From positions 186,001-250,000 of the forward strand of contig OW569395.1 in the NCBI GenBank assembly GCA_937625935.1: DNA of 64,000 nt, in the 5' to 3' direction. A program made the position numbers and the translations under genes. Position 1 is the first letter of the stretch. The number at the start of each line of letters is the position of its first letter. The notes under the pieces were generated by a model, which ran no database searches, was not told the DNA's origin, and saw only the letters and a program-made list of their open reading frames with translations. Source of the stretch: Tetramitus jugosus (Eukaryota > Heterolobosea > Eutetramitea > Acrasida > Vahlkampfiidae). Of the stretch, positions 1 through 64,000 are shown piece after piece.

Positions 1-1
1 G

Positions 2-1021
2 AAACAGTATTCAGTATCGTCTGCTAGCAGCGATAAGTCAAGTGAAAATGCTGAAAGTAACAAATCGTCGTCTGCTGTCGAGTTGTTTGACATGTCCAGA
101 GGTATCGATTTTCAACACGTTGCCGCTGTGATCAATTTCGATGTACCAAACACACCTGAAATGTACATTCACAGAATTGGTCGAACGGCTCGTGCAGGAA
201 AGTTGGGTGTTGCTGTTTCGTTGCTTCACTACGATGAACCTGATTATCGACAATCACTGGTCGATGACAACAAGGACAAGACCAGTCAGGAACAACAGAA
301 GAAAGCAGAGCAGTCACAAAAGTTTACTGACAAGTTGAGATGGAACAATATTGTCAAGCACATGTACGAAACAGAGTACAAGATGACCAATCATCATGAT
401 GATGATGATCAAGCCAAGAGCATCTTTGAAATGGAACAATTGATGAAAGTATCAGAGTATCCCGATATTGTGCTCAGCGAAGTCGAAGCAGCACGGTACC
501 GTATTTCTGATCTCTACCGTCAATCACTGAAGATGGGTAACAAGATCAAACTGGACTCTATCAAATCAGAAATTCACAATGCCGAGTTGCTCAGTGCTCA
601 ATCACAAATGAGCACGACTCACGATAGAGCAATGAATGCTGTTGTTGCTTCATCTATTGGTGCTCGTGTGAATCACTTTGTCGTCGGTGAATCCGAGTAT
701 GAAGACGTGCCGAGCTATTTGGATGTCAAGGGTGAGAAAGACAAGTACCTCTCACAGTCTAATCTACTTGGTGATCGTGCGGCACAACAGTCCATGAAGT
801 TGAACGAGCTTGTCGATCAGAAATCAAAGAGAAAGAAGAGACGAGAAGATCCGTTGTTCCAATTCGATGCACCAGAGAGGAAGAAGAAGCTTGAGGAGAA
901 GAGACATGCCAAAGACAGAGAGATGATGCACAAGGAAGTCATGAAACACAAGCGAAAGATGGGTCAGGTGTACGGTGACATGAATCCTCACAACAAAAAG
1001 TCCAAGAAGAATCATTCATAA
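2..1021 (+). CDS. DBP9: ATP-dependent RNA helicase, DBP9/DDX56 type (5' truncated by window edge)
   Basis: The reading frame is open from base 2, so only the C-terminal part of the gene is present; TTG at 83 is internal and not a start. The visible part begins at the end of the second RecA-like domain: an SRGIDF motif (motif V) is followed by [12 protein letters not shown] (motif VI, arginine finger). The long charged tail carries lysine/arginine clusters such as [10 protein letters not shown] and ends in KKSKKNH. The basic C-terminal extension after a DEAD-box core and the DVPSYL segment fit the DBP9/DDX56 subfamily, nucleolar helicases needed for 60S ribosome assembly. Motifs I, II (DEAD) and III lie outside the window, so catalytic competence cannot be judged. 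The next gene is convergent and ends 43 bp downstream. Confidence 0.85.
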
Positions 1022-1063
1022 ACAGTTGTGACGAAATTAATTTAGCAAATATAATTATTATTG

Positions 1064-4003
1064 TTATGGTGAAGCAGAGGTCGTGTCTTCGACAGTTTCC
1101 CCAGACCCAGATGAAGTTGATGAGATAATGTTGCTCACATCCTGCTCGGTCAATCCAGAAACATACATGACAGCACCTTCGAGACATGTCAAATAATAAA
1201 CCAACTCTGGCTTTTCTTCTCTCTCCTCTGGACTCATAAACTTGGCCATGAGAGCCAAGTTGGTATGAATAAAGGACAGTGAGGCTCTCGAAACAACATA
1301 CACTAACAGAGGGATCAGTTCATCAGCACCAAATGTGAAATCCTTATTCTTGAGTTCACACTGCGCCTTTGCAATCAGATGAATCTGCTTTGAACACACG
1401 TGCACACAGTGAAGCATATCACTAGGGACAGTGCAATAGGAAATACAGCTCAATATATCAATAGGAACGGCATATGGCTCCGTTATGGACTGAATCTCAT
1501 TCTGTTTCTCCAACAACTCGGCACTGATATCATCGCCATCATTGTTGATGGGCAGGAATCTCTGTGCAACACCCAACTGTTCAGCAGTCAAGCTTGCCAC
1601 CATTTTTTGCTGAGTGCAGAATTGATTGTTGTCATAGTCATTTCTTATTGACTCCACATGATCAATCTCGCTCGCAATCACACTTCCGAAAATAAAGTAA
1701 TGAACGAGGTACCGCAGAACTTTCAATGTTCTTGCATCACGTGCAATGCTCGATTTCTTGTTCAATGTTAATCCGTTCAACTTGTTGATATAGTTGACAA
1801 AGCTTGATGCATATTCCACGAGTTCTGCTGATGGAACACGATCGAATCCAACATTGTTCACTTCATTTACAAATGTTCGAATAGATTGACCCTCGGCACT
1901 TCTAACATCACCCACGATACAATTGAACTCGTCCTGCAACCGCGTTCTGTCCACATGTGCCAACACATCTTCAATGAACTCTGAACAATTATTTAAAATC
2001 TTTGGTTTCTCTCGAGGCACAACAGCTCCATTCACATTGCTTTGCTGACTATCGGTATCATCATTCGAATACTCAAACACGGGAAACTGGTCAACAATTC
2101 GCCTGAGTGCTCCTTGTTGCTCCCGTTTGGTTCTCGACTTTTTGTGCGCTCCACTGTTCTTTCTCGCAACTTGATACTCTCTCTCCAATCGCTTACTCTG
2201 AACTTCCAATTGCTTAATAATCATTCGTCGTTTCAATAGAGGCTTCCTCTGAACAATCAATTGATCCACATTCAAAAAATAACTCGTCTTTTCCTCAATC
2301 AAATAACTCGGTAGAATCGTCTTGTAATCTTCACTGCTACTACCACCATTGCTATTGCTTGAATAATTTTTGAGAATATCCAGTGCTTGAATCGTATCAT
2401 TCAATCGATCCCTCAACATTTGTTTGACCAATCGTTCCATTCTAGCCTTTCTCTGCAGTTCCATGATGCGAGAAATGTAGTAGCTTCGAAACACTCGAAT
2501 CACACCATTCAATCGACACGATTTCAAATAATTTAATTCTCTATAAATAAACAATCGTTCGACTTGTTCCTTATTCTTCAATTCTCTGATTGTGTATTTG
2601 CAGTCCTTTAGATTTTGATTCAATCGCTGTTCATATTTTGTCAATTCTTGAATCCATTGATACAGTGTATGTGGTTGATTATTGTTACTGTTATTATTAC
2701 TACTATTATTACTACTATTACTATTATTGTTACTATTATTGTTATTACTATTATTACCATGAAGATTATTGCTACTGTTATTGTTGCTATTGTTGTTATT
2801 AGTGAAAAGTCTCTGTAATAGACTCTTCTTTTCTACATGATTGGTTGTTGTGCTGCTCACTGGTGTCGTTGGAGTCGTTGTGTCTACTACTGGATCAATA
2901 GTTGTTGTGCCACTTGTTGATACTGTTACATTATGACTACCACTACTACTACCATTACTGCTACTACCACTACTGTTCGTATGGCTATTGTTATTACCAC
3001 CAAAGAGAGTGGAAAAGGAACGTGAGACAACATTGAATGCAGAGGGAGGTGCATTGGGTGAGGATGCAGCAGCAGCAACAACCGACTCTCCACTGTTGGA
3101 AAGCTTTCGAGGCGTAATCGACGTGGAAGACGAAGATGACGAAGAATCGACATCCAACTCTCTCATCTCCGGCATGTCTAATTCTCCTATTGTCATCGGA
3201 GCGGAGTTTTTACGACAGAGTGGGAGAGAATTGGCCTCTGTAGTTGGCGCCAAAAAATAAGAGTGATGAACGACTGTTGGCGCCAAAATACTTCCCTTAT
3301 TGCTGTTGTTGTAATTGTTGTTGTTGTTGTTCTGATGATTTTGTTCGTTACGAATGAATTGACGCATATGATTTCTGACATTTCTCTTTTGACGTCTTCT
3401 CGACTCATCCATCTCCTCCTCATCGTCATCTACAGTGTCACCACTCTCACTGAAATTTAAGAAAAAGGTTTGTTTCTCTTCTGACATGTTGGATTGAATT
3501 TCTTCGTCCCATGCAGAGTACATTTCAGTGATCCATGATGGCTTATTCGCATTGTTATTGTCATCATGATTATTGTTATTATTGTTATTATTATTATTAT
3601 TGGACGAGTGTTTTTCATGAAGAGCACGAGTTGTTGTTGCTGTGGTTGCATTATTCAGCTGCTGTTCATCATCGTCATTGTCCTCTGTTGTCAAATCATC
3701 ATTTTCTTCTTCTTCTTCTGCTTCGTCGTCTTCACTGTCACGTTCCACTTGCAAGTGTTGCAATGGTTCAATGTCTCTTTTGGAAAGTTTGAGGTGATGA
3801 CCATTTGAGCGCTTACGAGTCATGATACTAGTTGTTGCTGTGGTTGTGGTGAGCTTTTGTCCACCAACACTGCTGACGTGCTGAGGAGTTGCCGTGGAAA
3901 TGAGACTCTTTCGAAGAACGATATTCCGACTCCTACTACGACGTGGGGTGATGACTTCATCTGTTGCTTCTGTATGCTGTTGTTGTGGTTGTTGCTGCTC
4001 CAT
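1064..4003 (-). CDS. VPS9-domain protein, putative Rab5-family GEF
   Basis: 979 codons from ATG at 4003; the start lies in a clean context just before poly-Gln. Residues 1 to about 440 are low complexity, with acidic stretches and long Asn, Ser and Thr runs. Residues about 440-650 are helical and basic. Residues about 665-960 form a VPS9 domain: the hallmark GADELIPLLVYVV (near 890) is followed by the F(I)HTNLALMAKFM helix and a YYLTCLEGAVMYV end helix. VPS9 domains catalyse GDP/GTP exchange on Rab5/Rab21 GTPases, so a role in early endocytic or phagocytic traffic is inferred. The aspartate of the GADE motif, important for exchange, is present. No FYVE, RIN or ankyrin partner domain is visible. 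It is divergent from the gene at 4370, leaving about 370 bp for both promoters. Confidence 0.88.
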   Translation of the reverse strand: MEQQQPQQQHTEATDEVITPRRSRSRNIVLRKSLISTATPQHVSSVGGQKLTTTTATTSIMTRKRSNGHHLKLSKRDIEPLQHLQVERDSEDDEAEEEEENDDLTTEDNDDDEQQLNNATTATTTRALHEKHSSNNNNNNNNNNNHDDNNNANKPSWITEMYSAWDEEIQSNMSEEKQTFFLNFSESGDTVDDDEEEMDESRRRQKRNVRNHMRQFIRNEQNHQNNNNNNYNNSNKGSILAPTVVHHSYFLAPTTEANSLPLCRKNSAPMTIGELDMPEMRELDVDSSSSSSSTSITPRKLSNSGESVVAAAASSPNAPPSAFNVVSRSFSTLFGGNNNSHTNSSGSSSNGSSSGSHNVTVSTSGTTTIDPVVDTTTPTTPVSSTTTNHVEKKSLLQRLFTNNNNSNNNSSNNLHGNNSNNNNSNNNSNSSNNSSNNNSNNNQPHTLYQWIQELTKYEQRLNQNLKDCKYTIRELKNKEQVERLFIYRELNYLKSCRLNGVIRVFRSYYISRIMELQRKARMERLVKQMLRDRLNDTIQALDILKNYSSNSNGGSSSEDYKTILPSYLIEEKTSYFLNVDQLIVQRKPLLKRRMIIKQLEVQSKRLEREYQVARKNSGAHKKSRTKREQQGALRRIVDQFPVFEYSNDDTDSQQSNVNGAVVPREKPKILNNCSEFIEDVLAHVDRTRLQDEFNCIVGDVRSAEGQSIRTFVNEVNNVGFDRVPSAELVEYASSFVNYINKLNGLTLNKKSSIARDARTLKVLRYLVHYFIFGSVIASEIDHVESIRNDYDNNQFCTQQKMVASLTAEQLGVAQRFLPINNDGDDISAELLEKQNEIQSITEPYAVPIDILSCISYCTVPSDMLHCVHVCSKQIHLIAKAQCELKNKDFTFGADELIPLLVYVVSRASLSFIHTNLALMAKFMSPEEREEKPELVYYLTCLEGAVMYVSGLTEQDVSNIISSTSSGSGETVEDTTSASP

Positions 4004-4369
4004 GGTGTCTGAACTTGAAACAGTTGATAGACCGATGACTTACTTTTGTTTTTGGTGGGACAGAGAGACAGATACCCTTGAAGTTACGAATTGGTGAGAA
4101 GTGAGGGTTTAGGTGTTCGACGATGTTCTGACACGAAAACCAACACTCACATCCAAGATGTCATGGGGCAACATCCAACCTCACACAATGATGGGTGACA
4201 ACAATGTAATGTGAAGAACGGCGAATCAGAATGACTCACTTGGAGTAAAGGAGAGAGTCAACCAAGAGTCGGGCTTTCATTTCGCCGATGACATTTCCCC
4301 TCCAAAAAAAACGCAAGCATCATCCTCTGTGATTATCCAACATAAACGTCGACCATAAACAAAATCAAA
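4004..4369. other. Divergent intergenic region between VPS9 gene and 4370 gene
   Basis: This 366-bp stretch should hold both promoters and 5' UTRs. I see no RNA gene or conserved box. There is an A-rich stretch near 4305 and AAACAAAATCAAA immediately before the ATG at 4370, typical of an A-rich protist leader. Confidence 0.5.
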
Positions 4370-5447
4370 ATGACAAGCATTCCAGAGGAGGAAATCAAAC
4401 AAAAGCTCAGAGCTGATTACATCAATAGCCTAAAGCTTGACATTGCAGAAGAGCTCCCTCTTCCACCAAAACCAAGCAGAAGAAACTTTAGCGCACATGG
4501 AGTTTTTGAGTACCCAACTACCCCTGAAGGAAAAGTTGCAGTGACTATTGGATCTTCTGTTCTATTGGGTGCCTTTATTGGTGCCACTAGAGCATGGTTC
4601 TACGATTATAAGAAAATTCCAAATATTCAATACATGCAATCATTGCGTGTGAATGCAAGAGTATGTGTGTTTGCGATATGTATATTTTGTTGAATTTGGA
4701 TCCATATGTGTGATTTTATTCTTGTTGTTACTATTCATTGTTTCATCCTGTTTTGAAAAAAAAAGCAAAATTTTGACTCATCCGATGATTTTTTTTGTAT
4801 CCATGTGTCTGTGGATGACATTGACTCAATATATATATACATACAAAATGATGATAACGAATCAACTAATGATATGACAATAACAATCATAATAATCAAA
4901 ACAATAATCATACTCATACTCATAATCATAATCATACTCATAATACTGACATGGATGCACAATCAACAAATTAACAAATTAACAATAGTACATTAAAAAA
5001 CCAATGTTTGCTACAATTGCAATGGGTACCACATGGGCACTTGTCAACTATGCCATGGACAAATACAATACAGAGATGGTCAGACCAGTGAACACTGAAA
5101 AGGAACAATCATTGACTCAAGATTTCTGGAAGGCCACTCTTGCTGTTGCCTCTGCTTCTGCAGTTACTGGAAATCCATCCTTTACTTTGCCAGTGGCCTT
5201 TGGAGTCGGTTCAGTCTACTTGTACTATCGTTACATGAACGCAACTGGATCTTCTATGCAACTGGTGCGCAAGGGACAAGAAGAGAGATTGAGAGTGAAC
5301 TCAAATCCAATGAACTACAAGCCAATTGATTCCTTGTTCAAGTTGAATGAAAACAGAATCAATTATACCTTCTTTTATGAAGATCGTATGGATAAGCCAC
5401 CAAGAAGAGCAGAAGGTTACACAGACGTTGAATACGTGGAGGAATAA
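4370..5447 (+). CDS. Four-helix membrane protein, Tim17/NDUFA11-like (two exons)
   Basis: Two exons give one 249-residue protein: 4370-4660 and 4989-5447, phase 0. The intron 4661-4988 starts GTATGT and ends ACAATAG. Joining exon 1 (ending VNAR) to YIKKPMFATIAM restores one frame. The intron-retained frame stops soon after the donor. Four hydrophobic segments are visible: about residues 52-73, 101-119, 137-152 and 164-184, rich in Gly/Ala/Ser. The hydrophilic N-terminus (about 45 residues) and C-terminal tail resemble small inner-membrane proteins of the Tim17/NDUFA11 kind, which would place it in respiratory complex I or the import machinery. That assignment is weak; the gene model is strong. 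The intron is simple sequence (CATAATCATACTCATA-like repeats). Confidence 0.8.
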
Positions 5448-5896
5448 ATATAGAGAGAGAAATTTAAATGATATTGTTTTTTGAAGTAAGTAATGACAGT
5501 TCATTCGTTTGTTCTCTTGCGCGCCAGTTGTGGGAACCCAAACTCTCTCATCCATCAGGTTCAGCATAGGTTGAACTGTTTTGTTCAACATGTGGGCAAG
5601 AGAACGAAAGAACACACATGATGACACGCGATAACCCGAGGAGCATATGTCTATTTTTTCCACGCTCCTCGTCACATATACCTCATATTGTAATTGAGCC
5701 AGTGAACGGTGAATTTTGTCCGCTGATTTACGAAGGGGTTTCGTTCGAGTTGTTGGTCTTTCTCAAAAATCAACAAGAAAAAAATCTCCTGTTTTGTTGA
5801 TAGAGTAATCAACCAACAAATATTGTACCATAGAGCTTTCAGTTCTCCCAAGGTTCCTCCCTTAACAAAAAAGATATCCAGAGACACAAGGGAATC
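5448..5896 (+). other. Intergenic region upstream of the giant gene
   Basis: 449 bp between two plus-strand genes. It should hold the 3' UTR of the upstream gene and the promoter of the giant gene. Only short out-of-frame ORFs are present, and no RNA gene or repeat is evident. Confidence 0.4.
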
Positions 5897-8800
5897 ATGT
5901 CGTCAGCAGAAATCCCAGAGCAGGTTGCTAAGCTCATGAAAGAGACTGGTACTAACATTACCAACCCAAAGGATTTGGAAGCTCTCTCAAAAGTTTCAGT
6001 CAGACAATTGGCCAAGTTGTTTGATGAATTGGCTAAAAACTCAAGGGCTAGTAACCTGAACAAGAAATCGACTGCCGACATTTTCAGATCGTGGACCAAG
6101 GCTGTTGTCGAGCAATTCCATGAAGGAGGTGAAGAGCAAAAGAAGAGAGTCAAAACCAGTGCTGAAATGTACTTGGATCGACAAAACCAAATCTTGACCG
6201 ACAATGAGATGAAGGAAAGAAGAGAGGAGTTGGTGGAGATTGAAGGCAATATTGCCAAGGCCAATGCAGAGTTGGATAAATTAAAGGTGACACTTAAAGA
6301 ATCTGCTGCTAAGAATGACAAATCTGCAGTTGAACAAATCAAAAGAGACATGGAGGACTTGAAAACCTCGAAGCGTGGTGACATAGAAAAGAGTGACAAG
6401 AGAAAGGATGTCGCCTTTTATAAAACAATCTTCTATCATAAGAAGAGAGATAATCTCGTTAGAAAGTCTGATGATGACGACAAGGAGAGAGATGAAGATG
6501 GAAAAACAGAGAAGGAGTTTGTTGAAGATAGTTTGTTTCAAGATAAGTGGAACAATGCAGGAGGGGTAGATGAAACAACAGTTATTATGGAGATGAACCC
6601 TAGTGATTGTGTGGAGGAGGCAGAGAACAAATTCTTGAGATCATTCGGAACTGATATTCAAGGAACAAGTTCAAAAAGTGTTTCATCTTCATCTTTCAAG
6701 TGCCATAAGAAGGGAAAGAAACATCCTGTGGTGATACGCACAGTGCTCGAGCGAGTGGATGAAGAGGGAGTAACAAGAGCTACCATTACAGCTCGTTGTG
6801 CGGGAGAATTTGCTTCAAATGAAATCAAAGAGAACATTGAGCAGTCGATGGATTCGTTGAAAGAGGCAGAGGCAGCTGAGGCTGAGAAACGATATCAGTC
6901 TTATGATGATCGTACAGAGACAACCTCAAATATTCCTCTAGCGGGAACAAAAAGATTAGTGGATGCATGGGAAAGAATGATGCAATCTGTGGCTACAGAT
7001 AAAGCAATCTATCCGGTATACACCAGGGGCGGTCGAGAAAAGGGTCGATCAGTGATGCTCGGATCTGACTACAAGAAACATCCTGTAGTATTAAGGTCAG
7101 ATCTCAAGAATGATGGAGGAGTCTATTCACTCGATCTCTCATGCAAAACACCAGTCGGAGAAGAGGAAGAGGGAAAAGTCTTGATGGAGGCAGTTGAATC
7201 GGTTCTGTTTGAGACAGGATTTGAGTTTGTGAGCAAATTGAACCAATCATCTCTAGAGGTGATTGTTCCAGGCATTCCCGATGTAGACGATGCAGTGAAA
7301 AGATTAATCGATGGGGCAGGATCACAACCCGTTGGTGGAGATCATTCGACAAAAACAGGAGAATTACACTTCATATCGAAGAAGAACAAACGACATCCAG
7401 TCTTTATGAAAGCTGTGTTAGATGAAGACGACGACAGAGTAAAAATTCATCTTACACTTTGTGGTGATGACAAGGGGGTTGTTGACGAGATTGCCAAGGG
7501 TATGAAGGAGTCTGTTGAGAGAGAAGAAGATCCTGCCGAAAGGTTTGCAGATGAATGGGATTTGGCAGAGGAAAACGAGTCTCATAGAATCATAGATCTT
7601 AATTGTGAACAAAACGTGGACGAGGCAACTGAGAACTTTATTCAGAACACAGGCATACAGGTAGTTGGAGTTGTTCAACAAGAAAAGAACGATCGATTGA
7701 TTAACTTCTATGGAAAGAATGGAACCAAGAAGCACCCTGTATTGATGAGAGCTACAATTAAGAGAGACGAAGAAGGAGTCGTTGTGGCTGATCTGAAAGC
7801 GAGAGGTCCTAGTAAGAAAGAGATACGCGCTGATCTTGATTCCTTGAAAGAGTCCCTTGCTTCAAATGATCCTCTCGCACGTTTTGAGAGCGAGTTTGAG
7901 AATCTAGGAGAATCATCAACAAGGAAAGAGGACATTCAAATCCCTAGAGTTTCAACTCTCATCGATATGTTCGAGAAAATGGGAAAGGCTGCAGATTCCA
8001 AACCTTTTGTGAACAGGTCAGATAGAAAGTTAGGACATATCGGATTTATTGGAAAGAAGAACCCTGAACATCCGGTGTATATGAAGGGTAAAGCTGTTAA
8101 AATGGAGGATGGAAGTTACGTGGCCCAAGTGGAAACACGTTGTAATGAAGAGCATGCTCGCTGCGAGTTTTTGAACCGACTCAAAGAGGATCTCTTTGAT
8201 AACGATTGGAACAAATATGGAGCTGCCACAGAAAAAGCAAAGTCTGTTGAGATGTTGGCTGATAATATCGAAGACTCCATCAAACAATTATCAGATGCCA
8301 CTCAATCCCTTCCTACTTCAACAAGGGCAATAGGCAACAAGACTACTGTTTCAATCTACGGAAAGAGACAAGGAAAACATCCGATAATGATGAAAGCAGA
8401 GATTGAACAGAAATCTCCTGGAGTTTTTCACACAATTGTTAAGGCAAGATCGGACGACAATCAATTTAGAGATGAGATGACAAGTGATGTCGTCACACAA
8501 TTAGATCCCATCACTACGTTTGACAAAGTATGGGATGAAAATAAGGGATCTGAGAGAGCTGATGTTGTAAATCTCCCAAATGTTAGATCGCTTATTGAGG
8601 CATTTGAAAGATTAGGGAAAGCGGCTGACGTACCCGTAGCTAAAAGGCCTGGAAAAGTGGGTCAGTGTGCCTTCTTTGCAAAGAAGAATCATAAACACCC
8701 AGTGCTTATCAAAGCAAATGTCAGAGAAAATAACGATGGAACTTTTTCAACAGAGCTGTCTTCCAAATCTGAAGATCAACAACTACTTAAAGTATCTATT

Positions 8801-11800
8801 GACGAACTTCAAGACTCATTGTTCCAGAATGAGTGGCAGAGATTGGGAGAGGATTTAGAATCATTCAATCAAATTGAAATTTCTGGAGATAGTTTGGATG
8901 CGGCCATCAGAAAGGTTTCCAATGCTGCCGGTACCCTACCAGTCGGCAGTATTAAGACTGAAGGAGATAAACATATTGTGTCTTTTTATGGAAAGAACAA
9001 TGAAAAGAAACCAGTTTTGTTGAGGGCAGAGATCTCTTCTAATGGATCTGGAAGTTTTTTGGCTGTTGTTCAAGCACGAGCTGAAGATGAAGATGCGAGA
9101 GACGAGGTGTCTCTAGGCTTGAAGGAACTTCTAGAGAGAGGCGAGGATCCAGCGTCTGTGTTCCAAGATTCTTGGGATCAACTACATGCTCATCATCAAG
9201 AGTTGACTCCTTATGACTTGTATTCAAACGATCTCAACGCCGCAACGGACAAGCTAATTGACGATTTAAGCATCATACCCGCTGCTCCAGTGAACAGAGA
9301 CGGAGAAAAAAATTCAGTGGACTTCCATGGCAGAGATAGTGACAAACCTGTGTTGCTGAGAGCCCTCATTGATAAAGATGGAGATGGAAATGTTCAAGTT
9401 CAAGTGTCTGGTCGGTCTGAGAGTGCCGATGCTCTTTCTTTGTCTTTGAAGGACGTTCAAGAGATTTTAGAGAGCAAAGATCCCAACAACGTGTTCGAGA
9501 GACAGTGGGAGAGTCTAGGAGAGGATAAACAACATAGCAATCATATTCATTTCCCGAATGTGAAATCTCTGGTTGATGCTATGGAATCATTGATACATGC
9601 AGCAAACACAGATCCAATTAGGAGAAGGGAAGACAAAAAGAATGGCAAGTGTGCTTTCCTGAAAAAGACTCAGAAGCACCCTATCCTGATAAAGGCAAAA
9701 GTGAGCGAGAGAGAGCCATGTGAATTTGTTTGCACTCTTGAGGCAAGATCTGAACTCCCTCAAGAAGATATTCTTAAAGAGATAGATTCTCTGGGAGGAG
9801 AACTATTTAACAACGCTTGGGCAGAACTCGGAGAGGGCACGACACATAACAAGGTTGTTCCATTTGAAGGATTGGATATTGATAACATCTTAGAGATTTT
9901 GTCCAAGGAAACAACATTAACTCCAATTGGGGACCTAAGAAAGGGACACAAATCACTTAACTTGATTGGAAAGATGAACAAAAAACATCCGCTTCTACTG
10001 AAGGCTGACTTTACAAAGGATACGGACGGAAAGGTCATCTGTTGTTTAAGTTCTGTCTGCGACGACGAGTCAGAAAGATTAGAAGCAGTGGGAAGCATTG
10101 ACGATCTTCTTGAAAAGATCTCTAACCCACTCTTCCGAGCTGCTCTTGCAAAATCAAATCAATTCTCCAACCTCGGGATACCACACAAATCATCAGAACC
10201 AGAAATGATGACAAAGAAGGACGACGATATCGCTATTACTGTGATCAAGCATGCATTCAAGGATAATGCTGTGATAGAAATCGCTTGTAAACCGATAGAT
10301 CCTCTAGAAACAAAACTCGACTACACTAAGGTTTCGTTTGGTAATGAAGGAACAATTAGACCAGTGAAGCAGAGTACTACGAAGAATGGCACTGGATTCA
10401 ACACATTCGCAGAGATGGGAGGAGTTCCGGGAGATATTGAGGGAACGTTAGTCACACTAGCGACAACCAATCTGAACAGTGGAGAAAGTAAGAAGTCTAT
10501 AATACCTCTTGATATCATCACCATCACACCAGGTGACTTTGTTCGAGATTCGATTGTCAATTTTGACAAACGATGGGAGGAATTGGGGGAGAATTTTGAT
10601 AACGAGTATATTACTCAATTTGATTTCTCAACTAAGGATGATGTCAAGTCAGCTGTGCCCAAGACGATTGAATACTGTCCTCTGATGGCTATCAACAAAG
10701 ACGATAAGATTGATGGTGACAAGCACATTCTCAAATTTTCGGGTGCAGCTCCAAAGAGAGACGGTATTGATCCAAATGTCTTGATGCAATGCACCGTTTA
10801 CAAAGATCCAGAAGGAAATATTTCTTTGATGGCTGTTTGCCGTTCCGAGGATGAAGTTGCAAGAGTTGATATTCCTGAAGAATTAATCCAAAAATTACGA
10901 GTCAATAAGAGCAAACTAGAGAGTGATTTATTTAGAGATATCTTATCTCAACATCCAAAGATTGCCGAGCTAGGAGTTCCTCACAAAAGTTCTCCTGCAA
11001 TCCATTTACTCAGCAATATAGATTATAGAATAGCTGTTACGAAGCACTCGTATGCTGAACATGTCGTTCTTCAGTTTGATTATCAGAATCAAGCTTCTGT
11101 AAGCGAACTCAACAACATTTTGACAAAGTGCAAGGAGGGAAATCCATTTATTAATGATAGGGATGGTTTAATTTTCGAGAGAGCGATTAAGACCGGAGTA
11201 ACACCGACGGGATCAACCTCATACGGATTTATCAGGTTGAAGAAAGTGGAATCAAGTCATTTCGCAAGTGGGACTTTCTTAACGCACACAAAGTTTGAAA
11301 GCCAAAAGATGGACTCTGAAGTGACCCGTGCCGGAGAAATTGCAACAGTTGAGTTGGATTTGTCCCCTTTTAAGATGTATACAATGGATTATTTGGCAAA
11401 CAAACATGTTGATGATGTTGCTGAATTATTCAAGTCCCTCGAAAATGAGAGTTGCAAGAGGGCGATCAAACTCGAAAGACTCAGCTTTGAGGAAGTTAGA
11501 GATCGCGTTTTGAGAGCTGCTTGCTTGAATTTGGCTGATTATGAAGCCAAGGGTATTGGAGGATGCTTGAAGTTCTCAGGAGAATTAGTAGATGGTGAGC
11601 ATGTTCTATTAGAGGCCGTTGTAAGTCCATTGGATGAAGAGAGCTGCTTGATCGAGTTGACTGGAAGATCAACGGTTCCTCTTTTGAGAGAGAGCTTCCT
11701 GAGAGACGTGGAGGAGTTGATCAAGTGTCCCTTGGTTGTTGTTATTGAAGAAAAAGACAACAACGGACAAGAAGAATCAAGAAAAGGAAGGAAACCGTTG

Positions 11801-13642
11801 TTGGATTATAAGGTAGATCTAACATCTATCCCTGAACCCAAGTGGTTGAAACCAAGGTTTAATGTCTTGAAGTATGATCCGAAAAAGAAGTGGTCATCCA
11901 AAGCAAAAAGAGTCTGGGAGTTGGATTTCTTTGGAGGTCAATTCAAGAACATGGATACAAAGGGTGTAATCAAGAAGTGTCCCGAGCCAGCAAAATTGTA
12001 TCACTTGGAGAGAACACCATCTGATGCCACTCGTGTGAGAATGAACTTCTTCGAAAGTTCTCACAAGTATGAGTTGGTCTTTGACAATAATTTCCAGAGA
12101 GAACGTTTCTATGAATGTGCCCACGCTTTGAGGCCAACTTTCTATGTTTGGTGTCCAAATATATGTGCTCCAGGAGAAACTCGATGCAGAGCTGAAATAT
12201 CAGGGTCTTTCAACTTTGATTCTTTAGGTGTTCAACAAAAAGTTACCGGTACTTGTCACATCAATGTGACCTCAAAGCCTTACGAAACAATTTCAGTGTG
12301 GTGCGGAACTTGGAATATGGGAGGTACTACCCCACCAAAGGATCCCCGATTGATGAGAAAGTATATTCCTGCTAATAAGCATGATATTTACGCCATTGCT
12401 GTTCAAGATTCCGGTTACTCCAAGGATAGAAATGCCTTTATTGGATATCTGCAAGGAATTCTGGGAAAGTCAGAATATGTTGTGTTGACTTTCTTGACCT
12501 TGTGGGATATTCAACTCTGTATTGCTGTTCGAAAGCGTCACTTCACAAAGATTACAAATGTTCAAAGCGAGCAACGACCAACACAAATCACGAGTGCCGG
12601 TACCAAGGGTGGCGTGGGAGTGTCACTGACCTTCAACGAAACAAGTTTCTGTTTTATCTCTTCCCACTTGGTTCCTAACAGCTCTGACGACACACCGAAC
12701 AGATTCACGGATAACTCAAAGACCAGAAACCTCATGATTGAAGATATTCTAGGAAATTTGAAGCTGGGCAACAAATCTCTGGATATCAATGGACAATTTC
12801 ATCATGTCTTCCTGTTAGGAGACTTGAACTATCGCATTGAAATGCCTGCTGAAGAAGCTCTCCCATTGATATCCTCTGGTCAATATGATCAGTTGATCGA
12901 AAAGGATGAGTTGAGACAAGAAATGTCTTCTGGAAAGGTTCTTTGCGGTTTTAAGGAAGCTGATATCAAGTTCCAGCCTACATTTAAATTTGAGAAGGCA
13001 ACAATCACTTATGAAACCAAGAAACCAATTACTCCATCCTACTGCGATAGAATTTTATGGAAGAGTATGGCGAACAACACAGTGACCTGTGTGGACTATA
13101 AGGCTTGCACTGACTTGCTTGTGAGTGACCATCTTCCAGTGTCTGCTGTTTTCAAGATCAATACCATTCGTCCTTATGCTAGCACATTTGCCAAGGAACA
13201 AGAAACCTGCCAAATCATATTCGATAGTATTAAGGTTAAGCATAGAGAAGCCACCAAGGAGAACCAAATCAACAAACCAACACTGTCTTTTTATGCACCA
13301 TTCATTGACGACAATATCGTTGTGACCACCAAACAACCGAAGACTTACAACCCAGAGTTCTTGGCTTCTATGATTCCAATAATTGAACCATCGACAGGTC
13401 AGAAGGATTTCCTTAAATTGCAACATCTTGTTATTGCTCTAACCGATGGTCTTTCCAAAGACAACACTGACAATCTCCAAGGTACAGCTCTCTTGCCACT
13501 CAAGAATGGTTTGGATTCAACCAACAACGTCACAGTCACATTGGATCTTGTTAGGTTTGGAAAGAAGGTTGGAGATGTTGAGGTCACCTACAAGTATGTT
13601 TTCCGTCAAAAACAACAATCCAATGACGGTTCACTTTTCTAA
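5897..13642 (+). CDS. Gamma-COP appendage array fused to inositol polyphosphate 5-phosphatase
   Basis: A single intronless 2581-residue ORF from ATG 5897. Residues 1-190 are helical and charged. Then come 11 tandem copies of a domain of about 103-119 residues. Each has an FxxxW-L opening, an amphipathic helix, an (H/K)PV(L)(L)(K/R)A strand and an alternating terminal strand; the anchor residues are 276, 395, 500, 613, 725, 828, 934, 1038, 1150, 1261 and 1364. Two further copies (anchors about 1625 and 1901) each follow a beta-sandwich segment starting F(R)xxL...LG(I/V)PHKSS (about 1413 and 1679). Sandwich plus platform, with that FR...LG...KSS opening, is the layout of the gamma-COP appendage. 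Residues about 1970-2085 look PH-like. The 5-phosphatase spans about 2130-2415 (GTWNMGG, GDLNYRI about 2308, PSYCDRILW about 2380, SDHLPV about 2410). A C2-like tail follows. The usual QE metal-binding pair reads QD. A cytoplasmic PI(3,4,5)P3/PI(4,5)P2 phosphatase on coats or membranes is inferred. Confidence 0.85.
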   Translation: MSSAEIPEQVAKLMKETGTNITNPKDLEALSKVSVRQLAKLFDELAKNSRASNLNKKSTADIFRSWTKAVVEQFHEGGEEQKKRVKTSAEMYLDRQNQILTDNEMKERREELVEIEGNIAKANAELDKLKVTLKESAAKNDKSAVEQIKRDMEDLKTSKRGDIEKSDKRKDVAFYKTIFYHKKRDNLVRKSDDDDKERDEDGKTEKEFVEDSLFQDKWNNAGGVDETTVIMEMNPSDCVEEAENKFLRSFGTDIQGTSSKSVSSSSFKCHKKGKKHPVVIRTVLERVDEEGVTRATITARCAGEFASNEIKENIEQSMDSLKEAEAAEAEKRYQSYDDRTETTSNIPLAGTKRLVDAWERMMQSVATDKAIYPVYTRGGREKGRSVMLGSDYKKHPVVLRSDLKNDGGVYSLDLSCKTPVGEEEEGKVLMEAVESVLFETGFEFVSKLNQSSLEVIVPGIPDVDDAVKRLIDGAGSQPVGGDHSTKTGELHFISKKNKRHPVFMKAVLDEDDDRVKIHLTLCGDDKGVVDEIAKGMKESVEREEDPAERFADEWDLAEENESHRIIDLNCEQNVDEATENFIQNTGIQVVGVVQQEKNDRLINFYGKNGTKKHPVLMRATIKRDEEGVVVADLKARGPSKKEIRADLDSLKESLASNDPLARFESEFENLGESSTRKEDIQIPRVSTLIDMFEKMGKAADSKPFVNRSDRKLGHIGFIGKKNPEHPVYMKGKAVKMEDGSYVAQVETRCNEEHARCEFLNRLKEDLFDNDWNKYGAATEKAKSVEMLADNIEDSIKQLSDATQSLPTSTRAIGNKTTVSIYGKRQGKHPIMMKAEIEQKSPGVFHTIVKARSDDNQFRDEMTSDVVTQLDPITTFDKVWDENKGSERADVVNLPNVRSLIEAFERLGKAADVPVAKRPGKVGQCAFFAKKNHKHPVLIKANVRENNDGTFSTELSSKSEDQQLLKVSIDELQDSLFQNEWQRLGEDLESFNQIEISGDSLDAAIRKVSNAAGTLPVGSIKTEGDKHIVSFYGKNNEKKPVLLRAEISSNGSGSFLAVVQARAEDEDARDEVSLGLKELLERGEDPASVFQDSWDQLHAHHQELTPYDLYSNDLNAATDKLIDDLSIIPAAPVNRDGEKNSVDFHGRDSDKPVLLRALIDKDGDGNVQVQVSGRSESADALSLSLKDVQEILESKDPNNVFERQWESLGEDKQHSNHIHFPNVKSLVDAMESLIHAANTDPIRRREDKKNGKCAFLKKTQKHPILIKAKVSEREPCEFVCTLEARSELPQEDILKEIDSLGGELFNNAWAELGEGTTHNKVVPFEGLDIDNILEILSKETTLTPIGDLRKGHKSLNLIGKMNKKHPLLLKADFTKDTDGKVICCLSSVCDDESERLEAVGSIDDLLEKISNPLFRAALAKSNQFSNLGIPHKSSEPEMMTKKDDDIAITVIKHAFKDNAVIEIACKPIDPLETKLDYTKVSFGNEGTIRPVKQSTTKNGTGFNTFAEMGGVPGDIEGTLVTLATTNLNSGESKKSIIPLDIITITPGDFVRDSIVNFDKRWEELGENFDNEYITQFDFSTKDDVKSAVPKTIEYCPLMAINKDDKIDGDKHILKFSGAAPKRDGIDPNVLMQCTVYKDPEGNISLMAVCRSEDEVARVDIPEELIQKLRVNKSKLESDLFRDILSQHPKIAELGVPHKSSPAIHLLSNIDYRIAVTKHSYAEHVVLQFDYQNQASVSELNNILTKCKEGNPFINDRDGLIFERAIKTGVTPTGSTSYGFIRLKKVESSHFASGTFLTHTKFESQKMDSEVTRAGEIATVELDLSPFKMYTMDYLANKHVDDVAELFKSLENESCKRAIKLERLSFEEVRDRVLRAACLNLADYEAKGIGGCLKFSGELVDGEHVLLEAVVSPLDEESCLIELTGRSTVPLLRESFLRDVEELIKCPLVVVIEEKDNNGQEESRKGRKPLLDYKVDLTSIPEPKWLKPRFNVLKYDPKKKWSSKAKRVWELDFFGGQFKNMDTKGVIKKCPEPAKLYHLERTPSDATRVRMNFFESSHKYELVFDNNFQRERFYECAHALRPTFYVWCPNICAPGETRCRAEISGSFNFDSLGVQQKVTGTCHINVTSKPYETISVWCGTWNMGGTTPPKDPRLMRKYIPANKHDIYAIAVQDSGYSKDRNAFIGYLQGILGKSEYVVLTFLTLWDIQLCIAVRKRHFTKITNVQSEQRPTQITSAGTKGGVGVSLTFNETSFCFISSHLVPNSSDDTPNRFTDNSKTRNLMIEDILGNLKLGNKSLDINGQFHHVFLLGDLNYRIEMPAEEALPLISSGQYDQLIEKDELRQEMSSGKVLCGFKEADIKFQPTFKFEKATITYETKKPITPSYCDRILWKSMANNTVTCVDYKACTDLLVSDHLPVSAVFKINTIRPYASTFAKEQETCQIIFDSIKVKHREATKENQINKPTLSFYAPFIDDNIVVTTKQPKTYNPEFLASMIPIIEPSTGQKDFLKLQHLVIALTDGLSKDNTDNLQGTALLPLKNGLDSTNNVTVTLDLVRFGKKVGDVEVTYKYVFRQKQQSNDGSLF

Positions 13643-13726
13643 TGGATCTCATGACAATAAACCCGCTTTTCCCGCCGAAAGTTGTTGCCGTTTTCAACTA
13701 CCATTACAAGTGTTTAAAAACAAAGA

Positions 13727-15204
13727 ATGAATCCGACTACTACTTCTAAATGGGAAGTGTATGATAATAATCTTCATGGTGTTCCTGATACTGTAGAGGA
13801 TGAAGGTGGCTATCATCAGCAAATGGACCTTAGCGCACTAGAGGACAGAATTCGAACGGTAACTTTTCAGAAGAGGATCAGAATCAATGAGTTTTTCAAA
13901 GATTTTGATCCTTTGAGATCTGGTTACGTATCTCAACCACAATTTAGAAGATGTCTCAACATGTGTGGAGTGAATTTAACCAACGTAGAAGCTCAGTTGC
14001 TATTGGATACGTACCTCGACAAAGAACGACAAAAGGTTCATTATGTCAGATTTACTGACAATATTGATCAAGGTAACCATGAATACGTTCTTCAATTTTT
14101 CTAGAGTTGAATGAAACTAATCTTGTTCCATAATCTTCAGTGTTCACGGTGAAAAATTTGGAGAAGAAACCTCTCGAGAGTTTGTTTACCATTCAACCTG
14201 TACTACAAGCCACACGTACACCAAAGGAACCGCAAACATATTCCGTCACTGAGTTGAGAGAGTTATTAGAGAGGTTGAAGAGAGAAGCAAGTATCATGGG
14301 ATATGTGGTGAAACACTTCTTTTATGATTTTGACCTTCACAACCATGGTGTAGTGACAAGATGTCAGTTCATCCAATGTATCCCCTTCCGAAATTTGAAT
14401 GAAAAGGAAATGAGAATTATTTTGGAGAGATACACGACATCTTCAGGCGATGTAAATTACATGCTTTTCCACAATGAAATTGAAGGAGATGATGAATCTA
14501 ATATTGTCATTAAATCGTCTCGTGGGGGACAAACAACTGGTTCCGATGCTTGTCATTTGGAAGCAGAGAGCGTTGAAGATTTGATCCGAAAACAGTTGTT
14601 GAAGTACAATCTTAAGCTGGAAGAAGTGTTCCGAGATTTTGATCCTTTACGATCTGGTTTCATTACCAAGCCTCAATTTATATCTTCGTTGGGTACTATC
14701 AAGTTCCACAAGTTGATTTTCTCAGAGAAGGAGTTAAATTCAGTCGCAGAAAAGTACCGAGTGGAAGATGACAATTCCAGGTCGAGGGTAGCATACATGG
14801 AGTTTCTCACAAATATGAACAAGGTATTTAACTATTCCAATCTTGAAAAGTATCCTCAGAGAAGGTTTGAACAACCCAATCACTTGTTGAAAACTTGCAA
14901 GCAATCTTTGAACCAACAATCGATGAGTGACTTGGAAGAGATATTGGCCCGAATTAAGCATGCAACACTGACAAAGAGGATCCTACTAAAGCCCTTCTTC
15001 CAAGATTTTGACAAGACATTGAAGGGAACCTTTTCAACCAAGCATGTGACAAAAACAAGGTTCGAGAGAGTGCTAGCTATGATTGGTATGACTCTGACCG
15101 TAGATCAGTACAACCTCTTGACGAGAAGATACGATGATTTAAACGATGGAACGGTTAATTATGTTATGTTCTTGGAAGACGTTGATGAAGTATCAATGGA
15201 CTGA
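13727..15204 (+). CDS. EF-hand-like repeat protein, degenerate calcium sites (two exons)
   Basis: Exons 13727-14072 and 14141-15204 join in phase 1 across a 68-bp intron (GTAACC...TCTTCAG) to give 469 residues. Without splicing the frame stops at 14102. Four repeats of about 75-95 residues share the pattern R-x-FFxDFDPLRSG...QF...L followed by a helix, L..Y and VNYxxF, which is an EF-hand pair per repeat. The loop of repeats 1 and 3 keeps the Asp at positions 1 and 3 but lacks the bidentate Glu at position 12, so calcium binding is doubtful for most sites. Proteins of this layout are common in flagellated protists; an axonemal or cytoskeletal role is a guess. It starts 84 bp after the giant gene's stop. 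Confidence 0.82.
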
Positions 15205-15416
15205 TGGATGCAAAAAACAGGTTCGGGTGATCATTTGTATCATGTAGTTGTATTCAATGTTTATGTTCAAATTGTCAAATAAAATTGCCCCAGTTTCTTG
15301 TACATCCATCAGATAACTCCTTCACCTCCTTCATAAAATGAATGATGAGAGCCCAAATCATCATTCCGGAGAGGAACGTGCATATGTTTTAAAGTGTATC
15401 AACAGATCTATTTCAT
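15205..15416. other. Convergent 3' intergenic region
   Basis: About 210 bp between convergent genes. AATAAA at 15278-15283 is a plausible polyadenylation signal for the EF-hand gene. No other feature is seen. Confidence 0.4.
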
Positions 15417-18400
15417 TCAGTCGTCCAGATCTAGATTGTAACGTTTATACATTTCCTTGGTTGTTGTTCCTTCCAACTCTGCCAATCTTCCGAAAATATT
15501 CTGAGCAGCATCCTTCAAGTCATTGTATTGATGCAAAGAAACAATTAACTCATTGAGCTGATGGTCATGCTCCTGTTTCTCTGCAGTCAACTCCTCAATC
15601 TCTGCATCCATCTGAGCCAATTCCTTTTTCAACACTTGTACTAGTTCCATTTCTTCAGATGTCAATTGAATCCTCTTGAAACTGATTTTAGGGAGAGAAA
15701 GAGAATCAGAAGTGCTGTTGCTTTCTTTCGTCATTGATGATTCTGTTTGCTTCTCATTGATATTCTTAAAAGTTGTTTGTTTCAACTTTACCACTTTTTC
15801 AATGAGTGGTTCCTCAGTTTGAGTCTTGGTTCTTGGTGGTTTGAACTTGTTTCTCTTCTTCTGAATGGATTGTTGCTCGGCGTTGGTATCGTTTGACGGC
15901 CCTTGACATGTTCGTTTGACTTTTTCTTCTTCCACCAACTAAAGTACCAATATTGCAAAAGTGATCATGTTAATGAGACAACAAAAGGAGAAATGAAATC
16001 AATGCCTATACGTACTCTTTGATAAGAAGGAGAAACTTCGATTGGATCATAAAAAGAGTGCAACTTTTTGGCAGCACTCAAATACATTCCAAAACCATGT
16101 GCCAATGTGTTTGAGCATGGATCGTTCTCCTTTTGGATTCTTGGTCTTTTGGCAGCTGAAGAAGGAGGAGGCATCGTTGCACTATCGTCTTCTTCTTCTT
16201 CTTCATTCTGAACCCAGACAACTTCTTCTTCTTGTTGCTCTGCTTGTTGAGTTTGTGCCATGTCATATTCAGGAAACACTGGATTTCTCATCATCTCATC
16301 ATCTTCACCATCATCTGACGATGACAATAGCAATTGGTGGTGATTAATTTCTCCAGTAGCAGTAGCAGTAGCAGTAGGAGTCGAAAAAACATGATCAATC
16401 ATCTGAGAATGAAAGAATCCTAGTTGAGTACCAGATTGTACATCAATCGTCAACTGTTGTGGAAGTGTTGTTGTTGTTCCAACCAAGTGACAACCGCTCA
16501 CTTGTCCATCTAATACAATTTGATGATGATTCTGTTCCGTGTGGTGTACTTGTTCTTCATAGTCGTCATCATCATTCATTGCTTCACTATTCATGAATCT
16601 CATGTTATTGTTAGTGTCATCATGATTTTCAATGAGATTCGATTCAACAACCTCTTCTTGTTCTTCCTGTGGAGCTTCTTCATCATTCCCATCTTGTTGA
16701 TTGTTGTCTTGTTCTGTCACAGGGTATTGTTGTTCTTGTTGTTCTTGTTGTTGTTCTTCACAATTATTATGATAATGATCCATCATGACATCATCAGGTG
16801 AAAATTGAATCAATGGTTCATTATCATCACAATGATGTGGCACAATTGCAAGTACTGATTCTTGTGGTTCTGCTTCGTCTTGTCGTTGCAAGAATGAGTC
16901 GTTGTTGTGGTGTCTCAATCGTTGAGAGTGCACTGATAGAGGTGCACCACATGTTGTATCATTTTCTTGAGCAACAACAACAACAACAGCCACATTATTC
17001 ATAGTACTAGTACGTATCATTACATCAGAGAATGGATGACTAGTGTGACAATTGTTGATACTATTGTTGTTATGGTGGTTGTCATTGATAATTGTTGTTG
17101 GAGTGAACATGGTGGTGGATACTGGTGTTTCGTTGTTGCTGTTGTTGTTGTTGTTATCATCATTCACAGTTCCCATATCAAGTGAATTGTTCGTGCTTGG
17201 AGCGTCGTCAACAACAGCAATGAAATGATTCTCATCCTTGTGAGATTCATGATGATCAGTAAAAGTAGTCACTACAGGTTCAGCATCCACAATAGTAGTG
17301 GTTGATACATCATCATCAATCTTCCTGTTGTTGTTGCTGTCATACGATGAAGAGGCCACAACAGGCAACAATGGAGTTTGTTCATCTGACTGTTGTAGTA
17401 CTACTTCTTTGACTACTTGTTTCATCATTTCATTATCCTTTATCACACAATTACTATCATTCCATTGCTGTTCTTCTTCTTCTTCTTCTGGCTGATGCTG
17501 TTGTTGTTGTTGTTCAATGATGATGCTAGTAGTTGTTGATGTTGTTGTTGCTGATTCCTCTACACTGCGAGTACTCACCACAGATGATGCGCCAACATCA
17601 ACAACATCAACATCAACAACTACAGTATCAACACTCTTGGTAGATTCATCAGTAGTGGCAGCAGCAATTGTTGTTGTTGTTGTAGTTGTGGAAGTATCAG
17701 AAGCTGCAGTAGGAAGCAAAGAAGTAGTAGTAGTAGCAGTAGTAGTTGCAGCAACTGGTTTCCTGAGCCAATCAAAATTGAGATTCATTTTTGGCATGAA
17801 TGAAAAGGTGTGGTGATGTGGATTACTACTCAACTTGACATGATTCATCGAAACACGTGAATTGTGATGATAGTTGGTAGTGTTACTATCGTTGTTGTTA
17901 TTGTTGTCATTGTCATTGGTAGTGCTCATTGCTGGAAACCATAGAGAAGAAGCATGATTGTTGTTGTTGTTGGTTTCTTGCACAAGAGTCGACATGGTTG
18001 TTGTTGTTGTATTCTCATGAATCACATGAACATTACTACTATTATTACTAGTTGGTCTCTCAGTATCAATGGCAGCAGCTGCAGCAGTTGAAGGTTGTTC
18101 AGTCGTATCCATAGTCGTTGTATTCTTAATCGTATCAATAGTGGTAGTAGATGAAAAAGAATGTGAAAATGGATGTTGTTGTTTGAGACGTTGTGCTTCT
18201 CTTTGAAACTCTTGCATCTCATTGTCATCTTCATCATTCTCACAGCTGCTACTACTACCCTTCTGATTCTTGTTATTGTTGTATTCGTCGTTACCTTCAT
18301 TATCAAAGTACACGAATGGATCTTCTTGTTGATCATCATTATTTATGTGCTCAATATTTTTGTTGTTGTTGTTGTGGTGGTGGTGGTGGTCGTCGTGTGT

Positions 18401-18784
18401 TTTTTTGTATTCTGTTTGGATGTTGAGAGAGTGATGATGGATAGCGTTATCCATCATGTTATCCTCATCATCATCATCATCGAAATCATTCATAGTATCA
18501 TTCATTGTATCTAACAGTAGTGGTGATGGTGATGGTGATGATAAAAAGTTGTTGTCATCATCCACGTATTCACTTGTTGTTGCGTTTTTTGTATCATGCT
18601 GGTTGTTGGTGTTACGAGTGAGTGGGTGGTATTGAGTGTAATGGAAATCAAAGGGATCATGGTACGATTGTTCATCTTCTTCTTGCATTGCTTTTGTTGT
18701 TGTTTCTATGTTGTCGTTTATCATTGTTGTTAGGTGTCGTTTTTTATTGTATTGTTTTTTTGTATTGTTAAGAAATGGGAGCAT
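15417..18784 (-). CDS. SWI5: Swi5-like recombination protein with a long low-complexity N-terminus (two exons)
   Basis: Exon 1 runs from ATG 18784 to 16016 and exon 2 from 15938 to 15417. The 77-bp intron reads GTACGT...TACTTTAG on the minus strand, joined in phase 0 (...SPSYQR / LVEEEKVK...). The last 75 residues match Swi5: a coiled coil followed by QYNDLKDAAQNIFG, a LAELEG linker, TTKEMYKRY and a terminal LDLDD. Swi5 pairs with Sfr1/MEI5 to help Rad51/Dmc1 filaments in recombination. The first roughly 920 residues are His, Asn, Thr, Asp, Glu and Gln tracts with no visible fold, except a basic AKRPR motif near the junction. Swi5 proteins are normally about 80-250 residues, so the length is exceptional. 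Alternative: the splice joins the Swi5 exon to only a short part of this ORF from an internal start. Confidence 0.75.
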
Positions 18785-18979
18785 TTCGAACAGTGTTGTC
18801 AATGGCCGAGTTTCTCCGATGAAATAACCCTTTCTCTTGTTGTTCAAAACTTGCAGTTTAATAGGGTAGGAACGTTCTGGTTCTGGGCTGGATGCTTCAA
18901 AGTTTGATGGCGCATTCCAAAGATGGATAGAGATTAATGGAACAATAAGAATTGTTACAATTTATTCAGAGGAGCAAAT
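18785..18979. other. Promoter region of the Swi5-like gene
   Basis: The ORF continues upstream of ATG 18784 to a TTG at 18847, which I do not accept as a start. This stretch therefore holds the 5' UTR and promoter. No motif recognised. Confidence 0.3.
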
Positions 18980-19081
18980 TTAAGCAGATCTCTTGACGGC
19001 AGTCTTCTTATCAGAAGCGCCTTCCTTCATAGCAAGGCTTCTCCATTCAGAACGGATTCCAAACCCTTTTGACCAGTCCAT
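18980..19081 (-). CDS. Candidate small exon or 33-residue ORF
   Basis: ATG at 19081 to TAA at 18980 encodes 33 residues, beginning MDWSKGFG and ending AVKRSA. An in-frame TAG lies just upstream, inside GGGATAG, which would also serve as a splice acceptor, so this may be the last exon of a spliced gene rather than a whole gene. Codon choice (AAG for Lys, GTC, GCC, AGA) resembles the better-expressed genes of the window and differs from the AT-rich flanks. I do not recognise the product and could not define an upstream exon. Confidence 0.25.
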   Translation of the reverse strand: MDWSKGFGIRSEWRSLAMKEGASDKKTAVKRSA

Positions 19082-19685
19082 GAGACAGGACTATCCCAAA
19101 AACAACCAAACAAGAGATCTCTATTGAAACTTAGGATAGGTTGATGGGGCCAGAAACTCAGAATTTCTGCACTTTGACAAGTCTTATAAGTACTTTTGAT
19201 CAATGAAAATACAAAGTACTCTAATTATTAACAATAATTTAAATAAGAATTACGTTAAACAAGATAAAATTGACATTAACATCATTAAGAAATATATAAT
19301 GTATAATCAATTTTTAATATTTTTTGGTTGGATCAAGTTTAAAGATCGTTGATATCTTATTAAGGAGTTGCATCACACAAATGACGAACGTGTTGCTCTG
19401 AAGAGTTGCGTTTCTTCCAATCGGAATTGTTTTCTTTTTTGTTCGCTCGTGTCTGTCAAGATAGCACGGAGAACGAGAATTTCAACACAATTAGTTTATA
19501 AGCATGAAGATTGATACATATGCTTATTTAATAGATTCCTCTAACTTTGGATTTTGACCTATTCCGAAGGTCTATTCTATCTTTGCTCAATCTTGCAGCA
19601 TGACCTGGACAGTAAAGAAGAGAGTGGACAGTAATTTTTCAAGGAAAATTGCAGGAATAAAACCTTAGAAAGTCTTCCCTCACAG
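19082..19685. other. AT-rich intergenic stretch
   Basis: About 600 bp, very AT-rich between 19200 and 19330. I searched by eye for U1, U2, U4, U5 and U6 snRNA signatures and tRNA boxes on both strands and found none. It may contain 5' sequence of the small ORF at 18980 and the 3' UTR of the gene ending at 19686. Confidence 0.4.
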
Positions 19686-22600
19686 TTACCAACCAAAAAC
19701 CTTGCTCTTTTTCTTTTCTTTTTTGTACTTCTTTACCTGGTCTTCCATCTGTTTGTCATACTTTTGTCTTGTCTTCTTACTAATTTTGTTGTACTCGTAG
19801 GTGCTGTGTGCTTCTCCCACATTTTCCTTTCGAATCATCCTGAGTTCTTTTTCTTCCCTTGCTCTCCTCTCCAAATCTTCATAATCGTGGGAGTAAAAAG
19901 CTTCAATTCCTTCCATGGCACTGTTGATCATATTACCAAAGAGTTGAATTGATTCCTTCTCCATCTTCCGTTTCATAATTGTTTGGTACTTTCCTACTTC
20001 TTCTCTCTCCTTCTGCCTTCTTTTTCTTGTCATATCATGACACTTGGTGTACAACCTGACAGCAATGTAATCAATGAGTTGGTCATCATGCCAACAAAAC
20101 TCTAGCCTCCTCATGCGTTCTCTCACAAACTCTTTCATCTGAGAGGGTGAAAGTTCAGCGAGGTGTTTTGTCCATAGGAAATTCATCTTCCACGTAGTTG
20201 CCTTGTTTGTTCTACTGTCAACATCTACAGTTCGTGCGTGCTGACCCATATCACTCGCTGGACTACCTGTCGTCATCAAATCTAGAACGGAATAGTTGAT
20301 CATCGTTTCTTCTTCGTCGTGCCTGTTCGAGCTGTTGAAAGATGGATAAAGAGGTGACTCATCCACACCAAAACAATCTTCTTTGCTAGTAAATTCAATT
20401 TCAAGCATATCATCCGTCGATCCTTTGTATGTTATCTTGGGTAATTTGTCAGTTAGTGCAGTTAACACCATTTTCTTAAAGTCAGATTTGTTCTGGTCGT
20501 ACTTCTTCAAACAACTTCTGTTAGCTCTTGTGTACATGAGCAAAGAATCAACAAGAGCAGCTCCATTGCACTCCTCACATGACATAGTGTGATAGAGATT
20601 CGATGGTAGTACCAAGTGTTCTTTCAAGTAATCACGCGTATGTACAGTAAGTGTCGTAACAGTTTCAAACTGTTGAAAGATAGGTTTCCAGACATGGACC
20701 ATATCCAACTCCCATTCTTTCAATTCCTCCTCCGTTTCATCACCAACACTTGACCCACTATTAGGTGATGCTTGCGCTATTTGAGAATCATCTGAAACAA
20801 TAATACTATCAAATGTTTCTTTCTCTTCACCAGATGGTAATTCTCCCAGAAAGGAAGAAACTTGACTGCTCAATGATTCCTTACTCTCAAAATCATTATT
20901 CATCGCTAATTGCATTAAAATACTTACATCTCCGATATCCGGGTCAGAATTTTGTTGAAAGAGATACTTCTTTGATCCAGTCAAATCCCTTCTCTTCCTC
21001 CTTCCCTTGTGAATTCTTTTGTAGAATTCAGACATATTCATCTCGTATCCAATAGCTGTGGATTCCCAAGGATCCAAACCCTTGATAACCACGTTTGAAA
21101 ATTCTAGGGATGGCGTCTCGAAATGCTGTGCCAGATCCGTAAGAAAAACCTTGTTAAATACAAAGCTGAGTGAATCTGCCGAAACCAGGTCCTTGTTCCT
21201 TTCAACCAGCTTTTCAAACTGAGAGTACATTGTACACCTCGATATTGGAATTCGAAGAATGATAAGAATGGAAGAGCAAAGAGCTGTCATGACCTTGATA
21301 TCGAATTGAGAGATAACAAGTTGGTCCAGAATGAAAATCACAGAATCTCTATCCAAGATTCCAACATAGAGAGTCAAAAATCCCTTTAGCATCTGATTCA
21401 TCAACCATTCCATCTTGGACGATTCTTCTGCATTCTCCATCTCTTCTGATTCTTCTTCCTTATCACTCAGGTCACAATATTCTGACGATTCGTCACAGGT
21501 CATCTCATCATTCTCCGTGTCAGAATCCTCTGTTGATATCTTGGCAAACTTGTTGTACAAGTACCTATACAAGTAACGGTCTTTGTCCCTGATACTGGTT
21601 CGAACAGCAGATAATAATAAAGATGATAGATCCTGATTCAATCTATGCTGGTTCAAGTAGTGCACAAGAATGGACAATCTTTCCGCTACTTCCCTCTGTT
21701 CAAATCTCTCGTAATACACCCATACAAGTGGTATACACAAGTACCCCATTTGAAGCGTTCGAGTCACTAAATCTCCTTCCAAACCTTGTTCGATACTCTC
21801 GGGTTCAATGATAGTGGCACAATACTCTATCGCCCGGTGTATACACCTCGTCTCCACTCTTGCCATCTCTGATTTGAAAAGAGGCGATTTGGCCAACTCC
21901 TCCATTGCTCTCGAGACTACTTTGTGCAAAAAGATGGATAATGTGCCTGTTTGTTGTTCGTCGTAGTTGTCAAAGAAGTCGTTCCTAATTGTGTTCTGTT
22001 CCAAGTCACCATACTTCAACGAACTGGTGTAAAGGTAAAAACGAAGAATGTTTGGTATTTCATGACTCATCAGAGGCAGTAGAAACTTTTTCATCATTCC
22101 ATAGGGATACTTTAACAATAAGACACACATAGGATACAATGGATTCAACTCCTCGCTAACCGTAGGAACCGGATTACGCTCTCTTTCCAGGGAAACGAGA
22201 TCAAGATGCGATATCACTGTAGGATTGCTTTCTGAATCATTATGAGGCATAGATGTTGATCTTGATGCTAGGAACTCGTGTATGTCTGTTTTAAACTCTC
22301 TGATTAGATTTTGTTGAATCTTGTTAGCCATTCTTCTCTGGTTTCTCCTTTCTTCGTTCGTACTTGATACACTGATCGTCACACTGTTGGCATGCCCAAT
22401 GTTCGTGTTCGGTACAGAAGAAGCAACTTCTTCACTCCTAATATTCACACTTACTGGAGGTTCGAATAGCGTATGTACCACTTGGTCATGAATTTGTTGA
22501 TTCAATTGATGCAGTGAGCTCTTATTCACCAGCTGACTTCGAAATTGCTCAATTAATTGATTGACACGAGGTGATGCATCAAACAACTCCTTCTTCTCTG

Positions 22601-22859
22601 GAGAAGAGTTGAACTGGAATTGATTGTTCATACTGTTAAAAGGAGGTATCATTTCTCTGTTACTGCTGCACGTGTTCTGTTGATTACTTTCCTTGCTGAC
22701 TCTATCAGAAACAAGAAAGGAGTAATTCTTCATTTGTTTCTTCATTCTGTCCATTGTTTCTTGTGGTAGTAGATTGGACCATGACTTGTTTTGCTTGAGT
22801 CTTCTCTCCAGTGGAGATAGAACTACCTCTGATTGTTGCATCGTGCCCAAATTCTCCAT
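19686..22859 (-). CDS. Large hypothetical helical protein
   Basis: The frame opens at TTG 22886, but the first ATG is at 22859, giving about 1057 residues. I do not recognise a family. The N-terminal third is polar with short Gln/Asn stretches. Residues about 230-640 look like alpha-solenoid or globular helical sequence. An acidic patch (EEESEEMENAEESSK) sits near 480. A possible zinc-binding CEEC is near 765. The C-terminal 150 residues are strongly charged, coiled-coil-like and end in a lysine-rich tail (KKYKKEKKKSKVFGW). The basic tail suggests RNA, chromatin or membrane contact, but nothing decides this. It is divergent from the Sec7 gene with about 200 bp between starts. Confidence 0.75.
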   Translation of the reverse strand: MENLGTMQQSEVVLSPLERRLKQNKSWSNLLPQETMDRMKKQMKNYSFLVSDRVSKESNQQNTCSSNREMIPPFNSMNNQFQFNSSPEKKELFDASPRVNQLIEQFRSQLVNKSSLHQLNQQIHDQVVHTLFEPPVSVNIRSEEVASSVPNTNIGHANSVTISVSSTNEERRNQRRMANKIQQNLIREFKTDIHEFLASRSTSMPHNDSESNPTVISHLDLVSLERERNPVPTVSEELNPLYPMCVLLLKYPYGMMKKFLLPLMSHEIPNILRFYLYTSSLKYGDLEQNTIRNDFFDNYDEQQTGTLSIFLHKVVSRAMEELAKSPLFKSEMARVETRCIHRAIEYCATIIEPESIEQGLEGDLVTRTLQMGYLCIPLVWVYYERFEQREVAERLSILVHYLNQHRLNQDLSSLLLSAVRTSIRDKDRYLYRYLYNKFAKISTEDSDTENDEMTCDESSEYCDLSDKEEESEEMENAEESSKMEWLMNQMLKGFLTLYVGILDRDSVIFILDQLVISQFDIKVMTALCSSILIILRIPISRCTMYSQFEKLVERNKDLVSADSLSFVFNKVFLTDLAQHFETPSLEFSNVVIKGLDPWESTAIGYEMNMSEFYKRIHKGRRKRRDLTGSKKYLFQQNSDPDIGDVSILMQLAMNNDFESKESLSSQVSSFLGELPSGEEKETFDSIIVSDDSQIAQASPNSGSSVGDETEEELKEWELDMVHVWKPIFQQFETVTTLTVHTRDYLKEHLVLPSNLYHTMSCEECNGAALVDSLLMYTRANRSCLKKYDQNKSDFKKMVLTALTDKLPKITYKGSTDDMLEIEFTSKEDCFGVDESPLYPSFNSSNRHDEEETMINYSVLDLMTTGSPASDMGQHARTVDVDSRTNKATTWKMNFLWTKHLAELSPSQMKEFVRERMRRLEFCWHDDQLIDYIAVRLYTKCHDMTRKRRQKEREEVGKYQTIMKRKMEKESIQLFGNMINSAMEGIEAFYSHDYEDLERRAREEKELRMIRKENVGEAHSTYEYNKISKKTRQKYDKQMEDQVKKYKKEKKKSKVFGW

Positions 22860-23062
22860 CTTCTTGGTGTTGGCTCTCAGTTTCAACCATGTGAGTCGGC
22901 TCGTGATTGGAGCGCAATGAAAAACAACGGTTGTAGTGGAAGCAGCGGAGAAACTGTTTCAAAAGACGACCGGACAATGTTACGCGTGTGCTTTGGTGAT
23001 GATTTCTTCAATCCCAGTCATCGTCGATCGCCACCTCCTAATTTTTGCTTTCTTCACATATT

Positions 23063-26000
23063 ATGGAAATCAAAAAAAATTCTGTTCCACAATCGCAACA
23101 ACAACTGAGAGAGAAACATTTTAATAACATGCAATCATCACAACAACAAAATGAACCATCACCATCACCATCACCACCATCTCCTCCTCCTCCTCACTTG
23201 TTTCTCATCCATTCGATTCATCAATTGATGATCATGATGAAGAGTAGCTATCCTCATTTTTTTTATCCATTTTATACACCATCATCACAATCATCACAAT
23301 CACAACAACCTCGATCAACAACAACAACACAATCATCAGTCTCATCACCATCCATCATTGTGGACAATATGAATAACAATGATTCATCATCATCAAAAGA
23401 TCATCGATTGATTCATCAATTGAATCAATTACGTGATTCTTTAATTTCATCAACATCAACAACAACTCATAACAATAGTAGTGGTGGTAATAAGAATAAT
23501 AGTGTGCCAATGGTCAATGTATTGTATCCATTTATGAACATGATTACAAGTGATGAACTCAATTGTTCCATTACTGCATGTGCACTTGATATTCTCATTC
23601 AATGTATTCAATGGTATCATCCACAACAACAACAATACACTGCTACTACTACTAGTACTACTACTACCTGTGAAATTCACAATAATAGTAATGGAATGAT
23701 TGTGAATCACATGAATGAAATATTGAATTGTGTGTTGAATGTTCAATTGGAATTATCACCTCACTCTACATGGTCACTCTTATCATTATCTACTCTGAAT
23801 CACACTACTACTACTACCAGTGCTGCTGATATTCAACAACAACAACAACAACAATACTATCATTATCATCACGACTATTGTGCAGCATTGATTAAAATTG
23901 TTCAATCATTGGAATACATTGTACAACAATTCCATACTCATCTCAATCATGAAACAATTGTACAAGTGATTCAATCCATGATTCAAATCAGTCATCACTC
24001 CTTTTCTCAACAACAAATGAGAGTAAACAAGAATAATAACAGTAGTCAACATCATCATCATCATCATCAGTTTGAATGGGTAAAGTATGCATGTGATCAT
24101 TCCATACAATCTCTCATGTATCATCTCTTTTCATCAACTACTGCTTCTGCTATGAATAATAATAATAAGAATGATGATAATTGGTTACAATTATTGTATA
24201 CATTGATGAAACACATGATTGAATTATCGGATCCAAATGTATCTGGTGTTCACATGAGTATTCGTCTCTCTGCTCTCCACTATTGTCTCTTGCTCTTTCA
24301 ATTCTATTCTACTACTGCTAATTCTGCTACTGCTGCTGCTGTCCATGATACAAATGATGAAATAGTGATAAAGATGAGACAATTGATCAAGAATGAATAC
24401 AGTAGATGTCTATTGAGAAATGCAAATGTATTGTTCAATGATTTCTATCATCAAGACAAGTATCATCACATTCAATCACTAAAGTATCACCAGTATGCTT
24501 ATGCCTATCGACCCTCTTCTACTCTTTCATCATCACATTATCAACAACAACAGTCAGCATCCTATATGAATGATCACAACAATAATAATAGTAGTAGTAG
24601 TAGTCGAAGCAATAACATGAGAACATTGACTGGTCACTATCAACAACAACAACAACAACAACAATATTCATCACATGTGACTTCTGCTTCCTCTCATTTG
24701 AACAACAACAATAATACTCGTTCATCTCCACTCTCTTCATCACCACTCTCATCATCACCATCATCACTTTCATTCAATAACGACAATGATCACATGTATT
24801 CCTATCCTCCTCCTCCTCCTCCTCATCAACAACAACAACAACAACAACAGAATATCAATAATAATAATAACAACAGTAGTAATTATCATCATCATTATCT
24901 GAATATGAATATGAATAATAATCCATATCACACTCAACAATCATCACTCTTTTATTTGAATCTATTGTTGAGGAATATGACTTGTGTCATGACACTCATG
25001 GATCACTCGTATCAGAACATTAAGGTTGAATTTCTCACTGTTCTCTTTTATCGTATTCTCAATCCAAAACTCAATCATTTGGTGGTGAATACTACATCAC
25101 CTACTACTACCTCAACTACTACTACCAGTGGTAATAAGACCAATAGTAGTAACAACAATCATTTCCAGAATTTTGAAATGATGGAACTCGTGTTGGAACA
25201 TGTGATTGAACTGTGTCGCAACAAGCAATTTCTCACAGAAATTTATCTGTACAATGATTGTGTGATTGATCGAAGAGACGTGTTTGCTCAATTGTGTCAC
25301 TTGTTGGTCCATGTGCTCAGAGAATCACCATCCGATCTCTATCATATTCATTCATTGGCCATGACTGCCATTCTCAACATGATCAAATGCTTTAGCAGTA
25401 GCAGTAGTAGTAGTAGTAGCAGTAGTGATAAGAGTAATAAGACGGATAGTCATAGTAGTAGTAGTGGTAGTGATAACATGATGATGATGAACATGAGTCA
25501 TAATCACAAGTGGAGAGACATGAAAAAAATGAAGCAAATGTCTATTCAATTTGCACTCGATTTGAATGCCAGTGTCAAGAATGGTCTCAATGCTCTCTGT
25601 CAATTCTACATGTCTCAAATCATGTTTTATCAAAAGACGCGAAAAGTATCATCATCATCATTATCACCCACTAGTACGACCACCACTACATCTACATCTA
25701 TGATTACATTCCTCAACATACCAGACGAGTACATGGACTTGATTGCTCAGCACATTGCCACCTTTCTCCATGAATTCTCCTACTGGCTCGACAAGGAAAT
25801 GATTTTCAATGTGTTGAAACGAGAGGAGCCACTGTGTCTCAAGATTATGCAATTCTACATGAGCATGTTCGATATGAGAGGCATGCGAGTAGATGATGCA
25901 CTGAGACTCGTTGTCTGGCAAGTCAAACTCAACGGTGAAGGACAGCAGATTACACGTGTGTTGCAAGAATTTGGCACAGCGTACTATAAGCAAAATAGTG

Positions 26001-29000
26001 ATCTCACCATTTTGGACAATGAAGAAGAGTGTTGGGCGTTGGCTGTGGCAGTGTTGATGCTGCAAACTGATTTGCACAACATGAGAAACTTTAATCGACG
26101 AATGACCATGGATCAATGGCTCACCAACACATCATACATTAACAATGGTCGATTGAACGAAGAGGAGATGAAACAAATTTATCACTGTGTGGCATCGTGT
26201 GAGTTTGTTTCGAGTGCCAATGTGCCGTTTGCTGCCTTTATGAGTGAACCAGTGTGGAGCGAGTTGGTGAATCAAGATTTGATTCATCATCCGCTCTCTA
26301 CACTGTTGCCATCATCAGCATCATCATTCTTTAGCACTGCCATGCTTCTCGATGCCTCTCAAGTGACAACTCAATCGCCATTGATCACTATCACTCCTCA
26401 ACACAACAACAAGAACAACAACAAGAATAGTAGTCATAGTTCTGATCTGAGAGAGATTCAAGAGGAGAAGCAATGGATGAGTCATTTGGGTCTCGATGTC
26501 GAAATGTTTAGTGCCATGTGGTCCGGTACTCTCCTATCCACGTGCATTGTGTTGGAGAATGCCATTGACACGGATTTGTTGGAGATGAGCATACGTGGAT
26601 TTTTGGACTCTGCCAAAATTGCGGCTCACTATCACTTGACACCCATTTTTGATAATTTGGTCACTACGCTCACAAAGTACTCTTCCATTGTCGCAAACAG
26701 TGCCAGTCATGCACCACACGATACTCAAAGTAGTCATTATGACCATTCATCCCATTTGCGCAAGCAACATCGTGCATCCTCTGACTCGTCGTCTTACAAT
26801 GATGATGATCAGTCATCTGCATCGATCCCTCTCTATGACACGATAGCATTGACTGATCCAATGACATTGGTGCTGAGTCTCATGAACAGTGGTGCTAATG
26901 AGAATGATGATAATGAGAATGATATGGGTGGCTCATCACCCTTACTACAGAGTGATCACCCATTCCTCACTGCATACAGTCGTAGTGTCAGTGGTGATGC
27001 TGCTGATTCAACTGTTCATAACACGAGCAACAACAGCAACAACCATCTTGTCAAGTCTACAAACAAGAGAAGAAAGAGAAGAAGAAGAAGATCTCAGCCT
27101 AGCTATGTCGATTCTGGTAGTCATGAAGCACAACGCAGAAGAAGAGAGTATCAAATGATGGCCTCCAAGTTTGGAGCGGACGACAAGGCACAGATTGCGT
27201 GTCGAACTGTGTTTGCCATCACGAGAAACTATGGTGATAACTTGAGAGAGGGATGGAGAGACATTGTGCGCATGATTCGTCAAATGTTCAACCTCAGGAT
27301 CATACCAAAGATTTTGCTCGAGTTGATCAACAAGGAAGAAAACTCGTACGCGAGACGTATTGAGAATGAGAAGAACACTTCACCAAACACTCGCTCCAAC
27401 AGCTATTTGTTTGGTTTCTTTGGCAACTCATCCGACAATGAAGAGATGTTTGAGAAGGAAGCAATCGAGAAGGCCAAAAAGTGTATTCTTCAATGCAGAA
27501 TCGATGAATTGTTGCTATCAGTTCACGTGCTCACTCATCACAGTCTCGATTATTTGATTCGAGAGCTCGTTCAATACTTTTTGAACGTGTCAATCGATTC
27601 GACCATCAACAGCAGCAGTGCAAGTGGCAACACGATGATTGATCTCATTCTCAAGGATCAAGACACTGCTGTTGACAATGAACAACAGAGACTCATGAGA
27701 AGCATTGGCAGTGATAGTGATCTCAATAGCAGCAGCACAAGTGAGGACGATCATCACGATGAAGATGACGATGATGAAGATGAGGACTTGTATCCTTCAG
27801 TGTACTCTGATCTCGATCTCTTCACATGGGATCTACTGTCATTTGTGTGTCTGAAGAATGTGGAACAGGGCATTGCATTTGAACAGAATGTGCGAGTGGA
27901 AACTGCCTTGAGCAATGTGGGCAAATTGATTGTCAAGTGCAACGGTCGACACACACCTGACATTATGCTGCACCAATGTCTCAAGATGCTCCTCAAGTTG
28001 ACTGGTATCATTGTTGTGCGATCATCCAAGTGCATTCAACAACAACGAGAACAGAAAGAAGAAGATAATCTAGAACAGCAGCAGCAGCAACAACAAATTC
28101 AAAAACAATTGCTCAAATACCTCAGATTCTGCTTCTACTTGGTGTCTATGCTCTTGAAGAGACTTGCTGAATCACCAAATGCCATTCCTGATGACTGTTA
28201 TCATCTATTGGCAACCAGTTTGAACAAGCTATATCAGAGCAATGATGTTCGATTGATTGATTTGGTCAACACTCATGCTCCCACTCTCAATCAATACCAT
28301 GACATGCTCGCCTGCGTGTTTGTTCACTTGTTACAACCAAGACAGCAAATCATTGGTCAGTGCCCAAGTTACTTTTCTCTGTTGATCAGTCTCACTGTCA
28401 ACGAATGCTATAGTGTTCAACCTGTTCATCTCAGCATCCTCGTCTCATGCATCAGCAACTATGGCGTCAAGATTATGGAGCATGATGTTGATACGTTGAG
28501 TCAAGTCACTGTTATGATTGAACGCGTGCACAAGTGGTGCCATTCCGTACCCAAAGAGCGACTTCAGGGCCCATGGCTCGATGCCTATATTCTCACGTTG
28601 CAGAGTCTCAGTATTCTTTCTGCACGAGGATGTAAGACTCTCAGAAACGTCTCATTGAACACACTGCAGCGAATTCTGGTGTCTTTGGTCGATGCCTACC
28701 CGTCAAGCTCATCTGCCTCTGCTCAGCAACAACAACAACAGCATCAACAACAACAATTGCTCATGATTGTCATTCATCGATGTTTGTTTACTCTGTTGGA
28801 TGAACTGCTGAGTGCTCTGGAGAGAAAGTTGGCTCAGAGACAAAAGAGAGGAGGATTCTTCTCATCAGTCACATCCTCTGCATCATCCTCTGATGATCAC
28901 TTGCTACAATCAGTGAGTTCAATTGGCAGTGGACAATTGGTGCTATCGATTCAACACTCCAATGCCAACATTGATTTGGCCAGCTTGGAGGAAGTTCAAT

Positions 29001-29455
29001 TCCGAGCATGTCATTTGTTGGCCAAAATCTTCTTGCACTATTTGCCTCTGGTGTATCACTTGCAACAATTTGATGCACTGTGGGGTCGCGTTCTTTCCTA
29101 TATGGCTCGTTATTTGAGTCTGGGCAGTGAATTATTGTTGGAAGCAATTCCTGAACTGATCAAGAATATGGTGCTTGTGATGAACAATCATCGAGTATTC
29201 AGACAGAGACCACACCTGTGGAGTTATGTGTTGCGTGAATTGGAAGAAATGATCCCAGATCTGTTGCAGGAACTAGGTCAAAAGATTTATGACGATGAAC
29301 AACAATTCTTGCAAGAACAATTGAGATTACAACAACAGCAACAAGCAACATCCCTGCCGCAGCAAGAACCCACTGCCAATGAAGCTTCTTCTATCGAAAC
29401 TCAAGTCCAAGAGCTCGCAATTGGAGATGCCCCAACTGTAGACGCTCAACAATAA
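23063..29455 (+). CDS. Sec7-domain Arf GEF, large GBF1/BIG class
   Basis: The first ATG is 23063 (about 2130 residues); ATG 23129 is an alternative start. A Sec7 domain lies at about residues 880-1060: an IAQHIATFLHEFSYWLDKE opening, a VDDALRLVVWQVKLNGEGQQI segment with the catalytic glutamic finger Glu in LNGEGQ (about 956), and a MLQTDLHN hydrophobic groove helix. The region before it has large Asn, Gln, His and Ser inserts within helical DCB/HUS-like sequence. The region after it is long and helical, like HDS repeats, and ends in poly-Gln. Total size and a central Sec7 domain fit the large Arf GEFs that activate Arf1 at the Golgi. Those GEFs drive recruitment of COPI, whose gamma subunit carries the appendage seen repeated in the protein at 5897. 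Which large class it belongs to is unresolved. Confidence 0.85.
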   Translation: MEIKKNSVPQSQQQLREKHFNNMQSSQQQNEPSPSPSPPSPPPPHLFLIHSIHQLMIMMKSSYPHFFYPFYTPSSQSSQSQQPRSTTTTQSSVSSPSIIVDNMNNNDSSSSKDHRLIHQLNQLRDSLISSTSTTTHNNSSGGNKNNSVPMVNVLYPFMNMITSDELNCSITACALDILIQCIQWYHPQQQQYTATTTSTTTTCEIHNNSNGMIVNHMNEILNCVLNVQLELSPHSTWSLLSLSTLNHTTTTTSAADIQQQQQQQYYHYHHDYCAALIKIVQSLEYIVQQFHTHLNHETIVQVIQSMIQISHHSFSQQQMRVNKNNNSSQHHHHHHQFEWVKYACDHSIQSLMYHLFSSTTASAMNNNNKNDDNWLQLLYTLMKHMIELSDPNVSGVHMSIRLSALHYCLLLFQFYSTTANSATAAAVHDTNDEIVIKMRQLIKNEYSRCLLRNANVLFNDFYHQDKYHHIQSLKYHQYAYAYRPSSTLSSSHYQQQQSASYMNDHNNNNSSSSSRSNNMRTLTGHYQQQQQQQQYSSHVTSASSHLNNNNNTRSSPLSSSPLSSSPSSLSFNNDNDHMYSYPPPPPPHQQQQQQQQNINNNNNNSSNYHHHYLNMNMNNNPYHTQQSSLFYLNLLLRNMTCVMTLMDHSYQNIKVEFLTVLFYRILNPKLNHLVVNTTSPTTTSTTTTSGNKTNSSNNNHFQNFEMMELVLEHVIELCRNKQFLTEIYLYNDCVIDRRDVFAQLCHLLVHVLRESPSDLYHIHSLAMTAILNMIKCFSSSSSSSSSSSDKSNKTDSHSSSSGSDNMMMMNMSHNHKWRDMKKMKQMSIQFALDLNASVKNGLNALCQFYMSQIMFYQKTRKVSSSSLSPTSTTTTTSTSMITFLNIPDEYMDLIAQHIATFLHEFSYWLDKEMIFNVLKREEPLCLKIMQFYMSMFDMRGMRVDDALRLVVWQVKLNGEGQQITRVLQEFGTAYYKQNSDLTILDNEEECWALAVAVLMLQTDLHNMRNFNRRMTMDQWLTNTSYINNGRLNEEEMKQIYHCVASCEFVSSANVPFAAFMSEPVWSELVNQDLIHHPLSTLLPSSASSFFSTAMLLDASQVTTQSPLITITPQHNNKNNNKNSSHSSDLREIQEEKQWMSHLGLDVEMFSAMWSGTLLSTCIVLENAIDTDLLEMSIRGFLDSAKIAAHYHLTPIFDNLVTTLTKYSSIVANSASHAPHDTQSSHYDHSSHLRKQHRASSDSSSYNDDDQSSASIPLYDTIALTDPMTLVLSLMNSGANENDDNENDMGGSSPLLQSDHPFLTAYSRSVSGDAADSTVHNTSNNSNNHLVKSTNKRRKRRRRRSQPSYVDSGSHEAQRRRREYQMMASKFGADDKAQIACRTVFAITRNYGDNLREGWRDIVRMIRQMFNLRIIPKILLELINKEENSYARRIENEKNTSPNTRSNSYLFGFFGNSSDNEEMFEKEAIEKAKKCILQCRIDELLLSVHVLTHHSLDYLIRELVQYFLNVSIDSTINSSSASGNTMIDLILKDQDTAVDNEQQRLMRSIGSDSDLNSSSTSEDDHHDEDDDDEDEDLYPSVYSDLDLFTWDLLSFVCLKNVEQGIAFEQNVRVETALSNVGKLIVKCNGRHTPDIMLHQCLKMLLKLTGIIVVRSSKCIQQQREQKEEDNLEQQQQQQQIQKQLLKYLRFCFYLVSMLLKRLAESPNAIPDDCYHLLATSLNKLYQSNDVRLIDLVNTHAPTLNQYHDMLACVFVHLLQPRQQIIGQCPSYFSLLISLTVNECYSVQPVHLSILVSCISNYGVKIMEHDVDTLSQVTVMIERVHKWCHSVPKERLQGPWLDAYILTLQSLSILSARGCKTLRNVSLNTLQRILVSLVDAYPSSSSASAQQQQQQHQQQQLLMIVIHRCLFTLLDELLSALERKLAQRQKRGGFFSSVTSSASSSDDHLLQSVSSIGSGQLVLSIQHSNANIDLASLEEVQFRACHLLAKIFLHYLPLVYHLQQFDALWGRVLSYMARYLSLGSELLLEAIPELIKNMVLVMNNHRVFRQRPHLWSYVLRELEEMIPDLLQELGQKIYDDEQQFLQEQLRLQQQQQATSLPQQEPTANEASSIETQVQELAIGDAPTVDAQQ

Positions 29456-29516
29456 ATCTATCGCACATGATTGTAAAACTCAAATTAACTTGTCATTCAC
29501 ACAACTAATACTTTAT

Positions 29517-31856
29517 TCAAGCAAGATGAATTGTTTCATCAATGCGCAATATCATCACACATGCCTCCGCAGCCAATTGTATCATTGTTTTCTTGGTTTG
29601 AACACTGTCAATAATTCCTCTTTCAAGAACATTGCAAATCTTGCTGCCTCCCTCTGGAAGAGTAACATCAACACCGTATGGCAACCAATGATCAGGTGTC
29701 TGATTATCATTCGATTCGCTTTGTTGACTGCGATACAATGCTTTTAATTTTGACATCTCGAATTCAATGTCCTGCACCTTGCAAACGGATGCCAACAATT
29801 GTCTCGGTATCACTAACAGTGCCTCTGCAAACGCGCGTATCACAATCTGGATCTTGGAATCGAAAATCTTTAGGCTATACTCGTTCAATGCCCTCCACAG
29901 ATTCATCTCTACATTGCCACCACCTCCCACGAGCATCATTTTTTGATTCTCTTGATCGCTTTTATCATCATCCGTAGTTGGCATCATAGTATTGGTATTG
30001 GATGATGGGAAAATCGACACTGACTCGTGGTCGTGACTCATCAACAACAGTTTCTGAACAACAGAGATTGCATCATTCAAAGCTCTATCAATCTCTTGAA
30101 CAATAATATCCGATGGTCCATGAATGACAATTGTACCATGACTATTGTTCTTGTGACAATCATCATTCTCTTCAATAATCAACAAACATTCATCATCCTG
30201 ATTATTCAATGTCCTATATTCACTCAACGTAAAATGCCTCTGGTCATCACTTGTTGTCTTTTCACCTGTTGTTGTCATTGCATTCGTTTCTTCATCCTCC
30301 CAATCAATAGTAGATTCATAATCATCTGACAACCATGTTACAACTGACGAACTGGCTCCATCACTTCCATCTTTATCACCATTAATAAACTGACGTAATC
30401 GATTCAAATCTCCCTCTGATAAACGATCAAATATGCATATCGGACTCTCACCATCACTATTCAATGATGACATGTGATAGGACAAGGTACGATAGGGAAA
30501 TGAACCACTCATGAACACAAACAATGGCAATTCCTTGTCTTGCTCCAGCTCTCCACTCTTGCTATCATTATCATTATCATTATTATTATTGTTCTTGTGT
30601 TTCTTGTTTGATGAATAATGTGCGATTAATCGTTCCCACCACTCTTGCTCTCTACTCGATTGAAAATAACAATCAATTGATTCACTCTGTTTCTTATTGC
30701 CTTGATCCTCGCTGGTAACACTAGATTCTGTCATTGAAAACATTGGATTTCTCTTATTATTATTACCAATACTACTATTCAATAGACCAACACCTGATGA
30801 TGATGGAAGAATGATAATGATCTGATTGGATGAGACAACACATTGACTCGATGTTTGCTGTTTTTTCATCATTAATCTATTACTACTACTACCACTCCTA
30901 CTACTAATACCACAATTATTAATATTATTACTATTCTTGTGATTGAACAATCGAGACAATGAAGATTCAACTTTGAATGCAACTCCATTCTGAATCACAA
31001 ATGAATCATCAATCAATCCATTGGTCATGCACACCCGATCAATCCTCACATTGTTTCGCTTTCTTTTACTACTACTACTACTACTACTCTTATTATTATT
31101 ATTATTATTATGAAAATGAGATGATGATGATGATGGTTCATTAAAGAGTTGCATCAACAGTGAAGAAAAGTAATGCTTGTAGAATTTGATATTCTTGGAG
31201 TCTAGTACTCTCTCAATCAATAATTGAATTTGTGTTGATCCACTATTATCATCATTATTATCACCACTATTATTACTACTACCACTACTGCTGCTGCTAC
31301 TACTCTTAGTATTCTTGTGATCATGAGAGAGTAAATATTGAATACAATAATCCTTGGCCTGATTCATACCATTGAGTACAGTGTTCAATGATAGATGATG
31401 ATCACTACCACCACCACCACCACGGCCAATTGATGATGATGATGATGATACATGAGAGTGATTGTTGTTGCAACATAGGGCATGATACTGCATCAATAAT
31501 TCACATGCAATCAACAATACACTTGTCGTTCCATCTCCACTCATACCATCCTGAGACATGGACACATCCAACAATAACCTACCTATCCCTAGACTACTAC
31601 TACTATGACTACTACTCTTGTTGTTCGTATACTTATTGTGAAGAGTGGGAATGACATGATTGAGAATTGTGACGCCATCATTGGTCAACAACAGATCACC
31701 CAACTCATCTCGCATCAATTTGTCATGGCCCAACGGACCTAATGAACTCTTCATCAAGTGAAACAGTGATTGAACGACATCGAGAGACGTTGCTGATGAT
31801 GATGATGCAGTGGTGGATGTTTTCGATTTTGTCATGTTCATCTGTTGTTGTTGCAT
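29517..31856 (-). CDS. Divergent group II chaperonin (CCT/TRiC-type subunit) with large inserts
   Basis: The frame opens at TTG 31925; the first ATG is 31856, giving 779 residues against about 540 for normal CCT subunits. Equatorial motifs: SLGPLGHDKL near the start, LLTNDGVTIL, SQDGMSGDGTTSVLL (nucleotide-binding GDGTTS intact), then GGGGNVEMNLWRAL and a final ILRIDETI. The intermediate-domain Asp that activates water is retained in RALNDA. The apical domain is recognisable at DSFVIQNGVAFK but is broken up by Ser, Asn and Asp runs. It therefore looks ATP-competent, with an altered substrate-binding face. Motifs such as VIPRQL and YGVDV lean toward CCT7/eta, but a lineage-specific paralogue or a ciliary (BBS-type) chaperonin is possible. 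It converges on the Sec7 gene with 61 bp between stops. Confidence 0.8.
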   Translation of the reverse strand: MQQQQMNMTKSKTSTTASSSSATSLDVVQSLFHLMKSSLGPLGHDKLMRDELGDLLLTNDGVTILNHVIPTLHNKYTNNKSSSHSSSSLGIGRLLLDVSMSQDGMSGDGTTSVLLIACELLMQYHALCCNNNHSHVSSSSSSIGRGGGGGSDHHLSLNTVLNGMNQAKDYCIQYLLSHDHKNTKSSSSSSSGSSNNSGDNNDDNSGSTQIQLLIERVLDSKNIKFYKHYFSSLLMQLFNEPSSSSSHFHNNNNNNKSSSSSSSKRKRNNVRIDRVCMTNGLIDDSFVIQNGVAFKVESSLSRLFNHKNSNNINNCGISSRSGSSSNRLMMKKQQTSSQCVVSSNQIIIILPSSSGVGLLNSSIGNNNKRNPMFSMTESSVTSEDQGNKKQSESIDCYFQSSREQEWWERLIAHYSSNKKHKNNNNNDNDNDSKSGELEQDKELPLFVFMSGSFPYRTLSYHMSSLNSDGESPICIFDRLSEGDLNRLRQFINGDKDGSDGASSSVVTWLSDDYESTIDWEDEETNAMTTTGEKTTSDDQRHFTLSEYRTLNNQDDECLLIIEENDDCHKNNSHGTIVIHGPSDIIVQEIDRALNDAISVVQKLLLMSHDHESVSIFPSSNTNTMMPTTDDDKSDQENQKMMLVGGGGNVEMNLWRALNEYSLKIFDSKIQIVIRAFAEALLVIPRQLLASVCKVQDIEFEMSKLKALYRSQQSESNDNQTPDHWLPYGVDVTLPEGGSKICNVLERGIIDSVQTKKTMIQLAAEACVMILRIDETIHLA

Positions 31857-31925
31857 CTTGAAGCAATGACTATGACGTGATTGATCTGTTGTTGTTGTTG
31901 TTGCATGATTGTTGATCGACTCCAA

Positions 31926-32185
31926 TATTTTTGGTATTCAAGTTTTTGATCAAAGTGAAAAGAGACAAAGCTCAGGACAAATAAACTCTATTTTGACAAT
32001 TTTAATCGATACATGAACACGTTTCTATACAGAATCCCCTCGTTGTCGGCTCTCACAGACACTACACACACAACGCAACCATGTGCCTCCAAGGCACGCA
32101 TCATAGGAGGGGTTGGTGGCAGTGGTGCGCTGTGCTTCGTGTCGAGAGAGTCTCAAGTGTTAGCAAGTGAAAGCAACAGAAAAAT
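31926..32185. other. Intergenic region upstream of the chaperonin gene
   Basis: 260 bp holding the chaperonin promoter and the 3' UTR of the mitochondrial protein gene. Nothing else is seen. Confidence 0.4.
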
Positions 32186-33427
32186 TTACTCCTTGACAAC
32201 AAGCTTCTCCATGGATGGTTGGTAGTATTGTTCCAACAAGTCTCTGCAGCGTTGTTCAGAGGCAGCTTGGTGCTCACGAGCTTCTCTTGCAAAAGCAGGC
32301 TCTTCCTTGCTCTCACCAAAGAAGTAGTCAAAAGCAGCTTGTTCATCATACTTGGACTCCAACTCGTTGAGTTTGGCTTGCAATTCAGGCTTAATGTTGC
32401 ATCCAGCCATCTTGACATCATTAGCGGCAAGTTTGGCCAATGGGTATATTGCCTTCTTCAAGTAAAAGTCGAGGACCAAATTCCATGTCTCCTCATTACC
32501 CTTGTCCTTGAACAAAGTGTTCTTTCTCTCAAACTCATCAATCTTTTCGTGCAAGTTGTGAGAGTCACCAGTCAATGACAAAGAGTGGAAGTATGTGTGA
32601 TAGTGAGCCAATCTTGGATGGACACCGCTGACTTGCATCTCAACCCAGCACTTGTGAGCAACAACTGGGAGATCCTTGACTTCTTCAAGAGATTCCAACC
32701 ACTTGTCTGGGTTGTTGGAGTTGTCCTTGACAGTCTTCCAGTAGTAGACCCATGGGTCTTCCAACTCTTCAGTCAAAATCTTCAAGCAATTGTCTTGGGT
32801 CAAAGCTTGCAAAACAATCTTGGAGGCAGTGTTCAATCTAACAGCAACAGCTGGACCAACAAAGTTCAACTTCTTGATCAACAATTGATCAGTCTTGGAG
32901 TTGATGGCAGTGATGACCTCAGGCTTCAAGTGTTTAACAAGACCTGGGTTCAATGACACAGATTGTGGAGCAGCAGTAGAGTAGTGTCTAGCAATGCTTC
33001 TAGAGACTGAGACGAGAAAAAAAAAGATCGAGTCAGTACAATGATATTCAAAAAAGTGAAAAATCAGAGCGCATTTTTTTCACACAGTTTCTCAATTCCC
33101 TCTCTCGTTGCATGCACGTTCCAACTCCGTTTCAACAAATCAATCGTTCGATATCACAAAAGTCCAAGGCAATGATGCGTCAATTGCAATTTTCAATGGT
33201 TGTTGATGATCGAAATGTGGTTGATGTTGTTGTTGAAATCATACAAGGGGCGATTCAAGATAAATCCATAGAGATAATAGGAGTCGTTGTTGAAACGGAA
33301 TGGACATGCATGGCACAAGAGAGAGCGATGTGAAATGTGTTGCTCTTGCGAACAAAGAGGGCAAATTCAAATGCTTGACCTCAAATGGTTGATAAAGACA
33401 CTCACATTGTGGGAATCTGGACAGCAT
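32186..33427 (-). CDS. Predicted mitochondrial protein, unknown function (tiny first exon)
   Basis: Exon 1 is only 22 nt (33427-33406, ATG CTG TCC AGA TTC CCA CAA T). The 399-bp intron runs GTGAGTG...CGTCTCAG, and exon 2 is 33006-32186. Phase-1 joining gives a 280-residue protein beginning MLSRFPQFSRSIARHYSTAA, a textbook Arg/Ser-rich presequence with no acidic residues and a probable cleavage site after the RHYST region. Without this splice the exon 2 frame has no ATG start. The mature part is soluble and helical, with no recognised motif; a short DPWVYYW segment and YDEQAAFDYFFGE near the end stand out. High-quality codon use suggests strong expression, perhaps a lineage-specific respiratory-complex subunit. 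Confidence 0.65.
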
Positions 33428-33816
33428 GATTTTTTTTAATAATTTGTAGAGTGGGTTGTCGTTGTTTGGTTTTTTCGCCAATGCGCTAATGCTGGTCATG
33501 AAACTTACAACAGCAATTCTCCACAGTTGACCCGATTACAAAATTGAAGCTTACATATTTCCGTGGATAAATCGTCATTTTTGCGTCTATTCAAATTTCA
33601 AAGAACAGGGAGAACAGGTTCAGGTGAGACCTTCTGATGTTGGAATTCAACCGTGTTCAATTTCTTCCATGTTATCCACGGCAATATTCTTTCCTTTTCA
33701 TGAGGATTCAGTATTAGTCGGAAAATCATCAGATTTCTTGGCGGAGACATCTCCCGCGCTTTTTTTCACAGAATACACTCCTGTGCGAACAAAGTGGATA
33801 CAATTTCTTGTTGGTT
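33428..33816. other. Intergenic region with no recognised gene
   Basis: 389 bp between two minus-strand genes. A plus-strand ORF here (to 33857) overlaps the peptidase end and has no family features, so I leave it out. The stretch should contain the promoter of the mitochondrial gene. Confidence 0.35.
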
Positions 33817-35619
33817 TTACAAAAGTGAAAGCATCAAGCATAAACAAAGGGAGATGAGACCGAGAGCTGAAGAGGTCATTTGATTGAGCGAGACGGATGA
33901 GTTCTCCTGTTCCTCTTCTTCGGGAGCCACAGCATGTCGAGCTAACACTTCTGAAATACTCATGGTCAACTTTTGTGCATAAGGAATATGGAGCATCTCA
34001 TTCGATGAGTGAGCATTTGAATTCGGTCCCATGACTCCAGTAATGACAAATTGAGCACGAGGGTAAGCTTTTCCCAGAGTGTTAATACTTCCAATCGATC
34101 CTCCGGATCCTCTATAGACACTCTCCTTTCCATAATAGGTGGATGATGCATCTACCAATGCAGATTTGAGCCAGTTCTTTACATTTGGTGCTGACCAACC
34201 AGATGTAGCATGACTAACATCACATTTTACATGAGCTCCATATGGGATTGGACCCTTCTCCAGTAGTTCTTTGACAGCTTTTTTGGCTGCTTGAGGATCA
34301 ACTGTAGGCGGTAGTCTGATGCTGAATTTGAGAGTGGTCTCAGGTCGAAGCACATTGCCTGCAATGTCGATTGTGGGTAAACCACTTGCACCAGTAATCA
34401 CCATTGCAGGTCTCCATGTACCTCCCAACAACATCTCTACATCACTGTTGACAACAGGTTGAACACCAGGTAAAGTGGGCATGACTCCGAAAATTCCCTC
34501 AATGCCCAATACCTGTGCAGTGGCTTTCGCTTGTTCAATCTTTTGCTCTGGAATTTTGGTGTGCAATGCTTTTAACTTAATCTCACCAGTAGTTTCATCT
34601 TCTAGCCGAGATAGCAAGTGACGAGCTACACGGAATGAGTCTGCTACAATACCTGACCCACTACCAGAGTGGACACCCTCACTCAAGAGAGACACACTTA
34701 ACGTTCCGACCACAATTCCTCGAAGAGATGTGACGAGCCACATTCTCTCATAGTCACCGATACTTGAATCCATACACACAATCAAACTAGGATTACCAAT
34801 CTTTGGTTTCAAGGATTCCATATGGTACATCAGATCGATTGAACCACTTTCTTCGCTCGCTTCAATAATCATCACAATCCTGTGATGAGAGACATTCTGT
34901 TGCTTGAGTGCCTTGATGGCGACAATACTTGAGAATAGAGCATATCCATTGTCTGCTCCACCTCGACCGTATAGCACCTCTGCTGTCGGGTCCTTATCAT
35001 AAACGCCAATCACTGGTGTGTAGGGACCGAGTCCTGGTCTCCATCCAGTGTATGGAGGTTGCTTGTCCATGTGACCATACATGAGCACAGTATCATTCTT
35101 TGACGCAACATCACTTGTGGCATCAATCTCTATGACGATGATGGGTGTTCGGCTTCTCGTACCATTGACTCCATCTGTGTCTTGAACCATTTCAATTCTT
35201 AAGCCTTCGACTCCCTGAGACTCAATCCAATTGACAATCAAATCAATTGCAAGGTCCATCTTGCCATTGGTCAACACCTCATTGTCAAAGGTCGGTGAGA
35301 GGTTTGGGATCTTGATGAACTCTGACAGCACTGGGATAACAGAGGAATTGTACTCTGAAACTACAAACGCTCTTGTTCTTTCTGGATCCAGTATTGGATT
35401 ATTACTGGTTGCATGTGCCATATTCATCCCTTCTGTCAAGTGTTCAGCCTTGGACAATACCTTTGCTTTTGTAAACTGCGGGGATGACAATGAAGGAGAA
35501 GAGTTATCTGGAAGACAGTTGACAAGGATATCATACCGGACTATCAAAATAATGACCAAGAGCAATAAGCTCAGAAAGTGCAGTTGCATTCTGCTCCTCG
35601 ACATTCTATTCCCTCTCAT
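33817..35619 (-). CDS. Secreted or GPI-anchored M20 metallopeptidase (carnosinase/CNDP-like)
   Basis: 600 residues from ATG 35619. The N-terminus is a signal peptide: basic MRGNRMSRSR, then a hydrophobic leucine-rich core. The di-zinc M20 site is complete: His in YGHMDKQP (about 181), bridging Asp in GRGGADNG (about 216), the Glu-Glu pair in EASEESGS (about 252), Asp in CMDSS (about 283) and the late His in AHSSNE (about 535). The spacing and PP-x-GW segment fit the CNDP/dipeptidase branch. The last 20 residues are hydrophobic after a small-residue stretch, typical of a GPI-anchor signal, so it probably acts at the cell surface or in digestive vacuoles. It is divergent from CHIP, with about 185 bp between ATGs. 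Confidence 0.9.
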   Translation of the reverse strand: MRGNRMSRSRMQLHFLSLLLLVIILIVRYDILVNCLPDNSSPSLSSPQFTKAKVLSKAEHLTEGMNMAHATSNNPILDPERTRAFVVSEYNSSVIPVLSEFIKIPNLSPTFDNEVLTNGKMDLAIDLIVNWIESQGVEGLRIEMVQDTDGVNGTRSRTPIIVIEIDATSDVASKNDTVLMYGHMDKQPPYTGWRPGLGPYTPVIGVYDKDPTAEVLYGRGGADNGYALFSSIVAIKALKQQNVSHHRIVMIIEASEESGSIDLMYHMESLKPKIGNPSLIVCMDSSIGDYERMWLVTSLRGIVVGTLSVSLLSEGVHSGSGSGIVADSFRVARHLLSRLEDETTGEIKLKALHTKIPEQKIEQAKATAQVLGIEGIFGVMPTLPGVQPVVNSDVEMLLGGTWRPAMVITGASGLPTIDIAGNVLRPETTLKFSIRLPPTVDPQAAKKAVKELLEKGPIPYGAHVKCDVSHATSGWSAPNVKNWLKSALVDASSTYYGKESVYRGSGGSIGSINTLGKAYPRAQFVITGVMGPNSNAHSSNEMLHIPYAQKLTMSISEVLARHAVAPEEEEQENSSVSLNQMTSSALGLISLCLCLMLSLL

Positions 35620-35803
35620 TTCACTCCTGGTGTCGTGTCTTTGTTTCTAAGCGGAGAAATAGCGGACTTTTCCGAAATAAAAGCGCGCAATAGGCCGAAA
35701 AAAGTTGACAGAAAAAACAAAAATTTTGTATCCATACCATCACATCAACATCCAGTCTCACAAAAGCCACAAAAAAAAAACACAACAACAAAAGCAACAA
35801 TAC

Positions 35804-36649
35804 ATGACAGTCACCGATCAAGACAAACACGCTGCCAAAGTACTCAAAGACAAGGGCAACAACTACTACTTGAGAGATGAATTTCAACAGGCCATCAATA
35901 GTTACAATCAATCACTGGAGTATGACACGAGTGATGCCGTGATTATCCACTCCAACAAATCAGTATGCTATCTGAGACTAAAAAATTTTGAACAAGCACT
36001 GAATGAAGCGAATCGTGCCATACAATTGGACCCCAAAGCCACCAAAGCATGGTACTATCGTGCACAAGCTCTGGAACAAACAAGTGGTGAGAATGGGTGG
36101 CGCGAAGCTGAAAAATCCTATGAGAAAGCACTTGTCGTCGGCAAAGAAAAACAAAATGCAAAAAAAATTGGAGCGGCACTACAAAAGCAAATTCACAATG
36201 GATTGCAGAGTCTGCGCAGAAAAATGTGGCAACTCGATCAACAACGAGAGGCTCAATCAAGAGAACAAGTGGCTCAGTATGTGAGTGATATCATGACAAG
36301 AGTAGGCTCAAACAGTTCACTATCGTCGATCAATGGGATTACAGATCAGGAGACTCATCAGTTGAGAATCATGCAAGTCGAAAGCTTTTTTGAACAGTTT
36401 GCTCAAGTGAAGCAACCGAGAGAAGCTCCAGATTATTTTTGTTGTAAAATTACGTTTGATTTGATGATGGATCCAGTTATGACACCATCTGGTGTTTCCT
36501 ATGAGAGGAGTGCGATTGAAGAGCATTTGCGCGAACATAGCTATGATCCTGTGACGCGGCAACCGTGTGTGTCGAGTGATTTGCGGCCCAATTTGAATTT
36601 GAAGGATGCAATTGATGAATGGTCAAGAAACAATCCATTTTATCTGTAA
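35804..36649 (+). CDS. STUB1: CHIP-type E3 ubiquitin ligase (TPR + U-box)
   Basis: The first ATG is 35804 (281 residues); the ORF's earlier TTG at 35705 is not used. Residues about 8-115 hold three TPR repeats (KGNNYYLRDEFQQAINSYNQSL, then NKSVCYLRLKNFEQALNEANRAI), which in CHIP clamp the EEVD tail of Hsp70/Hsp90. A charged helical hairpin follows. Residues about 205-277 are a U-box: PDYFCCKITFDLMMDPVMTP, SYERSAIEEHL, DPVTRQP and LRPNLNLKDAID. Length and order match animal and plant CHIP (about 300 residues). It should ubiquitinate chaperone clients in the cytosol, a possible functional partner of the chaperonin gene nearby. Confidence 0.93.
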   Translation: MTVTDQDKHAAKVLKDKGNNYYLRDEFQQAINSYNQSLEYDTSDAVIIHSNKSVCYLRLKNFEQALNEANRAIQLDPKATKAWYYRAQALEQTSGENGWREAEKSYEKALVVGKEKQNAKKIGAALQKQIHNGLQSLRRKMWQLDQQREAQSREQVAQYVSDIMTRVGSNSSLSSINGITDQETHQLRIMQVESFFEQFAQVKQPREAPDYFCCKITFDLMMDPVMTPSGVSYERSAIEEHLREHSYDPVTRQPCVSSDLRPNLNLKDAIDEWSRNNPFYL

Positions 36650-37043
36650 TATATACATGAGATCTTTTTTTGTGCATGTTACAACCTAAAAGCTGTGTTC
36701 TTTTGTCGTGGTGTGTGTGTTGTTTGTCATGTGGTATCCCTGTGTCTTGAAAGGGGAGCGAAGGCGTCTGTGAATGTTCCCCAAGAAATTCTACCTCCCA
36801 GATGTCGCAAGCGAAGAAATGCAATCAAAATCCCCACATTCTTCGGACACAAAATATTCGCGTCGCTTTTCTTAGGCACGGAGAGGTTCCACACCCAAAA
36901 CACGATAAAATGCTCAGATGTGAAAATTTTATCTCTGACTCAACAACAACAAACAACCTCCCACCACCAACACAAAAACAAGCAAACACAACAGAACTCT
37001 TCTCTCTACTCTCTATACTTCACCAAGTGACACACCCAGAGAA
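36650..37043. other. Intergenic region before the MFS gene
   Basis: 394 bp containing the CHIP 3' UTR and the MFS promoter. The last 100 bp are C/A-rich (CAACAACAAACAACCTCCC-like), as in a 5' leader. No RNA gene is seen. Confidence 0.4.
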
Positions 37044-38678
37044 ATGATCATGTCTACCACCTCAGTGAAAGAACCCTCCCTCAAAGGCCACAATAATATC
37101 CCTTCCGATTCTCCGATCCTACACGGGGAGAATTGTTCAAGGACTCCTGAAGAAGAAGAAGACAAGGCCGAGCCAGAAACAACAGAATTGACCAAGCAGT
37201 GCCAAGAAGATTTTGAAGATGATCATCAGAAGACAACAACAACCACATCATTGCATCCACTATTGGATCACGATAGGAGATTTCCCATTGTTCCCATCAT
37301 TGAAACACTGTCCTACGTGTTGATTTTCATTACGCTTGGTATGGGTAATTCTATTCTAGGCCCAAAATTGTCTCAATTGGCTGCTCAAGTCGGTGGAACA
37401 GTGAAACAAATGGGTTGGATCTTCACTGGTCGAAGCATTGGTTCCATTCTAGGTAATCTTGTCAGTGGAAAGCTATTTGATTATTTGAAAGTCAAATCAA
37501 CAAAGTTGGTCAATGTGGTGGTTGCTGTGATGGGCATGCTGTATGGTGTCATGTTCTTGGCCATACCATACATGTCCAATCTTTACCTGTTGGTTCTAGG
37601 ATTCATTGTGCTTGGTTTCACTGCGGCTTTTACAATCATGGGATCGAACCTAGGTATTTTGTGGGCTTGGAAAGCAAGAGCTACACCAGTGATGCTCGGT
37701 GCTCATTGCATGTTTGGTGTCGGCAGTTTTGTTGCACCTCTTATGCTGCGCTATGTTTCGAGTATGCGAGTTGCGTTTGCTGTGATTTGTGTCGTGAGTA
37801 CCATATCTGCACTATCGACGCTCATTGGTCCCATCATTCGATATGTGCTCAAAGAGACTGTAGAACTCGCTCAGAACAACAAGCAACAGGGTTCTACTGC
37901 TGAGCAAGAGCAGATGCGAAGAGATCAATCTATGAAGCAAAATGCTCGTGCTCTCTATGTGAGATCCAAGAGTATTCGAGTTGCTATTTTGTTGGGAGTT
38001 GCTCTTTCATGTATCGTCACCATTGAGACCATTTTTGCCAGTTTACTCTTTCCGTACAATGAAATGAACAACATTGTTAACGAAGAGGACAACAAGATGA
38101 TGATGACAGTGTACTTTTTGTGCTTCACTCTAGGCCGTGTCATTGCCACTATTCTCTCCAGTTTTATTCGACCAATGTATGTCATGATGATTGACATCAG
38201 TGGTTGCTTTATTAGTACTGCTGGATTCTTCCTGTTTGCCCATAACAAGCAAACCGTTTACATCTTTTCATGTATTATGGGTGCTTCAGTGGCTAGCATG
38301 TACCCTGTGACTTATGCATTCCCCAACTCTAGTATGGAGGGAGTGTCCAACACTGGTGTCATGTCTACCATCATGCTTGTGATGACTGGCGTCACTGGTA
38401 TGGTTGTGCCAGTGTTGATCACTGAGGTAATCGGTATTCCCAATATGTTTTGGACAGTTGTAGCGCTGTGCTTCATCTTGGCTGGTGCGTACATGTGGTT
38501 GTTCGTTTGGGCAGCTCGATTGAAGAAGGAAGCTTTGATCCAGACCAAACCTATGGACTCTGCATCGTCAACCTCCGCAGAAGCACAAGAACTAGCAGAT
38601 ATGGACGATGTTGAGCCTGTTACTGAAGGGTACACTGCCAACGACGACCAGCAAGAAGGCAACAAAACTCTGAACTAA
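37044..38678 (+). CDS. Major facilitator superfamily transporter, MFSD4/NaGLT-like
   Basis: 544 residues from ATG 37044. A polar acidic N-terminus of about 75 residues is followed by about 12 hydrophobic helices with a central cytoplasmic loop (about 275-310, Gln/Arg-rich) splitting two sets of six. The first helix pair (FITLGMGNSILGPKLSQLA, then a GWIFTGRSIGSILG loop-helix with a SGKLFDYL motif A-like segment) resembles the MFSD4/FucP-like branch. A late segment with TYAFPNSSMEG also fits that branch. The substrate cannot be told; sugars are the usual guess. The acidic C-terminal tail lacks sorting motifs I can recognise. Confidence 0.82.
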   Translation: MIMSTTSVKEPSLKGHNNIPSDSPILHGENCSRTPEEEEDKAEPETTELTKQCQEDFEDDHQKTTTTTSLHPLLDHDRRFPIVPIIETLSYVLIFITLGMGNSILGPKLSQLAAQVGGTVKQMGWIFTGRSIGSILGNLVSGKLFDYLKVKSTKLVNVVVAVMGMLYGVMFLAIPYMSNLYLLVLGFIVLGFTAAFTIMGSNLGILWAWKARATPVMLGAHCMFGVGSFVAPLMLRYVSSMRVAFAVICVVSTISALSTLIGPIIRYVLKETVELAQNNKQQGSTAEQEQMRRDQSMKQNARALYVRSKSIRVAILLGVALSCIVTIETIFASLLFPYNEMNNIVNEEDNKMMMTVYFLCFTLGRVIATILSSFIRPMYVMMIDISGCFISTAGFFLFAHNKQTVYIFSCIMGASVASMYPVTYAFPNSSMEGVSNTGVMSTIMLVMTGVTGMVVPVLITEVIGIPNMFWTVVALCFILAGAYMWLFVWAARLKKEALIQTKPMDSASSTSAEAQELADMDDVEPVTEGYTANDDQQEGNKTLN

Positions 38679-38778
38679 GAATGAAAGGTATTAAGTCCTA
38701 AATAAAATGTTGGTATTTAAGTTTTATTTATTGAGGGTATATCTCAATAAAGCATCGGTACAACCAATCGCACATTGC

Positions 38779-40218
38779 TTACACAGCCATGTCCATTTTG
38801 ATTGGTCCGTGGCAATCATAACCAGTCAACTCAAAGTCTTCAAACTTGAAGTCGTCAATGCTCGTAACATTTCTTGTAATCTTCAATGTCGGGAAAGGTC
38901 TTGGTTTTCTTGTGAGTTGCTCCTCGAGTGGTTTTACATGATTCTTGTAGACATGTGTGTCACCCAACACATGAACAAATTCTCCCGGTTTCAATCCACA
39001 TACATGAGCAACCATGTAAGTCAAAAGTGAATAGCTAGCAATATTGAATGGTACACCTAATCCCATATCACACGATCTCTGATACATTTGGCATGACAAC
39101 TCACCATCGGCTACATAAAATTGGCAGAACATGTGGCATGGAGGTAGAGCCATCTCTTTCAAGTCAGATGGATTCCATGCTGTCATAATAATTCGCCTAT
39201 CTGTTGGATTGTTCTTAATTTTTTGAATACACTCTGTCAGTTGATCTATGCCTCTGTTGGTGTAATCAGTGTGCATATTCTCATACTTTGCTCCCCAGTG
39301 CCTCCATTGGAAACCATACACCGGTCCCAGATCCATTTCTTCTCGATCTCGAAGCCCTATGCTATCTAAGTATTGTCTTGATCCATTTCCGTCCCAGATA
39401 TGAATCTTCTTCTCTTGCAACAGCTTGCCATTGGTTGTTCCAGCAACAAACCACAACAACTCTTCAGCGACACCTCTCCAGAACACTCTCTTGGTTGTCA
39501 ACAATGGAAATGAACCATTCCTAAGGTTAAATCTCATCTGACGACCAAATACAGATATTGTTCCGACACCAGTACGATCACTCTTATCATTTCCAGAGGC
39601 AATCACCTCTCTAATCATATCCAAATACTGGTACTCTTCATGCACAGGAGGCAGTCGTTTATACAACTTGAATTGATATTGAATGTCATGTTCAGTGTGA
39701 GCTGAATCCTTGACAAATTCCTCTCTAAACTGTTCAGGTCTAATCAATGGAAAAGTGGTATCATGCTCAATATCCGCATAAATCCTTGTAATGTGCAAGG
39801 ATTCACACAGGACATGTTTCATTGCTTCTCTGTACAATTGCCCTCCACCAATCACAAAAATTTTGTCAATAGACTTATCATTCTGTACAGTATCGAGTGC
39901 CGATTGAAGACTAGCCACCCAGATTTCATTCTCTTGACGTTCTTGTAAAAGTTCCTTATTGTGAGTCAATATGATATTGAGACGGTTCTTGAGTGGTTTC
40001 AGGTGAGATGGGATCGAATCCCAGGTCTTTCTTCCCATGATTATTGCATTTCGTATATTCTTATTGTAACTGTCTCCTTTACCGCAATTGCAATTGGTCG
40101 TCGAAGTAACATTTTGAAAGTGAGCCATGTCTTTGGAGAGCCGGGGCCATGGCATACCACCCTTGAGTCCAATACCGTTAGAATTCTCAACGGCAACAAC
40201 AATACTAAACGTTTTCAT
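38779..40218 (-). CDS. DHFR-TS: Bifunctional dihydrofolate reductase-thymidylate synthase
   Basis: 479 residues, intronless. DHFR occupies residues 1 to about 185: [34 protein letters not shown] and VIGGGQLY (NADPH-binding glycines). TS occupies about 196-479: [12 protein letters not shown], the Arg-rich [14 protein letters not shown], the catalytic cysteine in [10 protein letters not shown] (about 361), [16 protein letters not shown] and HVYKNH. The end is MAV, as in most bifunctional enzymes. The fusion makes dTMP and recycles the dihydrofolate produced; it occurs in plants and many protists but not in animals, fungi or Amoebozoa, which helps place the organism. The linker between domains is short. 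It shares a divergent promoter of about 230 bp with RPA2. Confidence 0.97.
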
Positions 40219-40447
40219 GACTTTGTTCTGCTTGGTTGCACATGATCACTTCGGAAAGAAATATCGTTTTGGTCAAATTCATCTTTAACGGATTCCAACT
40301 GAAAAATATTTTCACAAAAATTTTTGCCGATTGCTTCCAGCAATAGGAGGAACCAACTTTTTTCGCGCTCTCCTACTTTAACGATTTTTTTGGGATTGGA
40401 AACAAAAAAACAACCACAAGTAAGAACAAATCGGTACAACAATAAAC

Positions 40448-41501
40448 ATGTCCAACAACAGATACCAACAAAACAATTATGATCAAGAGGGAGGTTTCGA
40501 TGCAACCAACCAATCTGAAATGAATGATGACTACCATGGTAGTGGTGGTGATGCCACTCAAGGAGGCAGCACTCAAAGGGGAGCATACAAAAAGGGCACA
40601 AAGAAATTTTCCAATGACACTAAGCAGATTACTCCATCCACAGTGAGACAATTATTTGGTGCAAAGTTAGCAAAGGATGATCAATTTGAGATTGATGGCG
40701 TTCAAGTGGGTTTGGTGACCATTTTGGGAAAGATTGTGAGTTTGGTTGAGAATGAGAATTTGACATCATACATGATTGATGATAGCACTGGTGTGATTGA
40801 AGTCAAGAGCTGGAGTAACGACAATTATGCAAAGAGCAAGAGAGCAGAATGGCAGTAAGTTTTGGAATTTTTTGTTTTTTTATGGCGCCAAGAATTTTTT
40901 ACGATTTTGGAACAGTTTCAACTGACACACAAATGACAGAGTGGGTCTATATGTAAGAGTGTATGGCCATTTGAGACAATGGGAGGCCAAGAATTCACTT
41001 GTAGCTTTCAGAATGTGCCATGTAAGTGACTTTAATGAGGTTACATTCCACATGCTAGATGTCATTCACTCTCATTTGCTCAGCACCAAGGGCTCTTTAC
41101 CAACTGTGAATCCAAGAGAGTGGGAAGAAGCTCAGAACGCTCAGAGAAATGCTAGTGAAAGCTCTACTGGAAGTGGTGATTCAAGTGCCATGGTTCACCA
41201 ACAGAGTCAACATGCCTCTTCTGTTGTCCCTCAAGCCCATCCTCAAGGCAATGTTGCGAAAATGCAAGACTATTTGGCAAGTCAATCAGATAATCAATCA
41301 GAATTTGATCAAATCTGTGAAGCTGTGCTCAACATGGTCAGAGCTCACAACAATACGAAGAGAGGTATTCACATTAATGATATTTATGAGAGTTTGAATG
41401 GATCGTACACACAAGATGATGTTGCTCAAGCCATTAATCATCTAGGAACAGAGGGACACATTTACAACAGTGTGGATGACTACCACTTGAAGTGTCAGTA
41501 A
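40448..41501 (+). CDS. RPA2: Replication protein A 32-kDa subunit (two exons)
   Basis: Exons 40448-40854 and 40940-41501 join in phase 2 across an 85-bp intron (GTAAGT...AATGACAG), restoring AEWQ/VGLYVRVYG and giving 322 residues. The N-terminal 40 residues are Gly/Gln/Ser-rich and phosphorylatable, as in other RPA2 proteins. The OB fold covers about residues 55-175 (VGLVTILGKIVSLVENENLTSYMIDDSTGVIEVKSW, then YVRVYGHL). The last 70 residues form the winged helix (GIHINDIYESL, DDVAQAINHLGTEGHIYNSVDDYH). RPA coats single-stranded DNA in replication and repair. A divergent promoter is shared with DHFR-TS, so both S-phase genes could be co-regulated. Confidence 0.95.
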
Positions 41502-41587
41502 GAGAGCTCAAACCTGTTTCATATTTCACTCCTTTGTAAGCAGTAATAAACTTGCAAAGTTTATATTTATACAGACAGTGAGCTAGT

Positions 41588-42880
41588 TCAATATAAATAT
41601 TCTGATCCACCCAGATATTGATGCCTAATCTCCTTTGGTAGGTACTTGTTAAACTTTTCCAGCCGTAGAATGGAGGACAGTGAACTCTCGTCACGAGTTC
41701 CTTGAATCATTCGAAGTTTGTAGGGTGGATCGAACGATTCGAGTTGCTGGGTGTATTTCTGGATTTCAGAATCAGACGAGATTACAGGCACATGATGCAG
41801 GTTACGATTACTGTCTTGATAACGACGCGTCAGACACAGTTCATTCAAGGTCTTTGGAGCATTAAGGAGAATACAAGTCAAAACTCCTGCATAATCAGAC
41901 AATATATGGTGCTGATTTCCATGGTAAAGGTGAGTAAATCTCAGTGTTTCTAAAGCCGAGCACTTCTGAAGGAACTGTGCTAACGCATCGTTTTCGACTG
42001 AAAAACAAATTGTTTCGATAGTCAGTTCCTTGAGATGGGTGGGAAGGTACTGGAAAAACTCCAAGTTCGACAGATGAAACTCTGTTTCGGATTGAGTAAT
42101 GCGAAGCACTTGTAGCTTCTTAAACCTTCTTAGACTCTCCAACATGTGGAAGAATCTTCCTTGGTCAAACATGGATTTGTCAAGCACGAGTTCTTCGAGA
42201 TTAGGACAGGCGTGGCTCACTAGAATTTCGACATCAGGACGTGATACTTTCTTTGTGTAACCTCCAATGGTCAATCTCTTGAGGCAAGGCAGTTCAATGT
42301 AAGGAGGTGAGTCATGAATGGATGTTTTTCTGTGACGGAAGAGGTCCGAAATCTTGAACAGTGTTCTCTCGAGTTTCAATTCTTCGAGCACAGGGGCGCA
42401 ACAAGTCAATAGATTTCGCAAGTCATCGATTTGAAGCGGTGTTCGCACAAGTGAGAGACTTCTTATCTGACAAAAGACTCTTCTGGGAATCGACAGTGGC
42501 AATGGAGTAACAACACTTGATTCTCCGGTTTCTTCTTCCACTTGTTCATCCATCCCAATCTTGATGGAATGAATCGAGTCACAATTCTTCAAATGCAATT
42601 CCTGCAATCCCTCCAAGTGAGTCATCATGGTATGCAGAACGGAATTCGTAATCAAATAACACGAATCCAGAGATAAACAACTCAGCCAAGGTCCATAGTA
42701 TTTACAATACGAGTAAATGAACTGAATGGATTTCTTGTTCCAGGCATAGTCCTTCCAGAGAGTATGATGCATGGAAAAATATCTCCACTCGTTTGACACG
42801 GCACCTACGGATTGAAGCAAGTTGCATTTGGGTAGGAAATGGAAGATTTGGATGAGGCAGTCATCTGGGACTTGATTCAT
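41588..42880 (-). CDS. F-box/leucine-rich repeat protein
   Basis: The first ATG is 42880 (430 residues); the upstream TTG at 42904 is not used. An F-box sits at residues 3-45: VPDDCLIQIFHFLPKCNLL, WRYFSMHHTLWKDY. It is followed by leucine-rich repeat-like units (LEGLQELHLKNC, LEELKLERTLF, LKRLTIGGY, LEELVLDKSMF, LKELTIETICF). This is the substrate-receptor layout of SCF ubiquitin ligases; the target is unknown. Its 5' end lies about 85 bp from the stop of the next minus-strand gene. Confidence 0.85.
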   Translation of the reverse strand: MNQVPDDCLIQIFHFLPKCNLLQSVGAVSNEWRYFSMHHTLWKDYAWNKKSIQFIYSYCKYYGPWLSCLSLDSCYLITNSVLHTMMTHLEGLQELHLKNCDSIHSIKIGMDEQVEEETGESSVVTPLPLSIPRRVFCQIRSLSLVRTPLQIDDLRNLLTCCAPVLEELKLERTLFKISDLFRHRKTSIHDSPPYIELPCLKRLTIGGYTKKVSRPDVEILVSHACPNLEELVLDKSMFDQGRFFHMLESLRRFKKLQVLRITQSETEFHLSNLEFFQYLPTHLKELTIETICFSVENDALAQFLQKCSALETLRFTHLYHGNQHHILSDYAGVLTCILLNAPKTLNELCLTRRYQDSNRNLHHVPVISSDSEIQKYTQQLESFDPPYKLRMIQGTRDESSLSSILRLEKFNKYLPKEIRHQYLGGSEYLY

Positions 42881-42965
42881 TTTATTAAACTTTTTGTTGT
42901 GCAAATTGGAACTTTTTTGGGAGAACTCAAATTCAAAGTTAATTATTTACAAAAGGAGTCCAGTT

Positions 42966-45900
42966 TCAGACGATACTTGGCAATTTACTGTCCAATTCCT
43001 CTTTGTATTGTTTCCCTGAAGAAGACTTTTCTTCTCTAGAAGAGGGATGAATGGGAGAGTAAGAAACGTCTTCACTTTCCTGCTCGAAGTGTTGTGCATC
43101 GTCGGGGTAGTCCTTTGATAAAGTTCTTGTTTGGCTGAGGGAATCATTGAGGTAGGCCTTTTTAGGATACATCCTACTCTTTGGATTCGGAAGATGGTTG
43201 ACAAAACTCGTAAAGTTCATACTCAGAGGCTTTATCCTCATTCCAGCGATCGATCTGTTACATGAAAGACATCTATATGCTTTCTTTCCAGCGAGTCCTT
43301 CTCCACTTGTATCTTCCTTATGAGAGGAAGAGAGAACTTCGCGTATCTTTCTTAAGTCTTGTCTGGACGCTTTCTCTTCTAATAGATTTTGTAGAAGATT
43401 CATATCCTTAGCAAATAAATCTGCTGTACTATTATTCAACTGTTCAATAGAGTGAATTAATTCTTTTCTTAAACGTTCAAGCATAGTGTCTACATATTCT
43501 CTGTCAGCCTTTCTAGCAACGATGTTGGCATCAGCTTTGGTCCGTTCGAGCTTTTCAATCTGCTCTGTTTTTTCACCTGTTTGCTTCACTAGTTCTAATT
43601 TATCTGCCTTTTGTTTGGACATTTGTTGGATGGTTGAGGCTTGTTTGTTGATCGCTTCTTTCAAGCGAATGATATCATCACCCTCCAGAGTTATTTGTCC
43701 TCCATGGGACTTCTCGATGTTATCACCCAATGCAAACATCCCATCAGGATTGGAGTTGGTCATTGATTCTTGAGTCATTCTCTCTATAAGAGAGGATACT
43801 TCTTCTCTATCTGCTTTCCTCCTTACTTTTAATTCTAACTCCTTCAGTTGATCGAGGTTTACAACTGTTTCAGAGTTTGCCTTTCCTTGAATATCGTCGT
43901 CCAGTTGGTCAAGTCTTTCGAAAATTTCATCAATTTTCTGTTGTATTATATTCATTAGATCTTGCTCGGCTTTACTATTAAGTTTCAACAGCAATCTTGT
44001 TTCTAGAGAACTATCAGGAGGCGTTTGTGATCTTTCATCCTCATTCTTGATCCAAGCTGCCTTAGGACTATCAAGCGGGCTGTCTTTGAATGAGTCTGAT
44101 CTTCTTGATCTCGATTTTCTAAACATGGTTTCATCGGTTTTCTTCTTCGGTGAATCTACTTGAGATAACGAGCTTCTCAGCGACGTTCTCTTGTCGATGC
44201 TGGGTACTGTTGAAGTGTTTTCTTCAGGTTTGTCTGAAGTTCTCTTCATCACTTGGTCAATATCGCTTCTCAGTTTGTTGTACAATTGATCCTTGATGCT
44301 GTCAACATATGTGACGATATCCTTGAATTTTCGGATTAACTTCTCATCCAGAGCTTGTAGCATAGTATTCAAAGAATTCAATTTTTCTTCTAAACGGTTC
44401 TCTAATTTAACTATTTCTTCTTTCAACACTTCATCAGAGACTTCTCCAACCTTAGGGTTTAGGGGTGTTCCTACTTCCTGAGGGGTTCTTTTAGATTCTG
44501 TTGATTGATCAATCATATCATCATTGAAGATTGTTACACTTGGATTTCGATCACCAGAGATAGAAACATTATTGGTGTTGAAACATGAGCTTTCCTGGTT
44601 CTCACTTGAGTCTTTGTTTTTATCATCTGAATCAGTATCCTCTTGGTAAACTCGTTTTGAGACCTCATTTAGGACTATTGGTGCTGATTGAATGGTGAGA
44701 TGAGTAGATACATGAGGATGTACTCCAGAGGTAGTTGGACTCTCGATATTCATATGCGGGATAGTCTCGTTATTATGAGTTGTCTGAGAGTTTAGGTTCT
44801 CGAACGCTCTCTCTGGCGAGTGTGTTAGCGATCTGACTTGAGTTTCTTTGGATACTTTGGCATTGGTCATGGCCGGGTCGTTGTTAGTTGCTTCTCTCAT
44901 CTCTCTTGGGATTTCTGACATTGAATTCATCCTATTCTTCAACTCGTCAATACATCTCTTGTGGTTCTCCATTTCCAAAGTTTTCGAATTCAAATCTATC
45001 TGATGTTTTGATAATGAGTGTGACATGTCCTGGTTTTGATTTTTCAGAGATGTAATTTCTTCTTCTAATTGTTTGATTCTTCTTTCGAAAGAGTCTGTAA
45101 ATGGCTCAGTAATGTCAAGGTCGGTATGAGGTACCACTAGCTTTTCTGTTGGACTGGCCTCATTGTGTTCTTCTGATTCCTTTTCCTCTTCCTTACGTTT
45201 TTCTTCTTGTTTCTCTTCGTTGGCGGTCTGGGGCTTTTCAGCTTCGATCTCACCATTTCTCAAGATTGTCTTCATGTCCTGCACTTGTTTGTGAAGATTG
45301 ATGTACTGGCTGTCTTTTTCATTCACTTCCTCACTCAACTTACTCAGTTTGCTGTCTAGATCTTGAATACTCTGGAGAATCTTCTTCATCTCATCATGAA
45401 GATCAGTATCATTTTCTTGTGAGTCTTTTGGTTTCTTGAGCTGCTTTTCAGCAATATTGCTCAGGTGTTGATTTTCATTTGATGATTCCCTTTCTTGTTG
45501 TTGAATCGTTTGGAGTAGGTCTGACAGGTTTGAACTCTTTTCGTCATTCTCTGGATCGGTCTTCTCCAGCTTTTGGTGACTGGACCCCACTGTGTCGATA
45601 TCATTCTCCTCTGTTATTTGCTTGGTTTTTTCTTTAACATTCACTTCTTCATCTTTTTCACTGTTTTCATCCTCATTCCTGTCAACTATTTTCTCAAACT
45701 CTTCTTCCCTTGGTGAATCAGAGAGAGTGCTCTCTATGGGAGTTAGTTCGTTGGGAATGTGCTTATTCTCTTCCAAGATTTCCTTTCCTTCATTTGTTAA
45801 CAATTTCTTCTTCTCTCGTGCTTCTTTCTCATTTTGCTTCATATATCGTGCATGCTCATTAATTTTGGAAATAATGCACTTTAGAAGGGCTTGCAGTGGA

Positions 45901-45968
45901 GCATAAGACACTAATGAAATATCAGAGAGCTCGGGGAGTTCATCCCAATCAAATTCTAATTCAGACAT
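42966..45968 (-). CDS. QRICH2-like (DUF4795) coiled-coil protein, probable axonemal
   Basis: The first ATG, 45968, gives 1000 residues; the TTG start further upstream is rejected. The N-terminal 45 residues (DWDELPELSDISLVSYAPL then LLKCIISKI) are followed by about 600 residues of Glu/Lys/Ser-rich coiled coil. From about 660 to 930 come repeated R/K-K-AD-R/K units (QGKANSETV, RRKADREEV, KQKADKLEL, ARKADREYV, EEKASRQDL) and then a CXXC-type YRCLSCNRSIAG. Coiled coil with KADR repeats and a terminal CxxC is the layout of DUF4795 in QRICH2, a sperm-tail protein, and of its flagellate relatives. A flagellar role would fit an amoeboflagellate. Confidence 0.75.
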   Translation of the reverse strand: MSELEFDWDELPELSDISLVSYAPLQALLKCIISKINEHARYMKQNEKEAREKKKLLTNEGKEILEENKHIPNELTPIESTLSDSPREEEFEKIVDRNEDENSEKDEEVNVKEKTKQITEENDIDTVGSSHQKLEKTDPENDEKSSNLSDLLQTIQQQERESSNENQHLSNIAEKQLKKPKDSQENDTDLHDEMKKILQSIQDLDSKLSKLSEEVNEKDSQYINLHKQVQDMKTILRNGEIEAEKPQTANEEKQEEKRKEEEKESEEHNEASPTEKLVVPHTDLDITEPFTDSFERRIKQLEEEITSLKNQNQDMSHSLSKHQIDLNSKTLEMENHKRCIDELKNRMNSMSEIPREMREATNNDPAMTNAKVSKETQVRSLTHSPERAFENLNSQTTHNNETIPHMNIESPTTSGVHPHVSTHLTIQSAPIVLNEVSKRVYQEDTDSDDKNKDSSENQESSCFNTNNVSISGDRNPSVTIFNDDMIDQSTESKRTPQEVGTPLNPKVGEVSDEVLKEEIVKLENRLEEKLNSLNTMLQALDEKLIRKFKDIVTYVDSIKDQLYNKLRSDIDQVMKRTSDKPEENTSTVPSIDKRTSLRSSLSQVDSPKKKTDETMFRKSRSRRSDSFKDSPLDSPKAAWIKNEDERSQTPPDSSLETRLLLKLNSKAEQDLMNIIQQKIDEIFERLDQLDDDIQGKANSETVVNLDQLKELELKVRRKADREEVSSLIERMTQESMTNSNPDGMFALGDNIEKSHGGQITLEGDDIIRLKEAINKQASTIQQMSKQKADKLELVKQTGEKTEQIEKLERTKADANIVARKADREYVDTMLERLRKELIHSIEQLNNSTADLFAKDMNLLQNLLEEKASRQDLRKIREVLSSSHKEDTSGEGLAGKKAYRCLSCNRSIAGMRIKPLSMNFTSFVNHLPNPKSRMYPKKAYLNDSLSQTRTLSKDYPDDAQHFEQESEDVSYSPIHPSSREEKSSSGKQYKEELDSKLPSIV

Positions 45969-46104
45969 AAGTATCGATATATTGGTCAAGATGAGAGCTG
46001 AAGATACTGCACGTTTCGAGCGCGAGGAAGCCACCGAAAATAAACGAGCATTTTTTCTCCGACTAGAGTTATGCAAATTTAGGTGATTTTTTTTTAAAAT
46101 GTCA

Positions 46105-46178
46105 GCGGTTGTAGATCAGTTGGTTAGATCGTGAGCTTAACACGCTCAAGGTCGCCGGTTCGATCCCGGTCAATCGTA
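46105..46178 (+). tRNA. tRNA-Val (AAC)
   Basis: The 74-nt cloverleaf folds by eye. The acceptor stem is GCGGTTG/CAATCGT (two G-U pairs) and the D arm is GATC-AGTTGGTTA-GATC. The anticodon stem is TGAGC/GCTCA with loop TTAACAC (anticodon AAC). The T arm is GCCGG-TTCGATC-CCGGT, and A is the discriminator. No intron. TTTT at 46184-46187 is a Pol III terminator. Confidence 0.93.
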
Positions 46179-46183
46179 TCACC

Positions 46184-46187
46184 TTTT
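46184..46187 (+). terminator. Pol III terminator of tRNA-Val
   Basis: A run of four T (TTTT) lies 5 nt after the tRNA 3' end. Confidence 0.6.
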
Positions 46188-46234
46188 GTCGATCTTCACT
46201 CTCGCAGTGGTCATAGACGTTCCATCCGTGTGGA

Positions 46235-47187
46235 TTTTTTTTAATACAACAAATGGCGTGAGCACCACGTTGCGGAACTGTAATTTTTCTCTTGTGTGAG
46301 AGCAGGCTTGTTTGCTCTCAATTGTCTAACATGATGTGGTGCTTGCCCAGAGAAGTGGCAGGCGTACGCAACAGGACTCATCCTCTTTTGCAGAGCATCA
46401 GCAACCAGCCATGTTCTTAGAGCTTGTGAAGAGGCGATGCATCACCTCCACACATCTCCTCTTGGTGTTGTCCACAAACCGTTTAGCTTTCTGTTTGGCT
46501 ACCTCCTTCTTGATTCCACTCTTCTTGAGTCCTTTGGCCACTTGCTTAACAGCTTGGGTTTCCACCCCTAACATTCCTATCAAGTAGTCTTTACCTGACT
46601 TTCTTTGCTCGTTCATTGTTCGTCTTCCATTGCACCATTGCTGGTTATCAAACCAAATATCAACACACTGCGACTTATGCAGACCCATAGAGCTTAACCT
46701 TTTTGCGACCTCCTTTGAGAGCAAAATTCTAGCCATTCTGGCAACTGGACAATTCACAAGGCAATGCAGAACCGTCTCTTGCTCAAAATTGCACTTGGGA
46801 CACGCCGTGTCCATATCTTCCACCCCATAGAGATGCTTCACCACGGCCCTTGTGTGAAGTGTTTGGCTTTTTACTTGTGCAATGAACCACTCAAGCTTCC
46901 GATCGACCCTGAAGGGGCATTTCATGAAGGAGAAGTCTGTTGCACCTCCTAAACATGCCTTCTGAATCCACCACAATTTCTCACGACCGATCATCTCTCG
47001 ATAATGCCGAGTGAAAGCATGCCAGATCTGCTGTTTATCAATCACTTCAATATCGTCCTTGTACATCAGGATTGGCAGGGATGTAGCACAGCGGTCGTGT
47101 GTGCCGTTGCATTTTAGGAGTTCGAGGTCCTAAAGAATGTATCCGTATCTCTTCGCACTGATGCCAAAGTTACCGCTACCGCACCGG
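46235..47187 (-). mobile_element. 5'-truncated non-LTR retrotransposon remnant (ORF2 3' end)
   Basis: Minus-strand remnant carrying the end of a reverse-transcriptase ORF2 (46398-47066), its 3' UTR and a short A8 run (T8 on plus at 46235-46242) that may be the tail. The 3' UTR holds a hairpin (GAGAGCA...TGCTCTC, about 46301-46325), of the kind LINE reverse transcriptases recognise. It lies about 55 bp downstream of tRNA-Val. The younger ORF1-only element sits at its other end. After removing that insertion, minus-strand coding-like sequence continues toward tRNA-Arg. Confidence 0.65.
46398..47131 (-). pseudogene. LINE ORF2 C-terminal fragment (zf-RVT)
   Basis: The 222-residue ORF from ATG 47066 is a fragment. 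The frame is open in coding-like sequence upstream to a TAG near 47131 (reading ...LLKCNGTHDRCATSLPILM...), then coding-like sequence continues in another frame, so there is at least one frameshift. The diagnostic part is a zf-RVT-like motif, CPKCNFEQETVLHCLVNCP (C-x2-C...H-x4-C), found after the reverse transcriptase domain of many non-LTR elements. A tryptophan-rich segment and a Lys/Arg-rich tail follow it. The reverse transcriptase and endonuclease catalytic parts are absent. Confidence 0.7.
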
Positions 47188-47200
47188 CCGGAATCTTGTT

Positions 47201-47202
<2 letters not shown>
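47188..47202. repeat. Target-site duplication, left copy
   Basis: CCGGAATCTTGTTGG, 15/15 identical to 48525-48539. It directly abuts the poly-T run. Confidence 0.93.
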
Positions 47203-47240
<38 letters not shown>

Positions 47241-47241
<1 letters not shown>

Positions 47242-47357
47242 TTCCATACAACCAAGTGTGCGCAAGCACACGATTGCTCATTTATTGACTTGTTTTGTGA
47301 GTGACGACCCGTAGGGCGTCATTCACTCTTCTTCTCTTGTTGTCCCCGACGGTGCAC
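47241..47357 (-). other. 3' UTR of the ORF1 element with paired hairpins
   Basis: Contains the palindrome GTGTGCGCAAGCACAC and a longer stem-loop with arms of about 12-14 bp either side of a GTA loop near 47311. These are candidates for recognition by the trans-acting reverse transcriptase. Confidence 0.55.
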
Positions 47358-48506
47358 CTACAGGTTGGAAGAATCACTCAGGTGAGTGTTTTGGTTGATG
47401 CTCTTCATCAAAGAGCGTAACCTTGTAGTAGGACCGCCGATGGACACAGAGCCATCTGTTGTTTTTTTCTTGTCTTGGGCCTTGTTGCTCCTCAGATCAC
47501 CCAGTGTGATCCTGGCACTCCTTTTCTTGTTGTCATTGAGTTGTGGACTCTGAATCTCCTTTTCGGAGTCATCATCCACATCCACAATGACTGGTTCGTC
47601 CTCAGTCAAACCATACCTTTTGCGTGCACTGGCCAGTGCCAATGCAGCAATTTCCTTCTTCACTCTGGCAAACACTGGAGAAGTGGCATTCACTTTCTCC
47701 AGGATTTGCTGATTTTCAGTGCTGAGCTGTGCAACAGGCACTGTTGGCAGTGGTGTTGCACTCCTTTGTTCTTCTGCCTCCATTAGATCAGGAGCAGTTC
47801 TTTGTGCAACTTCTTGTTCCGGTATTGGAACCGGTTTGTTGCCCTCTCGACCCTTTGTCTTAGCCAATTCCTTGGTGAGTTCTGTGACCTGTCGACGCAG
47901 TCCGTCAACCACCGTCAGCAGCTCCTCGTACATCTTTGTCAACCTCTTGTTGACGGCCTTGAGAGGATCATGTGGTCTCTCGACGTATCGAGTGACCGTG
48001 GCCTTTACCTTGTTCTCTCCGCTGAGCACTGCTTGTGCATAGGTTTCATCACCCATGACCACGAAAGCAGTGTCACGCTTCTTGAGCACACTGGCGACCT
48101 TTTCAGGTCCCAGTAGCTTCTTGATGTCGTCCACTGACATGTTCTTCATGCCATGGACGACCACCTTTCTTGTGCAATCAACACTGCGCTTGGGTGCAGC
48201 AGTGCTGTTGCCAATCCTCCTTTGTTTGTTGAACAAATCAACAAAGTCATAGATGCGGTCACCCTTGACCGTCACCCATGCAACAAAGCGTTGCTGGCCT
48301 TTCCTCTTGATGACCTGGACTCGGTTGAGCCAGTCACCAAACTCCTCTCCAATCTTTCTTGCCAATGCTGACTGAGAGACACCATTACCGTTGCCAGTAA
48401 TGACGACCTCTCTGTCACTTGGCCTAGAGCCTTTCCGTGCAGTGGTCCACACTGCATAACGGCTGTTGCCGTATTCCTTCACCAAATTTGTTGAATCACC
48501 AGACAT
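47358..48506 (-). CDS. Retrotransposon ORF1-like protein (RRM-like + coiled coil)
   Basis: Intact 382-residue ORF from ATG 48506. Residues about 35-95 (REVVITGNGNGVS...FVAWVTV) and 110-170 (RKVVVHGMKNMSVDD...TAFVVMGD) look like two RRM-type beta-alpha-beta folds. Residues about 185-225 form a coiled coil (AVNKRLTKMYEELLTVVDGL). A Lys/Asp-rich tail follows. RRM plus coiled coil is the usual composition of LINE ORF1 nucleic-acid-binding proteins. No stops or frameshifts are present. Codon use is richer in G and C than in the neighbouring genes, supporting a mobile origin. Confidence 0.75.
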   Translation of the reverse strand: MSGDSTNLVKEYGNSRYAVWTTARKGSRPSDREVVITGNGNGVSQSALARKIGEEFGDWLNRVQVIKRKGQQRFVAWVTVKGDRIYDFVDLFNKQRRIGNSTAAPKRSVDCTRKVVVHGMKNMSVDDIKKLLGPEKVASVLKKRDTAFVVMGDETYAQAVLSGENKVKATVTRYVERPHDPLKAVNKRLTKMYEELLTVVDGLRRQVTELTKELAKTKGREGNKPVPIPEQEVAQRTAPDLMEAEEQRSATPLPTVPVAQLSTENQQILEKVNATSPVFARVKKEIAALALASARKRYGLTEDEPVIVDVDDDSEKEIQSPQLNDNKKRSARITLGDLRSNKAQDKKKTTDGSVSIGGPTTRLRSLMKSINQNTHLSDSSNL

Positions 48507-48524
48507 GTGATTACGTTTTTTTTT

Positions 48525-48539
48525 CCGGAATCTTGTTGG
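48525..48539. repeat. Target-site duplication, right copy
   Basis: CCGGAATCTTGTTGG, identical to 47188-47202. It lies 29 bp before the first base of tRNA-Arg. Confidence 0.93.
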
Positions 48540-48568
48540 GGATGGTCGTTAATTTTCAACAATATATA

Positions 48569-48641
48569 GCCGTCGTAGCTCAGCTGGAAGAGCACTGGAC
48601 TTCTAATCCAGTGGTCGCGGGTTCGAGTCCCGTCGTCGGTA
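48569..48641 (+). tRNA. tRNA-Arg (TCT)
   Basis: 73-nt cloverleaf. The D arm is GCTC-AGCTGGAA-GAGC. The anticodon stem is CTGGA/TCCAG with loop CTTCTAA (anticodon TCT). The T arm is GCGGG-TTCGAGT-CCCGT. The acceptor is GCCGTCG/CGTCGGT with one T-T mismatch at the fifth pair and a G-U first pair, and the discriminator is A. The internal A and B boxes are canonical. No intron. Confidence 0.9.
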
Positions 48642-48642
48642 C

Positions 48643-48649
48643 TTTTTTT
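48643..48649 (+). terminator. Pol III terminator of tRNA-Arg
   Basis: A T-run (TTTTTTT) begins 2 nt after the tRNA 3' end. Confidence 0.75.
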
Positions 48650-48673
48650 CCTTCGAAAGTTATGTGGTTTTAT

Positions 48674-49336
48674 TTACAACTTTTGCTTCATCTCGGCAGC
48701 TTTACTCTGTACTTCATTGGCTGCTTTGGAACCTTTCTCCTTGATTGTATTGACTGCATCTGTGGCCATGTTCTTTGCAACTTTCACTTCCTCCTTGGCC
48801 TTTTCTTGAGCTTTCTGAGCTGTCTTGACAGTCACATCTTCCGCTTTCTTTGCGACACCTTCGACCACTTCGATTCCTTCCTTGACTGTTTCTTTTGTTT
48901 TCTCCGCTCCTTCTTTGATCATGTCTTCCGCCTTGTTGATTCCCTCTTGGCCAGTTTCGACTGCTTTCTTTGCTCCCATGTGAGCCACCTTTGCACCAAT
49001 TTTCGCACCAGTCTTTGCTGCATCGTAAACCATTTCTGTGGCTCCCTTGGCCAGAGAAGCGGTTCCCTTGACCATTCCCTCTGCCATTTGAGTGGCGATC
49101 TCCGCTCCTTCCTTGGCTGCACCGAGCGCCGCCTTTGAGACTCCCTTGGCAGCGTGAGCGGAAGCTTTCACGGAGTCCTTTGCTGCTTCCCCTGCTTCCA
49201 TGACCACTTGCTTAGTGGTGGACGGAGCGGTGGAAGGAGCGGAGCGATATCTGAGATGAACAAATTCATAAGCCATAAAGGCCACTGCTATCACGATAAC
49301 AATCGAGATGATGTACTTTGTAGAAGATTGTTGCAT
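48674..49336 (-). CDS. Membrane-anchored LEA-like amphipathic repeat protein
   Basis: 220 residues from ATG 49336. Residues 8-25 form one transmembrane helix (YIISIVIVIAVAFMAYEF), probably a signal anchor. The remaining 175 residues are almost wholly an Ala/Lys/Glu/Gly amphipathic helix with a periodicity near 11 residues and recurring motifs such as EAAKDSVKAS, AAKTGAKIGAK and EEGAEKTKETVKEG-type units. This is the composition of group 3 LEA (LEA_4) proteins and perilipin-like or apolipoprotein-like coats. No Trp, and only one Phe, after the anchor. In a cyst-forming amoeba a desiccation-protective role tethered to a membrane, or a lipid-droplet role, is plausible but inferred. Confidence 0.75.
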   Translation of the reverse strand: MQQSSTKYIISIVIVIAVAFMAYEFVHLRYRSAPSTAPSTTKQVVMEAGEAAKDSVKASAHAAKGVSKAALGAAKEGAEIATQMAEGMVKGTASLAKGATEMVYDAAKTGAKIGAKVAHMGAKKAVETGQEGINKAEDMIKEGAEKTKETVKEGIEVVEGVAKKAEDVTVKTAQKAQEKAKEEVKVAKNMATDAVNTIKEKGSKAANEVQSKAAEMKQKL

Positions 49337-49538
49337 TGTGTGTTCTTTGGTTTCTTATGTTGTGAGAAGAACTGGGTCATGATCAACCATTGGTTAACCG
49401 TGTTTTTATATTGAGATCCAAGGTATTAAAATATCTCGATTAGGAAGGTATTTCGATCACATAAAATACTTTGTAAACTTTTTTGAATACAAAAAAACTA
49501 AAAATTTATGTTTTACGAGTCGCAACTCACATCCGTTG
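49337..49538. other. Promoter of the LEA-like gene
   Basis: About 200 bp of AT-rich sequence between two minus-strand genes. No other feature is visible. Confidence 0.35.
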
Positions 49539-52500
49539 TTATGACAATCTGAGTTGTTGACTGTACTTTCGTTGAAGTTCATTGTCTCTGTCACAAAATG
49601 AGGTGAGGAACGCTTGGATGGATAGCCTCAGAGAATGGGAAGGCTTCTGCTTCGAGACCATTCTTGCAATCTTGTCCAGGAACATTAAGGCCAAATGTTT
49701 GCTGTCTGATGTCATATCCAGGCAACAAAATATGCGACAAACAAGATGAATTGTCCTCGTGGAGCAACAAGCAATGACAGATGTCATAATACTTGTTTTC
49801 TGATTCGAGATAAAGATATCGCTGGTTTGAAGGGTCTTATCTACTTGCAAGCAAATCAAAATGACATCAAATAAATGTTCGATGAGACCGGCATGAATGA
49901 GTCTAATGTGTTTGTCAGTCTCTGATTGTGCTTGTTTCATTGTTAAGATGAAAGCGTCCCTAACGCAGTTGAGCAATGGTTCTCTATTCTTCTGTACCGC
50001 TGCTTGAGTGTCTTTGGCACAATACGACCATCCTTGGACCAAGTATTCGTGAAGAGCCACACATGCGTTGTTACGGGTGAACGTTTGCTTGCTTTTTAGA
50101 CAATCAATCATCAAACAGAACATGTCTTTCTTCTCCTTGTTCATTAATTTAAAGAATGGTTTGAGAAGCATCTTATTTGCTGAGAGAGAACCAATACATC
50201 TCAAGAGTGATGGCTTATGGATTCTATCATCCTCTAAGTGTGTCTTGAATAATATAGCAAGCTCTTTCATGTAATTCTGAATAAAGAAGGCATATTTCTG
50301 CACATCATTCAATTGAATCTTTGCTATCTCACGATCAGATATGATTCCACAAGTCTCAAAGATGAATTGACTCAACTTTTCGTCAAAAGAACTGGTTTCG
50401 GGTAGAAGAAATGATGAATGCACTTTGATACACTTGATGAGAATCAACCACCAAGGATTGAGGCTATTCAAAATAAAATTCTGAATGGAACGCAATGATG
50501 TCTGATCCGTCTTCCAATTAACATCAATCAATATGTTCGACCATTCCTGGGGAAAAGTTTCACATCCTATTGCTTGTATGGTATCTGAACTTACCTGCCA
50601 ACCATCAATGAGGTTATTCGGATCAGAGGCAACTCTGATCGCATTCACTATGACAACAATGATAGATGACATGGCTGCCTTCAAGGCTGAATTTGATCGA
50701 TTCTTGCCAGCTTCCCTTCCAATAATATGGTAGTATTGATGAAATAGATAGAAGAGATTACCCTGAATGCGTTCATGGGAATTTACACAAGTTGCAAGGT
50801 TGTGCAGCACAGATATTGTGTTGCAAAATGGATTGGATTCAGTCCACTCTGAGACAGATTGCATTTGAAGTTTGACTGTACTGAACTGATGACCCAGATA
50901 CTTCAGAACAAACTTCATCGATGTTGGAACACAATCAACATCGTATAGGTCCAAATTGCTGAGTTGTGGCATTTCAGTTGGTCCAGCAATTTTCTGCCGT
51001 ATGTTTTCAAGGAGATACTTCATCAAGTACATGATATTGTTACATTGAAAATGTTCAGTCGCAACCTGGAAGGAATTTTGGAGGAATACTATGATCTGAA
51101 ATAAGAAGCCATCCAAATCTTCAATCGAAATCCTGTCATAGCTATCAATCAATGATAGCATGAATTGACCCAGCGTATTGAGATTATCGGGTGTGATAGT
51201 CTTGAAGTGATTACCCGTCAATAAACTCTCTCTATAAATGAGTCTTAAGCTCATATAAATGTGGCAAATTTTGAGTTTGACAGAAACAGTTGGTTGAGAC
51301 AAGATGTCGTATGTTACTGTTCTGTGGCAGCACCCAGATAGCACCTGATTGTTATCACACTCATAAAATAGATTGCATATTGCTTTTTCAATTGCTTTTA
51401 ACCTATACTGAACTCTGTTGGCATTCGTGATCAAATTATCAGCTGATAGCATAAACCTTCTGAGCATGACAGGATATTCTTTGATTAACTTTTGACAAAC
51501 GTCTGATGTGGCTTTTGTGAGCAAAACTAGAACCAATTGGTCAACTGGATGATCAATCGCCATGTTGCTCCACAATGGATTGTTTGCATTGGGATCGTCT
51601 TCCATAATATTGACCAATAGTTGATTTGTGCTTCTCTTTTCTACCGGATCAGGAGACGGAACACCCATTTGAATCCAATTCTTTAAATATTGTGCACAAT
51701 TCAGAGCAGATAGATCTTTTAAACTCTGCTTGACTTGCTTATCGATCAATTGATCCAACAAATTGAGATCGCACTCTTCTTGAGCCGCAGCAGTCACAAA
51801 CACATCAAGAACTGACTTGTTGCACCCTTTCATTTCATGGAACAACACATCAAAACAATCACGTAAGACAGAGTTGACATCTGTCTTGATCCGAAGCCAT
51901 TTTCGCATCCATTCGATGCGATCCTCCTCTCGCACCAATCTCTGAGCAAAGTAAAGAATCATTTTGGCCCATTCACTATCATCATTAGTATTGGTGTTCC
52001 CTCCTTGTTCTTCTTTTGGAAATGGTGGTTTCTCCATAATCAGTTGAATCATGAGGAGAGACCTCGACTGCACCCAATTACCACAATTCTCAAGCAACCG
52101 CAAATACACATCAGGAACAGAATAGTTTGGCATGGAGCTATCATCACCACCATCATATGCACATGGATACACATAAATGAGGCTCAACAGTGAAGAACTA
52201 GAATGATAGCTATAATCACTCCTCATTCTTCCTGCACTATCCATTTGAAAAGGTTCATTTGTATCCAGAGAATTGTTGGACGATGAGTGATAATGCCTAC
52301 TATTATTGATGTTGTTGTTGTTTGATGGCAATGCTAGTGCATCCACTACACACCTAGAACAACGATACAACAATTGAATCAACTGTTCATCACTGAGACA
52401 CTCAAACGTGAGTGATTGAAGCTTAGGATTCACAACACACTGAAACCATGATTCCAACTGTGCAGCGGATCGTAAATGGTGCAAAAATTGGCGCCATTTT

Positions 52501-52805
52501 TGATCGTCGCGATTTCTTTCCAAAGAGGAATGTTCGGCAACGTTGTGTGGTTCGTTGCTCACGTGAGAACGTATGAGCCAATCATTCATTTCTCCAAATA
52601 ATAATTGTTCATCAGCTGCTTGAGCTGTCGAAGATGGAATAAGCTTCTTCAATGATTTCAATGATGAATGATAATCTTCATTGCTTTCTGATGAAAAGAT
52701 TGTTTTGGAGTGTTTTGTGATTTGTTTGAAGTCATCTAGATCTAGATCATCATCGTCATCGACAACTGTTGCTCTACTTCTCTTGAGACGACGATTGTTG
52801 TTCAT
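49539..52805 (-). CDS. Large alpha-helical protein, HEAT/ARM-like, unknown function
   Basis: 1088 residues from ATG 52805, intronless. The N-terminus has a bipartite-like basic patch (RRLKRSR) followed by an acidic stretch (VVDDDDDLDLDDF), suggesting nuclear import. One Asn/Ser/His insert occurs near residue 165-190. The rest is continuous hydrophobic-helical sequence in paired-helix units (for example LLNCVRDAFILTMKQ, LIEHLFDVILICLQ, LALMFLDKIARMV), as in HEAT/ARM solenoids. No catalytic motif is visible. A scaffold in repair, transcription or chromosome biology is possible, but I do not recognise the family. Confidence 0.8.
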   Translation of the reverse strand: MNNNRRLKRSRATVVDDDDDLDLDDFKQITKHSKTIFSSESNEDYHSSLKSLKKLIPSSTAQAADEQLLFGEMNDWLIRSHVSNEPHNVAEHSSLERNRDDQKWRQFLHHLRSAAQLESWFQCVVNPKLQSLTFECLSDEQLIQLLYRCSRCVVDALALPSNNNNINNSRHYHSSSNNSLDTNEPFQMDSAGRMRSDYSYHSSSSLLSLIYVYPCAYDGGDDSSMPNYSVPDVYLRLLENCGNWVQSRSLLMIQLIMEKPPFPKEEQGGNTNTNDDSEWAKMILYFAQRLVREEDRIEWMRKWLRIKTDVNSVLRDCFDVLFHEMKGCNKSVLDVFVTAAAQEECDLNLLDQLIDKQVKQSLKDLSALNCAQYLKNWIQMGVPSPDPVEKRSTNQLLVNIMEDDPNANNPLWSNMAIDHPVDQLVLVLLTKATSDVCQKLIKEYPVMLRRFMLSADNLITNANRVQYRLKAIEKAICNLFYECDNNQVLSGCCHRTVTYDILSQPTVSVKLKICHIYMSLRLIYRESLLTGNHFKTITPDNLNTLGQFMLSLIDSYDRISIEDLDGFLFQIIVFLQNSFQVATEHFQCNNIMYLMKYLLENIRQKIAGPTEMPQLSNLDLYDVDCVPTSMKFVLKYLGHQFSTVKLQMQSVSEWTESNPFCNTISVLHNLATCVNSHERIQGNLFYLFHQYYHIIGREAGKNRSNSALKAAMSSIIVVIVNAIRVASDPNNLIDGWQVSSDTIQAIGCETFPQEWSNILIDVNWKTDQTSLRSIQNFILNSLNPWWLILIKCIKVHSSFLLPETSSFDEKLSQFIFETCGIISDREIAKIQLNDVQKYAFFIQNYMKELAILFKTHLEDDRIHKPSLLRCIGSLSANKMLLKPFFKLMNKEKKDMFCLMIDCLKSKQTFTRNNACVALHEYLVQGWSYCAKDTQAAVQKNREPLLNCVRDAFILTMKQAQSETDKHIRLIHAGLIEHLFDVILICLQVDKTLQTSDIFISNQKTSIMTSVIACCSTRTIHLVCRIFCCLDMTSDSKHLALMFLDKIARMVSKQKPSHSLRLSIQAFLTSFCDRDNELQRKYSQQLRLS

Positions 52806-53139
52806 GTTTTTTCAAGCCGAAGCCGGAAAAACGGGGCCCAAAACACTTTGGGAGCAGTTTTTAAAAGCCAGTTGTGTCAAAGGACTCCACTGAGGACCAT
52901 CCAATATCGAATCTGATCCGGCAGTCGAGGGCATTGCGCTCATTCATGGCAAACATCAAGCCAATGGCAACTATGTGTCACTGATTTGAGCGTTGAAGGA
53001 ATGGAACCATCGAAAAACATTCTCTGGCTTCAGCCATTGTGGCCCACTCACATATTGGTGATCAACACTGGTCTTGAATGGGCAACCTTGGGCTTTCGCT
53101 ATCTGTTACACTTGCCATCAGAGTTGCTTCATCCAGACA
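52806..53139. other. Intergenic region, no recognised gene
   Basis: About 330 bp. An ORF on plus crosses it in pieces without start context, and nothing in it is assignable. The first part is the promoter of the minus-strand gene ending at 49539. Confidence 0.3.
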
Positions 53140-53800
53140 CTAAGGTTGTTTGTCTTCAGGAAGGTGTGTAACCTCGTGGTTTCGAAGTATTTGAGATTGA
53201 CAACCAAGAGGTTGGAGTGTTGAAGCGTTAGAGATTGACTCGTGGTTTCGAAGAAGCAAAACATGATCAAGCACATCTACTGATATTTTGAGTATCATAA
53301 AGAACTCCATGCATTGTATCTTATTTCTTTGCGCACAAATGTGCATGAGAGGGCAATTGTCTTTGTAATCCAGCTCACACAGGTCTTGGAGAACAAGCTG
53401 TTGTTGTTACTGCTTGTCTCAATCAAATGATTCAGTAATTGTAGAGACACTGCTTGCCTATACTGCTTGCTGAAAATCCTAGAAGCAGTATAGGCAAGCT
53501 CGATTCCCTTTCCCATGATGTAACCACGAAAAATCTCCTATCTCCTGTTGTGGGATCAACAGTCTTCACTGCACAATCCAACAATCGTCGTAGTGATGAA
53601 CGAGCCAACTGAACATGGTACACGCTGGATGTGAAACAAGTTGCTGGAAGATACACTTCACAATTGGAGGAGCCAATCTCAACTTAAACCCATATCTAAT
53701 GATATATGACAGGAACGGGGCAATCACATTAGCAATATCACTCAACTTGATTGAAAGTTCATTCAACAAGTGTAAGTCATCACGAGCTTTGAGCATAATT
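53140..53800 (-). pseudogene. Frameshifted minus-strand coding remnant
   Basis: Four overlapping minus-strand ORFs in different frames line up head to tail: 53796-53566, 53656-53432, 53516-53295 and 53346-53140. Their protein-like character passes from one frame to the next, for example LSDIANVIAPFLSYIIRYGF, then LRRLLDCAVKTVDPTTGDR, then LLNHLIETSSNNNSLFS. This looks like a helical protein gene broken by indels, though a multi-intron gene cannot be excluded. The family is not recognised. Confidence 0.35.
53452..53499. repeat. Perfect 17-bp inverted repeat
   Basis: The arm GCTTGCCTATACTGCTT (53452-53468) is exactly complementary to 53483-53499, with a 14-nt loop. It could extrude as a cruciform or fold as a hairpin in RNA. 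It lies inside the frameshifted remnant. Confidence 0.85.
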
Positions 53801-53959
53801 TGAAAGGTGCTAGTAAAACATCCATATTTGATTAAAATGATGGCTCAGGTTGTTCATAGAGTAGTTCGAGATAATTCTCAAGACAAAGGAGAAACAAGAT
53901 AATCTTTGCTTCCTCTCCCTTTATGTATGTCATGGAAGCGACAATGCACCATCTGCTTG

Positions 53960-54063
53960 AACCTAGTAGGAGTTAATGTAACTCTTCGAATTTGCCGGAA
54001 AATATGTTATTCAAATTTATTCAAAACAGACAGGGAGGGTGAATATAATATCTGGACGCACCC
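53960..54063 (-). mobile_element. MITE-like element, partial copy (reverse orientation)
   Basis: Reverse complement of the first half of the 54302 element: it shares CCTAGTAGGAG, TTCAAATTTATTCAAAAC and AATATAATATCTGGACGC, ending in ACCC in place of TCCC. The other terminus is missing. Confidence 0.75.
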
Positions 54064-54301
54064 AAGCAACAATTTAAAAATCAAAAATTACAAAAAACAA
54101 ACAATGTTCAGGAGGGTGTCATCAGGAAAGCTGCAATCTTTTCAAAGGATATCTTGATGAGTTTTCATACTCAAAAGTGATTAATTCCTTCGTCAAACAT
54201 AGATACAATTTCTTATCAGTTTCATTAGGATGTAGAAATGACGGACAGTTCTATGATAAAGTTAGAATTGATGAACAGATTAGAGTCTTTGGTTTAACTG
54301 T

Positions 54302-54509
54302 GGGAGCGTCCAGATATTATATTCACCTCTGACCCCCTCCCTGCCAGTTTTGAATAAATTTGAAAAACACATTTTCCTGTAAATTCGAACGTTACATAAA
54401 TTCTCCTACTAGGATTGGGATCAAGAGACCCCCTTTGAATAAAATATTGAATAAATTTCTCAGACCCCCTCCCTAGGGGGTAGGTAAGAAATAATATCTG
54501 GACGCTCCC
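54302..54509 (+). mobile_element. MITE-like element, full copy A
   Basis: 208 bp with near-perfect terminal inverted repeats, GGGAGCGTCCAGATATTA at the left and TAATATCTGGACGCTCCC at the right. A flanking CTGT occurs on both sides (54298-54301, 54510-54513), a possible 4-bp target duplication. No coding capacity. Internal blocks GACCCCCTCCC and TTGAATAAATTT recur in both halves, so the element is internally near-palindromic. About 80-85 percent similar to copy B by eye. Confidence 0.85.
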
Positions 54510-54928
54510 CTGTCAACTTCAAAGAAGAAGGAAAGAATTGACATTTAGTTTATGGCAATTCCATCACAGTTTAATTTTGATTCAATATTTTACGACCAAC
54601 GAGACAGTTTAGACTCCTTGTCAAATTGCTTAATTGAAGGAATCAAATACATACAGATTCATCCTTACATACTCTTCAGTATAATATACTGCAATTAATT
54701 TTTTGAAGTTTTCAAAGTAAAGATCAGACGCAGCCTTAAAGGCATAGAAATCAAGTATTGCTTACAGGTATTTTGAGATGTACAAGCCTCATGCTCAACT
54801 CTGCTGTGTTGTTTTACGAGAAAGTAAATCACAACAACTAAAGAGTATTTAAAAAAAATTATGAGAAGGAAGACGGCACTAAAGATTAATGACATACTTC
54901 TGTCAGTTTATTAGAGCAACAACGTCTA

Positions 54929-55473
54929 TCAATGATAACAGAAAAGGAGTCTATGATCAGTATATTCATATGTGCTCTGAGCTGAGTGGTTGAAGAAATG
55001 CTTTTCTCCGGTCATCTCTGCAAACCTCATCCAATGAACATGACAAACCAAGCATGACCTCATCCAATGAACATAACAACCTTTCAACAAATTTGTAGCA
55101 ACAGAAGCCGAGTCCTCTCCCAGTAACTCTTGAACACAATCAATGAACATCGTTGCTTGGGGCTGTGGAAAAGTCTGCCTCCCTTTCAGCTGTTCTTTCA
55201 GATACACTTCGAGATCAATACCAAACGATTTGGTCTCTGCATTGGAAGGTGAATCGTGATACTGATCCAGGCCGAACTTACTTTTTTGGTAATTTCTGCA
55301 CCAAAAGCATTTAGGCATGTAAATCTCTTACTAGAGTAAGTATTGCACAAAATGGCACTATGCTTTATGACTCCAGTATGATTGTCGAGCTTCACAAACA
55401 CAATTTCTTCATTCTTTGTTTTTAGTTGGGGCGAAACAAAGTTTTTTGAATTTTCTGTAAAAACCTGGCGCAT
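54929..55473 (-). pseudogene. Minus-strand coding remnant or spliced gene, unknown
   Basis: Two overlapping frames (55473-55198 and 55318-54929) share one protein-like track. The first ends in TCLNAFGAEITKK, while the second covers the same bases and continues as SKFGLDQYHDSPSNAETKSFG. A frame change near 55270 joins them. No domain recognised. The second frame contains an in-frame 33-bp direct repeat. It could be a decayed gene or a spliced gene with an undetected intron. Confidence 0.35.
55025..55074. repeat. 33-bp-period direct duplication
   Basis: CCTCATCCAATGAACAT occurs at 55025-55041 and again at 55058-55074, an 11-codon spacing that duplicates a HWMR-containing motif in the minus-strand frame. 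Confidence 0.8.
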
Positions 55474-56366
55474 AACCGGATTGCCCGCAAATACTCCGAT
55501 CCATTATTTTTGTTTTTTGTATTAAAATTGGTACCGAGTCAATCAGCTGTCTTGACCTAAACTGCCGCCAAATTTTCAATTTACAATCGATCTTTTAGCA
55601 AGAAAAAAGAAAGCTATGCACCCAAGACAAGACAGTAAGCAAGGAACTGGTTTCCATGACCAAGTCATTGACTCCCAAGCTATTCACCCAAGCCAAGAGA
55701 AATGCAGAAGGAAGATCAAGAACTAGTGAACGACAACCTAGAACAACAAGCTAATGAAAACCTAGAGCTAAGAGAAAATGAAAGCAAAGAAGAACAGAGC
55801 ACCAAGTTAATGATGAACTAGAGCCAACCTAGATATAGACAAGATATCACTGAGCAAGAAAATTTATTCAAATATTTATTCATAGGGGTATACCTGGACG
55901 CTCCCAATATGTTACTTTGATTATTTAGAAGAACCTATTAAAAGAAACATTCGACTGTACATCATCTATGGATTCAAACTCTTCAACTTCAGACCCGTTG
56001 GACCTTTTGTAATCTTCTTCCGTCCTTGAAGTGAAGAACAGTTTCATTTTCTTGATGTGTGAATGTTGGTACAATGTCATTGATCAAGCTATCGATTGTT
56101 TGGTTTTGCTCATTGTATTCTGAGCGGAGTATTATCTTCAACAATTTTGTTGAACGCAAACAACAATGACCACGCAAGACACCATCCTGTTCAAGAATGA
56201 CAGATGAATCATATGTGGAACAAGTGGTTTAACAAGAACAAGAAGACCCAGAACAAGTAGTTGAACAAAATCAAGATCAATTGGCCGAAGAGATGGGGTC
56301 TCACAATCTAAATTCATCTGTGACGATTACTCTTTTTCTATGCTCAACACAAATAACATGATCTCT
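55474..56366. other. Gene-poor stretch with simple AAG/CAAG-rich sequence
   Basis: About 890 bp. It contains a purine-rich segment (55590-55860, many AAGACAAGA and CAAGAACTAG motifs), the MITE fragment at 55858, and a 62-residue minus ORF (55989-56177) that I cannot support as a gene. Confidence 0.4.
55858..55905 (-). mobile_element. MITE-like element, terminal fragment
   Basis: AAATTTATTCAAATATTTATTCATAGGGG matches the reverse of the right half of copy B, and is fused to the terminus CCTGGACGCTCCC. It is an internally deleted copy of the family. Confidence 0.6.
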
Positions 56367-56654
56367 TTATGACGATATTCTCCGTTGGGATGATTGGAAG
56401 AGCAGTGTTGTTACTTGCGCCCTGTGTCTGTGAGTGACATTTTCTTTCAGGTTTACCCAACGATCACCAACACATTTGTCGCACTTATACTGCAAAATAT
56501 GATAAGACGTACATTTCGTGCACTTTATGACGAGGAAGAAGGCAGATAAGATTGAGACAGTTGACATTGCTGGATTTCTTGAGATAATTCTTCTCAAGGT
56601 ATCAAGTGGCATTACAAGTTGGTTTCTTGTGAGATCTCCTCTTCTCTTGAACAC
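56367..56654 (-). CDS. Small hypothetical ORF with CxxC motifs
   Basis: 95 residues with CTKCTSYHILQYKCDKC, a potential four-cysteine zinc ribbon. It recalls the CTKC...CSC cluster at the end of the 59482 protein, so both may derive from one family. The start codon and gene status are uncertain, and surrounding sequence is decayed. Confidence 0.3.
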   Translation of the reverse strand: MFKRRGDLTRNQLVMPLDTLRRIISRNPAMSTVSILSAFFLVIKCTKCTSYHILQYKCDKCVGDRWVNLKENVTHRHRAQVTTLLFQSSQRRISS

Positions 56655-57203
56655 CCTTTGACTAAGAGTGCGACTTGACCTTCTCGTCGTTTGTTCGTTT
56701 CATCTTGATCTTTGAAAATTTTGGAAATTCTATTCTTAATTAGACTGGCCCTCAAAATTAATGATTGATCTACGAAGAAATTGTAAAATTAGGTTCCAAC
56801 AAAACAAGATGAATGGAGACTGTAGAATCATAGCTCGTTTCTCTAGTTTGACTCTTTTGGGGTTCTTCTCTTCTAGTGTTTTGAGTACTGCTCGTTTCAC
56901 TGAGTGGAATCCACCACAATGACCGAACAACATTGAATTTGTATTTGAAGCAATTTCGTTCATGCTTCAAATAAAATGACATACCATTTGATCATTCCAA
57001 TCCACTTCTTCCTCTTTACTATCGGAATTTGGATCAATTGACAAGTCAACATTATTTACACCACTTTTCTCGCATTCATTGCACAACCAGTCATCATTCG
57101 GAATGGCAGTTTAGATGCTTATGAATCTACTTTCATATAGGTTTGTGTTGGAAATATATCTGGATTTCCTGTTATTAACAGGAAGGAGAGAAAACAGTCA
57201 ACC
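56655..57203. other. No supported gene
   Basis: About 550 bp of AT-rich sequence with short overlapping ORFs in several frames and no family features. Confidence 0.35.
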
Positions 57204-57515
57204 TTGTTGGACTACCGTGCACCATATTGTTCCCAGACGGGAATTGGGAAGGGCAGAGAAAATGAGTCAGCTCCACAGAAATTTCGTCGAGCAATCATTG
57301 ATACAGTTCAACCGGTAGAGACGAGAGTAATTGTCCATAGTTTGGATGAAGATGACAACATCAACTCTTCGTCAACTTCTTCTGAGTCCTCTAGTGATGA
57401 AGAAGAAGTAATTGTTGCCTATACTCCTGTTGTCTCTCGTGTTGGTAGAAGAAGACGACGTAAGGTATCAAATTCTGAAGGAGATGAATCAGTAGGGAAT
57501 ATTGCACGAATATAA
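57204..57515 (+). CDS. Hypothetical acidic/basic ORF, possibly a terminal exon
   Basis: An open frame of 103 codons with no in-frame ATG, so if real it is a 3' exon. It has a Ser/Asp/Glu tract (SSSTSSESSSDEEEV) followed by a basic RRRRRK patch, a nuclear-protein composition. No family is recognised and no splice partner is established. Confidence 0.25.
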   Translation: MLDYRAPYCSQTGIGKGRENESAPQKFRRAIIDTVQPVETRVIVHSLDEDDNINSSSTSSESSSDEEEVIVAYTPVVSRVGRRRRRKVSNSEGDESVGNIARI

Positions 57516-57773
57516 TGAACGATATTTATTAATATTTGACACAGTCACTTTTCAGAGACTATCTGCTTGTGTGTTCGATATTAATTGTCGTTTGGCCTTA
57601 CGGGCGAGTTTTGCCTTCTTTCTCGATACATTTGAGCTCCCACTTGCGAAGATTTAATATACGAATCATCTCACCCAAGAACAAATTGCAGAACACGAAC
57701 TGTCGGTGAAGTGTTTGGAGGAAGAGAGATTCATATGCTTTGGAGGCTTGAAGAAGATAGATAAGATGAAGTC

Positions 57774-57976
57774 GGAAAGCGTCCAGATATTATTTTCACC
57801 TCTGACTCCCTCCCTGTCTGTTTTGAATAAATTTGAATAACACATTTTCCTGTAAATTCGTACGTTACATTAATTCCTACTAGGATTGGGATCAGGAGAC
57901 CCCTATGAATAAGTATTTGAATAAATTTCTCAGATCCCCTCCCTAGGGGCGTAAGAAATAATATCGGGACGCTCCC
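57774..57976 (+). mobile_element. MITE-like element, full copy B
   Basis: About 203 bp, with left end GGAAAGCGTCCAGATATTA and right end TAATATCGGGACGCTCCC. It aligns over its whole length with copy A (54302-54509). The left terminus has a small change, and no clear target duplication remains. It lies inside a minus-strand ORF (57731-58138) and adds foreign codons to it. Confidence 0.85.
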
Positions 57977-58138
57977 CCAGTGAGTGGATGTATCATCCTC
58001 TTCATCATCCTCAATGACTCTCTTTCGTTTGGATAATTTAACACCATCAGCAGGTGCGTATGTTATCTTGGGAGTCATCGTTGTGTGATAATTGTCGGCT
58101 AAGCGCCGTTGACGCTTACGTAAAAAACTTTTGGTCAC
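57977..58138 (-). pseudogene. Short basic ORF interrupted by MITE copy B
   Basis: The frame from about 58138 encodes MTKSFLRKRQRRL..., an APADGVKLSKRKRVIEDDEEDD segment resembling a nuclear localisation signal, then runs into the MITE. This suggests insertion into an existing gene, but the rest of that gene is not recognisable on the far side. Confidence 0.3.
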
Positions 58139-58233
58139 ACAACCACAAGACGTCCTTAATCAATTTGACCAATTGATGGACTCAATCTTGGATCTTCGAT
58201 GTTCAATTTGAATTGCCAGAAATCAAAACGCCT

Positions 58234-58569
58234 ATGATTGTTCTGTTGCCCGGATCACTGTCCTACCAAGATGTTCAGATTGCTTTGATTGAGTTTGATC
58301 AGGGAGTATCTCGAACATACTGTCCTCTTTTTCCCAATCAGATTTCAATGTCCATTGCCGTTTATGGAACTCTTGCAACCAACCTGGTCTATGTGGACGA
58401 GCCAGTAAGTTCGAAGATTGGAATAATCAAAATTGGTATGAGTGATACAACTGCAGGGCTCAACAGAACAGTTCGTGTGACCATGTACTTCGGGAAGTCA
58501 GAGATAAAGCTACATGCCGTGGAGAGGAACTACGGTAGGAAATATGAGGCTTTGTTCATCACAAGATGA
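58234..58569 (+). CDS. Hypothetical protein, 111 residues
   Basis: ATG 58234 opens MIVLLPGSLSYQDVQ and the frame runs to TGA at 58567. Beta-rich composition (ISMSIAVYGTL, VRVTMYFGKSEIKLHAVE) faintly recalls the substrate-binding domain of Hsp70, but the key glycines are not convincing. Probably a fragment, since it lies among decayed genes. Confidence 0.35.
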   Translation: MIVLLPGSLSYQDVQIALIEFDQGVSRTYCPLFPNQISMSIAVYGTLATNLVYVDEPVSSKIGIIKIGMSDTTAGLNRTVRVTMYFGKSEIKLHAVERNYGRKYEALFITR

Positions 58570-58639
58570 GCCACAAGGGTGGAAAGTATTTAAGAAAATG
58601 AATAAATATATTTCACTACTCAGTCTGCCAGTCGTTTGA

Positions 58640-59145
58640 AAATTGTCTCAACAGAGGCTTAGGAAAAAACTCGGTTATCAACCTCACATATCAACCCTGG
58701 TCTTTTGATTGAACTAACAAGCATTTCATACTCGACAGGAGCATCTTCATGTTTCTCTGGATTGAACAACTCTTTCCCTCCAAGTTTGGTATAAAAACTC
58801 CCATTCTAGGGACATATAGAGTTAAACTGACAAACAAAGCCAACGAACTTTTTCCGCAATCAGTAATGTACTCAGTGACAATTCCCTTAGTTGGTGTTTC
58901 CTTACTCAGTTCTACCTTGATCAATTTTGTAATTTCTTCTTCGATCCTTGCGATGTCGTCAATTTCTCTTTTTCTTTCTCATCATCCTCCTTTCTGACAG
59001 AATGTTGGCTATCTTAAATTCGGTCATATCTCTTTCTCTTCTCAAAATCTTTTCCAATCCCCAAAGAGACATCCAATTAGCTTCTGATGGAAAATTCTCT
59101 TTTTCTGATCGAATGTGGGGCAATCTGTCAAGTTCACAGATTTAG
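58640..59145 (-). pseudogene. Decayed minus-strand gene with at least two frameshifts
   Basis: Protein-like sequence passes through three frames. LPHIRSEKENFPSEANW (near 59120) leads to KKEKEIDDIARIEEEITKL and TKGIVTEYITDCGKSSLALF (58990-58840). It then leads to GGKELFNPEKHEDAPVEYEM and EVDNRVFS, ending in TAA near 58664. The continuity of composition across the breaks argues for one gene damaged by indels. The family is not recognised. Confidence 0.45.
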
Positions 59146-59298
59146 AGAGCAGAGAGTAACTCAGATATACTATCCAGAGTAGTATCAAAATGATATTGAC
59201 CATGGACTTGTCAAATCCTTCTTGGAAAAAACTGCTGGAACATATTGAACTTGGCTTCCTGTCCTCTAATCTAAACTGAATGAAAAGGAATGATTTTA

Positions 59299-59369
59299 AA
59301 TGATCTTGGGTGATGTGGGATGATGTGGAATGATGTACAATGATGTGGAATGATGGGGAATGATGATGG
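59299..59369. repeat. Decamer tandem repeat
   Basis: Seven units of about 10 bp around AATGATGTGG: AATGATCTTG, GGTGATGTGG, GATGATGTGG, AATGATGTAC, AATGATGTGG, AATGATGGGG, AATGATGATGG. It lies about 115 bp upstream of the 59482 gene. Confidence 0.85.
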
Positions 59370-59481
59370 TTTTCAATAAAACATTATTTTTATCTACGAT
59401 CTCACCATAAATTGTCAATTGAATTGTTTCTAGACAAGGTCACTACAAACAAACAACAAAATACTACCAATACAGTCACTT

Positions 59482-60171
59482 ATGTCAGATAATAAGAAAA
59501 GAAAGTTCGAAAAATTTGCAGCAACTCTACCCAAGAAAGAATGTAATCTTTGTGGAGAAGAATACCCTGTGAATCAACTCTATGGTCACTTGAGAGAGTG
59601 TTTGAGAGACTGGGAGGAGATGTCTGGTCTTCCTCATGTTTGTTTCTGTGGTGTGTCAACCACCAAAGAGACCATCCAATCAATTCAAGCCAACATTCAA
59701 CCAACACAGTCAAACACAAATAACCCACAACAACAACAACCTAACAGTGGATTGAGTACTGAGAACTGGACACAACAACAAACTATTCAAAGCCCTTTCA
59801 CACAAGAAAACTATTGGCTCCAAAAGAAAGGCCAAACTGAAAAAAAGAGTAAGTCAAAAGTTACGAAAACGTGCTCAATCAACGGTAAGTTTTGCAAAAC
59901 CAAGGACTCACCTCTACAATACTATGTGGTTGTGTCTGTGGGATCAAAAAGCATCAAGATATGTAGAGTCATCCATTTCAGTTCCACCAATATCATACCA
60001 CTCCTATCAGCAATAACATTGATGTGTGCAAAGGATCAAGATATTGTTGCTTGGGCACAAGAAACAACACATAAGTGTACCAAGTGTAACAGGGCATGTA
60101 ACGACTTTTTTGCCGTGTGTAGTTGCCGTCAAGAGAAAAGAGTTTCAAATTTTGCAAAACACAATGCATAA
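59482..60171 (+). CDS. Hypothetical protein with two Cys clusters
   Basis: 229 residues from ATG 59482. Residues 20-41 (ECNLCGEEYPVNQLYGHLREC) make a C-x2-C...H-x4-C finger like the UBZ/C2HC type. A Gln/Asn/Thr-rich linker follows. The C-terminus has HKCTKCNRAC...AVCSC, a second zinc-binding-type cluster. It may be an accessory protein of a transposon or a host gene. It is the only clearly intact frame between 53 and 61 kb. Confidence 0.6.
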   Translation: MSDNKKRKFEKFAATLPKKECNLCGEEYPVNQLYGHLRECLRDWEEMSGLPHVCFCGVSTTKETIQSIQANIQPTQSNTNNPQQQQPNSGLSTENWTQQQTIQSPFTQENYWLQKKGQTEKKSKSKVTKTCSINGKFCKTKDSPLQYYVVVSVGSKSIKICRVIHFSSTNIIPLLSAITLMCAKDQDIVAWAQETTHKCTKCNRACNDFFAVCSCRQEKRVSNFAKHNA

Positions 60172-60354
60172 TGGATTACTTTGAGTGCAAGCGTGCAGGA
60201 GATTGGGAAAGCTTCTGTAGGAGTAATTCTGAACATTCCAACTACAATTCACCATATACTAACTTCTTTTAAAAAAATTTAGGTTACTTAGTTACATTGC
60301 TCGAAAATGAACCGAGATTATACAAGATAATTGAAGTTGCGTTACACGAGTTGA

Positions 60355-61178
60355 ATGGGAGTGAACAAGCGCTTTGACGCATCCCTTGCTTTAAGTTTTG
60401 TGATATTAGGTTTCTTCACACTCACCCTTTCAATCAACTCCTTAACAACACTTTGGATTAGACAATATGTTGTAGATGATTTCTTGGCATGGATTGCGGA
60501 TACTGACTCCTCCCAGATTTACAGATATAACTATGCCACATTAGTATGTATGTCACATGCGATGGACCAATACATTTCTCTTCCATTGCGTGACAACCGT
60601 GACAATTTTGGTGTACATTGGAGAGGTGTTCAAATAAATTTGGTCGGTGATGGAGTTGAACAATCAGTAAGTAAAAGTATTGATAAATTAATTGAGAGAA
60701 GTCTCTATTCTGGAAAGAAATGCCTCCATACGTTTACAAAGCTGGCATATTGCAGTCCAAATGGAATACTCTATTTTCTTTCCGCTACTTATACCGGATG
60801 TAAAACCGATTCTCAACTAATGTCATTTCCGAGGAAAATTATATTTGGGAAAATCTTGATGAAGATGAATACATTGCGCTTGATAAAGGTTTTAAAGGCT
60901 TTCAGAAATATTGGAAAAGTGTGGCTATGCCATTTATGTATGCTAGAGATAGTGAATTATTACCGGAGGATGCCGATTTCAATAAAGAATTTGCCTCTAT
61001 AAGAACAGTAATTGAAAATGCGTTTTGTTCAATTAAGAAATTCAGAATTTGCTCTGACAAGCTCAGAGTGAAAACAAGTGATCTAGAACATGCCAAATGT
61101 GTGCATGATATGGCTTGGAGATCATGCACCGGTATCGTGAATTTGGTTCGTGCACCACTGAAGTCTTTTCATAATTAA
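60355..61178 (+). pseudogene. DDE transposase (Harbinger/IS5-like, DDE_Tnp_4), frameshifted
   Basis: Two frames overlap. Frame 1 (to 61002) holds LVGDGVEQSV (first Asp), IERSLYSGKKCLHTFTKLAY and SPNGILYFLSATYTGCKTDSQL (second Asp). Near 60820 coding moves to another frame, VISEENYIWENLDEDEYIAL, leading to SELLPEDADFNKEFASI and RTVIENAF (Glu). Together these give the DDE triad and the YSGKK signature of the family, separated by one apparent frameshift. The region before residue 60 is not typical, so the N-terminus is probably also damaged. It converges with the SANT-domain gene at 61336, a layout like PIF/Harbinger elements. Confidence 0.75.
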
Positions 61179-61335
61179 GATTTTCAATGATTCGAATAAA
61201 TAAACAATGATAAGGAATGATTTATTAGACTTGGACGAAAACAAATAAAAAATGGGTTGGTGGGTGATGTGTGCTTTTTTGTGGATGGATTGGAAGTGAG
61301 TGGAGTGCTTTGTTTGTGTGAAAAAATGCCGATCT

Positions 61336-62303
61336 TTATTCCTCGACACACTTGTCTTGCTCGACAAGAGTGTCATCAGTAATAAAAAAATCTACCTCGT
61401 CCATACAAATGGTCATCGGTTGTTCTTCTTCTTTCTTCGGCATGATAGTGTAACTATACTTCATACCTTCATGCATGTACATACCATTCATGCATTTTTT
61501 GACATCCACGCTCTTTGGCAGAGGAATTTCGATGTGGTGGCTCTTCTCTTCTGCCCTTTGTTTCAGACATCGGAGACCCTCAACCGTCGTTCTTCGCGCG
61601 ATCGCCAATTTTCCAATGTCCATAGAGGGAAATGTCCACAAATGGAGATCAAGCACTACAAAATAGGACTTCTCCTTCTTCTGAATTTTGACATCCTGTC
61701 TGTAGTGTGAATTTGCGCGCCATTCGTAGTAAAAGAAGTTGTCGCTCTCCATCACTTGATACAACAGGTGAGGGGGCATCTCCTTATGGAACTGCAATCT
61801 TAAACTTTCCAAATTCATCTTGCTAGGAGCACCAACTAATGTAACTCCAGCTTCTTGATCTTCGTCAGTACTTACTTCAGATTCTGATTCAACAAAAGGC
61901 CTATTTCTCTTGGCTCTCTCATCACGTGCCTTGTCTTGTATGGAGCGGCTCTGTGAAACCATCTCAAAGAACTGATCTCTCATATCGACATCAGACCTTT
62001 TCTTTGCCTTTTTGTTCTCCATCTCATCGTCATCATCAGCGCTCTCTCTATCACTCTCTTTTTTCTCTTTGGAGCAGCCTTCTTGCAGTATCTGTACACA
62101 GCACTACCAATTTGCTCTGGGGATCGTTCCCAATGTGGGTTCGACTTAGACATCAAGTCACACAACTTTGCATCAGTATCAGTCGGATGATTCTTCTTGT
62201 GAAGACCCCAGGATATCTTCAGTTCTTCTATCAAATCATCAGACCACTTTCCAGTCTCAATTACCTTTGGTGAAACCTCCTTTCTTCTACCCCTTCTTGT
62301 CAT
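61336..62303 (-). CDS. SANT/Myb-like protein, two frames joined at a slippery site (possible Harbinger second gene)
   Basis: Frame 1 starts at ATG 62303. Residues 15-75 form a SANT/trihelix-type domain (KWSDDLIEELKISW, HERSPEQIGSAVYRYCKK-like), typical of the DNA-binding partner of Harbinger transposases. The frame ends at 61980. A second, -1 frame continues the protein (ESDRESADDDDEMENKKAK...) for about 230 residues to 61336. The switch coincides with A AAA AAG in frame at 62050-62056. The second part has an acidic linker and a beta-rich C-terminal domain with no known family. It may be one protein made by -1 frameshifting, or a gene with a homopolymer indel. Confidence 0.6.
62050..62056 (-). 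promoter_or_regulatory. Candidate -1 ribosomal frameshift heptamer
   Basis: On the minus strand the codons AGA AAA AAG create A AAA AAG in the X XXY YYZ register. Moving back one base leads directly into the open frame that continues the protein. The boundaries are approximate to 1-2 nt. Confidence 0.4.
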
Positions 62304-62309
62304 AATTGG

Positions 62310-62337
62310 TTGAGTTCAACTGAAAGATTGAACTCAA
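62310..62337. repeat. 10-bp inverted repeat
   Basis: TTGAGTTCAA and TTGAACTCAA are separated by CTGAAAGA. It lies 6 bp upstream of the SANT gene's ATG, between it and a plus-strand transposase remnant, and could be a shared operator or a transposon-end remnant. Confidence 0.7.
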
Positions 62338-62367
62338 CTGAAGGCATCAGCAACTGCATCAGCAACA

Positions 62368-62800
62368 ATGTTGATCGAAATGTTGAATTCGAACTCGCAC
62401 AAAGTGGGCGAACATTCGTTTGTTGCATCATTTGGACTCCATCACACAATAGCCGATGCCATTTTCTCGACATATCTTGCACGAGATATTGATCCATTCC
62501 ACTTCCTTTGGACGTTAATTTATTTAAACGAATATAGTGTCACTCGCGCAGTTCATTGGAAATGGAGAGTATCTAGAACAACATTTATGGATGCAGTGTG
62601 GTCCACACTTCGACAATTGCAATATCTCTTACCCGCATTCGATATAAACGATCGAATGGTCTTTGAGCACTAAAGAACAAGCATGTTTCGTAACATTTGG
62701 ATGATTGTGGATGGTACAGAGTGTCGTGTGAAACGCCAAAAAAGTATCTATCAACAAAGAGGACAGAAAAACAACTATCATTTCGAGTTCTCTCGTTAAT
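62368..62800 (+). pseudogene. Second DDE transposase remnant (N-terminal part)
   Basis: Frame 62368-62673 encodes a helical segment (LHHTIADAIFSTYLARDID, WRVSRTTFMDAVWSTLRQL) like the N-terminal helix-turn-helix of DDE_Tnp_4 proteins. After a frame change, FRNIWMIVDGTECRVKRQ (near 62692-62745) gives the canonical first-Asp motif VDGTE. The coding sequence then degenerates; the second Asp and Glu are missing. It is more family-typical in its VDGTE motif than the 60355 copy, so the two are separate elements. Confidence 0.6.
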
Positions 62801-63266
62801 CAACAGTTGGCTTTGTTCGGAAATGGTTTTTTCTTGTTTTTTCTCTTCGTTCCTGCTGACAATCCCTACTGGCTGTGTTTTTCCTCTCTAACAATTGGAT
62901 TTGACATGTCAACTGGAGCCTCTGTTTCCCATTCTGCGTTGTTGAGGTTAACTTTTGATTGAAACTCTGAACACAATGCAGAGTCAGCACTACGATTCTT
63001 TTTCTTGTTTCCTTTCGCTACAGACTTTTCAACTATGATGATACCTTTTTGGCTTGAGAAAACAGTGTTCTTTCGTCACAAGAAAAAACACAAAAACTGC
63101 TTACAACTTCCTTCAGGTCAAATGTCATTGTAACATTTTCTCCGATCAACTTCCACACAATTCTCGACCGAGGCGCCAAACCTAAAAACCGCGCAAAAAA
63201 AATCAAACAAAACACAGCGATTCACATAACACACAACAACACGAATACTACTACACTTGACAAGCG
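62801..63266. other. Intergenic region before NSE2
   Basis: About 465 bp. The end (63190-63260) is A/C-rich with AAACAAAACACAGCG-like sequence, as in a 5' leader. No RNA gene is seen. Confidence 0.4.
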
Positions 63267-64000
63267 ATGCAACCCATTAGTGCCATCAGTGTAGAATTTG
63301 ATCGCATCTCTCAAAATCGACTCAATCTCAGCAACGCCATCATTGACTACAGTGTCTCTATTGAAGATTTGGCCATTTTACTGGAACGTGATTTTGATGC
63401 ATCACAGGACGGCGTAACAACTGAAGAACAATTGGCACACAAAAAAGTCATGTCTGAACTCGAACATTGTATTCGTGTTTTTTTGAGTCAGAGTCAGCGT
63501 ATAGAGACTAGAAAATCATCGTTTGATCAAATGATTAGGGCATGTGGGAGTGAGATACCTGATGATTTGATGCAAAAATGGGATCAAATCGTAGAAGGCA
63601 ATGAATTGGATGAGAGCGGAGAAATTGAGATGGGCGGAGAAAATTATGGGCGGTTAATGTCGGAGGCGGAGTTGAAGAAGAATGAGCGGTATCGAAGGTT
63701 CATGACTGAGATTTTTAGAGTGCATCATCCGAATGAGACATTGTCGTTTGATGATGATGAAGATGAAGATTTGATTATGGGTGCAGCAGAGATTCAAATT
63801 CATTGTCCTGTCGGAAAAAATATTATGGAGCAGCCAGTAAAGTCGAAAAAGTGTGGTCATGTGTTTGATAGGCCGAATATTGTCGATTTGATTCGGACGT
63901 CGGGTGGTGGAAGAAGAGTTGTGGATTGTCCAGTGGCTGGTTGCATGTCTTCGATTGCAGAAGCTGATTTAGTGGCTGATAGGCAAGTGGAAATTGATAT
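63267..64000 (+). CDS. NSMCE2: NSE2/MMS21 SUMO E3 ligase (3' end outside window)
   Basis: ATG 63267 begins MQPISAISVEFD, and the frame is open to the window edge (244 codons). The first 110 residues are a helical hairpin, as in the Smc5-binding part of Nse2. Residues about 177-240 form an SP-RING: HCPVGKNIMEQPVKSKKCGH, FDRPNIVDLI, VVDCPVAGC and the following ADLVADRQVE. The family's Cys-His-Cys-Cys zinc ligands are all visible. Nse2 is a subunit of the Smc5/6 complex that SUMOylates repair proteins. Confidence 0.92.
   Translation, partial: MQPISAISVEFDRISQNRLNLSNAIIDYSVSIEDLAILLERDFDASQDGVTTEEQLAHKKVMSELEHCIRVFLSQSQRIETRKSSFDQMIRACGSEIPDDLMQKWDQIVEGNELDESGEIEMGGENYGRLMSEAELKKNERYRRFMTEIFRVHHPNETLSFDDDEDEDLIMGAAEIQIHCPVGKNIMEQPVKSKKCGHVFDRPNIVDLIRTSGGGRRVVDCPVAGCMSSIAEADLVADRQVEID

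Follow-up and report, generated by a model that had tools for sequence, protein, structure and literature searches.

A predicted array of gamma-COP-type appendages in one reading frame with an inositol 5-phosphatase in Tetramitus jugosus

The appendages of membrane coats are known as single hubs, each terminating one coat subunit. One gene in the window, by which we mean the whole analysed stretch of 64,000 nucleotides from contig OW569395.1 of Tetramitus jugosus, raises the question of what such domains do when they occur in tandem and are joined to a lipid phosphatase. A sequence-only reading had described 11 tandem units, two sandwich-plus-platform pairs and a 5-phosphatase, an order that our analysis upholds, but it placed the start at position 6500, whereas the gene begins at 5897. 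It is a single open reading frame without a stop that requires no intron, and its start codon is backed by alignment of the N-terminus with that of a paralog on contig C2. Further parts of the protein, missing from that earlier description, are an N-terminal domain, a predicted coiled coil, a PH-like domain, and a C2-like region. The encoded order, as predicted from profiles, alignments and models, is N-terminal domain, coiled coil, 11 free gamma-COP-type platforms, two full gamma-COP-type appendages, PH-like domain, 5-phosphatase, and C2-like region (Table 1). The helical hairpin or coiled coil is predicted by AlphaFold modelling of residues 1-214 (mean pLDDT 70.2, pTM 0.36); for the N-terminal domain itself we found no credible known family.

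Table 1. Features of the appendage-phosphatase gene, in window coordinates.
Feature	Position	Strand	Basis or remark
Whole gene	5897..13642	+	one ORF, 2581 aa
N-terminal helical domain, residues 1-52	5897..6052	+	common to paralog on contig C2, P0006 (cut at start), P0007, P0008
Predicted long helical hairpin / coiled coil, residues 56-200	6062..6496	+	AlphaFold model
11 tandem sandwich-less gamma-COP-type platforms	6527..10084	+	Pfam, profiles, unit alignment; units 9-11 modelled; unit starts at 6536, 6893, 7208, 7544, 7883, 8195, 8519, 8822, 9161, 9494, 9806 (residues 214, 333, 438, 550, 663, 767, 875, 976, 1089, 1200, 1304); spacing 101-119 aa; units span residues 214-1396
Appendage sandwich 1, residues 1413-1548	10133..10540	+	PF08752; alignment
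Platform 12 (pairs with sandwich 1)	10553..10906	+	PF16381, best stretch 1546-1655
Appendage sandwich 2, residues 1679-1832	10931..11392	+	PF08752, best stretch 1681-1809; fold match to 1r4x
Platform 13 (pairs with sandwich 2), FxxxW degenerate	11408..11731	+	profiles, fold match
PH-like domain (PF25404), residues 1972-2103	11810..12205	+	Pfam; sole PF25404 match found in own genome
SHIP-like inositol 5-phosphatase (PF22669)	12305..13147	+	Pfam; SHIP2/SHIP1 structures
C2-like region after phosphatase, bounds approximate	13169..13621	+	SHIP2 alignment continues to chain residue 450

Several lines of evidence bear on the identity of the repeats. The gamma-COP platform model PF16381 matches nine stretches of the protein (E 7.9e-77; 255 bits for the whole protein against a cut-off of 31.2), the gamma-COP sandwich model PF08752 two (E 3.3e-20; 73.2 bits against 25), and the beta2-appendage model PF09066 one (2.9e-12). 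With a profile of 10 platforms taken from elsewhere than the window (gamma-COP, the paralog, and a metagenomic relative, P0002), 12 of the 13 window units were matched, all but unit 2. A stricter profile of four units from the organism's own genome (gamma-COP and the paralog) matched 10, missing units 1, 2 and 5 and covering unit 13 only partly. Across 200 shuffled copies of the whole protein the two profiles gave three and two domain matches, respectively. Behind the 11 free units come FRAALAKSNQFSNLGIPHKSS with platform 12 and then FRDILSQHPKIAELGVPHKSS with platform 13, the sandwiches opening FRxxL...LG(I/V)PHKSS as described earlier, and the best fold matches of the appendage are the structures 1r4x and 1pzd. 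Together with the alignments and trees, these matches bear out the gamma-COP appendage identity proposed in the sequence-only reading. An adaptin trunk (PF01602, Adaptin_N), which the genome's own gamma-COP has, was not found in the window protein at E values up to 1, which rules out a coatomer subunit. The free platforms also have a local feature of their own: an H/K/D-P turn followed by V/I/L occurs in all 11 of the window and in units 9-11 of P0002, and at that place in none of platforms 12-13, gamma-COP or the paralog. This turn is possibly a contact between units.

The junction with the phosphatase recurs in P0002, a protein of 1511 aa from a JGI metagenome whose N-terminus is cut. It aligns at 48% over 1532 columns, from window residue 1079 to near the C-terminus, and contains three free platforms, two appendages, the PH-like domain, and the phosphatase. 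The fusion claimed from the sequence alone is thus corroborated by a single frame in the window and by the same junction in an independent relative. That two adjoining genes or a misassembly have been taken for one gene is extremely improbable, given the uninterrupted 7.7 kb frame, its junction shared with P0002, and an N-terminal domain common to an array-only paralog and array-less phosphatases.

P0002 also dates part of the array. The five comparable units stand in identical order in two diverged proteins, every P0002 platform has its highest identity with the window platform of equal number, and in the platform tree the pairs group for units 9-13 at supports of 100/100, 91/78, 95/94, 97/98 and 93/90, which indicates that this part of the array is older than the split of the two lineages. 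A tree of whole appendages agrees for pair 1 (100/100), with window pair 2 weakly misplaced (67/53). In the platform tree, from which the AP beta row was omitted, nine rows (gamma-COP, platforms 12 and 13 of both proteins, and paralog units C2-C5) split from the rest at 98/96. This gamma-COP-like set includes paralog unit C3, which has no sandwich of its own, while the divergent, long-branched unit C1 groups with the rest. Units 2, 5, 7 and 10, with unit 10 of P0002, form a subtype (88/88), which suggests that the array grew partly by blocks.

A search of the 26.3 Mb genome (56 contigs) placed this gene among its relatives. PF16381 gave 13 matches on four genes: seven in the window gene, four in the paralog on contig C2, one in gamma-COP with its adaptin trunk (contig C5), and one, below cut-off, in an AP beta subunit (contig C13). 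The paralog (L015:1221-5285, 1354 aa), a copy of which occurs at 99% identity in a JGI metagenome, has the same N-terminal domain, four sandwiches, four platforms and, by eye, probably a divergent fifth; it lacks a phosphatase. The N-terminal domain was found in these two genes, other matches lying at E about 0.5, and five 5-phosphatase genes, including that in the window, exceeded the cut-off. The enzymes enolase and SAH hydrolase from this genome each have a PDB match that stands out, 7ugh for the first (420 bits, the next at 289) and 5v96 for the second (810 bits, 6uk3 at 806, the next at 675); 7ugh and 5v96 are Naegleria fowleri proteins, in keeping with a heterolobosean host. Two trafficking genes lie in the same window, encoding a VPS9-domain protein (1064-4003, minus strand) and a GBF1-like Sec7 protein (23045-29455, plus strand); this neighbourhood may be chance.

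Array-less relatives suggest how the fusion arose. The database proteins P0006, P0007 and P0008 (source labels jgi and lgn) run from the N-terminal domain (start cut in P0006) through a disordered or coiled linker to the PH-like domain (PF25404) and the 5-phosphatase (PF22669), and none of the appendage models reaches an E value of 1 in any of them. In a tree of the PH-like and phosphatase domains they join the window protein and P0002 at 99/97, the next relative being P0009, in which the N-terminal domain was not seen by eye. Most likely, the array entered the linker of an older enzyme composed of N-terminal domain, PH, 5-phosphatase and C2 regions. One insertion in the ancestor of the window protein and P0002 would be the simplest reading; loss in P0006-P0008 is also possible, the tree being compatible with more than one order inside the clade.

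Whether the enzyme part could still turn over lipid was approached through its conserved residues. PF22669 matches at E 9.2e-54 (183 bits) and PF25404 at E 2.1e-34, and the closest solved structures to the phosphatase are SHIP2 (1.4e-48) and SHIP1. The SHIP2 alignment runs past the phosphatase into the C2-like region, yet the SHIP C2 model PF24147 is not reached at E 1 in the window protein; it stays below cut-off in P0002 and exceeds it in P0008, P0009 and P0010. Across 20 aligned proteins we compared eight catalytic motifs, of which the window protein has six in their usual form. The two exceptions are Q-E, which reads Q-D (D at residue 2171, against E in 17 of the 20), and GNKG, which is GTKG (T at residue 2236; N in 19 of the 20). 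Positions of the QE and GNKG type serve in metal binding and head-group contact. These substitutions would fit a phosphatase that is weak or inactive in this species, leaving the protein a scaffold only, as would P0006, which has Q for E, and P0007, which is changed at the QE glutamate as well as at the SDH histidine and is possibly inactive although PF22669 otherwise matches it strongly. We regard a pure scaffold as unlikely, since the other six motifs are kept in the window protein and none of the eight departs from the usual residue in P0002. An active window phosphatase is plausible but not secure, and its activity may be reduced.

The sequence-only reading had further proposed a multivalent adaptor displaying many docking sites, and had pointed to the pocket tryptophan of the platforms as a check. 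The FxxxW tryptophan is present in nine of the 13 window platforms, namely eight of the 11 free ones and platform 12; units 3 and 5 have F in its place, unit 2 lacks a clear motif, and unit 13 lacks the motif altogether. In P0002, units 9-13 have W, F, I, W and W at this position, such that the tryptophan is common to both proteins in only two of five comparable units (9 and 12) and has been lost from window platform 13. According to PMC2262067, AP2 binds its ligands by way of the FxxxW motif, and an overexpressed gamma-COP appendage needs this motif to affect ARFGAP2 localisation. The same paper reports that in yeast Glo3p was not shifted by overexpressed gamma- or beta-COP appendage and that direct binding between Glo3p and the beta-COP appendage was not seen; to that extent, ArfGAP binding by appendages is not universal. 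Within COPI, according to PMC5482573, beta'-COP is contacted by the base of the gamma-COP sandwich, and the platform lies open to partners, ArfGAP among them. Taken with these accounts, the turnover of the tryptophan suggests that the array may be a docking array in part, not throughout. The array of gamma-COP-type appendages fused to a 5-phosphatase stands; not every platform need be a docking site.

Alternatively, the 11 free platforms could be mainly a structural rod or spacer that holds the full appendages far from the membrane-bound phosphatase, in which case only these two, and perhaps a few platforms, would dock partners. In a model of units 9-11, consecutive free platforms are joined helix to helix, the final helix of each continuing into the initial one of its successor or ending at most three residues from it, as expected of a rod, although at a pTM of 0.45 the orientation between units is unsure. 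The separate position of the free platforms in the tree, their particular turn, and the turnover of their pocket tryptophan point the same way. Such a spacer would nevertheless have no need of F-x-x-x-W in most free platforms, and we consider this explanation possible but rather unlikely.

Candidate partners on the COPI side exist in the genome, which has 12 ArfGAP matches (11 over cut-off) and two matches to the alpha/beta'-COP second propeller. When the ArfGAP loci, in only five of 12 of which the ArfGAP frame was recovered, were roughly screened for an ISS motif of the Glo3 type, nothing convincing turned up. One frame (contig C10, L041:274-2091) joins a protein kinase (PF00069, 4.7e-32) to an ArfGAP domain (PF01412, 3.3e-27); by eye, the kinase of this fusion looks NAK/AAK1-like.

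These observations can be combined into a mechanism. The PH-like and C2 regions would place the enzyme on a phosphoinositide membrane, where both full appendages, together with those platforms of the array that are intact, would bind short motifs or surfaces of coat-accessory and Arf-cycle proteins in the manner of the gamma-COP ear, with the coiled coil perhaps contributing self-association. Partners would be concentrated where the 5-phosphate leaves PI(4,5)P2 or PI(3,4,5)P3, and lipid turnover would be coupled to coat assembly or release. We hold this coupling of partner capture to 5-phosphate removal to be somewhat short of an even chance, an estimate that partly overlaps with those for the spacer and for an endocytic role. 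Against it stand the free platforms, which separate from the gamma-COP-like set and may bind different ligands or no ligand at all, as well as the tryptophan turnover, the two altered phosphatase positions, and the yeast Glo3p results reported in PMC2262067.

The endocytic alternative envisages a SHIP-like plasma-membrane protein that regulates signalling or endocytosis, macropinocytosis and phagocytosis being examples, and that binds clathrin or endocytic factors rather than COPI through its appendages. The SHIP2 and SHIP1 relationship of the enzyme and the PH-like domain would suit such a role, as would the binding of synaptojanin and other endocytic proteins by AP2 appendages. The appendages are, however, of gamma-COP type and not of AP2 type, both by Pfam model and by best fold, and we judge this role improbable. 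Nothing in the analysis ties the gene to phagocytosis, as had been suggested from the sequence alone.

Returning to partner capture coupled to lipid turnover, a broader proposal, put forward tentatively and with less than even confidence, is that amplification of the gamma-COP appendage gave rise to a family of multi-ear scaffolds independent of coats, with the window protein and its paralog as its two members, one of them inserted into a 5-phosphatase. Such a scaffold might serve as a multivalent hub that can be tuned, perhaps resembling a condensate or working as a tether, capturing coat-accessory and ArfGAP-like partners and linking Arf turnover in cis to that of phosphoinositides.

The component domains are known; what seems new is that an appendage array was amplified away from any coat and inserted into a 5-phosphatase. 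Among the results listed in searches of an open-licence literature library, no description appeared of an amplified, mostly sandwich-less array outside a coat or within such an enzyme. Here, appendages have been multiplied, mostly without their sandwich half, freed from the coat trunk, and placed in a lipid phosphatase. If the units bind partners, the protein would offer a natural multivalent hub in which to study avidity in coat recruitment and a direct link in cis between coat factors and phosphoinositide turnover.

Known systems each share part of this design. The appendage-like domains of the BBSome match far more weakly than gamma-COP, and we know of no tandem appendage array in BBSome subunits. 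Gamma-COP (COPG) of COPI carries one appendage on an adaptin trunk, whereas the window protein has 13 platforms and two sandwiches, no trunk, and an enzyme. As for SHIP1 and SHIP2 (INPP5D/INPPL1), its catalytic domain and the C2-like region behind it align to SHIP2 structures; unlike these enzymes, the window protein has no SH2 match at E values up to 1 and possesses the PF25404 domain, the appendage array, and two altered conserved residues. P0006-P0008 share its N-terminal domain, PF25404 and PF22669, but have a disordered or coiled linker where the window protein has the array. Synaptojanin and OCRL are 5-phosphatases recruited to clathrin coats, their short motifs binding appendages in trans; 1w80, among our fold matches, is an AP2 ear with synaptojanin peptides. 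In the window protein a 5-phosphatase is likewise tied to coat appendages, yet in cis, and the layout is reversed: instead of motifs that bind the appendage of a coat, the phosphatase carries the appendages themselves.
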